From Bacteroidota bacterium (lineage in GTDB: Bacteria; Bacteroidota; Bacteroidia; B-17B0; Aurantibacillaceae), in the NCBI GenBank assembly GCA_020162035.1, contig JAIUNM010000008.1:1-64000 (forward strand): DNA of 64,000 nt. The letters are read 5' to 3'. The notes under the pieces were generated by a model that was not told the DNA's origin, did not search any database, and worked only from the letters and a program-made list of their open reading frames with translations. Positions 1-64,000 of the stretch are shown piece by piece (positions within the stretch are counted from its first letter, which is position 1; every line of letters begins with the position of its first letter). The position numbers and the translations under genes are program-made.

Positions 1-1783
1 CAGCAGGGGCACCTACTGATGGATTAAAACTATAACTATGAACCCCTGTTGCAACTGTAGCATTAAAATTATAACTGTTGCCAATTAAACATTGGGTGGG
101 TGTTGGTACCGTAAATGCTGCATTGGGTGGTGTAGGAACGTTTATGACGGCTTGCGTAGTTGAAGTACAACCAGCAGTATTAGTTACAACATGAACTACA
201 GTGTAATTACCAGGAGAAGGAAAAGTAACAACTGAAGTTGTGACGGAGGTTGTAGTAAAAGAAGGAGGAGCGCTAGGGCCTACAAAAGAATAAGTTTGAA
301 TGGCAGGCGCTGCAGTACCAGTATTTGTAAAAGAATAATTATTACAACTGTTTCCACTATTAAAAGTTGATGTAGGATTTGTTGTAAATAGTAAGGTTAC
401 TGTTTTTGTAATAGGAGAGCATGATCCAGGAGGATTCATAGTTAATGTATAATTCCCACTTGTACTCGTGGTAATTGTTTGGCTTGTATTTCCAGAAATA
501 CCAGATCCTCCCGGTCCGTTCCAAGTGTAAGGGCCTAAGCCAGGCGGAGCCACCATAGTTCCAGAAGCTGCGCCGCAAGCGGAGACCGTAGTAGCTGAAG
601 TACCAGCAGGAAAGAGGGAATTATTTACTGTTAAATTCATAGGTGTACATTGAGTATCAAAATATGCATACCCTCTATGTCCACCATAAGCACAGCCCGC
701 TGCAGTTAATTGAATTGTAACACAAGAACCAATATAAGGCGTTAAATCTAACGAAGCTACTTTCCAGCCAGACCAAGAACCTGAAGACCATGAGTAACAA
801 CTTGCTACGTATGTATTAGTTGTAGTAACTACAGTTGGTGTACCAACTCCAACTGTATATGTATATGAAGGGTAGTAATATCCATAATATGAAGTATAAC
901 CGGGAACAGTATAAGTTGTAAAAGCTGAGTATGTATTAACAGAGCTAAAATAAGAATTAACATAAGTAAAAGTAGGGAAAGCTGCAAAATTACCCGTGCT
1001 CCAGCCTGGACTACTAGTTGCGCAACCACCACTACCACCAGAGCTAGGAGCTGTAACAGATACAGAAGGGCAAGCTAAGGGAACATTACTGCAATTAAGC
1101 ATGCTAACATTTAAATATGGAGTTGCACTACATGGATGACTTGCAGCATCTTCAAAAACTGCAAAATAAGCAATTTGAAAAAGTGCGTTGGCAGAAGTAA
1201 CCGCAAATGTTTTAGTTAATCTATTAACCTGACCAGCTGTACATAAATCTCCAAGCCTTACAACCCAATTACCTCCAAGAGGCGAAGCTAAAGATAAACC
1301 AGTTAAGGGATCAAAAGCAGTATTAGGACACATAGATGAAGTAACCCCTGCAACTGGGCAACAACCGGCCATTGTAGAAGAGTTAGAATTGCTTCCTTGG
1401 CTACCTGTCCATCCTGATATGTTACCTAATTCAAAATCTTCGTTACTGCAAGCAGGAGTCATAATTAAAGGTTGATTGCCATTTCCTATTGGTTTGTTAG
1501 CATATATAGGAAAACCGCCAGAGCTGGGAATTAAATTAAATCTTTTATCAATAAACTCACGTTTTTGATGATTTAAAAATTTGTCAACTTCTGTAACTAA
1601 TAACCCATTTTTTAAGGCATTTGATATTGCATAATCAGCGTCAAACCCTTGTAAAGAGTCAATCATAACTTGTTTTTGGGGGATGTTAAATTGACCGAAA
1701 GTTTTTTTATTTTGAGATGAAAGAAAATTATTAAATAAAAACAACATAACACAAAGTGCTAAAATTACTTTATTTGATTTCAT
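1..1783 (-). CDS. Large secreted PKD/Ig-repeat surface protein (N-terminal part, cut by window edge)
   Basis: Reading the reverse strand from the ATG at 1783 gives an open frame that runs off the window start, so only about 594 residues are visible. It begins with a clear signal peptide (MKSNK, then a hydrophobic stretch ending SSQ). A jelly-roll-like region starts near residue 110 (an FELGNISGW motif, a common opening of adhesin lectin-like domains). A Ser/Tyr/Thr-rich stretch and Cys-containing, PKD/Ig-like repeats follow, resembling those before T9SS C-terminal domains. The C-terminus is missing, so a sorting domain can only be inferred. A surface adhesin or cargo protein is the best guess; the ligand is unknown. 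Confidence 0.75.
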   Translation of the reverse strand, partial: MKSNKVILALCVMLFLFNNFLSSQNKKTFGQFNIPQKQVMIDSLQGFDADYAISNALKNGLLVTEVDKFLNHQKREFIDKRFNLIPSSGGFPIYANKPIGNGNQPLIMTPACSNEDFELGNISGWTGSQGSNSNSSTMAGCCPVAGVTSSMCPNTAFDPLTGLSLASPLGGNWVVRLGDLCTAGQVNRLTKTFAVTSANALFQIAYFAVFEDAASHPCSATPYLNVSMLNCSNVPLACPSVSVTAPSSGGSGGCATSSPGWSTGNFAAFPTFTYVNSYFSSVNTYSAFTTYTVPGYTSYYGYYYPSYTYTVGVGTPTVVTTTNTYVASCYSWSSGSWSGWKVASLDLTPYIGSCVTIQLTAAGCAYGGHRGYAYFDTQCTPMNLTVNNSLFPAGTSATTVSACGAASGTMVAPPGLGPYTWNGPGGSGISGNTSQTITTSTSGNYTLTMNPPGSCSPITKTVTLLFTTNPTSTFNSGNSCNNYSFTNTGTAAPAIQTYSFVGPSAPPSFTTTSVTTSVVTFPSPGNYTVVHVVTNTAGCTSTTQAVINVPTPPNAAFTVPTPTQCLIGNSYNFNATVATGVHSYSFNPSVGAPA

Positions 1784-1805
1784 AAGATAAAGGTATTTGT
1801 TGAAT

Positions 1806-1813
1806 CAAATTTA
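1806..1813 (-). promoter_or_regulatory. Putative -7 box TAAATTTG for the adhesin gene
   Basis: The reverse strand reads TAAATTTG, an exact match to the Bacteroidota -7 consensus TAnnTTTG, 22 bases before the ATG at 1783. No clear -33 TTG is visible at the expected spacing, so this rests on one box only. Confidence 0.4.
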
Positions 1814-1878
1814 ACATTAAAAGACATTTTTGGTTTCGATTTTACTCAACGAAACACAGAATTCAATAAATAAACTAG

Positions 1879-1886
1879 TACTTTTG
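1879..1886 (+). promoter_or_regulatory. Putative -7 box TACTTTTG just before the arylsulfotransferase-like gene
   Basis: TACTTTTG matches TAnnTTTG and lies only six bases before the ATG at 1893. This would make the transcript leaderless or nearly so. It also argues against the in-frame upstream ATG at 1830, which lies before the box. Confidence 0.45.
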
Positions 1887-1892
1887 CATTAT

Positions 1893-3605
1893 ATGAGGTT
1901 AAACTATATCCTAAATTTTTTTAGATATTTGAAATTTAAAGTTATTTTGACTAAAAGGTTTTACATATTTTTTTTACTTTTTATTAATTACAATTTTAAT
2001 GCTCAAATTTTACCAATTCAAAATAGCATTTTAAATTATAATCAAGTTTTGTTTCAAATTAAACCAGTAGAAAAAATTAAGTATTATGAGTTTAATGTTT
2101 CTGAGGATTATTACTTTGAAGACAAATTAAACTTTAAAAATAAAACAGCCTTTAAACACATTGACTCAACACATAGTACAATTGTTGAAAATTTAAGATT
2201 TGGCGCTGCTTACAAATGGAAGGTAAACGGATATGATTCAACAGACAAGTTAGCTTACGAATCTAGCATAAATACATTTTCAATTATGCCATGTGAGTAT
2301 TGTGATACTAAAAAATATATTTTCACTCAAAGCTACAATGATTCAACATTATATAAAAATGGTTTAATTTGGTGCGATTTGTATCATTGTGCAATTGACA
2401 GGAAAGGGAATGTTGTTTGGCAATTTCCAATAATAAATAAAGGAATTGAGAAAGGGAGAGCGCTTAGAGATTTAAGAATGTATCCTTCAGGAGATTTAAC
2501 TTTTATAACTGATACTAATGTGTTTTGTATTAATAAAGATTTAGAAATTACTTGGAAAACTTTACATGATAAAGGTAAATTAATAAAACATTACGCAAAC
2601 TTCCATCACTGTTTAAGAAAACTAGACAACAACCATTTTATGGTATTACAAGCACGCCCTTATCAAATAAAAAACAAAAAAGACACCTCATTAACTATAA
2701 GTTATGATGATGATTTTTTAGTAGAATATGATGAAAGCGGAAAAGAAGTTTGGAGTTGGCACACATCAGAGCATTTTGATAATAATTTACTAAAGCAAAT
2801 TGCAACTACATCTAATAAAAGAAAAATTAGTTTACATGCAAACTCTTTTAGTTTTGATGAAAGTGGAAATAATATTTATTTAAATTTTAGAGATTTAAAT
2901 AGAATAATAAAAATAAACAAACGCACAAAAAAAATTGTTTCTCAGTATGGTCAAAAACTGAGCGAAATAGATACTTTAGTTTTTCAAACAAACCTATTTA
3001 ACAAGCAGCATGATGTAAGAATACTACCTAATAACGAAATTACAATGTTTAATAATTTTAGTAAAGATAGTAATTACGTTAGCAGTGTTTTGCATTTAAA
3101 ATTACCTCAAAATAAAACAGATGAATTTAAAATCATTTGGGAATTTAAATTAAACTTTGACAGTATTACAAATGGAAAATCTGATAGATTAGGAAGTGTT
3201 GAATTATTAGAGAATGGAAATTATTTAATTTGTACAGGCGAAAATGGAAGATTGCTAGAAGTTACAAAAGATAAAATACCAGTTTGGGATGCTATGTTAT
3301 TTGAAAAAATAACAAACCCAAATAAGGTTTTAAAATTTCCACAATATAAAATTGCCTTTAGTTCTTCTCTTTATCCATTTAACTTTTATGTTTACAAAAC
3401 AACTAATGAAATTAAAATATGTAATGAAGGAACAGAAACAGATACATATGTGTTTTTTTCAAAAAGGAAATCAAATAATAAATTATTTGAAATTACACTT
3501 AAACCAAATGAACGTTTTAGCTATAACTTTAATAAAAGTTTAGAAAAAAAATTAATTATAAAGTCAATTAAATCAAATACTTCAAAAGAAATAAAAATCA
3601 ATTAA
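1893..3605 (+). CDS. Arylsulfotransferase (ASST)-family beta-propeller protein, exported
   Basis: The 570-residue product has an N-terminal hydrophobic signal ending in NFNAQ and a six-bladed-propeller style body. Residues matching the ASST active site are visible: His238/His239 (FHHCL), His315 (LHANS), Arg333 (NFRDLNR) and His373 (KQHDV). The His315-Arg333 gap of 18 equals the His356-Arg374 gap I recall for the E. coli enzyme. ASSTs move sulfate between phenolic compounds without PAPS, in the periplasm. The donor and acceptor here are unknown. An in-frame ATG at 1830 exists, but 1893 follows a promoter-like box closely. No sulfatase gene or DsbA/DsbB partner is nearby. It stands alone between divergent and convergent genes. 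Confidence 0.65.
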   Translation: MRLNYILNFFRYLKFKVILTKRFYIFFLLFINYNFNAQILPIQNSILNYNQVLFQIKPVEKIKYYEFNVSEDYYFEDKLNFKNKTAFKHIDSTHSTIVENLRFGAAYKWKVNGYDSTDKLAYESSINTFSIMPCEYCDTKKYIFTQSYNDSTLYKNGLIWCDLYHCAIDRKGNVVWQFPIINKGIEKGRALRDLRMYPSGDLTFITDTNVFCINKDLEITWKTLHDKGKLIKHYANFHHCLRKLDNNHFMVLQARPYQIKNKKDTSLTISYDDDFLVEYDESGKEVWSWHTSEHFDNNLLKQIATTSNKRKISLHANSFSFDESGNNIYLNFRDLNRIIKINKRTKKIVSQYGQKLSEIDTLVFQTNLFNKQHDVRILPNNEITMFNNFSKDSNYVSSVLHLKLPQNKTDEFKIIWEFKLNFDSITNGKSDRLGSVELLENGNYLICTGENGRLLEVTKDKIPVWDAMLFEKITNPNKVLKFPQYKIAFSSSLYPFNFYVYKTTNEIKICNEGTETDTYVFFSKRKSNNKLFEITLKPNERFSYNFNKSLEKKLIIKSIKSNTSKEIKIN

Positions 3606-3625
3606 ATTTAATTTTTACTTTGTTT

Positions 3626-5659
3626 TTAAAACAAATCATTTAATATTTTTTCGTTAACTAAATTTGCTATTGTTACTTTTAAATTTGGTGTTCTTTCCAT
3701 TTCACGTTTTAATGCAAAGTTTGCTTCTTTGTTGCGAGCCCAAGCACGGCGAGCAATTCCATTATTTACATCCCAAAATAACATCGATTTTAATCTTCTA
3801 TCACTATCTGCACTGCCATCTAAAACCATTCCAAAACCTCCGTTTATAACTTCGCCCCAACCTACGCCACCACCATTGTGAAGGCTTATCCATGTTGCTC
3901 CTCTAAAGCCATCGCCTACAAAATTATGCACTGCCATATCGGCTGTATATTTAGAGCCATCGTAAATATTTGATGTTTCACGGTAAGGAGAATCTGTTCC
4001 ACTTACATCGTGATGATCTCTACCTAAAACTACAGGTGCTGAAATTTCTTTATTGGCAATAGCTTTATTAATAGCTTCCGCAATTTTAACTCGTCCTTCG
4101 CTATCGGCATATAAAATTCGGGCTTGTGAACCAACTACTAAATTATTTTTCATCGCATCACGTATCCAAACAATATTATCTTGCAATTGAGGTTTAATTT
4201 CTTGAGGAGCAGTTTTATATATTTCTTCTAAAACACTTAAAGCAATTTCATCTGTTTTGCGCAAATCGTTTTCACTAGCACTTGTACATACCCAACGGAA
4301 TGGACCAAAACCATAATCAAAGCACATAGGCCCTAAAATATCCTGCACATAAGAGTTGTAGCGAAATGTAGCTCCTGTATGCCCACCTTTAAGTGGTTTT
4401 TCTGTTTTATAAATATCTGCGCCTGCTCTTCCTGCTTCCAATAAAAAAGCATTACCATAATCAAAAAAATACATACCATTTGCAGTTAAAGTGTTAATAG
4501 CATTTGCATGACGCACTAAAGTTTTCTGCACTTCTTCTTTAAATTTTTCTGGCTCATTAGCCATTAAATTATTACTTTCCTCTAAAGTTAAACCAACTGG
4601 ATAATAGCCTCCTGCCCATGGGTTATGAAGAGATGTTTGATCGGAACCAACATCAACTTTCATTTCTTCTTTTACAATACGTTCCCACAAATCAACTACA
4701 TTACCTTGATAGGCAATTGATACCGCTTCTTTTTTTGCTTGCGCTTCTTTAACACGTGGAATCAATACATCTAAATCATCAAACACTTCATCTACCCAGT
4801 TTTGCGAATGGCGTGTGTGAACCGCTTTAGGATTTATTTCGGCAGTAATAGAAACTAAACCTGCAATTTTTGCAGCTTTGGGTTGTGCACCACTCATGCC
4901 TCCTAAGCCACAGGTAACAAACAATTTTCCTTTTCTATCTTCTTCCGATTTTGAAACTTTACGTGCAGCGTTCATTACTGTAATAGTTGTGCCGTGTACA
5001 ATGCCTTGTGGTCCTATGTACATAAAACTACCGGCAGTCATTTGTCCGTATTGTGTTACGCCTAAGGCGTTAAACTTTTCCCAATCATCAGGTTTACTGT
5101 AATTAGGTATCATCATACCATTCGTTACCACTACTCTTGGCGCATCTTTATGCGATGGAAATAAACCCATTGGATGTCCGCTGTATAACACCAAAGTTTG
5201 CTCATCAGTCATAGTAGCTAAATACTGCATTGTTAATAAATACTGTGCCCAATTTTGAAACACAGCACCATTACCACCGTAAGTTATAAGTTCATGTGGA
5301 TGTTGAGCCACCGCATAATCTAAATTATTACTCAACATGTGCATAATGGCTGCAGCTTGTGTGGATTGATGTGGATAATCTAAAATAGGACGCGCATATA
5401 TTTTATAATCGGGACGAAATCGGTACATATAAACTCGCCCATAAGTTTTTAATTCATCAGCAAATTCTTTAGCTAAAACGGGGTGATGTTTTTTATCGAA
5501 ATAACGTAAAGCATTTTCTATAGCTAATTTTTTTTCTTCGGTGTTTAATATTGCTTTACGCTTTGGGGCGTGATTAATTGCAGTTTCGTATGGTTTTGTT
5601 TGAGGTAATTCTGAAGGAATACCTTGTAAAATATGCGCCTTAAAAGTAGTTAAATCCAT
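3626..5659 (-). CDS. hutU: Urocanate hydratase (urocanase), long form
   Basis: This 677-residue protein converts urocanate to imidazolone propionate in histidine breakdown, using tightly bound NAD+. The NAD-binding loop (CGLGGMSGAQ) and the conserved GRDHHD, GPFRWVCTS and HNGGGVGWGEV segments are all present. It is about 120 residues longer than the common bacterial enzyme and resembles the animal/Bacteroidota long form. At the place where the short form has the active-site Cys (ARIC), this protein reads ARIL. That difference is, as I recall, normal for the long form. No hutH, hutI or ftcD lies in the window, so the pathway must be completed elsewhere. Single-gene unit, convergent with the ASST-like gene. 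Confidence 0.93.
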   Translation of the reverse strand: MDLTTFKAHILQGIPSELPQTKPYETAINHAPKRKAILNTEEKKLAIENALRYFDKKHHPVLAKEFADELKTYGRVYMYRFRPDYKIYARPILDYPHQSTQAAAIMHMLSNNLDYAVAQHPHELITYGGNGAVFQNWAQYLLTMQYLATMTDEQTLVLYSGHPMGLFPSHKDAPRVVVTNGMMIPNYSKPDDWEKFNALGVTQYGQMTAGSFMYIGPQGIVHGTTITVMNAARKVSKSEEDRKGKLFVTCGLGGMSGAQPKAAKIAGLVSITAEINPKAVHTRHSQNWVDEVFDDLDVLIPRVKEAQAKKEAVSIAYQGNVVDLWERIVKEEMKVDVGSDQTSLHNPWAGGYYPVGLTLEESNNLMANEPEKFKEEVQKTLVRHANAINTLTANGMYFFDYGNAFLLEAGRAGADIYKTEKPLKGGHTGATFRYNSYVQDILGPMCFDYGFGPFRWVCTSASENDLRKTDEIALSVLEEIYKTAPQEIKPQLQDNIVWIRDAMKNNLVVGSQARILYADSEGRVKIAEAINKAIANKEISAPVVLGRDHHDVSGTDSPYRETSNIYDGSKYTADMAVHNFVGDGFRGATWISLHNGGGVGWGEVINGGFGMVLDGSADSDRRLKSMLFWDVNNGIARRAWARNKEANFALKREMERTPNLKVTIANLVNEKILNDLF

Positions 5660-5754
5660 ATTTATATTTATTGTGTGAAGTTACTTATTTTTTTAAATTG
5701 CGGTTTAAAATAAAAGTTTTCATTTTTAAAAAAAATTATAATTAAATGTACTAA

Positions 5755-6912
5755 ATGTCACAAAAGAACTTATTTATTATTTTAAACAGCGTAGCAATAA
5801 TTAATATTGTAATAATAATATGTTTTTTATGTTTTCGTAAAAAGAACAGTTTACCAAATTATGTATTAAGCTTAATAATGTTAACGCCAGGGCTTTACTT
5901 AGTATCTAATTTATTTGTAATTACAGGAAATATTAAAAATTGGATTTGGATTTATTTTTTTGTTCAAATAATTGCCAATGTATTTCCAATTGCTGTTTAT
6001 TATTACAAACATTTACTTTTAAACGACACTAAAAAATACCATCCTTTACTATTATCTGGCTCAGGTATTTTAACTTTAATGAGTATTACTTTGCCACTAA
6101 TTTTTTGTTTAAAAAATGGTAACGAAAAAGCTGCGTTTATAACAGGATTAAATTCAGATAACTACCCTATAGAAATGACAATTTATAATGTTGTTTTTTA
6201 TGCCTGGCAACTTGTTTACTTAACATATTTAATTATCGAATTAGTAAACTATCAAAAACACGTTAAAAATAATTTATCTAACATAGAATCGACAAAACTT
6301 GCATTTTGCAAGCAATTATTTTTTTTATTAGGTACTTTAAATATTGTACTTGTAATTTTTTATTTAATACTCCCTGTGCCAATTGTAGATTATGGTGTAT
6401 TACCTTTTATTATTTCTTTAATTTACATTTTCATAGTTTATTTCGCCGTTAAAAACAATGCTATTTTTAATGTACAATCTTATAAAAGTTTACAATTAAT
6501 AAATGAAGAAATAGCTGTAGAAGTTATTTATAATGTAACTGAAAATGAATCTTTAAAAAACGAAAAAGAAATAAAACATAAAGAAATTGCATTAAAACTA
6601 GAAAAAGCTCTTTTCGAAGATAAGTTATACTTAAATAAAGAAATTAAATTATCGAACTTGTCGGAACAAATTCAAGAGCAAGCCTATATTACTTCACAAA
6701 TATTAAATAAACATTTTAACAAATCGTTTTTTGATTTAATTAATGAATTACGAATTAAAGAAGCGGAAAATAAATTAAAACTATTTGATCCCAAAAAAGA
6801 CAAAATAGAAAACATTGCATACGACGCTGGTTTTAATAGTAGAGCAACTTTTTACCGATCATTTAAAAAAATTACTGGTAAAAACCCAAGCGATATTGTC
6901 CCAACTTACTAA
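5755..6912 (+). CDS. Membrane-bound AraC-family transcriptional regulator
   Basis: The 385-residue protein has about seven hydrophobic segments in residues 1-235 and a C-terminal AraC-type double helix-turn-helix at about 290-383. The latter shows the typical second-HTH text (IAYDAGFNSRATFYRSFK) and the closing GKNPSDI. This layout, a 7TM-like sensor joined directly to an AraC DNA-binding domain, is common in Bacteroidota and suggests control in response to a membrane or envelope signal. Target genes are not visible. The neighbours are divergent hutU and the downstream T9SS gene at 7021, but a link to either is speculation. Confidence 0.85.
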   Translation: MSQKNLFIILNSVAIINIVIIICFLCFRKKNSLPNYVLSLIMLTPGLYLVSNLFVITGNIKNWIWIYFFVQIIANVFPIAVYYYKHLLLNDTKKYHPLLLSGSGILTLMSITLPLIFCLKNGNEKAAFITGLNSDNYPIEMTIYNVVFYAWQLVYLTYLIIELVNYQKHVKNNLSNIESTKLAFCKQLFFLLGTLNIVLVIFYLILPVPIVDYGVLPFIISLIYIFIVYFAVKNNAIFNVQSYKSLQLINEEIAVEVIYNVTENESLKNEKEIKHKEIALKLEKALFEDKLYLNKEIKLSNLSEQIQEQAYITSQILNKHFNKSFFDLINELRIKEAENKLKLFDPKKDKIENIAYDAGFNSRATFYRSFKKITGKNPSDIVPTY

Positions 6913-6993
6913 TTGATTAAAAATCATAAGCTTACGAGGTTTCTGATTTCTAATTTGAAACAATTATATTTTTAAATAATATCTTTTATATTA

Positions 6994-7001
6994 TATTTTT
7001 G
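6994..7001 (+). promoter_or_regulatory. Putative -7 box TATTTTTG
   Basis: TATTTTTG matches TAnnTTTG and ends 19 bases before the ATG at 7021. A -33 TTG is not evident at the expected distance. Confidence 0.4.
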
Positions 7002-7020
7002 CTTTCTAAAATTTTATTTT

Positions 7021-9255
7021 ATGAAAAAAAAACCTCTCTTTAATTTTAAGTTAAACCTTATAATTCTTTTGTTTTTAAAAAGTTCGATTTCATTTTCACA
7101 AGATGGTGGTTTACACATTCAATTACACAAAGATGCTGAAGGGAGTTTTTATCAATATAATAAAGATTCACTTTATGTTCCTTTAAAAATTGCTAATTCG
7201 AGTACTTACAACGCAATTGGTGTAATAAACTTAAAAACTGAACAATGGAATTACATTACAAGCCCAAGTCCTTTTAGCTTTAGTTTAGCTGTTGCACCAA
7301 AAATTGTAATGAAAAATGCAAACGAAGGCGCTTGTGTTATTGGTGGATATGCCCAACACTTAACAAATAATAATTGGCAATTTTCAACTTCACAAACCTC
7401 AACTGTAACTGTTAGTGGCGCATCAAGTTTAGGCTATTTTGGTTATGCTAATAATTCAGGTACATACACCACTTTTTATTCTAATAATGGAACCACTTGG
7501 AATAGCGTACACACTAGCACAATGTTCCCATACTTTTCAAAAACAAACACTAAGGTTTACACTATTTTCAACTCACAATTAAAAGTATCTTCAAATGGAG
7601 GTTCTTCTTTTACTACGGTAAATCCAACAGTTGCATTAGGTGGACAAATGCATACACCAAACGATGATACTTTGTATGTTCAATCAACTCAATTAATGCG
7701 AAGTTTTGATGCAGGCGCTACTTGGACAGCCCTACCTTATCCAACAGCTAACGTTTCGCAAATGGCTTGTAAAAATGGGAAAGAAATAATGATTATTGAT
7801 CAAGTTGCCCCTGTTAAAACTGCCTATTATTCGAACAACAGCGGATTAAGTTGGACAACTTATACCACTTTACCAACATTTTTTTCGAGTGAAAAATTAA
7901 TTGTAGGAAGCGAATCGTTTTATTTATACCCTGGTTACAAATCGCTTAATGGCGCTACTTGGACTGATTTTTTAGCACCATCACCTGCTCCTAAACCATA
8001 CGATGTAACCATTACAAACAACATTGTTTTAGCCTCATACGCTCAAGGTTATTTTGGGTATAGCTTAAACAAAGGGCATAATTTTATTTTTTTACCAAAC
8101 AAAATACCTAATGGTTTTGATGCAATGGCAGCAAAAGCCGTAAATCAAAATTTATTTTTAGTTGCTGATAGAAAAGGGCAAATTTATACAAGTACAGATA
8201 AAGGAGTTACTTGGAATCAAAAAACAAATTCAGTTAGTAACAATGTGCCTAGGAAATTTACTTTATCTCAAAATAGCAATACAGTTGTATTAACATGTTT
8301 AGGAGGGCATTACATGTCTGTTAACGGAACTAGTACATTTAGTACATTAAATGTACAAGGTGGCGGTAATCATTGTCAAACACTAAAACCAACTTCGGGA
8401 ACAGTAATTGATGTTGGTGGAGTTTTTAGTCCGCCTACATTTAGCTTAAGCGCTTGGCAATTTTATGCATTTAACTCTCCATCGGTTGGAGTAGCAATAG
8501 GCTCGGTAACTGCATTACCAACCGAAGTAATTATAGATATTGAAATGCGAGATGATAATGTTGGTTACTTTTTAACTCGAAATTCAGCAAATAATGAAAC
8601 CATAGTTTATAAAACAACAGATGGTTGGGTTACAACAACATCAATTACATCAATTCCTAGCCCAACAACCAGCATAAGAAGTTACGACGGACTGTACGGT
8701 AGAATTAAATTATTTGGTTCAGATACAGTAATAATTAGTGGTTCAGGAAATCCAACAAATAACCAAACAACCTATTATCATATATCTACTAATTCAGGTT
8801 TAAATTGGACATTAAACCAAGTAAATTTTTCGAAACCAACTACAGCTTTAGGAAACAAAGTGTACCAACTATCATTTTTCGATAAAACTAGTTATATTGG
8901 TTTAATATCGGGTAATATTTGTGGCAGCGGAGCAGCAAGTAGTGGTATGTATTTAAGTTCTAATCAATTTTCGCAAACCCCATCTGGTATTAAGCAATTA
9001 ACAAATACAAAAAGTATTAACAACTTATTTTGTTACCCAAACCCAACCAGTAATAATTTAATAATTACAAAAGAAGGTGGCTTTAATAATTCGACTATTA
9101 AAGTTTACGATCTAACTGGAAAACTATGTTATAATGAAAATAGAGTTTCAACTGAAACATACACAATTAATTGCGAAAAACTACAAACTGGTATTTATCT
9201 TATTTTAGTTGAAGAAAATAGTAAAATTTGGAATAGCAAATTTGTAAAAAAATAA
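7021..9255 (+). CDS. T9SS-secreted beta-propeller (BNR/sialidase-fold-like) protein with C-terminal sorting domain
   Basis: The 744-residue protein starts with a signal peptide (about residues 1-27, ending SFSQ). The body has repeated Asp-box-like and GxTW blade motifs (NNGTTWNS, DAGATWTAL, NSGLSWTT, DKGVTWNQ, NSGLNWTL), which mark a sialidase/YCF48-like propeller. The last ~75 residues form a type A T9SS sorting domain: CYPNPTSNN, KVYDLTGK, and GIYLILVEE before a basic end. It is expected on the cell surface or released. Enzyme activity is not shown; the propeller could equally bind ligands. Single-gene unit. Confidence 0.82.
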   Translation: MKKKPLFNFKLNLIILLFLKSSISFSQDGGLHIQLHKDAEGSFYQYNKDSLYVPLKIANSSTYNAIGVINLKTEQWNYITSPSPFSFSLAVAPKIVMKNANEGACVIGGYAQHLTNNNWQFSTSQTSTVTVSGASSLGYFGYANNSGTYTTFYSNNGTTWNSVHTSTMFPYFSKTNTKVYTIFNSQLKVSSNGGSSFTTVNPTVALGGQMHTPNDDTLYVQSTQLMRSFDAGATWTALPYPTANVSQMACKNGKEIMIIDQVAPVKTAYYSNNSGLSWTTYTTLPTFFSSEKLIVGSESFYLYPGYKSLNGATWTDFLAPSPAPKPYDVTITNNIVLASYAQGYFGYSLNKGHNFIFLPNKIPNGFDAMAAKAVNQNLFLVADRKGQIYTSTDKGVTWNQKTNSVSNNVPRKFTLSQNSNTVVLTCLGGHYMSVNGTSTFSTLNVQGGGNHCQTLKPTSGTVIDVGGVFSPPTFSLSAWQFYAFNSPSVGVAIGSVTALPTEVIIDIEMRDDNVGYFLTRNSANNETIVYKTTDGWVTTTSITSIPSPTTSIRSYDGLYGRIKLFGSDTVIISGSGNPTNNQTTYYHISTNSGLNWTLNQVNFSKPTTALGNKVYQLSFFDKTSYIGLISGNICGSGAASSGMYLSSNQFSQTPSGIKQLTNTKSINNLFCYPNPTSNNLIITKEGGFNNSTIKVYDLTGKLCYNENRVSTETYTINCEKLQTGIYLILVEENSKIWNSKFVKK

Positions 9256-9300
9256 TTAGGAATACTGTACTTGATAATAATTCAAAATTAAACTACTCAA

Positions 9301-9621
9301 TTAATCTTCAATTAAAAAAATTGCTTCGTTAAATTCGTTTATGGCTTTGTTGTTTTTTTGTAATGTTGCTATTTTTAATCCTTGTTGATATTGAGTAATT
9401 GCCATATTAAAATCATTTAAAATTTCATATACTTTTCCAAGTTGGTAATAAGCAGTAAAATAATTAGGGTTAATAGTTAAACTTTTATTAAATTGAATAA
9501 TTGCTTCACTGTATTTATTAATTGCTATATACTCAATCCCTAAACTGTAATTTAAAAACAAATCGTTAGGTTCTGTTTTTAACATGTTTAAAATATTTTC
9601 AAGCCTTAAAGTTTTATTCAT
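9301..9621 (-). CDS. Small tetratricopeptide-repeat protein
   Basis: The 106-residue protein consists of about two and a half TPR units (FNKSLTINPNYFTAYYQLGKVYE, followed by a second helical pair) and has no signal peptide, so it is probably cytoplasmic. Its ATG follows the pheS stop codon with no gap, so the two genes are very likely cotranscribed and translationally coupled. TPRs bind peptides or proteins; the partner is unknown. Small TPR genes behind pheS are something I would expect in related genomes but cannot check here. Confidence 0.8.
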   Translation of the reverse strand: MNKTLRLENILNMLKTEPNDLFLNYSLGIEYIAINKYSEAIIQFNKSLTINPNYFTAYYQLGKVYEILNDFNMAITQYQQGLKIATLQKNNKAINEFNEAIFLIED

Positions 9622-10647
9622 TTATGCCGAAGTAAATTGTTTTAAAAATCTAACATCATTTTCAAAAAACAATCTTAAATCTTTAATTTGGTATTTAAGC
9701 ATAGTAATTCTTTCAATACCCATACCAAAAGCAAAGCCTTTAAAGTTATCAGGATTTATGCCACAGTTTGTTAGCACTTGGGGGTCAACCATACCGCAAC
9801 CTAAAATTTCTACCCAACCGCTTCCTTTACAAATATTACAACCACTACCTTTGCAAATTGTACAACTTATATCCATTTCAGCACTAGGTTCTGTAAATGG
9901 AAAGTAGCTTGGTCTTAATCTAATTTTTGTTTCTTCGCCAAACATTTCTTTAGCAAAGTAAAGTAGCGTTTGTTTTAAATCAGCAAAAGAAACTTTTTCG
10001 TCTATATATAATCCTTCAACTTGATGGAATTGACAATGTGCACGTGCACTAATTGCTTCATTTCTATAAACTCTACCTGGGCTAATTGTTCTTATTGGAG
10101 GTTTTTGATTTTCCATTATGTGAACTTGAACACTACTTGTTTGAGTTCTTAAAACCATTTCTGGGTTTAAATTAATGTAAAATGTATCTTGCATATCGCG
10201 TGCAGGATGATTTTGTGGTGTATTAAGTGCGCTAAAGTTATGCCAATCATCTTCTATTTCCCTCCCTTCACTCACAGTAAAGCCAATTTTAGAAAAAATT
10301 TCGATGATTTGATTTTTTACAATACTTAATGGGTGAGCCGCACCAATTTGATTTAAGGGTATGCCAGGCAATGTTAAATCTATATTGTTTGTTTTTTGAG
10401 CATCTTTATTTTGTTCAAACGTTTCTTTTAAAGCGTTAATTTTATCGTTAGCTTTTGTTTTAAGCACATTTAGTTGTTGCCCAACTTCCTTTTTTAGCTC
10501 GTTAGGTACATTTTTAAAATCATCAAAAAGCGAACTAATTTCACCCCTTTTACTTAACCATTTAATTCTTAATTCTTCTAATTGTATTTCGTTGTTAATT
10601 TTAATTTGTTCAACTTCAAGTAACAATTTTGAAATTTTATCCTTCAT
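9622..10647 (-). CDS. pheS: Phenylalanyl-tRNA synthetase alpha subunit
   Basis: The 341-residue catalytic subunit charges tRNA-Phe as an alpha2-beta2 enzyme with PheT, which is not in the window. It has the N-terminal coiled-coil (residues 1-90), class II motif 2 ([15 protein letters not shown]) and motif 3 ([11 protein letters not shown]). A Cys-rich insert ([16 protein letters not shown]) before the EILGCGMV segment looks like a zinc knuckle; it is found in PheS of several bacterial groups but is absent from E. coli PheS. Length fits the family. The start overlaps a TAAATTTG box of the divergent gene. Confidence 0.95.
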
Positions 10648-10654
10648 AAATTTG
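10647..10654 (+). promoter_or_regulatory. Possible -7 box TAAATTTG for the MORN/vWA gene
   Basis: TAAATTTG matches TAnnTTTG on the forward strand, 43 bases before the ATG at 10698. It overlaps the pheS start, so it could also be a chance match in AT-rich DNA. Confidence 0.25.
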
Positions 10655-10683
10655 ATATAATAAACAAAATTAATGAAATTTAT

Positions 10684-10688
10684 GGAGG
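10684..10688 (+). promoter_or_regulatory. Perfect Shine-Dalgarno GGAGG
   Basis: GGAGG lies nine bases before the ATG at 10698. It is notable because most genes in this window have no recognisable Shine-Dalgarno sequence, as is normal for Bacteroidota. It supports the chosen start. Confidence 0.5.
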
Positions 10689-10697
10689 TTTAGTAGT

Positions 10698-11834
10698 ATG
10701 CGAGTAGTTAATCTCTGTATTTTGTTAATTATATTTTTAAAGTGTAATGCTCAAATACATTCTTTTATAATACATGATGATGATACTATAAACATTATCA
10801 CTAAAGATAGTATTAAAATTGGAGTTTGGCGCGAGTTTTATAACAACCAAAAACTTAAAAAAGAAACGGTTTATAAAAATGGTAAAAAACAAGGTTTAGA
10901 AATTAGTTGGTACCAAACGGGTTGTGTAAAACAAGAAACATTTTATAATAATGGAATTATTGATGGCCCTATAACCTATTATAACAAACAATGTAAAAAA
11001 GAATTAATTGAAAATTATAAAAATGGTATTAAAGAAGGTTTAGAAATTAGTTATTATAATAACGGACACATTAAAGCTGAAGGTAATTTTAAAAAAGGAA
11101 ACTTAGATGGCGTTTACAAAATTTATAATAGGTACGGAAAATTTGATTTTGAAAGTAGAACTAATATTGAACAACCAGATTTTACCCCAGACCCTGATGA
11201 CACTACAAACAACTCTATATATAAAGTTATACAACGAAATAAAAAATGGAAAAAAAATTTAATAGTAACAGATTTAACAAGTAGCATGTACCCTTATGCA
11301 AAACAGTTAAACACTTGGTTACATTTGTTTTTTGTAAAAGATACAGCGCAACAATATTTTGTTTTTTTTAATGACGGAGACAAAAAATCTGATGCTGAAA
11401 AAAAAATTGGTGTAACAGGAGGCATTTATACTTGTAAAGCTAAAGCTTCTGAAGATTTAATTGTAACTATGAAACATGTAATTAAAAAGGGAGAAGGCGG
11501 AGATAGTCCTGAAAATGTTGTAGAAGCAATTTTAACTGGAATTAAAAAATTAAGAAAACCCAATCAAATTATTTTAATTGCCGATAACTGGGCAAAAGTT
11601 AGAGATATAAATTTAATTACAAGAGTTAAAATACCTGTTAGAGTAATACTTTGTGGTGTTTACGAAGGTATGGAAGTTAATGTTGATTATTTAAACATTG
11701 CCTACAAAACCAAAGGAAGCATACATACAATAGAGCAAGATATAGATAATTTACAAAATCAAACTATTAATAAAAGATTTAACATTAATGGGTTTGATTA
11801 CATTATAAAAAATGGTAAAATAAGAGCAGACTAA
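10698..11834 (+). CDS. Secreted MORN-repeat protein fused to a von Willebrand A-like domain
   Basis: The 378-residue protein has a signal peptide (about 1-18, ending KCNAQ). Four to five MORN/YwqK-type repeats follow (residues ~45-145: KKQGLEISWYQTG, GIIDGPITYYN, KEGLEISYYNNGH, NLDGVYKIYNRYG). From about residue 185 there is a vWA-like domain with a MIDAS-style DLTSSM motif after a hydrophobic strand (KKNLIVTDLT), a GGDSPENVVEA helix and an IILIADNW strand. vWA domains bind metal and protein partners. Whether the MIDAS is intact needs a structure check. The gene is convergent with the S46 peptidase, six bases apart. Function unknown. Confidence 0.75.
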   Translation: MRVVNLCILLIIFLKCNAQIHSFIIHDDDTINIITKDSIKIGVWREFYNNQKLKKETVYKNGKKQGLEISWYQTGCVKQETFYNNGIIDGPITYYNKQCKKELIENYKNGIKEGLEISYYNNGHIKAEGNFKKGNLDGVYKIYNRYGKFDFESRTNIEQPDFTPDPDDTTNNSIYKVIQRNKKWKKNLIVTDLTSSMYPYAKQLNTWLHLFFVKDTAQQYFVFFNDGDKKSDAEKKIGVTGGIYTCKAKASEDLIVTMKHVIKKGEGGDSPENVVEAILTGIKKLRKPNQIILIADNWAKVRDINLITRVKIPVRVILCGVYEGMEVNVDYLNIAYKTKGSIHTIEQDIDNLQNQTINKRFNINGFDYIIKNGKIRAD

Positions 11835-11840
11835 GTTATG

Positions 11841-14000
11841 TTATTGTTTAACTAATTGTAATTCGTTAATGATGTTAGTTGCTCCACCAAGTTTTTCAAT
11901 TACAAAAAGCATATATCTAACATCTAAACTTATTGTTCGGTTTAAATCTTTATCTACTGCTATTTTATGGCTTAATGCTTCGTAATTACCATCAAAAGCC
12001 AATCCAATAAGTTCGCCTTTTGCATTTAAAACTGGCGAACCAGAATTACCGCCGGTAATATCATTATTGCTAATAAAACCTACCACTAAATCTTTAGTTT
12101 GTTTATCGGCATATTGTCCAAAATCTTTAGCTTTAATTAATTCAATAAGTTTTTTTGGCGCATCAAATTCATAATCGCCTGGTTTATATTTTTCTAATAT
12201 ACCGGTTGCTGTACAAACCTCTTTACAAACTGCACCATCTTTAGGGCTATACGATTTTACATTTCCGTAACTCACACGCATGGTTTGGTTGGCATCTGGG
12301 TATAATGCATCGTTATTAGCATTCATTTCTAAAATACCCTTTAAATACAATTGGCTATATGTATTTAATTTATTGTTAAACTCAACAAAATATTTCGCAT
12401 AATTAGTAGCATAATTATTTACAAACGCAGTAGCTGTTTGAAAAGCTAAATCATTTTTTAATGTTGTAGAATCTGGTTCAGCAATAAATGAATTAAATTT
12501 AGTTTCATCTACTAAAATTGTATTGTTAAATAATGCATTAGCAAATTTTGTGTATGTTTCATCAGAATCAATATTGCCGTATGTTTTAAGGTTTGTATAA
12601 AAATTTTCTGGTCTTTGCGAAGGGTCTATATTTTTATAAAACATTTGAATCATAGCTGCTACAATATTTTTATCTGAAGGAATATCGTGCGCATCAAAAT
12701 AGGCTTTAAATAAAACTTTTACCTTTTCAGTTTGTTCTTTAATTTGGTTTGAATTATTTTTAATTAATGCATTTTGTAATGCGTTTAGAGAACTTGCCAT
12801 TGCCAATATTGGAGAACCTAAAATGCCTTCATTAATATAAACTCTGTGCTTTGTATAAGGTTTCCAATTATCGTAAGTTGCTTTTATGTTGGTAAAAATA
12901 TTTTCATATTCTTTTTTGCCTTTTGCCCAAAGTTCAAAAGCAGCTTCATCTTTTTGTTTTCTTTCAATTACATTGTTTTTAATTATTTGTTTGCTTTCGC
13001 CATCAAAAAATTTCCAATAATTGGCAACGTATGCATAGTTACTTGCTAATTTTAATTTAACAGCAGGGTCTTTAACCATTTCAGTATGCATAAATTTTAA
13101 GCGAGCATCGCGTAACTCAACTAAATTAGGATTTTCAATATCTACTTTTAAGTTTAAACCATAAGAAGTTTCGTATCTATTAGTTCCACCAGGGTATCCA
13201 AAAATCATTGCGTAATCGCCATTTTTTACACCTTTAATAGAAACAGGTAAAAAATGTTTAGGTTTAAAAGGTACATTTTCCGCAGAATAATCAGCTGGTT
13301 TACCATCTTTGCTCATATAAACTCTAAAAATTGAAAAGTCGCCTGTATGTCTAGGCCATTCCCAATTATCAGTATCACCTCCAAATTTTCCAATACTTTC
13401 TGGCGGAGCCCCAACCAATCTTACATCGGTATATTTTACATAAGTAAATTGTATAAATTGATTGCCTTTATAAAAAGAATTAATTTTTACTTCTTTGCCA
13501 CTTTGTTTACTTGCTTCGTTGCTTAATTCCATTAAAATAGCTGGTAATTTTGATGCAATTTCGCTTGGATTTAGATCTTTAAGTTTAGCATTCACAATAC
13601 TTGTAACATCTTCGGCTTTTTCTAAAAATAACACACTTAAACCAGGGCAAGCAATTTCTTCTTGCTTAGTTTTAGCCCAAAAGCCATCTTGTAAATAATT
13701 ATGAGCAACACTGCTTGCTTCGGCAATATTATTATATCCGCAATGGTGGTTAGTAAACAATAAACCTTCTTTGCTTACTATTTCTGCTGTGCAACCTCTA
13801 CCAAATAAAACAATAGCATCTTTAATACTACTTTTATTTATGCTGTATAATTGTTCTTTGGTTAATTTTAAACCATTTTTAACCATGTTGTTGTACACTT
13901 TAGTGCCTAAAATATATGGTAAATACATACCTTCATCTGCCCTACATAAATTAAAAAAAGAGGTACAAGAAATAAGAGTAACTAAGAAGAATTTTTTCAT
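11841..14000 (-). CDS. S46-family dipeptidyl peptidase, DPP7 type
   Basis: The 719-residue periplasmic serine exopeptidase cuts dipeptides from peptide N-termini. A signal peptide (ending CRADE) precedes the double-barrel protease fold. Catalytic residues are visible: His85/86 (TNHHCGY), Asp in the DNWEWPRHTGDF segment, and Ser653 (GGNSGSP). Position 671 in the GLAFDGN motif is Gly. In the P. gingivalis enzymes the matching residue is Gly in DPP7 (hydrophobic P1) and Arg in DPP11 (Asp/Glu P1), so this one should prefer hydrophobic P1 residues. It supplies dipeptides for amino-acid use, which fits an organism that also carries hutU and an M20 dipeptidase. Confidence 0.92.
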   Translation of the reverse strand: MKKFFLVTLISCTSFFNLCRADEGMYLPYILGTKVYNNMVKNGLKLTKEQLYSINKSSIKDAIVLFGRGCTAEIVSKEGLLFTNHHCGYNNIAEASSVAHNYLQDGFWAKTKQEEIACPGLSVLFLEKAEDVTSIVNAKLKDLNPSEIASKLPAILMELSNEASKQSGKEVKINSFYKGNQFIQFTYVKYTDVRLVGAPPESIGKFGGDTDNWEWPRHTGDFSIFRVYMSKDGKPADYSAENVPFKPKHFLPVSIKGVKNGDYAMIFGYPGGTNRYETSYGLNLKVDIENPNLVELRDARLKFMHTEMVKDPAVKLKLASNYAYVANYWKFFDGESKQIIKNNVIERKQKDEAAFELWAKGKKEYENIFTNIKATYDNWKPYTKHRVYINEGILGSPILAMASSLNALQNALIKNNSNQIKEQTEKVKVLFKAYFDAHDIPSDKNIVAAMIQMFYKNIDPSQRPENFYTNLKTYGNIDSDETYTKFANALFNNTILVDETKFNSFIAEPDSTTLKNDLAFQTATAFVNNYATNYAKYFVEFNNKLNTYSQLYLKGILEMNANNDALYPDANQTMRVSYGNVKSYSPKDGAVCKEVCTATGILEKYKPGDYEFDAPKKLIELIKAKDFGQYADKQTKDLVVGFISNNDITGGNSGSPVLNAKGELIGLAFDGNYEALSHKIAVDKDLNRTISLDVRYMLFVIEKLGGATNIINELQLVKQ

Positions 14001-14020
14001 ATTTTTTTAAAATTACTCGG

Positions 14021-14028
14021 CAAAATTA
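14021..14028 (-). promoter_or_regulatory. Putative -7 box TAATTTTG for the S46 peptidase gene
   Basis: The reverse strand reads TAATTTTG, matching TAnnTTTG, 20 bases before the ATG at 14000. No -33 element is obvious. Confidence 0.4.
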
Positions 14029-14120
14029 TAAAGTAATTTGAAGTACAGCCAATGCTTTAACATGATTTTAAACTTAATACAAAATTTTTAGACTAAATTA
14101 GATTATTGAAAGATTAAAAG

Positions 14121-14194
14121 TGACCTTGAAGGGATTCGAACCCCCAACCACCAGAACCGGAATCTGGCATTCTATCCAGTTGAACTACAAGGCC
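14121..14194 (-). tRNA. tRNA-Arg(CCG)
   Basis: The reverse strand folds as a full cloverleaf of 74 bases. The acceptor stem GGCCTTG pairs with CAAGGTC (one G-U), and the discriminator is A. The anticodon stem CCAGA/TCTGG holds loop TTCCGGT, so the anticodon is CCG (codon CGG). The T arm has GGTTCGAATC. The 3' CCA is not encoded. CGG should be rare in a genome this AT-rich, so this is a minor arginine tRNA. Confidence 0.95.
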
Positions 14195-14290
14195 AAGAGT
14201 ACAAATATAAAGTTTACAAAACACATTTATTCTGTTTTTTTGTAATAAATTTAATACCTTAGCGTTACTTAGTTGAGTTACTTAAATTAA

Positions 14291-16663
14291 ATGAAAAGCA
14301 ATTTATTTTTAATAGTTTTATTTTTTGCACTAAATGCACATTCTCAATCAGGGCCAAGAACCTGGCAAGACCATTTAGGGAATAGAAACAGTAACTCTAT
14401 TACTTTTTTCAACAACAAGCTTTATACATCTAACTATACAGGAATAATTATTTCTGATATTGTGTTCGAAAATATAATCAATAATAAAGAAGTAACATCA
14501 GAAAAGCTCAATAAAATTAATGGATTAAGCGATGTGGGAATTAAAATTTTGCGAGCAAATGCTAATAAAACTAAACTTGTTGTTATATACGAAAACTGCA
14601 ATATTGATATTATTGATATTGCTAATCATGTAACAAACTACCCATATATTAAATTAAAAATTATAAATGGAAAAAAAACAATAAACAACGTTTTTTTTAA
14701 AGATAATCTTGCTTATTTTTCTTGTGGGTTTGGTATAGTAGTTTTTGATTTAGATAAAGTTGAAGTTAAAGACACTTATTATCTTTCTGCAAATAATTTC
14801 GGAACAGAAACATTTCAAACAGCATTAAGCGATTCGCTAATTTATGCTGCAACAATTAATGGTTTATATAAAATTAATTTTAAGTTAAAAAACCCAATTA
14901 ATTTTAATAATTGGCAAAAAATAAATTTCCCAAACAATAGCGATAGTAAGCCTTGCGGTTCTGTTGTTATTTGTGCTGATAAAGTTTTTGCAACTTATAA
15001 CCCATGGAGAGCAAACGAAAACGTTATGCTTAAAGATACAATGTATGAGTTTGATCAATCAATTGGTTGGGCAAAAACACCATTAATTTACCCTACAACT
15101 ATTTTTAGTGCGCCGTATAACGATGGAAAACACTTTTCCTTTATTGATCAATATGGTGTAAAGATTTTGAGAGGCGCAAATTCAACTTCAAGAGATTACT
15201 TAACAGGTTTTAATGATTCGCTAATTTCCGTTGAAGATATTTATTTTAATATTAACTCGGAAAACTCGCAAGAGTATTTTGTTGCAGATAGATTAAACGG
15301 CCTGTTCTACACCAATGGTCCTAGCCCTTTTTATAAACAGTATTTAATAAATGTTGAAGGTTGTTCAAGCAGATACATTAGTAACATTGATATTTTTGAC
15401 GGGAAAATAGGCATTTCTCCAAGCAATCCTTCAAAAGGCGGGCAAAGTCCAACGTTAGATATCCCAATTGATATTTATGATAGTGAAAAATGGACGCATA
15501 TTATGCCAAGAGATAAAGATGGAAAAAGAATTATTGATTTTACAAATATTTATTTTGACAGAAAAGATAAAACAAAATTTTATGCAGGTAGTTGGTTTAA
15601 TGGTGTTTTAGAGTACACAAACAATTTAAATACAAAAATTTTTAATAAAAATACATTTCCAAATTTTCCTGAAGCATTTGCAACCGCTTCGCACTGTAGC
15701 GAAGTAAAATTTGATAAAAAAGGAAACATGTGGCAAGTAAACAATAACGTAAGTTCTTATTTGGGAGTTTATACCACAAATGGGATATACCAAGCCTTTG
15801 ATTTTTTTTCAAATAAATATGCAAGACGATTTATTATAGATAAAAACGGATTTATTTGGATTGCACACGAAGATGGTGGTGGGATAACTGTTTATAACCC
15901 TGGCGATAACATTAATCCGCCAATTTTAAACAATAATTTTATTTTATTAAATAAAGATGAAGGTACAGGAAACCTTGGTGCTAACGAAGTACATTGCTTA
16001 ATTGAAGATAAAGACAATAAAATTTGGGTGGGCACAGAAGCTGGCGTTAGAGTGTTTTACAATACCGCAAATATTTTTTCTCAAAATGGTAGAGATGGCC
16101 AACCTATTAAAATTATACAAGATGGGAATGTGGAATTACTTTTAGATAAAGATGTAGTAAATGAAATTTGTATAGATGGCGCAAATAATAAATGGATTGC
16201 AACTGAGCGTAGTGGAGTATATTGTTTTTCTGCTGATGGCTTACAACAAATTCATCACTTTACAGCAGAAAATAGCCCTTTATACTCTAACGAAATTATT
16301 GATATAAATTACGATGAAAAAACAGGCGATGTTTATTTTGGAACATTGTATGGTTTGCAATCATACCGCAGCACTGTGCTTCAGGGCGAAGATTTTTTAA
16401 ATCAAGTTGTTGCTTTTCCAAACCCTGTAAGGCCAGGTTACCAAGGCTCTGTTTTAATAAAAGGATTAATTGATAATTGCATAATTAAAATTTGCGACGA
16501 AGCTGGTAATATTGTTTGGGAAACCAAATCAAAAGGAGGTCAAGTAGAATGGATGCTTAATACGCTTTCAGGAAGTCATGTAAATAGTGGTGTATATATT
16601 GTTTATTCTTTAAGTACCACAGGCGATCAAAAAGCAGTTACTAAAATTCTTGTAATTAATTAA
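14291..16663 (+). CDS. porZ: Type IX secretion system protein PorZ
   Basis: The 790-residue surface protein has a signal peptide (ending NAHSQ). Two seven-bladed-type propellers of the two-component-regulator kind follow (GLSDVGI, DKKGNMWQVNN, DKNGFIWIAHEDGG, EDKDNKIWVGTEAGVRVF, DGANNKWIATERSGVYCF). A C-terminal sorting-like domain lies at ~705-790 (FPNPVRPGYQGSV, IKICDEAGNIVWE, GVYIVYSLS). In P. gingivalis, PorZ sits with the PorU sortase complex and presents A-LPS for attachment to cargo. The adjacency to recO supports the call, because porZ-recO is, as I recall, a common pairing in Bacteroidota. A TACCTTAG sequence at 14255-14262 is a one-off match to the -7 box. Confidence 0.85.
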   Translation: MKSNLFLIVLFFALNAHSQSGPRTWQDHLGNRNSNSITFFNNKLYTSNYTGIIISDIVFENIINNKEVTSEKLNKINGLSDVGIKILRANANKTKLVVIYENCNIDIIDIANHVTNYPYIKLKIINGKKTINNVFFKDNLAYFSCGFGIVVFDLDKVEVKDTYYLSANNFGTETFQTALSDSLIYAATINGLYKINFKLKNPINFNNWQKINFPNNSDSKPCGSVVICADKVFATYNPWRANENVMLKDTMYEFDQSIGWAKTPLIYPTTIFSAPYNDGKHFSFIDQYGVKILRGANSTSRDYLTGFNDSLISVEDIYFNINSENSQEYFVADRLNGLFYTNGPSPFYKQYLINVEGCSSRYISNIDIFDGKIGISPSNPSKGGQSPTLDIPIDIYDSEKWTHIMPRDKDGKRIIDFTNIYFDRKDKTKFYAGSWFNGVLEYTNNLNTKIFNKNTFPNFPEAFATASHCSEVKFDKKGNMWQVNNNVSSYLGVYTTNGIYQAFDFFSNKYARRFIIDKNGFIWIAHEDGGGITVYNPGDNINPPILNNNFILLNKDEGTGNLGANEVHCLIEDKDNKIWVGTEAGVRVFYNTANIFSQNGRDGQPIKIIQDGNVELLLDKDVVNEICIDGANNKWIATERSGVYCFSADGLQQIHHFTAENSPLYSNEIIDINYDEKTGDVYFGTLYGLQSYRSTVLQGEDFLNQVVAFPNPVRPGYQGSVLIKGLIDNCIIKICDEAGNIVWETKSKGGQVEWMLNTLSGSHVNSGVYIVYSLSTTGDQKAVTKILVIN

Positions 16664-17379
16664 TGTTAGTTAAAGACAAAGCAATTGTTATTAATAAAAT
16701 TAATCTTGCAAATAAAAAATGTATTGTAAAGTTAATTTCATTAAACCACGGAATGCTAGATTGTTTGTGCTTTGCAAGTAATTCACCTAAATCAAAAGTA
16801 AAAATAAGCTCTCTTTTACCATTATCAATTATTAATGTTGAACTTGTTATTAAACAAAATAAAGAGTTACACCAATTAAACGAAACTCATTTGTCCTTTG
16901 TTTTTGATAACATTAGCTATTCGCTTACAAAATTAAGTTTAATTCAAATTATATCCGAAATTATTTCAAAAACAGCTAAAGAACAACACGGGAACTCGCA
17001 CATGTTTAATTTTTTAAATGAATGCATTTTAAATATTAATAATGAAAAAGAAGAAAATTTATTAAATTTTGTTTGTTTTTTTTTAATTGAATTAACTAAG
17101 TATTTAGGAATAGAACCTCAAAATAATTTTAATAATGATAACAAGTTTTTTGATTGTAGAGCAGGAGAATTTACGCCTTATGCTTTAGTTTTACCTTTAG
17201 GCTTTGATTATGAACAATCAAAAGCTTTATCTAATTTGTTAAGTCAAAATAATTATAACATTAAATTAAATAATAGTTTAAAACAAAATTTAATTGATGG
17301 GCTTTTGGCTTATTACGCTTTTCATATCCCTAATTTTGGGTATTTAAAAAGTTTATCAGTTTTAAGAGAATTACAATAA
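16663..17379 (+). CDS. recO: DNA repair protein RecO
   Basis: The 238-residue protein loads RecA on single-stranded DNA together with RecR and RecF. It has the N-terminal OB-fold (VKDKAIVINKI, then MLDCLCFASNSPKSKV) and the C-terminal helical domain with FFDCRAGEFT in place of the zinc loop. The ATG overlaps the porZ stop by one base (TAATG), so translation is coupled to porZ. The zinc-binding Cys set found in some RecO proteins is not complete here. Length matches the family. Confidence 0.88.
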   Translation: MLVKDKAIVINKINLANKKCIVKLISLNHGMLDCLCFASNSPKSKVKISSLLPLSIINVELVIKQNKELHQLNETHLSFVFDNISYSLTKLSLIQIISEIISKTAKEQHGNSHMFNFLNECILNINNEKEENLLNFVCFFLIELTKYLGIEPQNNFNNDNKFFDCRAGEFTPYALVLPLGFDYEQSKALSNLLSQNNYNIKLNNSLKQNLIDGLLAYYAFHIPNFGYLKSLSVLRELQ

Positions 17380-17443
17380 AATATAAAAAAAGTAAATTAC
17401 AACTTTCTTAATTTAATTTTAAGTAATTTTAAGTGATTTATAA

Positions 17444-18328
17444 ATGGTAAAAAGCAAAAACATATTATTTCTTGTTTTTATAATAGTTATTTTACCTTTT
17501 TATAAAAGTCAATTTACATTTAGTAAAGAAAATAAAAAATACAGCGTAAGTCACAACAACAAAGCGTTTACACAAAGCATTTATGATACAGTAATAGCAT
17601 ATAATTCTAAAATTTGTATGGCTTGTCTCAAAAAACCTATGCCATCGGCAAACAAATTTATAAGAACTTTAATACCAACTTTTGTTTGCAATTATTTTAA
17701 TACAGCCGGTCAAAAATTAATTATTAAATATAACGGTAAAGATACTACAAGTATTTTTGCCTTAAGTAAATCTGCTAAAGAAGATTTATTAAATAATTCA
17801 AGTTTGTTTAAAGTGTATTATAACAAAAAAAAATATTTAGTAGATAATGAATTTAATCAAGTAACATTTAATGAATATGATGGAATTGCTTTTACAGAGT
17901 TAAAAGATTATTATATAATAGAAAAACGAGTAACCGGAACTTCTGTATTTGGATTAATAGATAAAAATGAAAATTATATAATAGAACCTTCATACGCCAA
18001 CATTAAAATTAATTTATATGATAGTACGGTTATTGCTTGTGTGGCAGGTTTAATTGGCTCTAGTGCAGATGATTTATATAGCTTAAAAGGAGTAAAATTA
18101 AATTCGTTTAATAGGCATATTGAATTTATTGATAAATATTTTTCGGTATATAAAATATATCAACCACACGAGTATTTTATTGTACATAATAACCTTAATA
18201 AAAAAGAAATTCAATTAAGCGCAGAGGCTATAAAATCATTCGATAGCACACATGTTTTAATAGCTGAAAACGAAAAATGGTTTAAATTTAATTTAAAAAC
18301 AAAAGAAAAAAACACTTATAAACAATGA
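17444..18328 (+). CDS. Exported protein of unknown function, WG-repeat-like
   Basis: The 294-residue protein starts with a hydrophobic signal (NILFLVFIIVILPFYKSQF) and then has beta-rich stretches that resemble WG/KWG repeats (FGLIDKNENYIIEPSYANIK, with a weaker copy earlier, YLVDNEFNQVTFNEYDGI). WG repeats fold into propeller- or hairpin-like surfaces of unknown partner. It is the third gene of the forward run. Its stop overlaps the gap start (ATGA), which ties its translation to GAPDH. The family is not recognised with confidence. Confidence 0.65.
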   Translation: MVKSKNILFLVFIIVILPFYKSQFTFSKENKKYSVSHNNKAFTQSIYDTVIAYNSKICMACLKKPMPSANKFIRTLIPTFVCNYFNTAGQKLIIKYNGKDTTSIFALSKSAKEDLLNNSSLFKVYYNKKKYLVDNEFNQVTFNEYDGIAFTELKDYYIIEKRVTGTSVFGLIDKNENYIIEPSYANIKINLYDSTVIACVAGLIGSSADDLYSLKGVKLNSFNRHIEFIDKYFSVYKIYQPHEYFIVHNNLNKKEIQLSAEAIKSFDSTHVLIAENEKWFKFNLKTKEKNTYKQ

Positions 18329-19326
18329 AAAAAATTAAAGTTGCAATTAATGGATTTGGCAGAATAGGAAGAACATTTTTACGAAATGCTTTAAATCAAG
18401 AGCAAATAGAGGTTGTTTGCATTAATGATTTAACTAACACAAAAACATTAGCCCATTTATTTAAATACGATTCAGTTCATAAACAATTTAATGGCGAAAT
18501 AAGTTTTTCTGAAAAATCTATAATTATAAATAACAAAAATATTGCGGTTACTGCAATTAAAAACCCTGAAGAATTGCCATGGAAGCAATATGAAATTGAT
18601 ATAGTTATAGAAAGTACCGGATTGTTTTTATCTAAAACAGATTTGCAAAAGCACATTAGTGCAGGTGCTAAAAAAGTTATTTTATCTGCTCCAGCAAAAG
18701 ATGACGATGTTGTTTCAGTAGTTTTAGGGGTAAACGATGATGTCATCACTAAAGATGTAACAATTATTTCTAATGCTAGTTGTACAACTAATTGCGCAGC
18801 CCCAATGCTAAAAGTTTTAAAAGAATTTGATATTGAAGAAGCATACATAACAACGGTTCATTCATACACAAACGATCAACGCATACACGATGCTCCTCAT
18901 AAAGATTTAAGAAGAGCACGTGCAGCCGCAATGAGTATCATCCCTACTTCTACAGGTGCAGCAAAAGCAATTACTAAAATATTTCCTGATTTAGAAGGTA
19001 AAATTGGTGGTTGTGGTATGCGAGTTCCTGTTCCTAACGGTTCGCTAACGGATATAACTTGCGTATTAAATAAAGCAGTAACCGTTGAACAACTTAACTT
19101 AGCATACAAAAATGCAGCAAACACAAATTTAAAAGGCATTTTGCAATTTACTGATGAACCAATAGTTGGAGTTGATGTAATTGGCAACAGTAATAGTGTT
19201 TTATTTGATGCTGAGTTTACAAGTATTGTAGGTAATTTGGTTAAAGTTATTGGTTGGTACGATAATGAATGGGGCTACAGCAACAGATGTGTTGATTTAG
19301 TAATTAGATTAGGCAAATTTTTGTAA
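18325..19326 (+). CDS. gap: Glyceraldehyde-3-phosphate dehydrogenase, type I
   Basis: The 333-residue cytoplasmic enzyme converts glyceraldehyde-3-phosphate to 1,3-bisphosphoglycerate in glycolysis. The Rossmann motif NGFGRIGR (residues 9-16), Asp35 for NAD selectivity, and catalytic Cys153 in SNASCTTNC are all present, as is the WYDNEWGYSNR C-terminal signature. Four-base overlap with the upstream gene and one-base overlap with the downstream DedA gene show tight packing. Genomes of this group often have a second gap gene; this one may be either the glycolytic or the gluconeogenic copy. Confidence 0.95.
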   Translation: MKKIKVAINGFGRIGRTFLRNALNQEQIEVVCINDLTNTKTLAHLFKYDSVHKQFNGEISFSEKSIIINNKNIAVTAIKNPEELPWKQYEIDIVIESTGLFLSKTDLQKHISAGAKKVILSAPAKDDDVVSVVLGVNDDVITKDVTIISNASCTTNCAAPMLKVLKEFDIEEAYITTVHSYTNDQRIHDAPHKDLRRARAAAMSIIPTSTGAAKAITKIFPDLEGKIGGCGMRVPVPNGSLTDITCVLNKAVTVEQLNLAYKNAANTNLKGILQFTDEPIVGVDVIGNSNSVLFDAEFTSIVGNLVKVIGWYDNEWGYSNRCVDLVIRLGKFL

Positions 19327-19949
19327 TGTGGGAATTTTTAAAACAATTAACAGACCCAAATAGTATAATACAATATGGCGGTTTATGGCTATTACTTTTA
19401 GTTGTTTTTTCTGAAACTGGTTTATTAATTGGATTTTTTTTACCTGGCGATAACTTAATTTTATTGGCCGGTATTTTATGCAAATCTAAACCACACTTAT
19501 TAGGTGTAAATTATATTACAATGGTTGTACTTCTTATAACAGCCGCAGTTTTAGGAAATTTATTTGGATTTTGGTTTGGATACAAAAGTGGCGATATGCT
19601 TTTTAAAAAAGAAGATGGTTTAATTTTCAAAAAAAAACATTTAGTAACTACACAAAATGCTTATGATAAATATGGTGGAAATATGGTTTTAATTATTGCA
19701 AGGTTTTTACCTGTAATTAGAACTTTTGCTCCAATTTTAGCAGGTGCAATTAAAGTTAATTTTAAAAAATTTATGCTTTTTAATATTATTGGTGCAATAT
19801 TATGGATAGTAAGCTTAACTGCTATTGGTTATGTCTCTGTAATTTTGTTCCCATCAATAACAAATTATTTAGGTTATGTTTTTATTGTGCTAATAATACT
19901 TACCGCTTTACCAATAATTAAATTAAGTTTTTTTAAAAAGAATAATTAA
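19326..19949 (+). CDS. DedA/VTT-family membrane protein
   Basis: The 207-residue protein has about five hydrophobic segments and the DedA hallmarks: the ETGLLIGFFLPGDN re-entrant motif (~residues 30-43), LGNLFGFWFGYKSG, and the ARFLPVIRTFAPILAGA segment (~120-137). DedA proteins act as flippases or transporters for undecaprenyl phosphate or phosphatidyl lipids and support envelope homeostasis. The start overlaps the gap stop by one base (TAATG). No partner that would define the lipid substrate is visible. Confidence 0.88.
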   Translation: MWEFLKQLTDPNSIIQYGGLWLLLLVVFSETGLLIGFFLPGDNLILLAGILCKSKPHLLGVNYITMVVLLITAAVLGNLFGFWFGYKSGDMLFKKEDGLIFKKKHLVTTQNAYDKYGGNMVLIIARFLPVIRTFAPILAGAIKVNFKKFMLFNIIGAILWIVSLTAIGYVSVILFPSITNYLGYVFIVLIILTALPIIKLSFFKKNN

Positions 19950-19961
19950 TTTTATAAAATA

Positions 19962-21044
19962 ATGACACATAAGAATTTTAAAAATATAGATAAGGTAACT
20001 TATGGGAGAGGTAGTTTTTCTCAGTTAGCCCAAACAGTTGAGCCAATAAGAAGTTTAAACAAAGGTTATTTTGTTTATATAGTTGATAATTATTTTAAAG
20101 GAAAAACACTCGAAAATAATTTACAAAACAAATCAAAAGATTTAGTTTATTTTATTGATGTTGACCCACATGAACCTACCACAGAACAAATTGACACTTT
20201 ACGCGATGAAATTTTAAAATTACAAGGCTTACCAAGCGGCGTTATTGGTATTGGTGGCGGTAGCATTATGGATATTGCAAAAGCATTATCGTTAATGTTA
20301 ACTAATGAAGGTTCATCAACACTTTACCAAGGACTTAATTTAATTAAAAAACCTGGCGTTTATCATTTAGGTGTTCCAACTATTAGTGGTACAGGAGCCG
20401 AAGTTAGTATGACTGCTGTTTTAACCGGCCCAGAAAAAAAATTAGGTTTAAAATGTGATTGGACGGTATTTAATCAAGTTATTTTAGATCCAGAATTAAT
20501 TGCCTCTGTGCCTACAGATTGGTGGTTTTATACTGGTATGGATACCTACATACACTGCATTGAATCGCATTACGGAATTAAAAATAACGCATTTAGTTTG
20601 GCTTATGGAAACCAAGCTTTACAACTTTGCCGCGAAGTATATTTAAATGAAAATTCAGGTCAAACTACTGATAATGATGATAAATTAATGGTAGCTTCGT
20701 TAATGGGAGGTTTAAGTTTAACGTACAGCGAAGTTGGTGTTTGCCATGCGTTAAGTTATGGTTTAAGTAAAATTTTAGGCACAAGGCATTGTTTGGCAAA
20801 TTGCATAATATTTCAACATTTACAAGATATTTACCCTATAGGTCATGCAGAGTTTATGCAAATGATAAACAAACATAAAATTGAGTTACCTAAAAATTTA
20901 AGTAAACAATGGGATGATGAAACAATTTCTAAAATGGCACTTGTAAGTTACAATTTACCATTTATGTGGCATCATGCTTTTGGCGATAATTACAAAGAAA
21001 TTGCAACTATTGATTATATAAAAGAATTGTTTAAGAGACTTTAA
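19962..21044 (+). CDS. Iron-containing alcohol dehydrogenase, KdnB-like (Kdo 8-oxidase family)
   Basis: The 360-residue protein has the Fe-ADH fold: the NAD loop GIGGGSIMDIAKA (~residues 96-108), SGTGAEVSMTAVLTG, and metal ligands in MDTYIHCIES, CHALSYG, GTRHCL and MWHHAFGD. The text YQGLNLIKKPGVYH and VPTDWWFYTGMD closely recalls Shewanella KdnB, which with the aminotransferase KdnA makes 8-amino-8-deoxy-Kdo for LPS. No kdnA or kds gene is adjacent, so the substrate is inferred only. It is the last gene of the porZ-started forward run and convergent with the protease gene. Confidence 0.68.
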   Translation: MTHKNFKNIDKVTYGRGSFSQLAQTVEPIRSLNKGYFVYIVDNYFKGKTLENNLQNKSKDLVYFIDVDPHEPTTEQIDTLRDEILKLQGLPSGVIGIGGGSIMDIAKALSLMLTNEGSSTLYQGLNLIKKPGVYHLGVPTISGTGAEVSMTAVLTGPEKKLGLKCDWTVFNQVILDPELIASVPTDWWFYTGMDTYIHCIESHYGIKNNAFSLAYGNQALQLCREVYLNENSGQTTDNDDKLMVASLMGGLSLTYSEVGVCHALSYGLSKILGTRHCLANCIIFQHLQDIYPIGHAEFMQMINKHKIELPKNLSKQWDDETISKMALVSYNLPFMWHHAFGDNYKEIATIDYIKELFKRL

Positions 21045-21062
21045 ATTAAAAGTAACTAATTT

Positions 21063-22148
21063 TTATTTTGAATTAGCATAAACCAACACATTAAACACAT
21101 ATGGGTTTGCTTTTTTAATTTGTTCAGTACGTTTTAAATTTTTAATTGATGATTTTTTGTTTACAGCAATTTGTAAATCTTCAACATTATTGTTTTTTGC
21201 ATATTCATTAATTGAATATATAATTTGCGAAGCCTTAACTGCAAAACCTGTTCCTTCGGCTATTTTATTTTTACCTCTAATTACACCAATAATATTTGCT
21301 TGCTCATCTAATAAAGGCCCACCGCTATTGCCTGGGTTAATTGGAATACTAATTTGATACATAGTTGTGTCATTTGTATATCCGCTTAAAGAGCTTAATG
21401 AACCTTCGCCATATACCATGTCTTTTCTTGGATAACCAAGTGTAAACACTTTTTCGCCAATATCTACTTTTTTATTACTAATTACAAAAGGAACTTGCCA
21501 GTCTTTTACCTTAACTATATCTGAAATTCTTAAAACGGCTAAATCTAACTTTGAATCGGTGTAAACTACATTTGCAAGCACGCGAGATAATTGCCCATTT
21601 TCAATTAAGACACTATCCGCATCTTTAATCATGTGGTAACTTGTAATTACATAACCATTGTTATTTAATGCAAAGGCGCTTCCTTCATAATTAGCAGGCG
21701 CATAATTTAATTTAGTGTTAGTTTTTACAATTTCTTCAACAATTACTCCATTTGTTTGTTTTAAAACTTCTACATCTCTTCTTAATTCTGTTAGTTCGCC
21801 ATTTGTAGCTTTTTGTTGGTTAATCCATGAAAAAGAAATTAGCATAACTAATAATGCTGTACAAGCTGCTACCGTTATAGTTTTACCATAATGTTTTATA
21901 AAACTAGGTTTATTAGTTAAAGAAATTATTTTAGCATCGTTGCCAAATGCAGCTTGATGAATGGTTTTTAGTTTACTTTTAAGTTCATTTTGTTTTTCAT
22001 TTGCATTTAAAACTTCAATAAGTATTTTATGTTGTTTAAATGCTTGTTCAAATGTACTATCGTTTAACAATCTTTCTTCAAACGATTTTTTATTTTCGGT
22101 TGATAGTTGGTTGTTAAGGTAAAGATCAAATAATTCTACAGTTCTCAT
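21063..22148 (-). CDS. Membrane-anchored trypsin-like serine protease with anti-sigma-like N-terminus
   Basis: The 361-residue protein has three parts. Residues 1-85 are a cytoplasmic helical region that looks like an anti-sigma/FecR-type N-terminus (ELFDLYLNNQLS, SFEERLLND) without zinc ligands. Residues ~91-108 form one membrane span. Residues ~145-320 form a trypsin/HtrA-like protease with His172 (SYHMIKDADS), Asp202 (SKLDLAVL) and Ser275 (NPGNSGGPL), so the triad is complete. No PDZ domain follows. It begins six bases after the ECF sigma gene, so it is probably that factor's membrane partner. The fusion of sensor, anchor and protease in one chain is unusual; regulation of the sigma factor is inferred. 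Confidence 0.8.
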   Translation of the reverse strand: MRTVELFDLYLNNQLSTENKKSFEERLLNDSTFEQAFKQHKILIEVLNANEKQNELKSKLKTIHQAAFGNDAKIISLTNKPSFIKHYGKTITVAACTALLVMLISFSWINQQKATNGELTELRRDVEVLKQTNGVIVEEIVKTNTKLNYAPANYEGSAFALNNNGYVITSYHMIKDADSVLIENGQLSRVLANVVYTDSKLDLAVLRISDIVKVKDWQVPFVISNKKVDIGEKVFTLGYPRKDMVYGEGSLSSLSGYTNDTTMYQISIPINPGNSGGPLLDEQANIIGVIRGKNKIAEGTGFAVKASQIIYSINEYAKNNNVEDLQIAVNKKSSIKNLKRTEQIKKANPYVFNVLVYANSK

Positions 22149-22154
22149 CTTTCT

Positions 22155-22739
22155 TTATTCTTCGTTTATTTCAATTTCTTTATCAAAAAAATACTTTTTT
22201 AAGCGTTGTAAACATTTGTATTTTTGGGTTTTTGCATTATCAGCATTAGTGTAACCAAATTTTTCAGCTATTTCATCCATACTTTTTTTATGAATGTAAA
22301 AATCCTGAATTAAAGTTTTACAAGGTTCTCCTAATAACCCCAAACTACTGTTCATTTTTAAAATGTTTGTTTCTTTTTCGTTATGGTATTGAAGGTCTTC
22401 GGTAACATCTACCAAATCATTGTCTTCATTTTCTTTAAAAAGAAACGTATTTCCATTTTTTTTTAGTTGTTTTAACCACAACCTTTTAGCAATTGAATAT
22501 ATGTAAGTTTGCAACTGACAATTTAATTCAAACTGCTCTTTTTGAACATTTTCAAATACGGCAATAATGGTTTCTTGATACAAGTCTTGTGCTTGCTCGC
22601 TGTTTCCATTATTATTTACAACAAGTTTAAGAACGAGGTTATAGTACTTTTTATACAAAGCATTTAAAACCTCATTATTATTGGCTTTTAAACCAGCAAT
22701 AAATTGGCTGTCGGTAAATTGCAAATTGCTTTTCGACAT
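22155..22739 (-). CDS. ECF-type RNA polymerase sigma factor
   Basis: The 194-residue protein has sigma region 2 (DLYQETIIAVFENV, TYIYSIAKRLWLKQLKK) and region 4 (CKTLIQDFYIHKKSMDEIAEKFGY followed by the recognition helix). It lacks regions 1 and 3, as ECF factors do. It heads a two-gene unit with the membrane protease and is divergent from a small lipoprotein gene. Both upstream sides carry the same GGGTTACC-N14-GTATWAA element, so it probably transcribes its own operon and the lipoprotein gene. Confidence 0.92.
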   Translation of the reverse strand: MSKSNLQFTDSQFIAGLKANNNEVLNALYKKYYNLVLKLVVNNNGNSEQAQDLYQETIIAVFENVQKEQFELNCQLQTYIYSIAKRLWLKQLKKNGNTFLFKENEDNDLVDVTEDLQYHNEKETNILKMNSSLGLLGEPCKTLIQDFYIHKKSMDEIAEKFGYTNADNAKTQKYKCLQRLKKYFFDKEIEINEE

Positions 22740-22753
22740 GTGCTTTGTTTTAA

Positions 22754-22782
22754 TTAATACGTTAAGGTTTTAAAGGTAACCC
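22754..22782 (-). promoter_or_regulatory. Putative ECF promoter of the sigma/protease operon (GGGTTACC-N14-GTATTAA)
   Basis: On the reverse strand GGGTTACC (22782-22775) is followed after exactly 14 bases by GTATTAA (22760-22754), which lies 14 bases before the sigma ATG. The divergent lipoprotein gene has the same two boxes with the same spacing, which a chance match would not readily explain. Assignment to this sigma factor is inferred. Confidence 0.65.
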
Positions 22783-22901
22783 ATGTATTTGATTTTTTAA
22801 AGAAAAAGTATTTAAAAGGGATTTTTGCATTCGATCAAAATAAATTTATTAGATTGATAATCAAAATGTTATAAATATTTTTATTTTATTTTTATTTTTT
22901 T

Positions 22902-22930
22902 GGGTTACCATTTTTAAAAGTAAGTATAAA
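22902..22930 (+). promoter_or_regulatory. Putative ECF promoter of the small lipoprotein (GGGTTACC-N14-GTATAAA)
   Basis: GGGTTACC (22902-22909) is followed after exactly 14 bases by GTATAAA (22924-22930), 34 bases before the ATG at 22965. It matches the reverse-strand element at 22754-22782 in both boxes and spacing. No other GGGTTACC was noticed in non-coding DNA of this window. Confidence 0.65.
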
Positions 22931-22964
22931 TGTAAAATTAACAAACAATTAAAAACTGAAAAAA

Positions 22965-23195
22965 ATGAAAAAAGTATTCTCAATTATCGCTGTAGCTTTA
23001 TTAGCTACATCATTTGTTGCTTGTGGTCCATCTGCTGAAGAAAAAGCTAAAGCTGAAGCTGATGCAAAACGTATCGCTGATTCTATTGCTACTGCATTAA
23101 CTGAATCTATGAACGCTGCTGTTACTGAAGTAACTGAAGCTGCTACTACTGATTCAGCTGCTGCTGCTACAACTACTACAGTTGAAGCAAAATAA
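22965..23195 (+). CDS. Small Ala/Thr/Glu-rich lipoprotein
   Basis: The 76-residue protein has a lipoprotein signal with lipobox SFVAC (Cys20). After processing only 57 residues remain, with a charged helix (EEKAKAEADAKRIADSIA) and an Ala/Thr/Val-rich tail. Codon choice is narrow (GCT, ACT, GAA, TCT dominate), which suggests strong expression. It is monocistronic, with its own promoter-like element and a strong terminator. Divergence from the ECF sigma gene and the shared promoter make it a likely regulon member, perhaps a small envelope-stress lipoprotein. I do not recognise a named family. Confidence 0.82.
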   Translation: MKKVFSIIAVALLATSFVACGPSAEEKAKAEADAKRIADSIATALTESMNAAVTEVTEAATTDSAAAATTTTVEAK

Positions 23196-23219
23196 TATTT
23201 GTGTTTAGTTAGCTGATTA

Positions 23220-23250
23220 GCCCTTAAGTGTAATGCTTAAGGGCTTTTCT
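23220..23250 (+). terminator. Rho-independent terminator of the lipoprotein gene
   Basis: GCCCTTAAG and CTTAAGGGC form a nine-pair stem around a seven-base loop, followed by TTTTCTGTTTT. It lies 24 bases after the lipoprotein stop codon. Confidence 0.9.
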
Positions 23251-23295
23251 GTTTTATATTAATTTTAATTTGATTTTTGAGAAATTAAACAAAAT

Positions 23296-24045
23296 TCATT
23301 TTCCAAAAAACTGTTTCATAAAATCGCTGGCAAATACAAAATCAAATAGTTCTTTATTATCTGAGTTTAGGATTTTTGTTTTATCACCTTTCCACCAATT
23401 TTGTCCTTTGTAAACAAACATAATATTTTCACCAATCTGTATTACACTATTCATGTCATGTGTAACAATAATAGTGGTGATATTATATTCTTTAGTAATA
23501 TCGCTAATTAATTCATCTATTATTATACTTGTTTTAGGGTCTAACCCAGAGTTTGGTTCATCACAAAATAAATATTTTGGGTTGTTTGCAATTGCACGTG
23601 CAAGAGCTGCTCTCTTTTTCATACCCCCACTTAACTCTGCTGGGTATAATTTATTTCTACCTGTTAGTTGAACGCGTTCTAAACAAAAATTTACTCTGTC
23701 AGTTTTTTCTTCTTTACTTAATGTCGTAAACATATCTAACGGAAAACGAACATTTTCTTCTAAAGTTTGAGAATCAAACAATGCCCCCCCTTGAAATAGC
23801 ATTCCAATTTCTTTTCTTACAACTTGTTGTTCTTTTTGTTTCATAGCAGCAAAATTTTCGCCACTATACAAAATTTCGCCACTATCAATTGCATGTAAGC
23901 CTACCATTAGTTTTAAAACAGTAGTTTTTCCACATCCGCTTTCGCCAATTATTAAATTTGTTTTACCAGCCTCAAATGTAAAAGACACGTCTTTTACAAC
24001 ATGCCTATCGCCAAAGGTTTTATTAATGTTTTTAATTTCAATCAT
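23296..24045 (-). CDS. mlaF: ABC transporter ATPase, MlaF-like
   Basis: The 249-residue ATPase has Walker A GESGCGKTT (34-42), the signature LSGGMKKRAALARA, Walker B YLFCDEPNSGLD and a His-loop (VTHDMNS). The DEPNSGLDP text and pairing with an MlaE-type permease point to the Mla/Ttg2 phospholipid transport family. That family moves lipids between the two membranes and keeps the outer leaflet asymmetric. It follows the permease gene with one base between. The MlaD lipid-binding subunit is not next to it, so it is either elsewhere or replaced. Confidence 0.85.
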   Translation of the reverse strand: MIEIKNINKTFGDRHVVKDVSFTFEAGKTNLIIGESGCGKTTVLKLMVGLHAIDSGEILYSGENFAAMKQKEQQVVRKEIGMLFQGGALFDSQTLEENVRFPLDMFTTLSKEEKTDRVNFCLERVQLTGRNKLYPAELSGGMKKRAALARAIANNPKYLFCDEPNSGLDPKTSIIIDELISDITKEYNITTIIVTHDMNSVIQIGENIMFVYKGQNWWKGDKTKILNSDNKELFDFVFASDFMKQFFGK

Positions 24046-24046
24046 A

Positions 24047-24787
24047 CTAAACCAACATTAATTTGGTAATTATTAAATTGATAATTAAAATTAAAATACT
24101 ATTGTAAACAACTGATTTTGTACTTGCTTTACCAACCTCTAATGCCCCACCACTTGTATAATAACCGTGGTAAGCAGAAACTGAAGTAATTACAAAAGCA
24201 AAAACTACCGTTTTAGTTAATGCATAAACAATATTATAAGGGATAAAAAAACTTTGTATCCCAAAAATATATTTTTCAGCATCACAAGCACCAGAAAATA
24301 CCCCAAACAAAAAGCCTCCAAATACACCTAAAAACATACTTATTGTAATTAAAAAAGGATTTATAAACATTGCAGCTAAAATTTTTGGGCGAATTAAATA
24401 ACCAGCAGAGTTTATGCCCATAATTTCTAGTGCATCTATTTGCTCCGAAATCCTCATTGTTCCTATTTCAGAGGCTATATTAGAACCAACTTTACCCGCT
24501 AAAATTAACGACACAATGGTGGGCGAAAATTCTAATACAATACTTTCTCTAGTTCCTAAACCTATGGCATAACGCGGAATAAACGGGCTCGTAAAATTAT
24601 AAGCAGACTGTATAGTAATTACGCCTCCCATAAAAATTGAGATTATGGCTATTAAACCTAATGAACCAATACCTAAAGAATTTATTTCGTATAAAAACTG
24701 ATTAAAGTAAACTCTAAAATTTTCGGGCTTAGAAAACACACGTTTTAAAAGCATAAAATACCTGCCTATATGGTAAATGGGTTTCAA
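24047..24787 (-). CDS. mlaE: MlaE-family lipid ABC transporter permease
   Basis: The 246-residue integral membrane protein has about five to six hydrophobic segments. The MlaE motifs are clear: GVITIQSAYNF, RESIVLEFSPTIVSLILAGKVGSNIASEIGTM and ISEQIDALEIMGI. It is the membrane part of the Mla phospholipid transporter and is encoded directly before its ATPase, one base apart. The preceding ALDH gene ends 37 bases upstream on the same strand, so read-through from that gene is possible. Confidence 0.88.
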   Translation of the reverse strand: MKPIYHIGRYFMLLKRVFSKPENFRVYFNQFLYEINSLGIGSLGLIAIISIFMGGVITIQSAYNFTSPFIPRYAIGLGTRESIVLEFSPTIVSLILAGKVGSNIASEIGTMRISEQIDALEIMGINSAGYLIRPKILAAMFINPFLITISMFLGVFGGFLFGVFSGACDAEKYIFGIQSFFIPYNIVYALTKTVVFAFVITSVSAYHGYYTSGGALEVGKASTKSVVYNSILILIINLIITKLMLV

Positions 24788-24824
24788 TTCAGAAATACTA
24801 ATATACTAATAAATAATTTATTTA

Positions 24825-26348
24825 TTATAAATCAAATTTAATGCCTTGTGCTAATGGCAAGGTGTTACCATAATTTACAGTATTGGTTTGTCGGCGCATA
24901 TAAGCTTTCCAAGCATCGCTTCCACTTTCTCTACCTCCACCGGTTTCTTTTTCTCCACCAAACGCACCACCAATTTCGGCACCACTTGTGCCAATATTTA
25001 CATTTGCAATGCCACAGTCACTACCACAAGCACTTAAAAATAGTTCTGCTTCGCGAATATTTAATGTCATTATTGCACTTGATAAACCTTGAGGCACATC
25101 ATTTTGTAATGCAATAGCTTCATCAAGAGTTTTGTATTTCATTATGTATAAAATTGGTGCAAATGTTTCGTGTTGTACAATTTGCATATCGTTTTTAGCT
25201 TCGGCAATTGCAGGTTTTACATAACAACCACTTTCGTAACCTTTGCCTTCTAAAACCCCACCTGCTACAATTATTTTACCCCCTTCACTTATCACACGCT
25301 CTAAAGCATTTTGGTAGGCCTTAACAGCAAGCGTATCAATTAATGGACCAACATGGTTACTTTCATCTAAAGGATTACCAATTTTTAATTGTGAATAAGC
25401 TTTTACTAATTTTTCTTTTACTTTATCATAAACACTTTCGTGTATTATTAAACGACGAGTAGTTGTACAACGTTGCCCTGCAGTACCAACAGCACCAAAT
25501 ACAGCACCTATTAAGGTGTTATCTAAATCGGCACTTGGTGTAATAATTATGGCATTATTTCCGCCCAGTTCTAAAATACTTTTGCCAAATCGTTCAGCTA
25601 CCTTTGTACCTACAATTTTTCCCATTCGAGTTGAGCCTGTTGCAGAAATTAATGGAACGTGAGTGTCAGAAGTTAACCACTCACCAACTTCAAAATTTCC
25701 ATTTATTAAACAACTAATTCCTTCGGGTAAATTATTTTCTTTTGCTACTTCATTCCAAATGTTTTGGCATGCAACAGAACATAAAGGAGTTTTTTCTGAA
25801 GGTTTCCAAATACAAGTGTTACCGCATATCCAAGCTAAAGCTGTATTCCAACTCCATACAGCAACCGGAAAATTAAAAGCAGAAATAATACCAACAACAC
25901 CAAGCGGATGCCATTGCTCCATCATCCTATGGTTAGCTCTTTCGCTTTGAATAGTTAAACCGTATAATTGACGCGATAAGCCTACTGCAAAATCGCAAAT
26001 ATCTATCATTTCTTGAACTTCACCTAAACCTTCTTGGTATGATTTACCCATTTCGTAAGATACTAATTTGCCTAAATCGGCTTTTTTAGCTCTTAGTTTA
26101 TCACCAAATTGTCTCACATATTCGCCTCGTTTAGGGGCAGGAATAGTGCGCCAGTATATAAAAGCTTCGCGCGAAGCTGTAATTACTTTACTATAATCTG
26201 ACTTAGTAGCCGATTTTATCTTTCCTATTAATTTGCCATCAACAGGGCTGTACGATTCAATAATCTCTCCTCCTGAAAACCAATTATTACCAGTGCTACA
26301 ACCTTCGTTGGTTTCTTTAATACCTAATGCTTTTAAAAAATTTTCCAT
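24825..26348 (-). CDS. amaB: Aldehyde dehydrogenase, ALDH7 type (alpha-aminoadipic semialdehyde dehydrogenase)
   Basis: The 507-residue enzyme has AFNFPVAVW with Asn159, catalytic Glu260 (LELGGNNA) and catalytic Cys294 ([12 protein letters not shown]). The C-terminal text [22 protein letters not shown] is the ALDH7/antiquitin signature. The family oxidises alpha-aminoadipate semialdehyde (in equilibrium with piperideine-6-carboxylate) to aminoadipate in lysine breakdown. No lysine aminotransferase lies nearby, so the pathway is inferred from the family only. Confidence 0.88.
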
Positions 26349-26393
26349 AATAAAATTAAGCCCCTAATTTACTATTTTTTTAGCATTATAACC

Positions 26394-27083
26394 TTATAAA
26401 TATTTAGTTAAATCTTTTAAATCGTTTATAGAATTAGGATTGTTATTAACATTATTATTAAACCAAACTGCTTGCCATCCCGCATTTTTAGCACCTGCAA
26501 TGTCATTGTCAAAATTATCGCCAATCATTAAACATTCATTTAAATTTGCTTTAGCGAGTTGTTGAGCAATTTCAAAAATTTTTTTATCGGGTTTATTGGT
26601 GTCATGTTCTTCGCTAATAATTATTTGATCAAAGTATGGTAATAAATTACAATTATTAAGTTTTATGTATTGCACTTCTTTAAACCCATTAGTTATAATA
26701 TGCAAATTATACTTAGGTTTTAAATAATCTAAAACTTGAATTGCTTTAGGAATTAGTTTTTTACCATATGGCGATTGTGAAATATAATCTTCGCTAAAAG
26801 CTATGCTTAAATTTATGTTTGAATAATTAAACGCGTTAAAGCTTAGTTCAAACCTATAATCTCGCAAATACTGTTTAGTAATTAATTTTAAAGAGTATTG
26901 TTGCCAAAGCTGCGCGTTTATTTTTTTATAAGTAATAAAAAAAGATTCAAAAGTTGTGTTTAATAAAGAATTAAGATTGTATTTTTTAAATAAATCTACA
27001 ATAACCAACTTACTATTACTTTCAAAATCCCAAAGGGTATCGTCTAAGTCAAAAAACAGGTGTTTTATATTACTATATGGCAT
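26394..27083 (-). CDS. yjjG: HAD-superfamily phosphatase, YjjG-like nucleotidase
   Basis: The 229-residue protein has HAD motif I FFDLDDTLWD (Asp12 and Asp14), motif II (IITNGF), the motif III Lys within NKPDKKIFE, and motif IV MIGDNFDNDIAGAKNAGW. It matches the YjjG/YfnB branch, which dephosphorylates pyrimidine nucleotides including non-canonical ones such as dUMP and 5-fluoro analogues. It is cytoplasmic, reverse strand, upstream of the ALDH gene and divergent from gldF. Length fits the family. Confidence 0.82.
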   Translation of the reverse strand: MPYSNIKHLFFDLDDTLWDFESNSKLVIVDLFKKYNLNSLLNTTFESFFITYKKINAQLWQQYSLKLITKQYLRDYRFELSFNAFNYSNINLSIAFSEDYISQSPYGKKLIPKAIQVLDYLKPKYNLHIITNGFKEVQYIKLNNCNLLPYFDQIIISEEHDTNKPDKKIFEIAQQLAKANLNECLMIGDNFDNDIAGAKNAGWQAVWFNNNVNNNPNSINDLKDLTKYL

Positions 27084-27150
27084 TTATTTTAAAATAATTT
27101 ATCAAAAGTACAATCTTTAAAACTACTTTTATATATTAAGTTATAACAAT

Positions 27151-27158
27151 TAAATTTG
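27151..27158 (+). promoter_or_regulatory. -7 box TAAATTTG directly before gldF
   Basis: TAAATTTG matches TAnnTTTG and ends seven bases before the gldF ATG. If used, transcription would begin within a few bases of the start codon. Confidence 0.45.
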
Positions 27159-27165
27159 TATTTAA

Positions 27166-27912
27166 ATGTTTACCCTTTACATAAAAGAAATTAGGAGTTT
27201 TTTAAGTTCGTTAATTGGATATATAGCCATTGGAGTATTTGTTTCTTTAATTGGTGTGTTTATGTGGATTATACCAAGCGATGGAGGAGGTTCTAATATA
27301 CTTGATAACGGATTTGCAAACATAGATCCTTTATTTACAATTGGTCCTTGGGTTTATTTGTTTTTAATACCTGCCATTACAATGCGTACTTTTTCAGAAG
27401 AAAAAAAAACCGGAACAATAGAATTGCTTTTAACTCGCCCGTTAACCGATTTGCAAATAGTTTTAGCAAAGTATTTAGCCGGCTTTTCATTGGTTATAAT
27501 TTCGTTAATTCCTACATTAATTTATTATTATAGTGTACAAAAATTAAGCGTAAATAAAGATGTTGCAGGCATTGATGTGGGCGGAATGTGGGGCTCATAT
27601 ATTGGGTTATTGTTTTTAGGTGCAGGTTTTGTTGCTATTGGTACATTTGCAAGTGCAATTGCCGAAAACCAAGTTATTGCTTTTATTATTGCACTTTTAC
27701 TCTGTTTTTTAAGTTATATTGGTTTTGATTTTGTTGCACAAAGTGGTTTTTTTGGGAAGTATGATGCTTTTGTGAAAGCCCTTGGCATTAACGAGCATTA
27801 TGTGAGTATGAGCAGAGGTGTTTTAGATACACGAGATGTTATTTACTTTATATCTGTTATTGCCATTTTTAACTTATTAACCAAACTTGTTTTAGAAAGT
27901 AGAAAATGGTAA
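27166..27912 (+). CDS. gldF: Gliding motility ABC transporter permease GldF
   Basis: The 248-residue membrane protein has six hydrophobic segments and the ABC-2 permease text MRTFSEEKKTGTIELLLTRP (residues ~68-87). In Flavobacterium johnsoniae, GldA (ATPase), GldF and GldG form a transporter linked to gliding, though it is not strictly needed for gliding everywhere. gldG starts inside its last codons (seven-base overlap). gldA is not in the window. The -7-like box sits directly before the start. Confidence 0.92.
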   Translation: MFTLYIKEIRSFLSSLIGYIAIGVFVSLIGVFMWIIPSDGGGSNILDNGFANIDPLFTIGPWVYLFLIPAITMRTFSEEKKTGTIELLLTRPLTDLQIVLAKYLAGFSLVIISLIPTLIYYYSVQKLSVNKDVAGIDVGGMWGSYIGLLFLGAGFVAIGTFASAIAENQVIAFIIALLLCFLSYIGFDFVAQSGFFGKYDAFVKALGINEHYVSMSRGVLDTRDVIYFISVIAIFNLLTKLVLESRKW

Positions 27913-29612
27913 ATACAAAGCAACATAATTCTACTAACAAACAAAAAAACATTATAAGCTTAATTATAATGTTACTTATTGTAATTGTTATTAATTATGT
28001 AGGTTCATTATTGTTTAAACGTTTTGATTTAACAACAGAGAAACGCTATACTTTAGCATCAACCACAAAAGATTTATTAAAAGAAATAAATGATGAGGTT
28101 TATTTAAAAGTTTATTTGCAAGGAAATTTCAATCCAAGTTTTACTCGTTTAAAAAATGAAGCTAAAGAGTTATTAGATGAATTTAGAGCTTATTCTAACA
28201 ATCAAATTCAATATGAATTTATTGTACCAGGCGAAGGCTTAAACGAAACTGAAAAAGGAAATTTAGAAAAACAACTTTATGAAAAAGGATTAACACCCGA
28301 ACAAGTTGTTGAAAATAAAAACGACAAAAAACTAGAAACCTTGATTTGGCCAGGCGCAATTGTTACTTATAAAGGCCACGAAACGGTTTGGCAAATTTTT
28401 AAAAGACAAGTAGGTATTGCTCCCGAAGAGTGTATTAATAATAGCGTACAAGAACTTGAATATAGTTTAAGCAATGCCATTAGAAAACTACAACGCACAA
28501 AAGATAAACAAGTTACTTTTATTGAAGGACATGGAGAATTAGATACTTTACAAAATTATGATTTGGCAAGAGCTTTAGCAGAGTATTACGAAGTAAATCG
28601 CACCCCAATTTTAGGAAAACTTGCAGCATTAAATGAAAGTAATTGTATTATTATTGCCCAACCCGATAGTGCCTTTACAGATAAAGATAAATTTATTATT
28701 GACCAATATATAATGAATGGTGGTAAAGCATTATGGTTAATAGATCCTGTAAATGTAGATAGAGATACTTTAAACTTAAAAGGTTACAGCATTGGTTTAA
28801 ATAAAAACTTAAGAATTGACGACATGATGTTTAAATATGGCGTTCGTCTTAATAATGTTTTAGTTCAAGATTTACAATGCGCAACTATTCCTATTAATGT
28901 AGGCTTTAAAAATGGTCAACCTAATTTCAAACCTTTTCCTTGGGTTTACAATCCTTTAATATTGCCAGATAACGCACATCCAATTGTAAAAAATTTAGAT
29001 TTAATTAGAATGGATTATAGCAGCACAATCGATACCATTAAAGCAAACGGAATAAAGAAAACTATACTTCTAAAAACATCAAGATACAGCAAAACTCAAC
29101 CTACGCCAGCACGATTGTTTTTAGCAAGTGTGCAATATAAACCAAAACCAAAGCAATACAATACGCCTTATTTACCCGTTGCTGTTTTACTTGAGGGTAG
29201 CTTTAATAGCTTTGTTGAGTATAGGTTACCTACAACATTACTTGCCGATTCTAATTTTAAATATATAGATAAAGGTAAACCAACCAAACAAATTATTGTT
29301 GCAAATGGAGATATTGCCCGTAATGATGTAAGCAAAAGCACAGGACAACTTTTTCCTTTAGGCTATGATAAATTTAACCGCCAAACATTTGCAAATAAAA
29401 CTTTTTTAGTAAACTGCGTTAATTATTTGTTAGATGATGAAGGAATGCTTCAATTGCGAACACGCGAAGTTAAATTGCGGTTACTCGACAAAAAGAAAGT
29501 TGATGAACAAAGAGGTTACTGGCAACGATTAAATGTATTAGTTCCTTTGCTATTATTAACTATTGTTGGTGTTTGTCAGTTTTATTTAAGAAAACGCAAA
29601 TTCGCAAAATAA
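27906..29612 (+). CDS. gldG: Gliding motility ABC transporter substrate-binding protein GldG
   Basis: The 568-residue protein has an N-terminal membrane anchor (~residues 18-38), the ABC-type uncharacterised GldG domain (KRFDLTTEKRYTLA, FIEGHGELDTLQNYD, KALWLIDPVNVDRDTL) and a C-terminal membrane span (~545-562: LVPLLLLTIVGVCQFYL) ending in a basic tail. It overlaps gldF by seven bases, so the two are translationally coupled. The substrate is unknown. Homologues also occur in non-gliding Bacteroidota, so the gene does not by itself prove gliding. Confidence 0.92.
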   Translation: MVNTKQHNSTNKQKNIISLIIMLLIVIVINYVGSLLFKRFDLTTEKRYTLASTTKDLLKEINDEVYLKVYLQGNFNPSFTRLKNEAKELLDEFRAYSNNQIQYEFIVPGEGLNETEKGNLEKQLYEKGLTPEQVVENKNDKKLETLIWPGAIVTYKGHETVWQIFKRQVGIAPEECINNSVQELEYSLSNAIRKLQRTKDKQVTFIEGHGELDTLQNYDLARALAEYYEVNRTPILGKLAALNESNCIIIAQPDSAFTDKDKFIIDQYIMNGGKALWLIDPVNVDRDTLNLKGYSIGLNKNLRIDDMMFKYGVRLNNVLVQDLQCATIPINVGFKNGQPNFKPFPWVYNPLILPDNAHPIVKNLDLIRMDYSSTIDTIKANGIKKTILLKTSRYSKTQPTPARLFLASVQYKPKPKQYNTPYLPVAVLLEGSFNSFVEYRLPTTLLADSNFKYIDKGKPTKQIIVANGDIARNDVSKSTGQLFPLGYDKFNRQTFANKTFLVNCVNYLLDDEGMLQLRTREVKLRLLDKKKVDEQRGYWQRLNVLVPLLLLTIVGVCQFYLRKRKFAK

Positions 29613-29684
29613 CATTAATTTTTAATTAAAATTCACAACACTCTTTTTTCATTAAAAAACGTTAATTCAATGATATTTTGTAAA

Positions 29685-29701
29685 TTGGCACGTTTTATGA
29701 A
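29685..29701 (+). promoter_or_regulatory. TTGGCAC...ATGA element before the first Skp gene
   Basis: TTGGCAC (29685-29691) is followed by GTTTT and ATGAA, 23 bases before the ATG at 29725. It resembles the -24 part of a sigma-54 promoter, but the -12 GC is missing. The dnaK upstream region has the similar TGGCAT-N6-TGA at the same kind of distance. Function is inferred. Confidence 0.35.
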
Positions 29702-29724
29702 GTAATTTAAAGCAAAATTAGAAA

Positions 29725-30246
29725 ATGAAAAAGTTAGTCTTTATATTTTTTGTTACATGTTTAGGTTATGTTAATGCACAAAATTCTGCAGCAAAATTTG
29801 GCTATGTAGATACTGATTATATAATGGGGCAAATTCCCGAGTATAAAGCCGCACAAACAGAGTTAGATAAAACAAGTGTTCAATGGCAAAAAGAAATTGA
29901 AACAAAATATGCAGAGGTTGATAAATTATATAAAGCCTACCAAGCAGATGCTGTTTTATTAACTGATGACATGAAAAAGAAACGTGAAAACGAAATTATT
30001 AATAAAGAAAAAGAAGTTAAAGATTTGCAAAAACAACGCTTTGGAGTTGATGGTGAGTTATTTAAAAAACGCCAAGAGTTAGTTAAACCAATACAAGATA
30101 AAGTTTATAATGCAATTAAAGCAGTTGCCGAAAAATCTGGCTTAGGTTTTGTAATGGATAAAAGCGGGCAAGTATCTTTATTGTATGCAAATAGCAAGTA
30201 CGATAAAAGCGATGATGTGCTTGTTTACTTAGGGTATAAAAAATAA
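29725..30246 (+). CDS. Skp/OmpH-family periplasmic chaperone
   Basis: The 173-residue protein has a signal peptide (ending YVNAQ), then KFGYVDTDYIMGQIPEYKAAQ and a long charged coiled coil (residues ~45-120), and ends with a small beta-part (GLGFVMDKSGQVSLLY). Skp forms a trimer with tentacle-like helices that hold unfolded outer-membrane proteins. It is the first of two tandem copies 29 bases apart, the normal arrangement in Bacteroidota. The bamA gene, often upstream of such pairs, is not here. Confidence 0.9.
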   Translation: MKKLVFIFFVTCLGYVNAQNSAAKFGYVDTDYIMGQIPEYKAAQTELDKTSVQWQKEIETKYAEVDKLYKAYQADAVLLTDDMKKKRENEIINKEKEVKDLQKQRFGVDGELFKKRQELVKPIQDKVYNAIKAVAEKSGLGFVMDKSGQVSLLYANSKYDKSDDVLVYLGYKK

Positions 30247-30275
30247 ATTAAATAATAACAGTTACAAAAAATAGA

Positions 30276-30884
30276 ATGAAAAACACAATCAAAAAAATAG
30301 CAATTGTTGCTATTAGCTTAATGAGCTTCGCTAATCTAAATGCACAAAAAATTGCACACGTAAATTTAGATTCATTAATAAACACAATGCCTGAAACTAA
30401 AAACGCTAAAGAAGCCGCTCAAAATTATTTAAAAGACCTTGAAAAAAGCGTTGCAGCTATGAGTAGCGAGTACGAAAGTAAATTACAAGCTTACCAAACA
30501 GAGGCTGAAAAAATGAGTGATTTAGTTCGTAAAACAAAAGAAGAAGAACTAATGAGTATTCAACGTAGAATAGAAGATTTTAGAATGCAAGCGCAACAAG
30601 ATTATCAAAGAAAATCTGCTGAGTTAAGCGCTCCTATTTACGATAAAGCTAAAAAAGCAATTGAAGCAGTAGCAAAAGAAGGAGGATTTAAATACGTATT
30701 AGATACAACTCCTGGTGCTTCTGCAGTTCTTTTTTCTGAACCATCTGATGATATTTTTGCACAAGTAAAGAAAAAACTAGACAGCATGCCACCTGCAAAT
30801 GTTCCTACAGGTGCTAATAACAGCAATACTGGAGGTGTTAAACCGCCAAAAGGTGGCACTACACCTACTAAAAAAACAAATTAA
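30276..30884 (+). CDS. Second Skp/OmpH-family periplasmic chaperone with extended tail
   Basis: The 202-residue protein has a signal peptide (ending NLNAQ), KIAHVNLDSLINTMPETKNA, and a coiled coil (~45-120) rich in Lys, Glu and Gln. A C-terminal tail rich in Pro, Gly, Asn and Thr (from ~170: VPTGANNSNTGGVKPPKGG) is absent from the first copy. It should act on outer-membrane protein assembly with its neighbour. The disordered tail may bind a partner or be only a linker. A strong terminator follows. Confidence 0.9.
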   Translation: MKNTIKKIAIVAISLMSFANLNAQKIAHVNLDSLINTMPETKNAKEAAQNYLKDLEKSVAAMSSEYESKLQAYQTEAEKMSDLVRKTKEEELMSIQRRIEDFRMQAQQDYQRKSAELSAPIYDKAKKAIEAVAKEGGFKYVLDTTPGASAVLFSEPSDDIFAQVKKKLDSMPPANVPTGANNSNTGGVKPPKGGTTPTKKTN

Positions 30885-30901
30885 TTTTTTGTTAAATTGT
30901 T

Positions 30902-30935
30902 AATGCCCGCCCAACAAAGGCGGGCATTTTTATTT
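30902..30935 (+). terminator. Rho-independent terminator after the Skp pair
   Basis: ATGCCCGCC and GGCGGGCAT form a strong stem (30903-30927, extended by one A-T pair) with a seven-base loop, followed by TTTTTATTT. It ends the two-gene Skp unit. Confidence 0.92.
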
Positions 30936-31077
30936 AAAGTAACTATAAATAGCAAAAATTTATCGGAAAATAATTAGGCTTTGTCTAATTTTAATAACTT
31001 TTCCTTTATTTTACGCTATCAGAATTGACTTTTTAATAAAAATAAATTAACTTAGAGTTAAGAATTTTAGCATTAAA

Positions 31078-31980
31078 ATGAAAAATCTAACTAACATATT
31101 AATTATTATTGCTTTTTTCTCTATTTCTCAAAGTCATTCACAGGCGCAAACTTGGGATTTTGTACCTAATACAAAAGATACAATTAATTATGTAGATGTA
31201 TCTGGTAGAAAACAAGGTAAATGGATTCTTTATGGCAAACACAAACAAAATAATTGTTATGCAGCTTCACAAAAAGTTGAAGAAGGTAGCTACAAAGAAA
31301 ACAGAAAAATTGGCTTATGGATGGAGTACTTTTGCAATGGTAATTTAAAAACAAAAGTAACTTTTGTAAATGGAAGACCAGATGGCTACGCAATAATGTA
31401 TTATGAAAATGGTAAAGTACAAGAAGAAGGACAATGGAAAAATAATAAATGGGTTGGTGGTTTAACACAATATTACGATAATGGAAATGTTCAACATCAA
31501 TTTAAATTTAATGCTGCAGGTAAACGCGAAGGCGAACAAACTTATTACCACGAAAACGGAAAAGTAGCTATTAATGGTACTTTTGTTAACGGTAAAGAAA
31601 CAGGAACTATTAAAGAATATCACGAAAATGGAGATTTAAAAGCAACAAAAAATTACAATGATGGAAATGTAGATGTAAACTCTATTAAAACATACGACCC
31701 AACTAAAGAATTTGTTGAAGTTAAAGAAAAAATAAAAGATGCTCCAAAAGTACAAGTTACTAAAGATGAAAAACCAATTACAGCATCTGCAGTTCCTACA
31801 GTTTTAAATGGCCAACATACATTATACAATAAAAACAGGCAAATTACTAAAGATGGCGAGTTTAAAAATAATTTATTTATGACAGGTAAAGCTTATGTTT
31901 ATGACGAGAATGGAATTTTAAAACGCATAACAATTTACAGAAATGGCCAATATGTTGGTGATGGGGTTATAGAAAAATAA
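31078..31980 (+). CDS. Secreted MORN/YwqK-repeat protein
   Basis: The 300-residue protein has a signal peptide (ending SHSQAQ), then five or more MORN-like repeats of about 22 residues (YVDVSGRKQGKWILYGKH, NRKIGLWMEYFCNGNLK, GRPDGYAIMYYENGKVQ, GKREGEQTYYHENGKVA, GKETGTIKEYHENGDLK). A spacer at ~205-240 precedes a last repeat pair. Databases often name these repeats YwqK antitoxin, but there is no toxin gene here and the protein is exported, so that label should not be read as function. MORN strips bind lipids or proteins. It is flanked by terminators. Confidence 0.82.
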   Translation: MKNLTNILIIIAFFSISQSHSQAQTWDFVPNTKDTINYVDVSGRKQGKWILYGKHKQNNCYAASQKVEEGSYKENRKIGLWMEYFCNGNLKTKVTFVNGRPDGYAIMYYENGKVQEEGQWKNNKWVGGLTQYYDNGNVQHQFKFNAAGKREGEQTYYHENGKVAINGTFVNGKETGTIKEYHENGDLKATKNYNDGNVDVNSIKTYDPTKEFVEVKEKIKDAPKVQVTKDEKPITASAVPTVLNGQHTLYNKNRQITKDGEFKNNLFMTGKAYVYDENGILKRITIYRNGQYVGDGVIEK

Positions 31981-32001
31981 AACATAAAAATATTTTTAAA
32001 G

Positions 32002-32035
32002 AAAATGTGAGTTAATTAATAGCTCACATTTTTTG
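32002..32035 (+). terminator. Rho-independent terminator after the MORN gene
   Basis: AATGTGAG and CTCACATT form a stem (32004-32011 with 32023-32030) around an AT-rich loop, followed by TTTTG. It lies about 20 bases after the MORN stop codon and only 15 bases before the next start, so it may also insulate the ALDH-like gene. Confidence 0.8.
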
Positions 32036-32049
32036 TTTAATTTTAAACT

Positions 32050-32934
32050 ATGAATAATAGAATACCAGTTTTAAAAACTTACAAATTATATATAGGCGGT
32101 CAATTTCCAAGAACTGAAAGTGGAAGATTTTATGAATTAAAAAATAAAAAACAAGAAGTTATTGCTAACATCTGTTTAGCAAGTAGAAAAGATTTTAGAA
32201 ATGCCGTTGTAGTTGCAAGAAGCGCGTTTGCAAGTTGGAGTAGTAAATCTGCATTTAACCGTAGTCAAATTTTATACCGTATTGCCGAAATGTTGGAAGG
32301 CAGAAAAGCTCAGTTTATTGATGAAATGCTGCAAATGGGCTATACAAATGTAAAAGCACAAAACGAAATTACTTTAAGTATAGAAAGATTAATCTATTAT
32401 GCAGGATGGTGCGACAAATACAGTCAAATATTTAGTTCAGTAAATCCAGTTGCAAGTTCGCATTTTAATTTTTCAGTACCCGAACCTACAGGTGTTGTAA
32501 GCGTAATTGCAGATGAAGAAACGGCATTGCTTGGTTTAATAAGTGTTATAGCTCCAATTATTGCAGGAGGAAATACATGTATTGTGCTTGCATCAGAAAA
32601 GTTGCCTTTATGTTCAATTACTTTTTCTGAAGTTCTTGCTACAAGCGATTTGCCTGGAGGCGTTGTTAATATATTAACGGGTACAAGCAATGAGTTACAC
32701 GCGCATTTTAGTAATCATATGGATGTAAATGCTATAATATATTGTAGAAAAAATAAAACAGAAGAAAAAATTATATTCGAGAATGCATCGTTAAATGTTA
32801 AACGTGCTTTTGTTTGGAATAAAGATTGGACAAAAACAGAAAATCAAAATCCTTATTTAATTTTTGATACTCAAGAAATAAAAACTACATGGCATCCAAT
32901 AGAAAATATTGGAATTGGTGGAGCTAAATATTAA
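32050..32934 (+). CDS. Half-length aldehyde dehydrogenase-like protein lacking the catalytic domain
   Basis: The 294-residue protein aligns by eye to the N-terminal NAD-binding part of aldehyde dehydrogenases: KLYIGGQFPRTESGR, AARSAFASW-like VVARSAFASW, NRSQILYRIAEMLEGR, PTGVVSVIADEE in place of the usual PxGVVxxIxPWNxP, and LPGGVVNILTG. It ends before the catalytic Cys region and lacks the LELGG Glu motif, and the PWNFP Asn motif is degraded. The frame is intact, and the C-terminal 60 residues are unlike ALDH. It is probably a non-enzymatic relative rather than a recent pseudogene. Its stop overlaps that of the convergent PorE-like gene. Confidence 0.72.
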   Translation: MNNRIPVLKTYKLYIGGQFPRTESGRFYELKNKKQEVIANICLASRKDFRNAVVVARSAFASWSSKSAFNRSQILYRIAEMLEGRKAQFIDEMLQMGYTNVKAQNEITLSIERLIYYAGWCDKYSQIFSSVNPVASSHFNFSVPEPTGVVSVIADEETALLGLISVIAPIIAGGNTCIVLASEKLPLCSITFSEVLATSDLPGGVVNILTGTSNELHAHFSNHMDVNAIIYCRKNKTEEKIIFENASLNVKRAFVWNKDWTKTENQNPYLIFDTQEIKTTWHPIENIGIGGAKY

Positions 32935-35030
32935 TTAATACTTTTCCCTAAAAAATCAAGCATTATTAATTCTTCTAAAGAATAACGCTTACCGTTTACG
33001 AAACCTACAATCCATGCATCTTTTTGCCCTTTGTTTATAGCTTTTTGTCTGTGTACTTCTGCATCTTTTATTGTAGTAAATTCTAATTGCGTAAAGCGTG
33101 TAATTCCATCAGGGTAAATGTTACTTTCAACTTTTCCTAAATCTATAATGTGCGAATAATTATAATTTTTTGGTTGGCGATAAGCTGCAACTTGTACTTT
33201 AAACACCAATCCAGTACTGCAATAATTTCCGGCAATAGATAAGAGTTGTTGATATACATTAATATCATTTAACGATTTTCCTTTTAGTGGTGTAAAATCA
33301 GGCAAACTCGAGTTCCCTCCACAAGGAGACGAATCATTTGAGTTACTTGTATTTGTATTTACAGCAACAGTTGTATTTGTTGTTGGAGTTGTTGTATTTG
33401 TATTTACTGTTTTAATAGTGTCGCTAGGTGTTTTATTACTGTTGTATAAATAAAAATCTTTATTTTGTTCAACATAAGCATTTAAGTTTTCAAAATCCAT
33501 ATCTTCTTCAATGGCTTCAAAATCTTGTGCGCTTACTTTTATTCTATATATTGCGCCAGGACTTAAAGGCATTAAATATTTACCTGTTTCTGCGTTTGAA
33601 ATAAAAGGCCCTATGTTTTCTTTTTGCACAATTTTTAAAACTTCAATTTTGGCAGATATTGGTTTATCGTTACCATATACAACTCCCTTTAATAAAGCTA
33701 TAATTGGTTTATCGCCCAATATACCTGGCGTTACTTTATAAATATCTTGTTTACCAATGCCACCAGCTCTATTACTACTAAAATATCCTGTACTTCCATC
33801 AGAGTTTATTACATAATATCTATCATCTTCTGTAGTATTAAGAGGCAATCCCATACTTTTTGGAGGCAACCAATTATTTTCTTTTTTTACAGTAAACATA
33901 ATATCGTAACCGCCAATACTTTGATGCCCTTTACTACTAAAAAATAAAGTTATTCCATCAGGATGAATGTATGGCGCATCATCATCTAAAGGCGTGTTAA
34001 TACCAGCTCCTAAATTTGTTGCAGGTCCCCATTCTCCATTTATTTTTTTACTTACCCAAATATCTCTTCCTCCTAAACCTCCGGGTCTTTCGCTTGCAAA
34101 ATACAATAAGGTTCCATCAGCTGAAATAGAGCATGAGCCCTCCCAATAGTTTGGAGAATTAATATTAGAATTTAGAGCAATAGGTTTAGAAAACTCTTGT
34201 CCGTTTAATTCTGAAACATAAATATCACCCGCATTTTTGTCGGTAGATTTAAATGAGAAAATTGTTTTACCATCAGCAGAAATAGAAATTGCAGCATCGT
34301 TGCCGTTAGTGTTTATAGACATTACACTTTTAGGTTCTGACCAAGTGCCATCTTTTTGGTGATAACTTACATAAACATCTTCTAAATATTTTCCTTCTTT
34401 TTCGTCTGATTCTAATTTTGCATTTTGTTTACCACCTAAACTTTTTTTGCCTCTGTATGTATAAAACATTACGCTTTCATCTGTAGTTATACATGGTACG
34501 TATTCAGATTCGTCTGTGTTAATTGGTGCTCCAATGTTTGTAATATCTGCAATTACTTTTTTTTCAACTAAATCAATTCCGTTTTTACAGTTTTGTATAG
34601 CAAGTGTGGCGGCATCGTAAAAATTATTTTCATCGTTTTTTGATTGTTTTTTTACGACAGATTGATAATTTTCTAAATATTTAATTGCCTCAGTAAATTT
34701 GTAATTAGATTGATAAGAAATTCCTAAATAATAATCGTATAATATATCTTTTGTGCTTTCTTTAAGAGAAGAAAAAACTTCAATAGCTCTGTCTTTTTTG
34801 TCGGTATATTTTAAACAACAAATTCCTAATTTTTGTTTATAATCTAATTCTTTAGGATATTTGACTACTAATGCATCAAAAGCACTATATGCTGCTTGAT
34901 ATTCTTCTTCATTTAATAAATCATAGGCTTGCTGTTCTAACTCATCTTTAGATTGAGCTGTTAAGGAAAAAACACTTATAATTTGCAGTAAAAAGAAGAA
35001 TACAACTTTATTTAAACGGATTAACTTCAT
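32931..35030 (-). CDS. PorE-like envelope protein: TPR, PD40 propeller, regulatory domain, C-terminal SPOR-like domain
   Basis: The 699-residue exported protein has a signal peptide (ending SLTAQ), TPR helices (~28-135), a PD40/WD40-like propeller (~170-440; YVPCITTDESVMFYTYRG, AAISISADGKTIFSFKS, GSCSISADGTLLYFAS, APYIHPDGITLFFSSKG) and a carboxypeptidase-regulatory-like beta domain (~445-525). An Asn/Thr-rich linker leads to a SPOR-like end (~595-690; LVFKVQVAAYRQPKN, TTIKDAEVHRQKAINKG, AWIVGFVNGKRY). P. gingivalis PorE has the first four parts in the same order but ends in an OmpA-like peptidoglycan domain. SPOR domains also bind peptidoglycan, so the role may be kept. No other T9SS gene is adjacent. 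Confidence 0.78.
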   Translation of the reverse strand: MKLIRLNKVVFFFLLQIISVFSLTAQSKDELEQQAYDLLNEEEYQAAYSAFDALVVKYPKELDYKQKLGICCLKYTDKKDRAIEVFSSLKESTKDILYDYYLGISYQSNYKFTEAIKYLENYQSVVKKQSKNDENNFYDAATLAIQNCKNGIDLVEKKVIADITNIGAPINTDESEYVPCITTDESVMFYTYRGKKSLGGKQNAKLESDEKEGKYLEDVYVSYHQKDGTWSEPKSVMSINTNGNDAAISISADGKTIFSFKSTDKNAGDIYVSELNGQEFSKPIALNSNINSPNYWEGSCSISADGTLLYFASERPGGLGGRDIWVSKKINGEWGPATNLGAGINTPLDDDAPYIHPDGITLFFSSKGHQSIGGYDIMFTVKKENNWLPPKSMGLPLNTTEDDRYYVINSDGSTGYFSSNRAGGIGKQDIYKVTPGILGDKPIIALLKGVVYGNDKPISAKIEVLKIVQKENIGPFISNAETGKYLMPLSPGAIYRIKVSAQDFEAIEEDMDFENLNAYVEQNKDFYLYNSNKTPSDTIKTVNTNTTTPTTNTTVAVNTNTSNSNDSSPCGGNSSLPDFTPLKGKSLNDINVYQQLLSIAGNYCSTGLVFKVQVAAYRQPKNYNYSHIIDLGKVESNIYPDGITRFTQLEFTTIKDAEVHRQKAINKGQKDAWIVGFVNGKRYSLEELIMLDFLGKSIN

Positions 35031-35182
35031 CTTAAAATTATTTACTCTAAATAACTAATTTAAGACACGTTATTTAACTGTCACATTATGAACTTATTAA
35101 AAATCGATTTTTAATAAGTTTAAGACTTTGTTTGAATAAAATAGTTGTTTTGAGAATCAGTATACAATAAATTTTTATTGTA

Positions 35183-36133
35183 TTAATCAAGTTCTATACC
35201 AATGTGTATTAGCGCATCGCCTTCGTTAACTACAGGCCTATTGTTTACGCCTAAAATGTAACCATCAGTTGTACTTATAATTTTGTTTACAATATCTCCA
35301 AAAGGATTGCAGATAAAACCAACCAAATCTCCCTTTTGAACGTGTGCGCCATTATTTACATTCATGTGAAACAATCCACTTGAATTAGCTCTTATCCAAA
35401 GGTCTTTTTTTATTTTTATGTAAGGGTTATTTGGTAAATCTAAATCAATCATGTTAAATGATTTCATTAATCTTAAACAGCCATTAATCCCTTCGTTTAT
35501 GGCGTGATAATCAAAACGCATACTTTCGCCTCCTTCATAAACTAAAATGGGTTTGTTTTTTTTTGCCGCTTCGTGTCTAAATGTGCCTTCGCGGTAATTA
35601 CTATCAATAATAAACGAAGCAGAAAACTTTTCAGCTAATTGTAAATTATCAGCAAAATTATAAACGCATCTTAATTGTGGAAAGTTACTTATTTTTGCGC
35701 CTCCGGTATGAAAATCAACACCAAAATCAATTATTGGTAAAATATGTTTCATAATATCATTAGCAATTCTGCTCCCTAAACTACCACTTTTGCTCCCAGG
35801 AAAACATCTGTTTAAATCTCTTCCATCAGGCAAATCTCTTGTGCCATATAAAAACGAAACAACATTTATAACAGGTATAGCAATTAAATTGCCGCATTTT
35901 AAATTTTGAATTTCTTCTCGTGATATTAATTTTCTTACAATTTCAATTCCATTTGTTTCTTCGCCATGCATACCAGCGCATAATAGCATTGTTGGGCCTG
36001 TGTTTTTAGAACGTATTACATGTACAGGAATTTCTATTTTTGTTTTAGAATGTAGTTCATAATCATTTAGTATGATTTGTTTTATTTCGCCACGATTTAT
36101 TTTTTGATTGTTTATTTCTAAAAAATCTTGCAT
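35183..36133 (-). CDS. AstE/AspA-family zinc deacylase (succinylglutamate desuccinylase-like)
   Basis: The 316-residue protein has the M14-like metal set: His56 and Glu59 (GMHGEETNG) and His142 (DFHTGG), plus the DGRDLNRCFPG motif (~103-113) and a likely catalytic Glu in YEGGES. A C-terminal biotinyl-like beta domain (~230-316; GLFHMNVNNGAHVQKGDLVG) is typical of this branch. It lies two bases behind rimK in the same unit. Family members cleave acyl-amino-acid amide bonds, so with RimK here it could remove or trim added glutamate-like groups. The substrate is not shown by the sequence. Confidence 0.82.
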   Translation of the reverse strand: MQDFLEINNQKINRGEIKQIILNDYELHSKTKIEIPVHVIRSKNTGPTMLLCAGMHGEETNGIEIVRKLISREEIQNLKCGNLIAIPVINVVSFLYGTRDLPDGRDLNRCFPGSKSGSLGSRIANDIMKHILPIIDFGVDFHTGGAKISNFPQLRCVYNFADNLQLAEKFSASFIIDSNYREGTFRHEAAKKNKPILVYEGGESMRFDYHAINEGINGCLRLMKSFNMIDLDLPNNPYIKIKKDLWIRANSSGLFHMNVNNGAHVQKGDLVGFICNPFGDIVNKIISTTDGYILGVNNRPVVNEGDALIHIGIELD

Positions 36134-36135
36134 AA

Positions 36136-37032
36136 TTATTCGCCCGGTTTATTAAACTCATTTCTTTCAACGTATTCAATAATTTTTCCTGCAATATCAA
36201 CTCCAGTTGCACCTTCAATGCCTTCTAAGCCAGGACTACTATTTACTTCCATTACTAACGGTCCGCGTGCGCTCTGAAGTAAATCTACCCCTGCAATTGC
36301 TAAGCCTAGTTTTTTAGCACTTTTAAGTGCAGTTGCTCTTTCTTCAGGTGTAAGTTGAATAACGCTTGCGGTTCCTCCTCTATGTAAATTACTTCTAAAT
36401 TCACCTTCTTTAGCTTGACGTTTCATTGCACCAACAATTTGTCCATCAACTATAAAAACTCTTAAATCTGCCCCTTTTGCTTCTTTAATAAATTCTTGCA
36501 CAAGCATATTAGCTTCTAATTTTAAAAAAGATTCTATTACACTTTTTGCAGCTTTTTGTGTTTCAGTTAAAATAACGCCAATTCCTTGTGTGCCCTCTAA
36601 TAGTTTAACTACACAAGGTGCGCCACCTATGTTTTCTATAACACTATCAATGTCTTTATCTTTAGGCGATGAAGCAAAAGCTGTTTTAGGTATTCCTAAG
36701 CCTGCTCTTGCAAGTATTTGTAAACTTCTTAATTTATCTCTTGATCTTACAAGAGCTTGAGATTCAACAGCTGTGAAAATTTTCATCATTTCAAATTGCC
36801 TTACAACTGCGCTTCCGTAAAATGTAGCGCTTGCGCCAATTCGAGGAATAACGGCATTAATATCTACTACCTCTTTACCATTATAATATATATGTGGCCT
36901 TCCTTGTTCAATTACTAAAACACATTTCATGTGATCAAGTAAAACCATTTCATGTCCGCGTAACTCACCGGCTTCAATAAGCCTTTTAGTAGAGTATAAA
37001 TTTTTATTTCTAGATAAAACTGCTATTTTCAT
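36136..37032 (-). CDS. rimK: RimK, ATP-grasp glutamate ligase
   Basis: The 298-residue enzyme adds glutamate residues to a protein C-terminus (ribosomal protein S6 in E. coli) using ATP. Similarity to E. coli RimK is clear along the whole length: [59 protein letters not shown] and [14 protein letters not shown], the last holding the Mg-binding Glu/Asn. Length matches E. coli (about 300). It lies 27 bases after the retropepsin-like gene and two before the AstE-like gene. rpsF is not nearby, so the target may be S6 or another protein. Confidence 0.92.
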
Positions 37033-37059
37033 TTGTAAATAAGCTATTTAAATTTAATG

Positions 37060-37515
37060 TTAAAGTACAATTTTTTTACCACCTATATGAGTTTGATGCA
37101 CATCTATTAAAAATTTTCCTTTTAAAGATTTACGTCCAATAAGTACTGCGTAACGCATATTTTTTCTGTTACTTAAAGAAATAGAAGTTCTAATTCTTTT
37201 TTTACCAATTTTAATAAGTGTTTTAATAACAAAACGTTCCTCTAATTCGCCAAAAGAGTTTTTTATTTTCTTTTTGTAAAAAGTATTGGTTTCGATTGTT
37301 TTTCTTTTTTCTATTCCATTTTCAATTAAACAAATGGTAAAAATTAAAACGTTAACTCCTTTTTTATTTTCTAATGAAATATTTTCGCAATTAAGGGAGT
37401 TAGAGTAAGCGCCAGTATCAATTTTTGCTTCTATATGAAAAAAATCTAACTCCGGAAAATCTACATATTCTCTTCTTCCTATTAATCTTTTATATGGGCT
37501 TTTTAAATTATTCAT
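37060..37515 (-). CDS. Retropepsin-like aspartic protease (RimK-associated, PF05618 type)
   Basis: The 151-residue cytoplasmic protein has the single-lobe retropepsin active site KIDTGAYSNSLNC (Asp33) after an IGRREYVDFPEL start, and a closing VLIGRKSLKGKFLIDV strand. This family is often labelled an ATP-dependent zinc protease, but the motif is that of a dimeric aspartic protease. The start overlaps the end of the FAD oxidoreductase gene by eight bases. Such proteins recur next to RimK-type ligases; as I recall, comparative studies of ATP-grasp ligases noted this. It may process the tail that RimK builds. Confidence 0.82.
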   Translation of the reverse strand: MNNLKSPYKRLIGRREYVDFPELDFFHIEAKIDTGAYSNSLNCENISLENKKGVNVLIFTICLIENGIEKRKTIETNTFYKKKIKNSFGELEERFVIKTLIKIGKKRIRTSISLSNRKNMRYAVLIGRKSLKGKFLIDVHQTHIGGKKIVL

Positions 37516-38587
37516 TATATGTTGAGTAAAATCGATTTACGTTTACATCTTCAATTAAATCTTCTTTTTTTAAATAGAAATTTACAAAATTATTTGCAAG
37601 AAATGGAGCCAACATTACACCTTTTGCTCCTAATCCATTAAATATAAATAAATTTTTAAATTTAGGGTGAGGTCCAATAATTGGTCTTCTATCTGAACTA
37701 GAAGGGCGAATTCCAGCAAGTTGAGAAGTAATTTGATAATTACAAGAAATTAATTGGCTTAATTTATTTATTAATTCTGTTTTTGCAGTTTCTGTTGTTT
37801 TTTCGTTTAAGTTATCCCAACTGTATGTTGAACCTACAATAAATTCTGAGTTATTTTTTTTAAAAATAAATCCATCTTTATTAATTATTGAGTTGTTTAT
37901 ATTTAAGTTTTCTGCTTTAATGTTTAGTATTTCCCCTTTAGCAGGTTTTAGTTTAATGAAATTAAAATATGGATTTTCTTTAACCAGATATCCTTCGCAA
38001 AAAATTACATTTTTATAATTTTCATTATTATAATTTATGGTATTATTTGAAATTTTTAAAGCAGAATGGTTAAACAATTGTTCTTCGTAAAAACTTTTAA
38101 AGTAGTTTAAAGTGGCTTTAATGTATTGTAAAGTATTTATGTTCCCTGCTTTATTTACAATGCCTACTTTCTCAGTTAATTTACATTCGCTTAAATTTAA
38201 CTCTTTAGAAAACGTAATTGGAGTTTGCAAAAACTCAGTTAAATTTTCATTTGCCTTTTTATTCCATAAATCAATTTCCTGTTGTTCGAAAAAATTTTTT
38301 ATTAATAAACGTTGAGATAAAATAGATGAATTTGTTTTTATTTCAATATTTTGATAAAAGGGAATTAAAAAATTAATTAAATCATTTGCTTTCCAACTTT
38401 TTAGCATTCTTTTAAAAACAACAGGATTCCACATTCCTGGAGCTATTAATGAACTATTACTTAAGTTAGGGTTTGAAATAATTTTAAAACTTAAATTATT
38501 TTGATGTAGAATATGCGCAACTGTACAAGCAGCTAATCCACTGCCAACAATTAAAAAATCTTTTTGATTATTTGTATTGTCTAACAT
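37508..38587 (-). CDS. FAD-dependent oxidoreductase (DAO/glycine oxidase-like)
   Basis: The 359-residue protein has the dinucleotide-binding fold FLIVGSGLAACTVAHIL (~residues 11-27) and the DAO C-terminal signature LAGIRPSSSDRRPIIGPHP, then FIFNGLGAKGVMLAPFLA. This family oxidises amine groups of small amino acids or acts in tRNA modification (MnmC C-terminal part). It overlaps the genes on both sides (20 bases with the barrel protein, eight with the protease), so it belongs to the RimK unit. An amino-acid oxidase role near RimK is suggestive, but no substrate can be named. Confidence 0.8.
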   Translation of the reverse strand: MLDNTNNQKDFLIVGSGLAACTVAHILHQNNLSFKIISNPNLSNSSLIAPGMWNPVVFKRMLKSWKANDLINFLIPFYQNIEIKTNSSILSQRLLIKNFFEQQEIDLWNKKANENLTEFLQTPITFSKELNLSECKLTEKVGIVNKAGNINTLQYIKATLNYFKSFYEEQLFNHSALKISNNTINYNNENYKNVIFCEGYLVKENPYFNFIKLKPAKGEILNIKAENLNINNSIINKDGFIFKKNNSEFIVGSTYSWDNLNEKTTETAKTELINKLSQLISCNYQITSQLAGIRPSSSDRRPIIGPHPKFKNLFIFNGLGAKGVMLAPFLANNFVNFYLKKEDLIEDVNVNRFYSTYNE

Positions 38588-39167
38588 TTGGATTGTAGTT
38601 TCTTTTTGGTCCTCTGTATGAACCCGAAAAAAATAAAACAGCTTTTATCCCTGCTTGAATTTGTTTAGTGTTTATGGTTGCGTATGGCTGAATTCCAAAA
38701 CCAATATCGTAAGTTAATTTAATAATTGCTTGCGCTGAAATGTAAGCCCCCGCACCCGAATAAAATTGTGGCCTTATACCTAAAGAGTCTTCAATTCCTA
38801 TAACACCTGTGTAATAGGTAGGGCCTGCATAAATCGCAAAATTATTTTTATGATTTTCTTTTCTTAATCCAACACCAAAAACAATATTTATATTATTGTT
38901 ACTTAAAAACTGATTTCCGCTCATATTTACCCCCGTTTGAAAATAAATTTTACGAATATGAAAATTAAAATCTATTCCTAAATCTTTTTGTAAATCAGTT
39001 CTAATTGTAGAACTTGAATATCCAGGTCCAAAAGTTAAATAATTATTGTGTTTACGGTATAATTTACCATCATAAATAATCTCTTCTTTTCTAAAGTAAG
39101 TGGAATCTTTTTGAGAAAAAATTTGAAGAGAGTAGATAAACAGAAATATATAAACAATTATTTTCAA
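38568..39167 (-). CDS. Exported beta-barrel-like protein of unknown function
   Basis: The 199-residue protein has a signal peptide (ending QIFSQ) and alternating aromatic/small residues with many Gly/Tyr pairs (HNNYLTFGPGYSS, FGVGLRKENHKNNFAIYAGPTYYTG, GAGAYISAQAIIKLTYDIGFG), as in small outer-membrane barrels. It ends in a basic tail rather than an aromatic residue. It heads the reverse-strand unit and overlaps the FAD gene by 20 bases. No named family is recognised. The coupling to a cytoplasmic RimK set is surprising and may be only shared transcription. Confidence 0.65.
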   Translation of the reverse strand: MKIIVYIFLFIYSLQIFSQKDSTYFRKEEIIYDGKLYRKHNNYLTFGPGYSSSTIRTDLQKDLGIDFNFHIRKIYFQTGVNMSGNQFLSNNNINIVFGVGLRKENHKNNFAIYAGPTYYTGVIGIEDSLGIRPQFYSGAGAYISAQAIIKLTYDIGFGIQPYATINTKQIQAGIKAVLFFSGSYRGPKRNYNPNVRQYK

Positions 39168-39237
39168 TATGTAAATATAACGAGTTTATTACTTTTTACG
39201 AAGTTAAATTCAGAATTGAATCTCTATTTGTTATAGA

Positions 39238-39876
39238 TTAATTTAAAAAAGGATTAGTGTTTTTTTCGTGACCTATAGTTGTGCTAGGGCCATGACCAGA
39301 GTATACTTTTGTGTCATCTGATAATTCAAATAACTTAGTATTTATAGAATTTATAAGGTCTTGATGATTACCTAAAGGCAAATCAGTTCTACCAATGCTA
39401 TTTAAAAATAGCACATCTCCACCAATTAAAATATTATTTGAAGGAATGTAAAAGCAAATACTACCGGGAGAATGTCCTGGAGTTTCAATACATTTTAATT
39501 GATATTTTCCTAAATAAATAGTTTCACCATCGATTATAAATCTTTTTGGTAGTGGAGATTGTTCAAAAGGAATTCCATATAAGGTTGCAGATTTTTCCAT
39601 GTTTTGAATAAAGAATAAATCTTTTTTGTTCATTTCTGGTAATAATCCATATTGATCAAAAATAAATTTATTTCCTAATACATGGTCAATATGAGCATGA
39701 GTTAAAAGTAATCTTGTTAAGTTTAAATTTTTTTCAGAAATAAAATTTTTTAAAATTGTATTTTCTGTATTATTGAAATTACCTGGGTCTATAATTATAG
39801 CTTCATTTAAATCGTTATAAAGTAAATAGGTGTTTTCTTGAAAAGGATTAAATGTAAATTGTTTTAAATAAAGCAT
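39238..39876 (-). CDS. Metallo-beta-lactamase-fold hydrolase (glyoxalase II-like)
   Basis: The 212-residue cytoplasmic protein has the two-zinc motif THAHIDH (His60, His62, Asp64, His65), TPGHSPGS for the next His, a GGDVLF Asp and a YSGHGPSTTIGHE end. It matches the short YcbL/GloB-like hydrolases that cleave thioesters such as S-lactoylglutathione or related thiols. It follows mrp with no gap (ATG directly after the mrp stop), so the two are coupled. The substrate is unknown. Confidence 0.87.
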   Translation of the reverse strand: MLYLKQFTFNPFQENTYLLYNDLNEAIIIDPGNFNNTENTILKNFISEKNLNLTRLLLTHAHIDHVLGNKFIFDQYGLLPEMNKKDLFFIQNMEKSATLYGIPFEQSPLPKRFIIDGETIYLGKYQLKCIETPGHSPGSICFYIPSNNILIGGDVLFLNSIGRTDLPLGNHQDLINSINTKLFELSDDTKVYSGHGPSTTIGHEKNTNPFLN

Positions 39877-40956
39877 TTATTTAGTTCTTGGTTTTGTATT
39901 ATTAATTGCAATTTGTTGAGCAACATTTTGAGCTAATTCTGTAAAAGCTAAAGCTTGTTCTGTTGTGTCTTGTAAAACAGCTGGTCTTCCTGCATCAGAG
40001 GCCTCTCTTACACTTTGCACTAAAGGTAATTGTGCTAATAGAGGAATGTTTAACTCTTCGCTTAAATTTTTTATGCCGTCTTTTCCAAAAATATAATATT
40101 TATTTTGTGGTAATTCAGCTGGTGTAAACCAAGCCATGTTTTCAATTAATCCTAAAACGGGTACATTTAGTTGTTCTAATTGAAATAATGAAATTCCTTT
40201 TCTTGCATCGCTAATTGCAACGGGTTGAGGCGTACAAACCACAACTGCTCCAGTAACGGGTATTGAACTGCATAATGTTATTTGAATATCTCCAGTGCCT
40301 GGAGGCAAATCAACAATTAAATAATCTAATTCGCCCCAAACTGTATCGTAAAATAATTGATTTAATGCTTTTGTAGCCATGGGCCCTCTTAAAGCAATGG
40401 CTTGGTTTGGTGCAGCCATAAATCCTATAGAATTTATTTTAACGCCATAACTAATAACTGGAGACATTTTTTTTGCGCCATTAAACTCAGCAGGGCCAGG
40501 AGTATCACGTTCTACACCAAACATAATATGCTGCGATGGGCCATAAATATCTGCATCAACAATTCCAACTTTTGCACCTTGTTTACTTAAACCAAGCGCT
40601 AAATTTGCAGCAATTGTACTTTTACCAACACCGCCTTTACCACTAGCAACTGCAATTATATTTTTAACATCGCGTAAAGTTGTTTCGTCTTTTTCTTTTT
40701 TACTTGTTACCTGTGCAGTCATATTAACATTAACTTTTGCATCTTTACTTACAAAATGCAAAATCGCATTTACGCATGCTTTATGAATCATGTCTTTCAT
40801 TGGACATGCTGGAGTGGTTAAAACTACTGTAAAAGAAACTTCGTTACCATTAACTTTTACATCTTTAATCATATTTAAAGTAACCAAATCTTTTTTCAAG
40901 TCCGGATCATCAACATATTTTAATGCATCTATAACTTTTTCAACTGTAATATTCAT
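39877..40956 (-). CDS. mrp: Mrp/ApbC-family P-loop ATPase (iron-sulfur cluster carrier)
   Basis: The 359-residue protein has an N-terminal MIP18/DUF59 domain (1-85, with Cys51 in TTPACPMKD) and a ParA-like domain with deviant Walker A SGKGGVGKST (105-114) and LIVDLPPGTGD. The family carries Fe-S clusters to target proteins. In many members a CPxC pair after ENM bridges the cluster between subunits. Here that place reads ENMAWFTPAELPQNKYY, without Cys. I believe this is usual in Bacteroidota, but it raises the question of how a cluster is held. It shares a unit with the MBL gene. Confidence 0.87.
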   Translation of the reverse strand: MNITVEKVIDALKYVDDPDLKKDLVTLNMIKDVKVNGNEVSFTVVLTTPACPMKDMIHKACVNAILHFVSKDAKVNVNMTAQVTSKKEKDETTLRDVKNIIAVASGKGGVGKSTIAANLALGLSKQGAKVGIVDADIYGPSQHIMFGVERDTPGPAEFNGAKKMSPVISYGVKINSIGFMAAPNQAIALRGPMATKALNQLFYDTVWGELDYLIVDLPPGTGDIQITLCSSIPVTGAVVVCTPQPVAISDARKGISLFQLEQLNVPVLGLIENMAWFTPAELPQNKYYIFGKDGIKNLSEELNIPLLAQLPLVQSVREASDAGRPAVLQDTTEQALAFTELAQNVAQQIAINNTKPRTK

Positions 40957-40986
40957 TCTGCAAATTTACTTAAAATAGTATGAGTT

Positions 40987-42633
40987 TTAATGAGTTATCT
41001 CAGTAATTTCTTTTTCTATTAATTTATGAAAATATTTTGTTGAAGCTCTTGATTTATATAGCATTTCAAAAAATTCATTTCTTTTATGTTGAGGTATTAA
41101 GTTTAATGAATTGTAAATTTCGTTAAAAATTAGTTCTTGACTACGTATTGTGTTTAATTCATTTATACGACTATTTATTGAAGAAATATAAGTTAGTTTA
41201 ATGTCTTCAAAATAAATAAATTTAGTGTTGTTTAAAAATTGAGTTATTAAATTAAATGAAATTTGATGTGTTTGAATTAGTTTAAAACAAAGTGGGTATT
41301 GATTAAAATATAAAACAAAATTAAACAACTCGGTAATTTGTTGACCCTTTACTTTTAAAACACAATAGTTAAAAATAGTTGTAATTTCAGTTGATAAATT
41401 GGCTTTATTTAATTCTTTAAATTTAATTAAATAGTTGTTTTCAAAAGAACATGTGCTAATAAATTTTTGTTTTATAAAAATGTTTAAAGTGTTATTTAAT
41501 TTATATTGATTAAGGGAAATGAATATAGAATTTGAAAATTGATAATGACTAAAGATTAGATTTGGATTTGAATTTAATGTTTTTAACAATAGTTCTTCTG
41601 CTAGTTTTATGTCATATTCAAAAAGTGTTATGCAATAAAAAACGTTATTAATATTTTCATTAACAGTTATTTTTTTGTTTTTTTCATTTTTTACTTTCTG
41701 AATAATTTTAGAAATATTTGAATTAATAGATTCTACAGCTAAACTTTGATTTTGATTTTGATTTAAACTATTGTTTTCAATAATTTTTACAATCTCAATT
41801 AAATCGTTTTTATTTAAAGCCCATAATAATTTAATAATGTATTGTGGTAAAAGCTTATTAGGCTCGTTTTTATTAATTTTAAAATATTGTTTTATAATTA
41901 AATTTATTGGCAACTTAGTTTTTTCAAATTCTTTATAACTTATAGTTTGCAAAAATTTATTTCCATAAAAATCAATAAAATCTTTTTGCCAGTATTTTGA
42001 TGTATTGTTTTTTATAAAATAATTTTGAAGATTTAAAATTGAATTTATAATAAATTCGATTTTAGATTGAGTATAAAAACTCTGATGTAATTTAAAAATA
42101 GATTGGCTTAAATTTTCAAAATCTATTTCATCATTTTTAACTTCATTAAATGTATTTGAAATTTTAAAAAACAGTAGTTCATTATTTTTAAACTGAGCAG
42201 TTGAACCAAAAGTTGCAATTAACTTTGTATTTATAATATCATTTTTTTTAGCAAAATCTGAAATTAATTTTATTAAAGTCGTTTTGTTTTCATTTTGCAA
42301 TAATTCACTTATACTAGTTTTATTATTTGAAATTAAATTTTGTTTAGGTGCTTTTTTTATTTTTGGTTTAATTTCAATGCTTAAATTTTTTTTATTAAAG
42401 TAAAATAAGCAAGAGATAATGTGAATGCATTTGTTTTCGCCACAATTACAGTTCAAATTAACTATGTTTCCTTTTTGATAAAAATTAACAGTGTAATAAT
42501 TGTTTTTATGTTCAATTTTAAAAGTTTTTTCTAATAAGTTTTGTTCAATAAAACCATTTTTTAGAAGGACTAAACCCTTTTTTAATTTAGATTCTGTAAA
42601 ACTTTCCTCAAAATTATGAATGTTAAATTTCAT
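40987..42633 (-). CDS. SWIM zinc-finger protein of unknown function
   Basis: The 548-residue cytoplasmic protein has an N-terminal SWIM finger, CxCx4CxH, with Cys62, Cys64, Cys69 and His71 (NCNCGENKCIH). The remaining 470 residues are helical, rich in Asn, Lys and Ile, and match no domain I know. SWIM fingers bind DNA or proteins and in bacteria often precede SNF2-type helicases. No helicase motif is present here and none is encoded next door, so this is a stand-alone form. Base composition is very AT-rich even for this window. Confidence 0.72.
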   Translation of the reverse strand: MKFNIHNFEESFTESKLKKGLVLLKNGFIEQNLLEKTFKIEHKNNYYTVNFYQKGNIVNLNCNCGENKCIHIISCLFYFNKKNLSIEIKPKIKKAPKQNLISNNKTSISELLQNENKTTLIKLISDFAKKNDIINTKLIATFGSTAQFKNNELLFFKISNTFNEVKNDEIDFENLSQSIFKLHQSFYTQSKIEFIINSILNLQNYFIKNNTSKYWQKDFIDFYGNKFLQTISYKEFEKTKLPINLIIKQYFKINKNEPNKLLPQYIIKLLWALNKNDLIEIVKIIENNSLNQNQNQSLAVESINSNISKIIQKVKNEKNKKITVNENINNVFYCITLFEYDIKLAEELLLKTLNSNPNLIFSHYQFSNSIFISLNQYKLNNTLNIFIKQKFISTCSFENNYLIKFKELNKANLSTEITTIFNYCVLKVKGQQITELFNFVLYFNQYPLCFKLIQTHQISFNLITQFLNNTKFIYFEDIKLTYISSINSRINELNTIRSQELIFNEIYNSLNLIPQHKRNEFFEMLYKSRASTKYFHKLIEKEITEITH

Positions 42634-42727
42634 ACATTAAATTTTATAGATGATTAAAATCTAAATTTTAATTTTTAAACGGTTTATTCTAATGAGTAAA
42701 GGTAGCATTTAACCTTTTTAAATTTCG

Positions 42728-42735
42728 TATTTTTG
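42728..42735 (+). promoter_or_regulatory. -7 box TATTTTTG before the 1482-residue adhesin
   Basis: TATTTTTG matches TAnnTTTG and ends ten bases before the TTG start at 42746. This leaves room for only a very short leader and supports the non-ATG start. Confidence 0.45.
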
Positions 42736-42745
42736 TTAGGTTATA

Positions 42746-45700
42746 TTGAAAAAAATAAGTTTATATTTTATTTTAATTTTAGGGCTTTTAAACCCTCTAA
42801 TTGCTCAACGTGGCAAACATGGTTCCTTAAATGTTTCCGCTTTAAATGTTATTGTAAACGAATATACTTCTTTAACTTCAAATGCTACTGCAGGCTCTAA
42901 TGTTATAAACGTTGCTAATAGTAATCTTAATGCAAACTCAAGATTTGCATCAAATTTACAAGTTGGCGATTTAGTAATGATAATTCAAGTACAAGGCATT
43001 TCAATGAAAACCTTTGCTGTTGGTCCTGGTCAAGATTCTACTTATGGCGAAATTTTAAGTTATCAAAATTGTGGTAATTATGAATTTGCACAGGTTTTTG
43101 CAATTCCTAATGGTACTTCAATTCAACTGGATTGTAATTTAATGAACAATTATTCTGCTTCTCCAGCAAAAACACAAGTTATTCGTGTACCTAGGTACAG
43201 TTCTTTAACTGTTAATGCTGGCTCAAGTTTAACTGGCGACCCATGGAATGGAACTATTGGAGGAATTGTTACAGCTGAAGTTAATGGGACTAGTGTTGTA
43301 AATGGTTCTGTAGTTGCTACAGGCATAGGGTTTAGAAGAGGTTTTGCTGTTAACCAAGGTAATTTTGGCGGTATGCGTTTTGTTGATTTAGGGGCAGGTT
43401 ATGCCGAAGGTGGCGAAAAAGGTGAAGGGATTGCTGGTTCTCAAGCAGATTATGTTGCTTTTTACAATGGAAAACATTCACGCGGAGCACCCGCTAATGG
43501 TGGTGGTGGAGGTAATTGTCACAACGCTGGTGGAGGCGGAGGAGCAAATGCTGGAAATCCTGCTACTTGGAGAGGTTATGGTATTACAAATCCAGCTTAT
43601 GCAACTGCTTATAATTTAGAATTTCCAGGTAGAGCCGCAATTGTTTCATCTGGAGGAGGAAAGGGAGGCTATTCATTGTCTAATGCAAATATAAATCCTT
43701 TAGTTAATGGTCCTTTTTTAACAACTTGGAGCGGCGATTTTAGAAGACCTACAGGTGGTTTTGGAGGAAGGCCTTTAGATTATTCAACGGGGAGAATTTT
43801 TCTTGGTGGCGGCGGCGGTGCAGGTGAAGTAAATAATATGTCGGGCTCTAACACTGGAGGACATGGAGGAAATGGTGGAGGAATGATATATCTTGTTACT
43901 TTTGGTAACATAAGCGGTTCCGGACAAATAATTGCAAATGGCAACAACGGAACTACAGCAACTGGACCAGCACCGTTTTCAGGGTATAATGGAAATGATG
44001 CGGCTGGAGGTGGCGGAGGCGGAGGAACAATAATTTTAAATACTACTGGCGCAGTAAGTGGTGTTAATATATTAGCTAATGGCGGGCTTGGAGGAAATCA
44101 AGTATTAGTAAAATCTGTATTTGCAGGCCCAGTTAATGAAGCAGAAGGTCCGGGTGGCGGAGGTGGAGGCGGTTATATCGCTTTATCTGCTGGTGCGCCA
44201 GCTCAAAGTGTTTTAGGTGCAATTTCTGGTACAACAAATTCAAATTCAATGATTAATTTCCCACCTAATGGTGCAACAAATGGTGCGCCTGGTTTAAGTG
44301 GGCAAGCAATTACCTTATATACTTTAAGTGTAAATCCTGTTACTGTTTGTGTAAATAATTCTGCTACTTTAAATGCTACCTCAAATAACCCAACTGCAAG
44401 TTTTTTATGGTATAATAATATTGTTGGCACAACACAAATTGGAACTGGTGCAGTTTTTACAACATCTGTATTTACAGCAATTGGCACTTATACTGTTTTT
44501 GCTGAAACATGCCCGGGTTTTTATAGAATTCCTGTATTAATAACTGTTACAAATGGGCCTACTTTAACTGCTTCTAGCAGTACAATATGTAATGGACAAA
44601 CAGCCACATTAACCGCAGGTGGTGCAACTAATTACACTTGGAGTACGGGAGCTACATCTTCATCAATTACTGTTAACCCACCAGTAAACACAGTTTATAC
44701 AGTAACAGGAGAAAATTCTGGTTGCACAAGCACAACTACTGCAAGTGTAACTGTAAACTCAGCAGCAAATATTAATGTTTTTGGTGCAACAATTTGTGCT
44801 GGTCAAACGGCTACTGTTTCGGCCGCATCTGCAATTAGTTATACATGGAACACAGGAGCAAATACTCAAAGTATAACGGTTTCACCTGTAACTACTACAA
44901 GTTACATTGTTAACGCCTCAGTTGCAGGATGTATTGCTAGTAATACTGCTGTTGTTACAGTAAATAATAGTCCAACTTTAACAGTTAATAATCCAACAAT
45001 TTGCAACACACAATCTGTAGTTATTAACGCAAGTGGTGCTACAACTTATTTATGGGGAGATGGTTCTACTGCATCCTCCCTAACCGTTAGTCCATCTACA
45101 ACAGGGGTTTTTAGCTTTACAGGAAGCGCAGGTGGATGTAGTTCAGTGGGTAGTTCAACTGTAACTGTAAATCCAAATCCTACTATAAATGTTGTTGGAA
45201 CAACAAGTGTTTGTACCGGACAAGTAGCAACATTTACAGCAAATGGTGCTACAACTTATACTTGGAATGGTGGTTTTATTAGTAATACTTTTACAGATTC
45301 TCCTATTGCCAATTCTGTTTATAGCGTTCAAGGAACATTAAATGGTTGTGCATCTAATGCAACTGTTGCGGTAAGTGTAGGAACAGTGCTATCCATTTCG
45401 GTTAACTCCGATACAATTTGCCCAGGTGGAAATTCTAATCTCACAGCAATTTCAACAGCAACTAATTTTGTATGGAATACAGGAGCTACTACAAATTTTA
45501 TTAATGTTACTCCAACTACTACAACAATATATTCTGTAACTGGCAATTATGGTGGATGTGTTGGTAATACAACAGCCCAAGTAGTTGTTGTTAATGCTCC
45601 TTCGGTAACTGTTAGCTCAAGTACAATTTGCCCAGGACAAACAAGTACAATTTCAGTTATTGGAGGTACAAGTTATACTTGGAGTACAGGTTCTAATGCA

Positions 45701-47194
45701 TCGTCAATTGTTGTTAATCCAATAGCTAATACTATTTATACCGTTTTTGCAACTACAGGCACAAATTGTTCGCAATCATCTACTGTTCCAATTGTTGTTA
45801 GCTCTCCGCCAAATGTAAATGTAAATAGTCCAAGTATATGTAATGGAGGAAATGTAATTTTAACCGCAACAGGCGCAACAACTTATACATGGGTAGGATT
45901 AAGCAATAATACAAATACAAATACAATTTCAGTATCACCTTTAACAAATACTAGTTATACTGTTATTGGTGCAAATGGTAGTTGTACAGCACAAGCAGTT
46001 TCAAATGTTTCGGTTACAAATGGAGGTACGTTAACTTTAAACTCGCCTGTAATTTGTGAAGGGCAACAAGTTACAATTGGTACAAATTATATAGGCACTA
46101 GTTATTTATGGAGTAATGGTGCAACTACACCAAGCATTACTGTTAGTCCTAATACAAATGCGGTATTTACACTTCAGGTAATATCTGGTTCAGGTTGTAC
46201 GGTTAGTGCTACAAATACTGTTTTTGTTAATCCTGCTCCAACATTAACAATAAGTGCAAGTGCATTAAATATTTGTGCTGGAGGAACTATTAACTTGCAA
46301 GCATTTGGCTCTGCTAATTATACTTGGCAACCAAATAACGTTATGGGTAATTCAATTGTAATATCGCCAACCGTTAGTACTACATTTTTTGTTAATTCTT
46401 CAATTAATAACGGCTGCGTTTCTTCTGCAAGTGTACCTGTAATTGTTGATCATACGCCTACTTTAAGTATAAATCCAATTAATAATGCTTGTCCAAATAT
46501 TCCATTAAGCGTTTATGCAAATGGTGCCAATACAATAGAATGGACTTATAACGGAAATTATTATTTAGGAAATCCATTAACATTTATTCCTACAAAAAAT
46601 ACAACTTTAACACTAAAGGGCTACCAAGGAGCATGCTCGTCTTTTACTACTGTAAATATTAATGTAAGTAATTTACTTGCGTCTTTAAATGCAGAAAGTA
46701 ATTATGTTGAATATCCAGGAAGCCTTACTTTTACAAACACTTCAATAGGATACAACTCAATTTTTTGGGATTTTGGAAATGGGCAAACAAATAGTAATTC
46801 AAATGTTATTTCAAGTTCGTTTGAAACTCCAGGTAAGTATTTAGTAACATTAATTGCAAAAGATGAAAATGGGTGTATTGATACCTTGTATTACCCTTTA
46901 GAGTGCGGATGCGCTAATCCTGATTTGTTTATTCCAAATGCATTTACACCAAATGGTGATGGCGTAAACGATGAGTTTAAAATTTATGGAGGATTTTGTG
47001 TGGAAAAATTTGAATGTATAATTTTTGATAGATGGGGGACAGAACTAAAAACAATAAAAAATTTTGACGAAAGTTGGGATGCGTTTTTTAAAGGGAAATC
47101 CGTTGAGCAAGGTGTATATAATTATCGTATAACATCTAAATTATATAATGGGAAACAAATATCTAAAACCGGTCATGTTACTGTTTTAAGATAA
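42746..47194 (+). CDS. Giant Ig-like-repeat surface protein with type B gliding-motility C-terminal domain
   Basis: The 1482-residue protein starts at a TTG (no ATG fits before the signal KKISLYFILILGLLNPLIAQ). Residues ~30-500 are a Gly-rich, beta-helix-like region with long runs of Gly. About eleven Ig-like units of ~75-80 residues follow (each with a (S/T)xxICxGQ start and a (T/Y)xW core, ending in TVxV). Then comes a PKD-like domain (SIFWDFGNGQ) and a type B T9SS domain (IPNAFTPNGDGVNDEFKI, FDRWG, YNYRI). It should be exported by the T9SS and act as an adhesin. SprF-like helpers are not adjacent. Repeats differ enough that recent duplication is not obvious. Confidence 0.88.
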   Translation: MKKISLYFILILGLLNPLIAQRGKHGSLNVSALNVIVNEYTSLTSNATAGSNVINVANSNLNANSRFASNLQVGDLVMIIQVQGISMKTFAVGPGQDSTYGEILSYQNCGNYEFAQVFAIPNGTSIQLDCNLMNNYSASPAKTQVIRVPRYSSLTVNAGSSLTGDPWNGTIGGIVTAEVNGTSVVNGSVVATGIGFRRGFAVNQGNFGGMRFVDLGAGYAEGGEKGEGIAGSQADYVAFYNGKHSRGAPANGGGGGNCHNAGGGGGANAGNPATWRGYGITNPAYATAYNLEFPGRAAIVSSGGGKGGYSLSNANINPLVNGPFLTTWSGDFRRPTGGFGGRPLDYSTGRIFLGGGGGAGEVNNMSGSNTGGHGGNGGGMIYLVTFGNISGSGQIIANGNNGTTATGPAPFSGYNGNDAAGGGGGGGTIILNTTGAVSGVNILANGGLGGNQVLVKSVFAGPVNEAEGPGGGGGGGYIALSAGAPAQSVLGAISGTTNSNSMINFPPNGATNGAPGLSGQAITLYTLSVNPVTVCVNNSATLNATSNNPTASFLWYNNIVGTTQIGTGAVFTTSVFTAIGTYTVFAETCPGFYRIPVLITVTNGPTLTASSSTICNGQTATLTAGGATNYTWSTGATSSSITVNPPVNTVYTVTGENSGCTSTTTASVTVNSAANINVFGATICAGQTATVSAASAISYTWNTGANTQSITVSPVTTTSYIVNASVAGCIASNTAVVTVNNSPTLTVNNPTICNTQSVVINASGATTYLWGDGSTASSLTVSPSTTGVFSFTGSAGGCSSVGSSTVTVNPNPTINVVGTTSVCTGQVATFTANGATTYTWNGGFISNTFTDSPIANSVYSVQGTLNGCASNATVAVSVGTVLSISVNSDTICPGGNSNLTAISTATNFVWNTGATTNFINVTPTTTTIYSVTGNYGGCVGNTTAQVVVVNAPSVTVSSSTICPGQTSTISVIGGTSYTWSTGSNASSIVVNPIANTIYTVFATTGTNCSQSSTVPIVVSSPPNVNVNSPSICNGGNVILTATGATTYTWVGLSNNTNTNTISVSPLTNTSYTVIGANGSCTAQAVSNVSVTNGGTLTLNSPVICEGQQVTIGTNYIGTSYLWSNGATTPSITVSPNTNAVFTLQVISGSGCTVSATNTVFVNPAPTLTISASALNICAGGTINLQAFGSANYTWQPNNVMGNSIVISPTVSTTFFVNSSINNGCVSSASVPVIVDHTPTLSINPINNACPNIPLSVYANGANTIEWTYNGNYYLGNPLTFIPTKNTTLTLKGYQGACSSFTTVNINVSNLLASLNAESNYVEYPGSLTFTNTSIGYNSIFWDFGNGQTNSNSNVISSSFETPGKYLVTLIAKDENGCIDTLYYPLECGCANPDLFIPNAFTPNGDGVNDEFKIYGGFCVEKFECIIFDRWGTELKTIKNFDESWDAFFKGKSVEQGVYNYRITSKLYNGKQISKTGHVTVLR

Positions 47195-47210
47195 TAGATT
47201 AAGTTTAAAA

Positions 47211-47588
47211 TTATTCACCCCAACCAAAATCTGACAAGTCTCTTCTGTCTTTTTTTGTTGGTCTACCTTCGCCTTTATCGCGTTTAATATTTACCTTAAA
47301 AAAAGCACTTGGTAATTTTTCTGATTTTATTTTAGGTTCTGTTTTATCAATGTAATGTTGTTTTGCTATTTCGTAACTCCCTCTTTTGTCAATTAAACTT
47401 ACAACCTCAATAATTTTTTTTGTATCACCTATACTCATTGTATAAATTTCGCCAATTTTAACTGCATGGCTAGGTTTAAAATTACTTCCATTTAATTTTA
47501 CTTTACCGCCTTTAATTGCATCGCCAGCTAATGTTCTGCTTTTATACATTCTAATTGCCCATAAATATGTATCTGCACGAGTTTCCAA
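47211..47588 (-). CDS. hslR: S4-domain RNA-binding protein, Hsp15-like
   Basis: The 125-residue basic protein has an S4 domain (~3-65: ADTYLWAIRMYKSRTLAGDAIKGGKVKLNG) and a charged tail (RDKGEGRPTKKDRRDL), the layout of Hsp15. In E. coli, Hsp15 binds stalled 50S subunits that carry nascent peptidyl-tRNA and helps free them after heat shock. It is the last of three reverse-strand genes but is seven bases from the secreted-protein gene upstream, so it may be cotranscribed. Function here is from the family. Confidence 0.87.
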   Translation of the reverse strand: METRADTYLWAIRMYKSRTLAGDAIKGGKVKLNGSNFKPSHAVKIGEIYTMSIGDTKKIIEVVSLIDKRGSYEIAKQHYIDKTEPKIKSEKLPSAFFKVNIKRDKGEGRPTKKDRRDLSDFGWGE

Positions 47589-47595
47589 ATTAAAA

Positions 47596-48228
47596 TTAAT
47601 TGCGCTGTATTAAAAATTTCGATTTGTAAATTTGATTTGCGTCAGTTAACCAAATAACATATAAACCTTCTTTTAAATCGTTTAGTAAAATATTACCATA
47701 GCCGTTATTTATTATTAATTCGATTGATTGAACAGGCACACCATTATGGTTATAGATAAAACCAATTAATTTATTTTTTTGTGTACTAGTATTAAAATTT
47801 AAAATTTGAATTGTTAATGGTGTACTAAAATTTGTAATTGGGTTTGGATAGATTAATAGTTTTGGTAAAAGAGCATTTTCTAAATAAATACGTTTTATTG
47901 GAGATATTTCTGTTCCAATTAATTCTACTTTATAATAATGCGTTAAGTTTGGTGATGGACCAGAATGTAAAAAACTTTTTGTTACATCTTCTGTGTTTGA
48001 ACCACAAATTCCTGGGTCTTCAAATACCTGTACAAAGTTTAACGAATCTACACTATGCCATATTTTATAGCCATTACAAGGTGTTCCTTGTGAAATAGTA
48101 AAACGAACATCAATACTACCATTTACATTGTATAAATTAAAATTTATAATTCTATTAGCATTAGCAAAATAAATTATACAATTAAAAAGTGTCGCAAAAA
48201 AAAATTTATTTATTCTTCTGTAATCCAA
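47596..48228 (-). CDS. Small secreted protein with T9SS-type C-terminal domain
   Basis: The 210-residue protein has an N-terminal hydrophobic signal (FFATLFNCIIYFANA), a fibronectin-III-like middle (DVRFTISQGTPCNGYKIWHSVDSLNF, THYYKVELIG) and a type A sorting domain (LLIYPNPITNFSTP, GFIYNHNGVPVQS, EGLYVIWLTDANQIYKSKFLI). It overlaps the end of the BNR gene by 19 bases, so both are probably made and exported together. It is too short for an enzyme, so a binding or partner role is more likely. Confidence 0.75.
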   Translation of the reverse strand: MDYRRINKFFFATLFNCIIYFANANRIINFNLYNVNGSIDVRFTISQGTPCNGYKIWHSVDSLNFVQVFEDPGICGSNTEDVTKSFLHSGPSPNLTHYYKVELIGTEISPIKRIYLENALLPKLLIYPNPITNFSTPLTIQILNFNTSTQKNKLIGFIYNHNGVPVQSIELIINNGYGNILLNDLKEGLYVIWLTDANQIYKSKFLIQRN

Positions 48229-49790
48229 TAATAATTTTGTGTATTGTTATAATATAAAAATACAACATAGGTGCCTTTTTTAAGTTGTAATTTATCAGTA
48301 TCAATTAACAAGTTAGTGTTACCTATTTTTATTTTTTTGTTTTTATAAACTATTAATTCGCTTTCTGGTTTTAGTGCGTCGTAAATTGCTACATCAATTT
48401 TGGTTTTAATTTTACTATTAATTTTTAGAGTTATTTTATTTTGAAATTTTAAATTTGAATTTATTATTTCTATATTTTTTTTTAATTGATTTGAATTATA
48501 TATAGCAGCTATACTATCGTTAAATATTGCAGTGTGGATGCTTAGTTTTAAATTATGTAATTGCATCCAAATTGGCCTTACAACACTGTTAACGGCGCTT
48601 AATCCAATATAATCGCCAAAAAATATTAATTTATTTGGGTGAAATGATTCTTCATTTATTTTATAGTATTCAAATTTTAATCCACCATTTTTGCTAATTG
48701 CCATATACACATCAGTTAAATCGCCACTTACATAATTTTGCCTGCTATAATATAAAATGTAAACATATCCTGTTGTTTGATCTATAGTTAAAAAAGGCAT
48801 AAATTGTTCTTTATGATTTGGGTGATAGGTTACCAAAATAGGTTCACACCAATTTTCACCCTCATCATCAGAAAATGTCAAAAAAACATCTTTATTTTTA
48901 ATGCCATTTTTTTCATCACTCCAGCAAATATAAATTCTACCTTTGTTTGGCCCATTACTGTTATCGCAGGCTGTAAAAGGTAAACCATTTGCTCTAAATA
49001 AACCATCAACTTTTTGGTCCCATCCGTTTTTTATTGGATTAATAATTTTTTCTTGTTTTAAAAAAGTATTTCCACCATCTGTACTTTTTGTAAAACATAA
49101 TCCTTTTGGGCCAGCCCAGGCAATATATACTTGTCCTTTTGGCCCTATGCATGGAACTGCGCCTTCAACAGTACTATCGCCATCTAAACAATCTCCTCCA
49201 AATTTACTTAGTCTAATTGGTTCAGACCAAGAAATTCCACCATCTTTACTATTACTGTACCTAATAATTGTAGAGTCTGTATTTAATTTGCTTTCATATT
49301 TATCAAATTGTGTCCAACTTACATGTATAAAATTAGTTTTTGGATCAACGGCAACCCAGTGTTTATCTTGCACTTTAGAACCATTTTTACCAAAAGCATA
49401 GCATGTATCGTAAGTTTTACCAAAGTTTTTACTTTTATTAATTACAATTCTATCAATCCAACTTCCATCAATTATAATTTTTTTATTAGGCATACTTAAA
49501 TTCATAAAACAAGCAGCTTGTGTAGTATCCCAAAAAACTACTGGGTCGCCGTAAACACCGTAAGGCGAGCATTTAACCTGAGTTCGTTCCCAAGTAAAAC
49601 CTTCATCAAAACTATAATAAGCACTATTTAAATTAGAGCCCGCAATAATTTGTTTTGTGTTTTTAGGATTTATTGCAATACATACTTCTTCTGGCTCAAA
49701 TTGATTACTAATTAAAATATTGGGAATTTGAGCGTAAATTATTTGCGAAATAAAAATTAAAAATGGAACTATTTTTTTCATGAAATGCAA
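48210..49790 (-). CDS. Secreted sialidase-fold (BNR) protein
   Basis: The 526-residue protein has a signal peptide (ending IIYAQ) and sialidase-type Asp boxes (SFDEGFTWERT, SKDGGISWSEP, STDGGNTFLKQ, SDDEGENWCEP, SKNGGLKFEYY), which mark a six-bladed propeller. Sialidase catalytic Arg triad and Tyr/Glu cannot be assigned with confidence, so hydrolase activity is uncertain. The last ~100 residues are beta-rich but lack the NPxxxx T9SS motif. The small gene after it does carry a sorting domain, and the two overlap. The pair might be a split version of a normal cargo protein. Confidence 0.75.
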   Translation of the reverse strand: MHFMKKIVPFLIFISQIIYAQIPNILISNQFEPEEVCIAINPKNTKQIIAGSNLNSAYYSFDEGFTWERTQVKCSPYGVYGDPVVFWDTTQAACFMNLSMPNKKIIIDGSWIDRIVINKSKNFGKTYDTCYAFGKNGSKVQDKHWVAVDPKTNFIHVSWTQFDKYESKLNTDSTIIRYSNSKDGGISWSEPIRLSKFGGDCLDGDSTVEGAVPCIGPKGQVYIAWAGPKGLCFTKSTDGGNTFLKQEKIINPIKNGWDQKVDGLFRANGLPFTACDNSNGPNKGRIYICWSDEKNGIKNKDVFLTFSDDEGENWCEPILVTYHPNHKEQFMPFLTIDQTTGYVYILYYSRQNYVSGDLTDVYMAISKNGGLKFEYYKINEESFHPNKLIFFGDYIGLSAVNSVVRPIWMQLHNLKLSIHTAIFNDSIAAIYNSNQLKKNIEIINSNLKFQNKITLKINSKIKTKIDVAIYDALKPESELIVYKNKKIKIGNTNLLIDTDKLQLKKGTYVVFLYYNNTQNYYWITEE

Positions 49791-49820
49791 ATTTAAAAAT
49801 TAATTATGCTAATAAATTAG

Positions 49821-49828
49821 TACTTTAG
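49821..49828 (+). promoter_or_regulatory. Near-consensus -7 box TACTTTAG
   Basis: TACTTTAG differs from TAnnTTTG at one position and ends 16 bases before the ATG at 49845. A similar TACCTTAG lies before porZ. Evidence is limited to this box. Confidence 0.3.
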
Positions 49829-49844
49829 CGTTTCTTTTTTGAAC

Positions 49845-51239
49845 ATGGAAAAACAAGTAATAAACAATTACATTAACTCAAACAAAGATAGATTTTTAAG
49901 TGAGTTATTAGAATTATTAAGAATACCATCGGTTAGTGCTGATAGTAAATACAAAAATGATGTAGAAAAAACTGCAGAAGCAATAAAACAAAGGTTAATT
50001 GAGGCAGGAGCTGATAAAGTTGAAATTTGTAAAACAGATGGATACCCTGTTGTGTATGGTGAAAAAATTATTGACCCTAAAAAACCTACGGTTGTAGTTT
50101 ATGGGCACTATGATGTGCAACCTGCCGATCCAATTGAATTATGGGATAGCCCTCCTTTTGAACCTGTAATTAAAAAAACCAACATTCACCCTGATGGCGC
50201 AATATTTGCAAGAGGCTCTTGCGATGATAAAGGCCAAATGTATATGCATGTTAAGGCTTTTGAATTAATGATGAAAACAAATACTTTGCCTTGTAATGTA
50301 AAATTTATGATTGAAGGTGAGGAAGAAGTGGGTTCGCCAAGTTTAGGTCCTTGGATAATAAAAAACAAAGAAAAACTAAAAGGAGATGTTATTTTAATTT
50401 CTGATACAAGCATTATTGGAAACACAACACCAAGTATTGATACAGGATTACGTGGTTTAGCTTATATGGAAGTTGAAGTTACGGGGCCTAACAGAGATTT
50501 ACACAGTGGTGTTTACGGTGGCGGTGTTGCAAACCCAATAAACATTTTGTGTAAAATAATTGCTAGTTGCCACGATGAAAATAATCACATTACAATTCCT
50601 GCGTTTTATGATAAAGTATTAATAGAAACCGATGAGTATAAAAAAGAATTAAATGCTGCACCCTTTAATTTAGAAGAGTATAAAAAAGATTTAGCAATTG
50701 AAGATGTTTATGGTGAAAAAGGATATACAACCTTTGAAAGAACAGGCATAAGACCAACCCTTGATGTAAATGGAATTTGGGGTGGATATACCGGAGAAGG
50801 AGCAAAAACTGTATTGCCAAGCAAAGCCTTTGCTAAAATTAGTATGCGTTTAGTGCCTAACCAAAACAGCGACGAAATAAGTGAAATTTTTCAAAAATAT
50901 TTTGAAAGCGTTGCCCCTAAAGGTATTAAAGTTGAGGTAAAACCTCACCATGGAGGCGAACCTGTAGTTATAAGCACAAATAGCGCTGGTTATAAAGCTG
51001 CAAGTATGGCTATGAATGATTCTTTTGGAATTAAACCAGTTATTACTCGTGGAGGCGGAAGTATTCCAATTGTGGCATTATTTAAAAAAGAATTAGGTTT
51101 AGATAGTATTTTACTAGGCTTTGGCTTAGATAGCGATGCTTTACACTCGCCTAACGAACATTATGGTTTGTTTAATTATTATAAAGGAATTGAAACCATA
51201 CCTTTATTTTACAAACATTTTACAGATTTAAGTAAATAA
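49845..51239 (+). CDS. M20-family dipeptidase
   Basis: The 464-residue cytoplasmic metallopeptidase hydrolyses dipeptides. Metal ligands are visible: VVYGHYDVQP (His and catalytic Asp), CDDKG (bridging Asp), EGEEEVGSPS (catalytic and ligand Glu), ISDTS, and the late SPNEHYG His. The dimerisation domain has GLRGLAYMEVEVTGPNRDLHSG. I chose the ATG at 49845 over an in-frame TTG six bases earlier because it follows a promoter-like box and is the stronger codon. Together with the DPP7-type peptidase it completes peptide use down to free amino acids. Its stop overlaps the next start by one base. Confidence 0.9.
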   Translation: MEKQVINNYINSNKDRFLSELLELLRIPSVSADSKYKNDVEKTAEAIKQRLIEAGADKVEICKTDGYPVVYGEKIIDPKKPTVVVYGHYDVQPADPIELWDSPPFEPVIKKTNIHPDGAIFARGSCDDKGQMYMHVKAFELMMKTNTLPCNVKFMIEGEEEVGSPSLGPWIIKNKEKLKGDVILISDTSIIGNTTPSIDTGLRGLAYMEVEVTGPNRDLHSGVYGGGVANPINILCKIIASCHDENNHITIPAFYDKVLIETDEYKKELNAAPFNLEEYKKDLAIEDVYGEKGYTTFERTGIRPTLDVNGIWGGYTGEGAKTVLPSKAFAKISMRLVPNQNSDEISEIFQKYFESVAPKGIKVEVKPHHGGEPVVISTNSAGYKAASMAMNDSFGIKPVITRGGGSIPIVALFKKELGLDSILLGFGLDSDALHSPNEHYGLFNYYKGIETIPLFYKHFTDLSK

Positions 51240-51466
51240 TGGGCTTAAGCGATTGGATTGCAACACTTGGCGTTACTTTATTATTGGTAGCATTTGCTTT
51301 AAATGTTACTAAAAAAATAAGTGCAACCAATAAATGGTATTTATTATTAAATGTTATAGGTGCAGGACTTGCTGGAATAAGCAGTTATATGATTGGTTTT
51401 TGGCCTTTTGTAATTTTAGAAAGTGTTTGGGTAATTGCTAGTTTAATTCCATTATTAAAAAAATGA
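51239..51466 (+). CDS. Small membrane protein, CBU_0592-like
   Basis: The 75-residue protein has two to three hydrophobic helices (IATLGVTLLLVAFALNV, WYLLLNVIGAGLAGISSYMI, FVILESVWVIASLIPLL). It resembles the short CBU_0592-type membrane proteins of unknown role. The start overlaps the dipeptidase stop (TAATG) and its end overlaps the LEA-like lipoprotein start (ATGA), so the three genes are a coupled unit. Confidence 0.75.
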   Translation: MGLSDWIATLGVTLLLVAFALNVTKKISATNKWYLLLNVIGAGLAGISSYMIGFWPFVILESVWVIASLIPLLKK

Positions 51467-51906
51467 AAACACATTTTATTTACTTATTAATTGCTTTAAT
51501 GTTTTTTTCTTGTAAAAGCATAAAAGAACCCGAATATACTGGCATTAAGGGGTTTAAAGTAAATAAAATTGATTTGAAAGGAATTGATGCAAATATAGAA
51601 TTGGGAGTTAAAAACCCAAATTCATTTGGATTTAGTGTTTATAAAAGCTCGTTTAACGTAAGCCTTGGCGGCAAAACTATTGGAAAAGCAAAAAGTACTA
51701 AACGCGTTTTTATTAAGCCAAATGAAGAAAAAAACTACACTTTTCATTTAAAAGGTAGTTTTGAAGGCATGCAATTAACCGAAGTTATGCAAATAGTTAG
51801 TGGCGGCCTTAAAGGAAATATTAATTTAACAGGGAAAATTAAGGTTGGTAAATTTTTAATTAGAAAAGGGTTTCCGGTAAATCTTAACGAGAGGTTTAAG
51901 TTTTAA
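51463..51906 (+). CDS. LEA14-like (WHy-domain) lipoprotein
   Basis: The 147-residue protein has a lipoprotein signal with Cys17 (MFFSCKS) and a LEA type 2/WHy-like beta domain (NKIDLKGIDANIELGVKNPNSFGFSVYKSSF, then EKNYTFHLKGSFEG). The NPNSFG text is the family hallmark. Such domains are linked to desiccation tolerance in plants; in bacteria they are envelope lipoproteins of unclear role. It overlaps the small membrane protein by four bases (ATGA). Confidence 0.8.
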   Translation: MKTHFIYLLIALMFFSCKSIKEPEYTGIKGFKVNKIDLKGIDANIELGVKNPNSFGFSVYKSSFNVSLGGKTIGKAKSTKRVFIKPNEEKNYTFHLKGSFEGMQLTEVMQIVSGGLKGNINLTGKIKVGKFLIRKGFPVNLNERFKF

Positions 51907-52004
51907 ATTAATGCCATTTCGACCAGTTTTATTTAATAATTTATAGTAGTTTTTTTTGTTATATAGAAAATTTATATATCTTTACTATAACAAATTAACC
52001 AAAC

Positions 52005-52277
52005 ATGAATATTTTTGTAAGCAATATTAGCTTTAAAGTAAGAGAACAAGCACTTAGTGAACTATTTAGCCAGTACGGCCAAGTTACTAATGTTAGAATT
52101 ATTAAAGACAAAGAAACCCGTAGAAGTAAAGGATACGGCTTTGTTGAAATGGAAAATGATAGCGAAGCACAAAACGCAATTAATGCACTAAATGGAACAA
52201 TGCATTTTGAAAGAAACATTGTAGTTGCCGAAGCTAAAGGAAAAAAAGAATCTGATTCAGCCGCACCTCAAGGATAA
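52005..52277 (+). CDS. RNA-binding protein with one RRM domain
   Basis: The 90-residue protein is essentially one RRM: RNP2 IFVSNI (residues 3-8) and RNP1 KGYGFVEM (~43-50), followed by a short Lys/Glu/Ser tail. Single-RRM proteins are common in Bacteroidota and cyanobacteria, where some are cold- or stress-induced. It is monocistronic, with a clear terminator. RNA targets are unknown. Confidence 0.93.
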   Translation: MNIFVSNISFKVREQALSELFSQYGQVTNVRIIKDKETRRSKGYGFVEMENDSEAQNAINALNGTMHFERNIVVAEAKGKKESDSAAPQG

Positions 52278-52300
52278 AAAATTAATATAAACTAAAGTTT

Positions 52301-52330
52301 AACCCAAGTTTAATAGCTTGGGTTTTTTTG
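52301..52330 (+). terminator. Rho-independent terminator of the RRM gene
   Basis: AACCCAAG (52301-52308) and CTTGGGTT (52317-52324) form an eight-pair stem with an eight-base loop, followed by a run of T. It lies just after the RRM stop and just before the convergent zinc-ribbon gene. Confidence 0.9.
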
Positions 52331-52334
52331 TTTT

Positions 52335-53294
52335 TTATCCGAACAGCTTTTTTAATTTATCAAAAAAACCAACCTCGCTTTTAGAGCCTTTTTCATTTTG
52401 CTTATTAGGGATATTATTTTGTTTTTTCAATTTTAAATATTTTTCACTTTCGCTCTTATTTAATTTTTTTGCAATTATGTTTATAAACGGTTCACTTTTT
52501 GTAAGCTCCCATAATTTCTCATAGGTTTCTGTTTTAAAATCATAATTAAGGTCGTTTTTTATTATATGATAAATTAATAAGTTATCAGGATATTTTTGTA
52601 TAAGTTTATCTAATGCACCTGCTTCAAATGAATCAAGTTTATTGTCCTTTAAACATTCTATTACAGAGTTAGTATTATTAAGTTCATTAATGTTTTTTAC
52701 TAAAGGAGTCTTATTTTGAACACCAGCAAAAATATTGTCTAAAACACGTCTTTGTCTTAAAACTGGTGGTAAAATATTTTCAACTCCACAAAACTTGCAA
52801 TGGTAATTTGTTTTAGATGGGTCTGTTTTTAGTGGGGCACCGCAAGCCGCACACCTAACAGCTATAAGCGCTGCTTTGTTTGCGTCGCTTATTTTTTTAT
52901 TAACGTAAGTGTAAAAAACAATATTATTTATTTCTTTAAAAAACTCAAAATGCAATTCTTTTTCGCAATGTAAACAGGTATATTTATTTGTAAGCGTAAG
53001 ATCTTCGTTTGGCTCAACAATTTGTTTACACTCATAACAGTTAATAGATGTAACTGCTTCGGTGTTTAAATTAGCGTCCATTGTCCCCAATATTTTTTTA
53101 TTACCAGTTTCACCTTTTATAAGGGATTTTACATCACAAAAATTCATTGCATCAACCCAAGTGTATTTGCTTCTTTCTCCACAATCATCGCACTCGGGCG
53201 AGCCTTTGGTATCCTGCATAGGAACATTATTACCGCATCTTGCGCAAGCAATATTAAGATTTAACTTATACCATTTATATTTAAAACTATACAT
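52335..53294 (-). CDS. Protein with three zinc ribbons, function unknown
   Basis: The 319-residue cytoplasmic protein has paired Cys motifs forming three likely zinc ribbons: CARCGNN with CDDCG (residues ~17-40), CYECK with CLHCE (~80-104), and CAACGAP with CKFCG (~147-168). The rest (~185-319) is helical and Asn/Lys-rich with no domain I recognise. Ribbon-only proteins of this kind may bind nucleic acid or act as scaffold. No neighbour suggests a role. Confidence 0.75.
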   Translation of the reverse strand: MYSFKYKWYKLNLNIACARCGNNVPMQDTKGSPECDDCGERSKYTWVDAMNFCDVKSLIKGETGNKKILGTMDANLNTEAVTSINCYECKQIVEPNEDLTLTNKYTCLHCEKELHFEFFKEINNIVFYTYVNKKISDANKAALIAVRCAACGAPLKTDPSKTNYHCKFCGVENILPPVLRQRRVLDNIFAGVQNKTPLVKNINELNNTNSVIECLKDNKLDSFEAGALDKLIQKYPDNLLIYHIIKNDLNYDFKTETYEKLWELTKSEPFINIIAKKLNKSESEKYLKLKKQNNIPNKQNEKGSKSEVGFFDKLKKLFG

Positions 53295-53418
53295 AAAATT
53301 ATTTTGCTTAACTAAATCAATAAAAAAGAATATGAGTTCATACTAATTTTCAAGAACATATTATCGTCTTTTAATATAAAAATTGTGTTAATGTTTAATA
53401 AACATTTAAGATAAAACT

Positions 53419-54012
53419 TTACCAGCTACACTTACAAGGCGGACTAAATTCTATTTGTGTATGCGGCAAATAGTTTTTTAACTCGTTTTGTTTATCTAAT
53501 GGAATTAAAATATTTCTTAAATCCATCCATTTAAGCTTTTTAAGCTCTTTCATACTTTCGGGCCACGCTTCTAGTTCATTACTCCAAATATCTGCATATT
53601 CTAAATTTTCGAGCAAACCAAAACTATACGGTATTCGCTCTATACTATTTTGGTTAATATTTATATGCTTTAAATTTTTCAAATCGCCTATGTGTGCTGG
53701 TATTTTTTGTAAACCACACTTACTTAAAATTAAAACCTGTAATTGAGGTAATAAATTAAAAGAATCAGGCAAATATTTAAAATTATTTTTACTTAAATCT
53801 AAATACTGTAGGTTTTTAAATTTAAATATCTCAACCGGAAATTCTTTTAATTTTTGTTTTCTTAAAACTAATTTTACAACAGCATCAGGATTTTTTTTAG
53901 CAGAATCTAATGAAATTTCTTGAGGCAAATTAGCTAAGCTAACACTATCAAGCAATTGCGCCTTAATGTTATAAAAAAATAAAGTTAAAACTATAATAAA
54001 TAAAAATCTCAT
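53419..54012 (-). CDS. Secreted leucine-rich-repeat protein
   Basis: From the ATG at 54012 the protein has 197 residues, with a clean signal peptide (RFLFIIVLTLFFYNIKAQ) and five LRR units of ~23 residues (FKNLQYLDLSKNNFKYLPD, LPQLQVLILSKCGLQKIPA, LKNLKHININQNSIERIPY, LENLEYADIWSNELEAWPE, LKKLKWMDLRN). An ATG 18 bases upstream also exists, but the chosen one overlaps the ribF stop as ATGA and gives the better signal. The protein ends CKCSW. LRR proteins bind other proteins; the partner is unknown. Confidence 0.82.
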   Translation of the reverse strand: MRFLFIIVLTLFFYNIKAQLLDSVSLANLPQEISLDSAKKNPDAVVKLVLRKQKLKEFPVEIFKFKNLQYLDLSKNNFKYLPDSFNLLPQLQVLILSKCGLQKIPAHIGDLKNLKHININQNSIERIPYSFGLLENLEYADIWSNELEAWPESMKELKKLKWMDLRNILIPLDKQNELKNYLPHTQIEFSPPCKCSW

Positions 54013-54938
54013 TTCATTAAATTTAAACACATTTGTTTATCGTTTTTTATTTGTAAAATAAGTTGTTCTAAATTATCAAATTTAATTTCGTTACGTAAAC
54101 GTTTAATAAAATTTATTTTAATGGTTTGGTTATATAAATCACCCTCAAAATCAAAAATATTAACTTCTTGCTTTATATCTAATGTGCTTTCAACAGTTGG
54201 GTTAGTGCCAATATTCATCATTCCATAATATATTTTAGTTTCAATTTCAACTGAAACAAAATAAACTCCAATATTAGGTATTAGTTTATCAGTATCCATT
54301 ACTTTTAAATTAGCCGTAGGAAAACCTATTTTACTACCTAATTGTTTACCTTTAATAACTAAAGCTTTTGTGAAATAATAATGCCCTAAATAATTTTTTG
54401 CCAATTCTACATCGCCAAATTCTATAGCTTTTCTTATTTTACTACTGCTAATGGTTATGTTATCAATATCTTTAGCACTTATTTCTTCAACAGTAAAATT
54501 ATATTTTAAACTTAATTGTTTTAATAAATTAAAATTCCCTTCTCTGTTTTTGCCAAATTTATGGTCGTAACCAATAATTAAATGCTTAACATTTAACATT
54601 TTAATTAAAATATCAGACACATATTGTTCAGCTTCTAAACCAGCAAAAGCCTTGTTAAATGGGTAAACAACGCTAACATCAACCCCATAATTTTTTAATA
54701 AATCTAATTTTTCATTAGTTAAACTTAATAATTTTAAATCAGTTTGTTCAGGAAACAAAACTTTACGCGGATGGGGGTCAAAAGTAAGCACAACGGTTTG
54801 TAAACCTAAAGTTTGTTTTGCTTTATTAAGTTGTTGCAGCAGTTTTTGATGCCCTAAATGAACGCCATCAAACGTACCAATTGTGGCTACACAAGGCTTT
54901 TCTATTCTAAAATTGGTTGTATTTGAAATTGTAAGCAA
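54009..54938 (-). CDS. ribF: Bifunctional riboflavin kinase/FAD synthetase
   Basis: The 309-residue enzyme turns riboflavin into FMN and then FAD. The N-terminal nucleotidyltransferase part has IGTFDGVHLGHQKLL (~residues 19-33) and ISSSKIRKAIEFGDVE. The C-terminal kinase part has GSKIGFPTANL and GMMNIGTNPTV, and the FDGDLY-type motif reads FDFEGDLYNQ. Length fits the family. The LRR gene starts within its stop codon, so the two are coupled. Confidence 0.94.
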   Translation of the reverse strand: MLTISNTTNFRIEKPCVATIGTFDGVHLGHQKLLQQLNKAKQTLGLQTVVLTFDPHPRKVLFPEQTDLKLLSLTNEKLDLLKNYGVDVSVVYPFNKAFAGLEAEQYVSDILIKMLNVKHLIIGYDHKFGKNREGNFNLLKQLSLKYNFTVEEISAKDIDNITISSSKIRKAIEFGDVELAKNYLGHYYFTKALVIKGKQLGSKIGFPTANLKVMDTDKLIPNIGVYFVSVEIETKIYYGMMNIGTNPTVESTLDIKQEVNIFDFEGDLYNQTIKINFIKRLRNEIKFDNLEQLILQIKNDKQMCLNLMK

Positions 54939-55087
54939 AACGCAAATGTATATTAAAACTGCTAAACGATGCTAATTTCATTAAATCTAAAGCAATTAAT
55001 TTCATTTATTCAACAAAATTTAACCTGATTTGCAAATAACTCCTTAAAATTGTTAACAAATCTCTTTTATTATCCTTAAAAAAGCAC

Positions 55088-55095
55088 TACTTTTG
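55088..55095 (+). promoter_or_regulatory. -7 box TACTTTTG before atpD
   Basis: TACTTTTG matches TAnnTTTG and ends 26 bases before the atpD ATG. The -33 region is AT-rich without a clear TTG at the usual spacing. Confidence 0.45.
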
Positions 55096-55109
55096 CACCC
55101 AAATTTTAA

Positions 55110-56627
<1,518 letters not shown>

Positions 56628-56656
56628 GAAGTTAAAAATTAAATCTTAGATTTAAT

Positions 56657-56893
56657 ATGAAATTAGAAATTATAACGCCAGATAAAAAATTATTTGAAGG
56701 CACAGTTAAGTCAGCTATTTTTCCTGGTAGCGAAGGTAGTTTTGGTGTGTTAGATAACCACGCAGCTATGATTGCAACTTTAATGAAAGGTAAAGTTGAG
56801 TTAATTGAAGAAAATAATAATAAACTAGAGTTTAGTGTTAATGGTGGTGTAGTTGAGGTAAACAAAAACAAAGTTATTGTGCTAGCCGAATAA
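56657..56893 (+). CDS. atpC: F-type ATP synthase subunit epsilon, short form
   Basis: The 78-residue protein holds only the N-terminal beta-sandwich (MKLEIITPDKKLFEG, FPGSEGSFGVLDNHAAMI, NGGVVEVNKNKVIVLAE). E. coli epsilon is about 138 residues and has a C-terminal helix pair that inhibits ATP hydrolysis; that part is missing here. The subunit still links gamma to the c-ring, but it cannot provide the helical brake. It follows atpD by 29 bases and ends at a terminator. Short forms are, I believe, usual in Bacteroidota. Confidence 0.93.
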   Translation: MKLEIITPDKKLFEGTVKSAIFPGSEGSFGVLDNHAAMIATLMKGKVELIEENNNKLEFSVNGGVVEVNKNKVIVLAE

Positions 56894-56913
56894 TAAAATA
56901 ATTCAATTGTGAG

Positions 56914-56948
56914 AAACCCTTTTCAATGTTTGTTGAAAAGGGTTTTTT
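56914..56948 (+). terminator. Terminator of atpDC
   Basis: AAACCCTTTTCAA (56914-56926) pairs with TTGAAAAGGGTTT (56933-56945) over 13 pairs with a six-base loop, followed by a T run. It is 20 bases after the atpC stop and just before the Fic-remnant gene fragment on the other strand. Confidence 0.92.
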
Positions 56949-56952
56949 ATTT

Positions 56953-57192
56953 TTAAGGTAAATGTAAATTGTATCTGGTACTTCTACCTCCACCCTCTGA
57001 AATCAATGCTTTTATTGAGAGCAGGTCTTGTAAATCTCTGGTAGCAGTAGCTTTAGATGTTTTTGTAATACTCATATACTTTGTTGCATTCATTCCGCCA
57101 ACAAAACCTTCACTCCCTGCATCTAACATTTTCAGCAAAGCTTTTAATTGACGAGCATTTAATAAAGGGATTACAATTGAATTAAATTTTAA
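56953..57192 (-). pseudogene. Remnant of a Fic-family protein (C-terminal winged-helix part only)
   Basis: The reverse frame is open for 79 codons but has no ATG before the homologous text. The text LLNARQLKALLKMLDAG, then GFVGGMNATKYMSITKTSKA and TATRDLQDLLSIKALISEGG with RSTRYNLHLP, is the wHTH tail of DUF4172-type Fic AMP-transferase proteins. The Fic domain with HPFxxGNGR is absent, and a stop codon lies just before the fragment. It is best read as a decayed gene whose 5' part has been lost. Flanks show no mobile element. Confidence 0.75.
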
Positions 57193-57215
57193 TTAATAAA
57201 AAGCAAAAACACTCC

Positions 57216-58442
57216 CTACTCTTTAATTAATTTTTTTATTTCGCCATTTTTTATTTTAAAAAAATAAATTCCTTTAGGCAAAGTGTAAATATTTACAAAT
57301 TGAGTAGTGTTTGTAATTTTTTCACTTTGTAGTGTTTCACCTAATATGTTATATATTTTAAAATCTTCGCCTATTAAATTATGGGCTACATTAATGGTTA
57401 ATTCTCCATAATTAGGGTTTGGATATATTTTTATTAGATTACTGTTTGAATTTGTTTCGTGTATAAAATTTGGCGTTGGATTTAAATACGGATTTAAAAA
57501 TGTACTTAAATTAAAAATATGCAATTGTTGTGCTGTGTTAGCCCATGGTAGATTACTAAAGTATTCATTAGTTAAAAAATATTTAATTCCATTAGTAGTT
57601 GCTATACTTTCTATTTGATGAAAAGGTAATTGAATATCAATTTTTCGTTTATTACAATTAGTAAAATCATTACCTAAGTAATCGTAAATTAAATAAAAAA
57701 AAGGCTGCAATAAATTACTGTAACCACAAAGCACAATTAAATTTTTAGTTTCTAATAAAGTTGCACCAGTAATTAAACCTTGTACATTAATTGTTGTTTT
57801 TAATTGTGCAGTATAAGTGCCGGCTGTTTTTGGCAAACTATATATACTTGTTGCGTTATTTACCCATTGCTTTGTAAATAAAAAAATACTATCGTTTTTT
57901 ACTATAAAGGCTTCGCAATCAAAATTGGTATTGTTATTTCCCGTTGCAGTATAGTTTGTTTGATTTGAGTAAGAAAATTTAATGGTATCAATAATTGGAG
58001 CATTAGCAAGTAAAGAAGTTTTACTGATTTTATAGATTCGTAAATTTGTTCTATTACCATTGGCATTATTACCAAAATCGCCAATGTACACATAGTTATT
58101 ATCTTGCGAAATTTCTTCCCAATCTATATTTATTAAGTTACTTAATGAATAAGTGTTAATAATGCTCCCATTTAGTGTATCTAAAGCATAAATGTTTTTA
58201 TCTGTATCATCATTTTGTGTATAAAGTGAATTACCAAATTTAATAAGCCCAGATGTTTCGTTTAAAATTGAATTAATAGTGTGCGAAACAACAGGACTAA
58301 TTGTAGATGAATTGTAAACACAACTCCCATCGTTTTGTGATGCTGTAAAATTATAATTTGTTGCTAAAGGATCTGTACAGCCAGTTATTTGAGCTTTAAG
58401 TGTGATAGATAAAAATAAAATTACTAAATATATAAATCGCAT
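57216..58442 (-). CDS. T9SS-secreted protein with N-terminal GCTDP motif and C-terminal sorting domain
   Basis: The 408-residue protein has a signal peptide (ending TLKAQ) and the short GCTDPLATNYN...NDGSCVY motif that is common in secreted proteins of marine Bacteroidota. A propeller-like body follows (GDFGNNANGNRTNLRIYKI, DCEAFIVKNDSIFLFTKQW), similar to DNA-regulated esterase/phytase-like propellers but without assigned catalytic residues. The last ~75 residues are a type A sorting domain (IKIYPNPNYGELTIN, FKIYNILGE, GIYFFKIKNGEIKKL). It sits four bases behind the YCII gene, so the two are probably cotranscribed. Confidence 0.82.
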   Translation of the reverse strand: MRFIYLVILFLSITLKAQITGCTDPLATNYNFTASQNDGSCVYNSSTISPVVSHTINSILNETSGLIKFGNSLYTQNDDTDKNIYALDTLNGSIINTYSLSNLINIDWEEISQDNNYVYIGDFGNNANGNRTNLRIYKISKTSLLANAPIIDTIKFSYSNQTNYTATGNNNTNFDCEAFIVKNDSIFLFTKQWVNNATSIYSLPKTAGTYTAQLKTTINVQGLITGATLLETKNLIVLCGYSNLLQPFFYLIYDYLGNDFTNCNKRKIDIQLPFHQIESIATTNGIKYFLTNEYFSNLPWANTAQQLHIFNLSTFLNPYLNPTPNFIHETNSNSNLIKIYPNPNYGELTINVAHNLIGEDFKIYNILGETLQSEKITNTTQFVNIYTLPKGIYFFKIKNGEIKKLIKE

Positions 58443-58445
58443 TTT

Positions 58446-59309
58446 TTAAGGTTTAATTTTCCAAATTTTATCTGATATTTCTAAATTTCCGGGTAACGCA
58501 GCAGAGCCATACCAATTGTATAATTCATAACTCAAGTAACCATTTTTTATAGCAGAATCATCATTTAATAGTTGTTCTGCAATTGTAAAATTATCTACAT
58601 CTAAAATAAAAAGCCCACGGTAATTATTTTCGTTTTTATTAATTGGGCCTACAATAATTAATTTTTTATCGTTTAAAAGTTTATCTATGTTTTTAAAATG
58701 CCCCTCGTAACTTTTATTTTTAAAGTCTTCATTAGGATTAATGTTTTCGCCGGTTTTTAAAAGAACTAAAATGTAGTTTTTCATTCCGTAATTATCTGCT
58801 CCAAGCGTATTGGCTAATTGTGCGTTGTAATTTTTATTTTTAATACTTGTATCATTTACTGTGTTTGTATTATTTGTTTTGTTCATAAAATAAGTAACAC
58901 GATTGTTTTTATTATCGCCAACGGTAACTTGTATTTTATTTGCATTAATTTTTTTATAAATTAATTTTTTAGGGAAGTAATGTTGTTTGTTTTCAAACAC
59001 AAAGCTACTATCTGCCTTTATTAGAGTAAAATTTACTCCTTTACCACTATTTTGATTTATTACATGTGCTGTATAAATAATTTTTGTGTTTATTTTTTTA
59101 ATTTCAATATATTCTTCAACTATAATTTCTGAATTTGTATTATGATACGAGTACCCCTTTAAATGGGTTTGATTTAAAATATCCCAATGTTCAAATTGTT
59201 CTTTATTTTCAACTTGCCATGTGCCCTGCAAAAATTCAGGAAATTTTAATTGTGAAATAAAAAGTTGCGGTAAAAAAAATAAAAATAGATAAAAACAAAA
59301 ATTTTTCAT
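58446..59309 (-). CDS. Exported DUF6265-like/YCII two-domain protein
   Basis: From the ATG at 59309 the protein has 287 residues with a signal peptide (NFCFYLFLFFLPQLFIS). The N-terminal half (~20-140) resembles DUF6265 (FLQGTWQVENKEQFEHWD, KLIYKKINANKIQVTVGD). The C-terminal half (~165-265) is YCII-like (NYILVLLKTG, YEGHFKNIDKLLNDKKLIIVGP, GLFILDVDNFTIAEQLLNDD). YCII domains are usually cytoplasmic and small, so an exported fusion is uncommon. A further ATG at 59339 lies right against the dnaK terminator and would spoil the signal peptide. Confidence 0.75.
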   Translation of the reverse strand: MKNFCFYLFLFFLPQLFISQLKFPEFLQGTWQVENKEQFEHWDILNQTHLKGYSYHNTNSEIIVEEYIEIKKINTKIIYTAHVINQNSGKGVNFTLIKADSSFVFENKQHYFPKKLIYKKINANKIQVTVGDNKNNRVTYFMNKTNNTNTVNDTSIKNKNYNAQLANTLGADNYGMKNYILVLLKTGENINPNEDFKNKSYEGHFKNIDKLLNDKKLIIVGPINKNENNYRGLFILDVDNFTIAEQLLNDDSAIKNGYLSYELYNWYGSAALPGNLEISDKIWKIKP

Positions 59310-59337
59310 ACTAAGTAAATTTAGTAAATTGTAATTC

Positions 59338-59373
59338 AATAAAAAAGCCTCTGTATAATTTACAGAGGCTTTT
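59338..59373 (-). terminator. Terminator of dnaK
   Basis: AAAAGCCTCTGTA (59343-59355) pairs with TACAGAGGCTTTT (59361-59373), 13 pairs with a five-base loop. On the reverse strand the stem is followed by a T run, so it ends dnaK transcription, 17 bases after the dnaK stop. Confidence 0.92.
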
Positions 59374-59389
59374 AAGAATTAAATTAAAT

Positions 59390-61300
59390 TTATTTTACTT
59401 CTTCAAAATCAACGTCAGTTACATTTTCACTTGTTTGTTGATTGTTGGCGTTTGCTTGACTATTATCTTGTTGCTGATTTGCATTTGCGCCACCTTGTTG
59501 TTGTGCTTTGTACATATCTTCACTTGCTGCAGCCCACGCATCATTTAAAGTTTTTAAATTAACTTCAATTTTTGCGAAATCTTTAGCGGCATGTGCCATT
59601 TTTAATTCTTTAACTGCGGATTCAATTGCACCTTTTTTCTCAGCAGGTATTTTATCACCGTATTCTTTTAATTGTTTTTCAGTTTGAAACACCATACCAT
59701 CAGCCTCATTTAATTTGTCAATCTCTTCTTTGGCTTTTTTATCAGCATCAGCATTTGCTTCAGCTTCGCGTTTCATTTTGTCAATTTCTTCCTGACTTAA
59801 ACCGCTTTTTGCTTCAATGCGTATGTTATGCGATTTACCAGTAGCTTTATCTTTTGCGCTAACATTTAAAATACCATTGGCATCAATATCAAATGTAACT
59901 TCAATTTGCGGTACACCACGAGGAGCAGGAGGTAAACCATCTAAATTAAATTCGCCTAATTTTCTATTGTCTTTAGCCATTGGGCGCTCACCTTGGTAAA
60001 CCACAATTTGAACACTTGGTTGGTTATCAGCCGCAGTACTAAAATCTTGCGATTTTTTAGTAGGAATTGTTGTATTACTTTCTATTAATTTAGTAAATAC
60101 ACCACCCATAGTTTCAATACCTAAACTTAATGGCGTTACATCTAACAATAATACATCTTTAACATCGCCACTTAATACACCACCTTGTATTGCTGCACCT
60201 AAAGCAACAACTTCATCTGGGTTTACACCTTTACTTGGCGCTTTACCAAAAAACTTTTCAACCGCGCTTTGTATTGCAGGTATACGAGTTGAACCACCAA
60301 CTAAAATTATTTCATCAATTTCGGTAGTTGATAAGCCTGCGTTTTTTAATGCTGATTTACAAGGCTCAATAGTACGTTGCACTAAACTATCAGCTAATTG
60401 TTCAAATTTTGCACGAGTTAACGATTTTACCAAGTGTTTTGGAATACCATTAACAGGCATAATGTAAGGTAAATTAATTTCTGAACTTGTAGTATTACTT
60501 AATTCTATTTTAGCTTTTTCAGCAGCTTCTTTTAAGCGTTGTAAAGCCATAGGATCCTGGCGTAAATCTACCCCTTCTTCTTTTTTAAACTCATCAGCTA
60601 ACCAATCTATAATAACTTGGTCAAAATCATCACCTCCTAAATGCGTATCTCCATCTGTACTTTTAACCTCAAACACACCATCTCCTAATTCTAAAACCGA
60701 AACGTCGTGTGTACCACCACCACAATCAAACACAACAATTTTCATGTCTTTACCTTTTTTATCCATACCATAAGCTAATGCAGCAGCAGTTGGTTCGTTA
60801 ATAATACGTTTAACGGTTAAACCTGCTATTTCGCCTGCCTCTTTGGTGGCTTGACGTTGTGCATCGTTAAAATATGCTGGCACTGTAATTACAGCTTCGG
60901 TTACTTCAGTTCCTAAAAAATCTTCGGCTGTTTTTTTCATTTTTTGTAAAATGATTGCCGAAATTTCTTGAGGTGTATATTTTCTGTCGTCAATTTGTAC
61001 ACGTGGTGTGTTATTATCTCCTTTAACAACAGAATATGGTACACGACCAGTTTCTTTAGAGCTTTCGTCAAAAGAATTTCCCATAAAACGTTTAATCGAA
61101 TAAACTGTTTTTTTAGGATTAGTTACTGCTTGACGTTTAGCAGGGTCTCCAATTTTACGCTCTCCACCTTCAACAAAAGCAACTACCGAAGGTGTTGTTC
61201 TTTTGCCTTCGCTGTTTTCAATTACAACAGCTTCATTACCTTCCATTACTGCAACGCAACTGTTGGTTGTTCCTAAATCTATTCCTATTATTTTTCCCAT
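59390..61300 (-). CDS. dnaK: Molecular chaperone DnaK (Hsp70)
   Basis: The 636-residue chaperone has the ATPase start [42 protein letters not shown], and [18 protein letters not shown]. In the third motif DCGGGTHD replaces the more usual DLGGGTFD, so Leu has become Cys and Phe has become His. The substrate-binding domain has [17 protein letters not shown], and the tail is Gln/Asn-rich and ends DVDFEEVK. It is a single-gene unit here, without grpE or dnaJ next to it. Upstream sequence has three TGGCA boxes. Confidence 0.97.
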
Positions 61301-61326
61301 AATTTTATTATTTATGCAAATAGGGA

Positions 61327-61433
61327 ATCAATTTATATGCCACAGGCCATATTTGTTTAAAAAGTGCCACTATGTCACAAATATGTTATTTTAGCTGAAA
61401 TATAGACTGAATTTAATATAAAAAAGTGCCAAA
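61327..61433 (-). promoter_or_regulatory. Three TGGCA(C/T) boxes upstream of dnaK
   Basis: On the reverse strand TTTGGCAC (61433-61426), TGGCAC (61369-61364) and TGGCAT (61342-61337) are spaced over about 107 bases. The nearest is followed by N5-TTGAT and ends 26 bases before the ATG. The pattern looks like -24 elements of sigma-54 promoters but lacks the GC of the -12 element. No TGGCA-N6-TGA site was noticed before most other genes except the first Skp gene. Confidence 0.4.
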
Positions 61434-61441
61434 TAGAAAAT

Positions 61442-62593
61442 TTACTGGCAATTTAAAGCCTTATATCCACCCGGATCGTTTGAAGATGTGCCAATTGCAA
61501 ACATAAAAAAGCCGTAATTACAAGTTGGTTTAGTTATACCTAAATAGTTTACATAATCGTTTCTAATTTTTTTATTTATGCTACATCGCGTTTTAAATGT
61601 AAAAATACCGTAAGCTTTTTTATCATCAAAATTTGTGTATAACGGTTTTTCTTGTGCAACATTTAAAGATGGGTTGGCATATTGCATATAGTCAGAGTAT
61701 TCGTTACTACTGCTTGTAATAATATATTGTATCATGTAAATTCTTCTTCTAATAAAACCTGCAGGAGTGTTTACTTTAGAGAATGAATAACTTAAACTAT
61801 TTATTAAATCGTTACCATAAAACTCGGCAGTAAAACAATCGCCTAGTGCAGGAACTTTTTGTAAGTCGTTAGGGTTAAATTTATTTAAAAAGGCATACTC
61901 AACATAATTGTAATTGCTTGGTGCTCCATTTATTGAATCGTAATAATGGAAACGCATTGAAAGTTGATAAACTTTTGCTTTTAAGCCAGGCTCTGTAGCT
62001 TTGTATATTATAGTGTATTTTTTATTTGGCACAGAGTAATCTATAGTTATTGCAATAGAATCATTTGAAATAGTATTAGGGTATGGGTAATGTTTAGCAT
62101 CAAATGGTGATGGTAAGCCTGCAATTCTTACGCTATCTAATGCGTTAGCTTTTGCGGTAAATGTTTCGTTTGTTTTGTTATTTTTAATTGTTAGCCTGTA
62201 CTCACCATCGGTAAATAATTTATCGTTTGTAAAATAAACACGTTGCTTTGAACTGAAAACACCTGCTGATGTTTCTAAAACTTTTTCTCCAAAAACTACA
62301 GTTTGGTTTTGGTAACTAGCGTTAACTTGCGCACCATTTACAAATCTATTTAAAGTTACTGTAAGTTCGCCTGCAGGGTAATTTACAGAATCGGCTACTT
62401 TAGCCATATCTAAAGCATTGCCTTCGCCTAAAAATGTTTTATTTATACGAATAGTTTGTTCGGGTAATTGAGGGCACAACACCGCATAAACATTTGGAAT
62501 ATCTTTATACGGTGCGTTTACTTGTAATTTATTTTTACAACTAAAAAACAAACCAACAAACAACAATACTATAATTAATACATTTATCCTCAC
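61442..62593 (-). CDS. Outer-membrane-type lipoprotein, DUF4249-like
   Basis: The 383-residue protein has a lipoprotein signal with Cys19 (GLFFSCKN) and a beta-rich body. The text VYAVLCPQLPEQTIRINKTFLG and DGEYRLTIKNNKTNETFTA resembles DUF4249 lipoproteins, which accompany TonB-type surface systems. Cysteines near residues 247, 338, 363 and 382 may form disulfides. It is divergent from rho and has a near-consensus box (TACCTTTA) just before the start. No TonB receptor is adjacent. Domain name is given with moderate confidence. Confidence 0.65.
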   Translation of the reverse strand: MRINVLIIVLLFVGLFFSCKNKLQVNAPYKDIPNVYAVLCPQLPEQTIRINKTFLGEGNALDMAKVADSVNYPAGELTVTLNRFVNGAQVNASYQNQTVVFGEKVLETSAGVFSSKQRVYFTNDKLFTDGEYRLTIKNNKTNETFTAKANALDSVRIAGLPSPFDAKHYPYPNTISNDSIAITIDYSVPNKKYTIIYKATEPGLKAKVYQLSMRFHYYDSINGAPSNYNYVEYAFLNKFNPNDLQKVPALGDCFTAEFYGNDLINSLSYSFSKVNTPAGFIRRRIYMIQYIITSSSNEYSDYMQYANPSLNVAQEKPLYTNFDDKKAYGIFTFKTRCSINKKIRNDYVNYLGITKPTCNYGFFMFAIGTSSNDPGGYKALNCQ

Positions 62594-62622
62594 TTTGTAA
62601 AGGTATAAAATTATTTTAAAAA

Positions 62623-62630
62623 TATTTTTG
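62623..62630 (+). promoter_or_regulatory. -7 box TATTTTTG upstream of rho
   Basis: TATTTTTG matches TAnnTTTG and lies 119 bases before the rho ATG. If used, it gives a leader of about 110 bases, much longer than those of other genes here. Confidence 0.35.
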
Positions 62631-62749
62631 CATTCAAATTATTTTTAGTAAACTTGCCACCGATTTCGTTAATTGTTGTAATTTCTTTACAACTATAAAA
62701 TCTAAAAACAATATTATCTTTTATCTATAAAAATATTATCTATTAAATT

Positions 62750-64000
62750 ATGTTCGAAGTAATGGACTTAAGCGCACGCGCTTTACCTGAATTAAAAGAA
62801 ATTGCAAAAGGCTTTGCAATTGATTCAAAAGGCTTATCTAAAGCAGATTTGGTATTAAAAATTGTTGATGCTCAAATTGCTAACCCAACTTTAGCTGCTA
62901 ATTTGGCTACTAAATTTGTAAAAAATGAAAAAGCAGAAAACATTACAACTAAACCAATTAAAGAAGATAAAGTTGCCAAAGAAAAACGTCCACGTAAAGT
63001 AAAACTCGATCCAATACCAGATGAAATTATTTCAGAAACCATTGTTAACTCAGATACAGAAGAAATTCCACAACAAGAGACTAGTAAAATTGATGAAGTA
63101 ATTTCTGAAACAAATAACGAAAGCATCGAGGTACAAAGTGGAGATGAGGTAACTTTAGATGTAACAAAAGACCAACAAGAGGTAGAGCAAATTAAAAAAC
63201 CAGAAAAGGTATATTACAATTTTGATAACATAGTATTTACAACTGGCGTTTTAGAAGTTATGCCTGACGGATATGGCTTTTTAAGAAGTTCAGATTATAA
63301 TTATTTAAACTCACCTGATGATGTTTATGTATCTCAATCTCAAATAAAATCTTTAGGGTTAAGGCCTGGAGATGTTGTAACAGGCGGTGTGCGCCCACCA
63401 CGTGAAGGCGAAAAATATTTTCCGTTAATTAAAGTAGATAAAATTAATGGCAGAGACCCAAGTTATGTGCGTGATAGAGTAATGTTTGATTATTTAACAC
63501 CATTATTTCCTTACGAAAAATTAAAGTTAACCGGCCATGGGCAAGAAAACTTAAGCACTCGAGTTATGGATATGTTTGCTCCAATTGGTAAAGGGCAAAG
63601 GGGTTTAATAGTTGCGCAACCAAAAACAGGTAAAACAGTATTATTAAAAGATGTTGCCAACGCAATTGCTGCCAACCACCCAGAGGTTTATTTAATTATT
63701 TTATTAGTTGATGAGCGCCCAGAAGAGGTTACAGACATGGCACGAAGTGTAAAAGCAGAAGTTGTGAGTAGTACTTTTGATGAACCAGCTGAAAAACACG
63801 TTAAAATTGCAAACATAGTTTTGGAAAAAAGTAAACGTTTAGTTGAGTGCGGGCATGATGTTGTTATTTTATTAGATAGTATTACACGTTTAGCTCGAGC
63901 TTACAACACAGTATCGCCTGCAAGTGGAAAGGTTTTAACAGGAGGAGTAGATGCAAATGCTTTGCATAAACCAAAACGTTTTTTTGGTGCAGCGCGTAAA
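62750..64000 (+). CDS. rho: Transcription termination factor Rho (N-terminal part, cut by window edge)
   Basis: The frame opens with ATG at 62750 and runs off the window after 417 codons. It has the N-terminal Rho_N helices (~1-45: [23 protein letters not shown]), an inserted charged region (~50-145), the cold-shock RNA-binding domain (~150-225: [21 protein letters not shown]), and the ATPase with P-loop [24 protein letters not shown] and [11 protein letters not shown]. Rho ends transcription by pulling RNA through its hexamer. The insert is far longer than in E. coli but normal in kind for Bacteroidota. The C-terminus is outside the window. Confidence 0.95.

Follow-up and report, generated by a model that had tools for sequence, protein, structure and literature searches.

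A conserved two-box promoter element of Bacteroidota, probably recognized by an ECF sigma factor encoded with a predicted anti-sigma/protease fusion

Two copies of a two-box element lie between two divergent genes in the window (the whole stretch of 64,000 nucleotides that was analyzed), and both very probably serve as promoters of the ECF sigma factor whose gene adjoins them. The −35 box is GGGTTACC (core GGTTAC) and the −10 box is GTATTAA or GTATAAA, the two being placed 14 nucleotides apart. This assignment was made by sequence comparison with orthologous loci, in which the element recurs upstream of the sigma gene and of small lipoprotein genes.

The two copies and the sigma gene

The copy on the minus strand (22754 to 22782), which reads GGGTTACC-TTTAAAACCTTAAC-GTATTAA from 22782 to 22754, consists of a −35-like box at 22782–22775, a 14-nucleotide spacer, and a −10-like box at 22760–22754. 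Its second box ends 14 nucleotides upstream of the ATG of the sigma gene (22739), and it is the putative promoter of the sigma/anti-sigma operon. The copy on the plus strand (22902 to 22930), GGGTTACC-ATTTTTAAAAGTAA-GTATAAA, has its boxes at 22902–22909 and 22924–22930, likewise separated by 14 nucleotides, and ends 34 nucleotides upstream of the ATG of a small lipoprotein gene (22965), of which it is the putative promoter. A preliminary description had called these promoters identical, with a spacing of exactly 14 on both sides. The spacing was confirmed at both sites, the boxes agree, and both sets of coordinates were correct, but the spacer sequences of the two copies differ.

The sequence GGGTTACC-N14-GTATWAA was found twice in the window, whereas none was expected, as none of 100 dinucleotide-shuffled versions of the window contained it. 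A search of the complete genome (3,173,705 bases, 31 contigs) for GGGTTACC-N13-15-GTAT gave these two sites and no others. The vegetative promoter of Bacteroidetes has a −33/−7 consensus with TAnnTTTG. A vegetative promoter was rejected because this consensus does not fit the second box. A generic sigma-70 scan yielded fewer sites than in shuffled sequences (9 versus 13.3), and a tRNA was the sole match in an Rfam search of the window.

The gene at 22155–22739 on the minus strand encodes a 194-amino-acid protein that matched TIGR02937 (4e-19, residues 25–183) and Sigma70_r2 (6.6e-12). The product has the composition of an ECF (group IV) sigma factor: regions 2 and 4 are present, regions 1.1 and 3 are absent, and the length is about 190 residues. 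No separate match for region 4 was reported in Pfam; the TIGR02937 match extends over residues 25–183 of the 194 residues, and the region-4 stretch GYTNADNAKxQKYKCLQRLK was almost invariant in the alignment of sigma orthologues.

The regions upstream of the orthologous sigma genes of 61 relatives belonging to the same genus, family, and class were examined by an iterative two-box search. The identity of the sigma factors among these relatives ranged from 38% to 100%, and the element was present upstream of the sigma gene in all 61. GGTTAC was invariant in the 61 promoters; in the second box, position 1 was G in 59, position 3 was A in 61, and position 4 was T in 60. The spacer was 13 to 15 nucleotides long, mostly 14, with 15 in distant relatives. 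Control stretches within genes never exceeded the 8-bit threshold (0/366), and shuffled upstream regions did so in 2 of 1220 cases. Because the spacer beyond its first few bases drifted among the relatives while the boxes stayed fixed, the boxes and the distance between them appear to be under selection.

In a second sample, 84,980 species genomes were scanned with protein patterns only, which gave 80 further loci in Pedobacter, Mucilaginibacter, Parapedobacter, Sphingobacterium, Larkinella, Spirosoma, Fibrivirga, Niabella, Daejeonella, and uncultured lineages. At these protein-found loci, the element was located just upstream of the sigma gene in 80/80 at a threshold of at least 15 bits and in 79/80 under a stricter pattern; the genomes compared are related, and neither these counts nor those of the 61 loci are independent trials, although the sigma identities cover a wide range. 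At loci of Pedobacter, Daejeonella, and Mucilaginibacter (L419, L425, L437, L440, and similar ones), only 2 to 3 nucleotides separate the −10 box from the GTG start codon of the sigma gene, and a leaderless sigma mRNA is therefore possible there.

The predicted membrane protein encoded after the sigma gene

A gene on the minus strand at 21063–22148, beginning 6 nucleotides past the stop codon of the sigma gene, encodes a 361-amino-acid protein with a Trypsin_2 match (3.4e-21). From the N terminus, it consists of an anti-sigma-like helical domain, a transmembrane helix, a coiled coil, a DegS-like serine protease without a PDZ domain, and a conserved C-terminal tail. The AlphaFold model had a mean pLDDT of 84.9 and contained a confident three-helix N-terminal domain, a further helix at residues 119–141, and a short conserved C-terminal helix plus strand. 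The putative cytoplasmic domain (residues 1–71, 21936–22148, minus strand) is composed of helices 3–11, 17–29, and 31–71, with a pLDDT of about 90 to 97 over most of its length. The predicted transmembrane helix (residues 83–111, 21816–21902, minus strand) is hydrophobic and helical in the model, and A94-A95 in it are invariant.

The predicted periplasmic trypsin-fold domain (about residues 154–320, 21189–21689, minus strand) was delimited by Pfam, the model, and a PDB fold match. H172, D202, and S275, the catalytic residues, were invariant in both homologue alignments (45 and 49 sequences), and the best PDB fold match of the model was DegS-deltaPDZ (E of about 1e-12). The trypsin fold with a His-Asp-Ser triad places the domain in the HtrA/DegS family. 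No PDZ domain was found in Pfam or in the model, and the chain ends 40 residues past the protease domain. The protein would work like DegS, but it was not classified as DegS. The C-terminal tail (21063–21130, minus strand; EQIKRINPYVFNVLVY) is strongly conserved and lies outside the catalytic domain.

Full-length versions of the fused protein were found in about 60 genomes, which belong to the same genus, family, and class. Its gene directly followed the orthologous sigma gene in 61/61 relatives, and at the 80 other loci a protease-type ORF followed the sigma gene in roughly 70 or more. When the N-terminal domain was modeled alone, 15 PDB chains were matched at E ≤ 10. Thirteen of these chains belong to anti-sigma factors of ECF type (RslA, the SigK partner, RsiW, and MucA), each individually non-significant (E > 2). 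The commonest weak Pfam match was zf-HC2, an anti-sigma zinc-finger family, which was obtained for 14 of 42 members with a best value of 0.0018, below the cut-off. A PDB sequence search with this domain gave only coiled-coil-like chance matches to nuclear receptors. A short helical cytoplasmic domain preceding a single transmembrane helix, encoded next to a sigma gene, is the arrangement of class I anti-sigma domains. The N-terminal part is therefore predicted, from its modeled fold and its genetic context, to be an anti-sigma domain that lacks zinc and is joined to a protease of the DegS type; the fold matches agree in 13 of 15 cases, though none is significant alone.

It is conceivable, on the other hand, that the protein is an ordinary membrane-tethered envelope protease belonging to the regulon, and that the sigma factor is controlled in some other manner. 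Such an arrangement would accord with the lack of a significant family or fold match for the N-terminal domain, and class I anti-sigma genes have been found near just 6% of the ECF genes of Bacteroidetes (Wu et al., PMC7406223). However, the adjacency to the sigma gene in all 61 relatives and in most of the other loci, the three-helix cytoplasmic domain followed by one transmembrane helix, and the agreement of the weak fold and zf-HC2 matches argue against it, and we consider it unlikely.

Lipoprotein genes preceded by the element

The gene downstream of the plus-strand copy (22965–23195, plus strand) encodes a 76-amino-acid protein with a signal peptide and a lipobox at Cys20 (FVAC-GPSAEEK). 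It is followed by a strong intrinsic terminator (23219–23245, plus strand) with a 12-bp stem, AGCCCTTAAGTG…, and then TTTCTGTTTT; the lipoprotein mRNA is thus probably monocistronic. Convergent with it, at 23296–24787 on the minus strand, are genes for an MlaFE-like lipid transport pair, made up of an ABC ATPase and a permease of the MlaE type.

A lipoprotein gene of the MKK/MKN type was divergent from the sigma gene at 47 of the 61 loci. The element preceded it in 45/47 genomes, usually 34 nucleotides from the ATG, and the remaining two carried degenerate versions. In one genome (G023), the lipoprotein gene was on a different contig from the sigma gene and retained the element. In addition, 64 of the 80 loci of distant genera had at least one small lipoprotein gene with its own copy inside 3 kb, and ten genomes of cultured genera had one to four such genes, near or far from the sigma gene. 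Four tandem small lipoprotein genes, about 350 nucleotides apart and each with its own promoter copy, were located beside the sigma gene of Mucilaginibacter pankratovii (L436, G108:C22, approximately 18691–19760). In Sphingobacterium yanglingense and Parapedobacter tibetensis, small lipoprotein genes were unlinked from the sigma gene, yet carried the element. At loci of the same genus as the window (L035, L038, L045, L046, and others), a second small lipoprotein of the CGPAAEDR type was encoded after the first without a motif of its own; this second gene is not present in the window.

The tripeptide D-[ST]-[AILVMT] is the O-glycosylation sequon of exported proteins in Bacteroidota (PMC8550257, PMC12871550). 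It occurred 669 times in 157 different small lipoproteins (mature sequences) whose genes lie behind the motif, compared with 125 ± 10 times in shuffled sequences, a roughly fivefold enrichment whose size should be taken cautiously because these proteins are related to one another and in part repetitive. No enrichment was seen for the reversed motif (118 versus 125) or the E-substituted motif (65 versus 64), and the K version was depleted. The 76-amino-acid lipoprotein of the window has only two sequons (DSI and DSA). By their sequon content, the small lipoproteins are candidate O-glycoproteins.

When this genome was searched with a profile trained on the sigma and lipoprotein promoters and nothing else, four sites reached E < 1e-3, two known and two new. 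The new site C2:111299 precedes a gene for a 287-amino-acid coiled-coil lipoprotein, and the new site C5:99126 precedes a gene for a lipoprotein related to DUF4349, relatives of which exceed the Pfam cut-off. A fifth match, C23:20297 (E of 0.008), was rejected: it lacks the first box and is located at a methyltransferase-like ORF. All three non-sigma targets in this genome encode predicted lipoproteins, which bears out the expectation that the sites cluster at envelope genes. The element had also been offered as a ready search string for the whole regulon. In its literal form, GGGTTACC-N13-15-GTATWAA, the string finds two of the four probable sites but misses the other two, and a loose scan allowing up to three mismatches was noise as a regulon search (214 matches versus 231 in the reversed control). 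The literal string is thus too strict and the loosened form too noisy, so that a profile or footprinting of orthologues is needed.

Both new families were matched independently in many relatives, with denominators drawn from protein searches. Of the 30 closest orthologues of the 287-amino-acid lipoprotein gene, 22 had the element upstream, as did 7 of 19 other family members. About 40% of these genes in the family lacked it, which indicates that this regulon member has been gained or lost. The DUF4349 genes carried the element in 19 of 28 cases. At L330 (G008) and L331 (G032), a DUF4349 gene without the motif lay about 80 nucleotides downstream of the anti-sigma/protease gene, and would therefore be read from the sigma promoter; the gene has apparently joined the sigma operon in these two genomes. 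Occasional further targets in relatives were genes for a vWF_A lipoprotein, a DUF2459 protein, and a DUF4294 protein.

The element could also be read by another regulator, whether a different sigma factor, an activator, or a repressor, that jointly controls the sigma operon and the lipoprotein genes. Other ECF sigma factors are presumably encoded in the genome, the motif is connected to this one through comparison of sequences, and GGTTACC is nearly palindromic (GGTNACC) like an operator. Among relatives, however, the eighth base of the first box was C, T, or A and the GGTNACC symmetry was lost, so that the palindromic operator reading was rejected. The fixed spacing of 14 to 15 nucleotides and the constant orientation to the gene are promoter-like, and the element was found at the sigma gene's own promoter wherever the orthologue occurred, across several genera. 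Moreover, none of the 19 class-level genomes from outside the family had the element at its orthologue of the 287-amino-acid lipoprotein gene (0/19). Control by another regulator thus seems very unlikely. A chance or copied repeat devoid of promoter function has next to no probability, even though the intergenic DNA is AT-rich and loose matches are about as frequent as in the reversed control, and is already contradicted by the conservation data, by the zero expectation for exact copies, by the differing spacers of the two copies, and by boxes that were kept while spacers drifted across genera. The preliminary description had proposed that this sigma factor probably recognizes the element, and that assignment is supported by the sigma promoters (61/61 and 79–80/80), the divergent lipoprotein genes (45/47), the unlinked copy in G023, and the lipoprotein genes outside the training sample.

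A possible envelope-stress switch and its relation to known systems

ECF autoregulation itself is well known. By the leftward copy, the sigma/anti-sigma operon would be self-activating, and from the rightward copy the small lipoprotein gene would be transcribed. In resting cells, the sigma factor is probably bound by the cytoplasmic N-terminal domain of the fused inner-membrane protein. An envelope signal would free it, most simply if the fused protein were cut first by its own protease domain, or by a sister one, and then by an intramembrane protease. The free sigma factor would transcribe its own operon and a few lipoprotein genes; in this genome, four promoters would be served, those of the sigma operon and of the 76-amino-acid, 287-amino-acid coiled-coil, and DUF4349 lipoprotein genes. 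More tentatively, and with appreciable doubt, the system may be a Bacteroidota-wide envelope-stress switch in which the anti-sigma factor and the site-1 protease form one self-cleaving polypeptide, and the main output of which is an outer-membrane coat of small lipoproteins, tandemly duplicated and O-glycosylated (mucin-like).

What sets this case apart is how widely the system is conserved, together with the predicted anti-sigma/protease fusion and the lipoprotein regulon. The wiring of sigma factor, promoter, and putative fused sensor appears, from the loci compared, to recur over a large part of Bacteroidota, and the system is kept both in uncultured lineages and in soil bacteria that have been cultured, such as Pedobacter and Mucilaginibacter. 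New here are the predicted union, in one chain, of anti-sigma domain, transmembrane helix, and PDZ-less DegS-like protease, and the sequon enrichment in the small lipoproteins. No report of a fused anti-sigma/trypsin-like protein or of GGTTAC as an ECF motif of Bacteroidota was found in the literature covered, which did not include the ECF reclassification (Casas-Pastor 2021), where an earlier description is possible. The control of ECF sigma factors in Bacteroidota is largely open, and the present case offers a probable recognition sequence together with a regulon of few members and a candidate for the sensor. The function of protein glycosylation in this phylum has been called still unknown (PMC12871550), and the sequon enrichment in the controlled lipoproteins ties a stress regulator to it.

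Several known systems resemble this one in part. EcfO of Bacteroides fragilis, which is cited in PMC12596196, is likewise a stress-response ECF sigma factor of the phylum. The FecI/FecR-type pairs of Bacteroidetes also have a membrane anti-sigma factor encoded directly after the ECF sigma factor, but here the FecR domain and the adjacent TonB receptor are absent and a protease is found instead. The Dma dual membrane-spanning anti-sigma factors share a Bacteroidota ECF sigma factor and an unusual membrane anti-sigma factor acting on the outer membrane; by their published description, however, Dma proteins span both membranes, whereas the periplasmic part here is a predicted serine protease, and the two were set apart on this basis. 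A further likeness is to RpoE (sigma-E)/RseA/DegS of Enterobacteria and AlgU/MucA/AlgW of Pseudomonas, which combine a self-activating ECF sigma factor with an inner-membrane anti-sigma factor, an HtrA-family periplasmic protease of the DegS fold, and envelope targets including lipoproteins. RpoE-type promoters are of the GAACTT/TCTGA type, whereas the promoter here is GGTTAC-N15-GTATTAA, and the regulon is very small and made up of lipoproteins. Unlike RseA and DegS, the anti-sigma factor and the protease are predicted here to be one polypeptide without a PDZ domain; if the fusion works as proposed, RseA-like and DegS-like functions would be united in a single chain.
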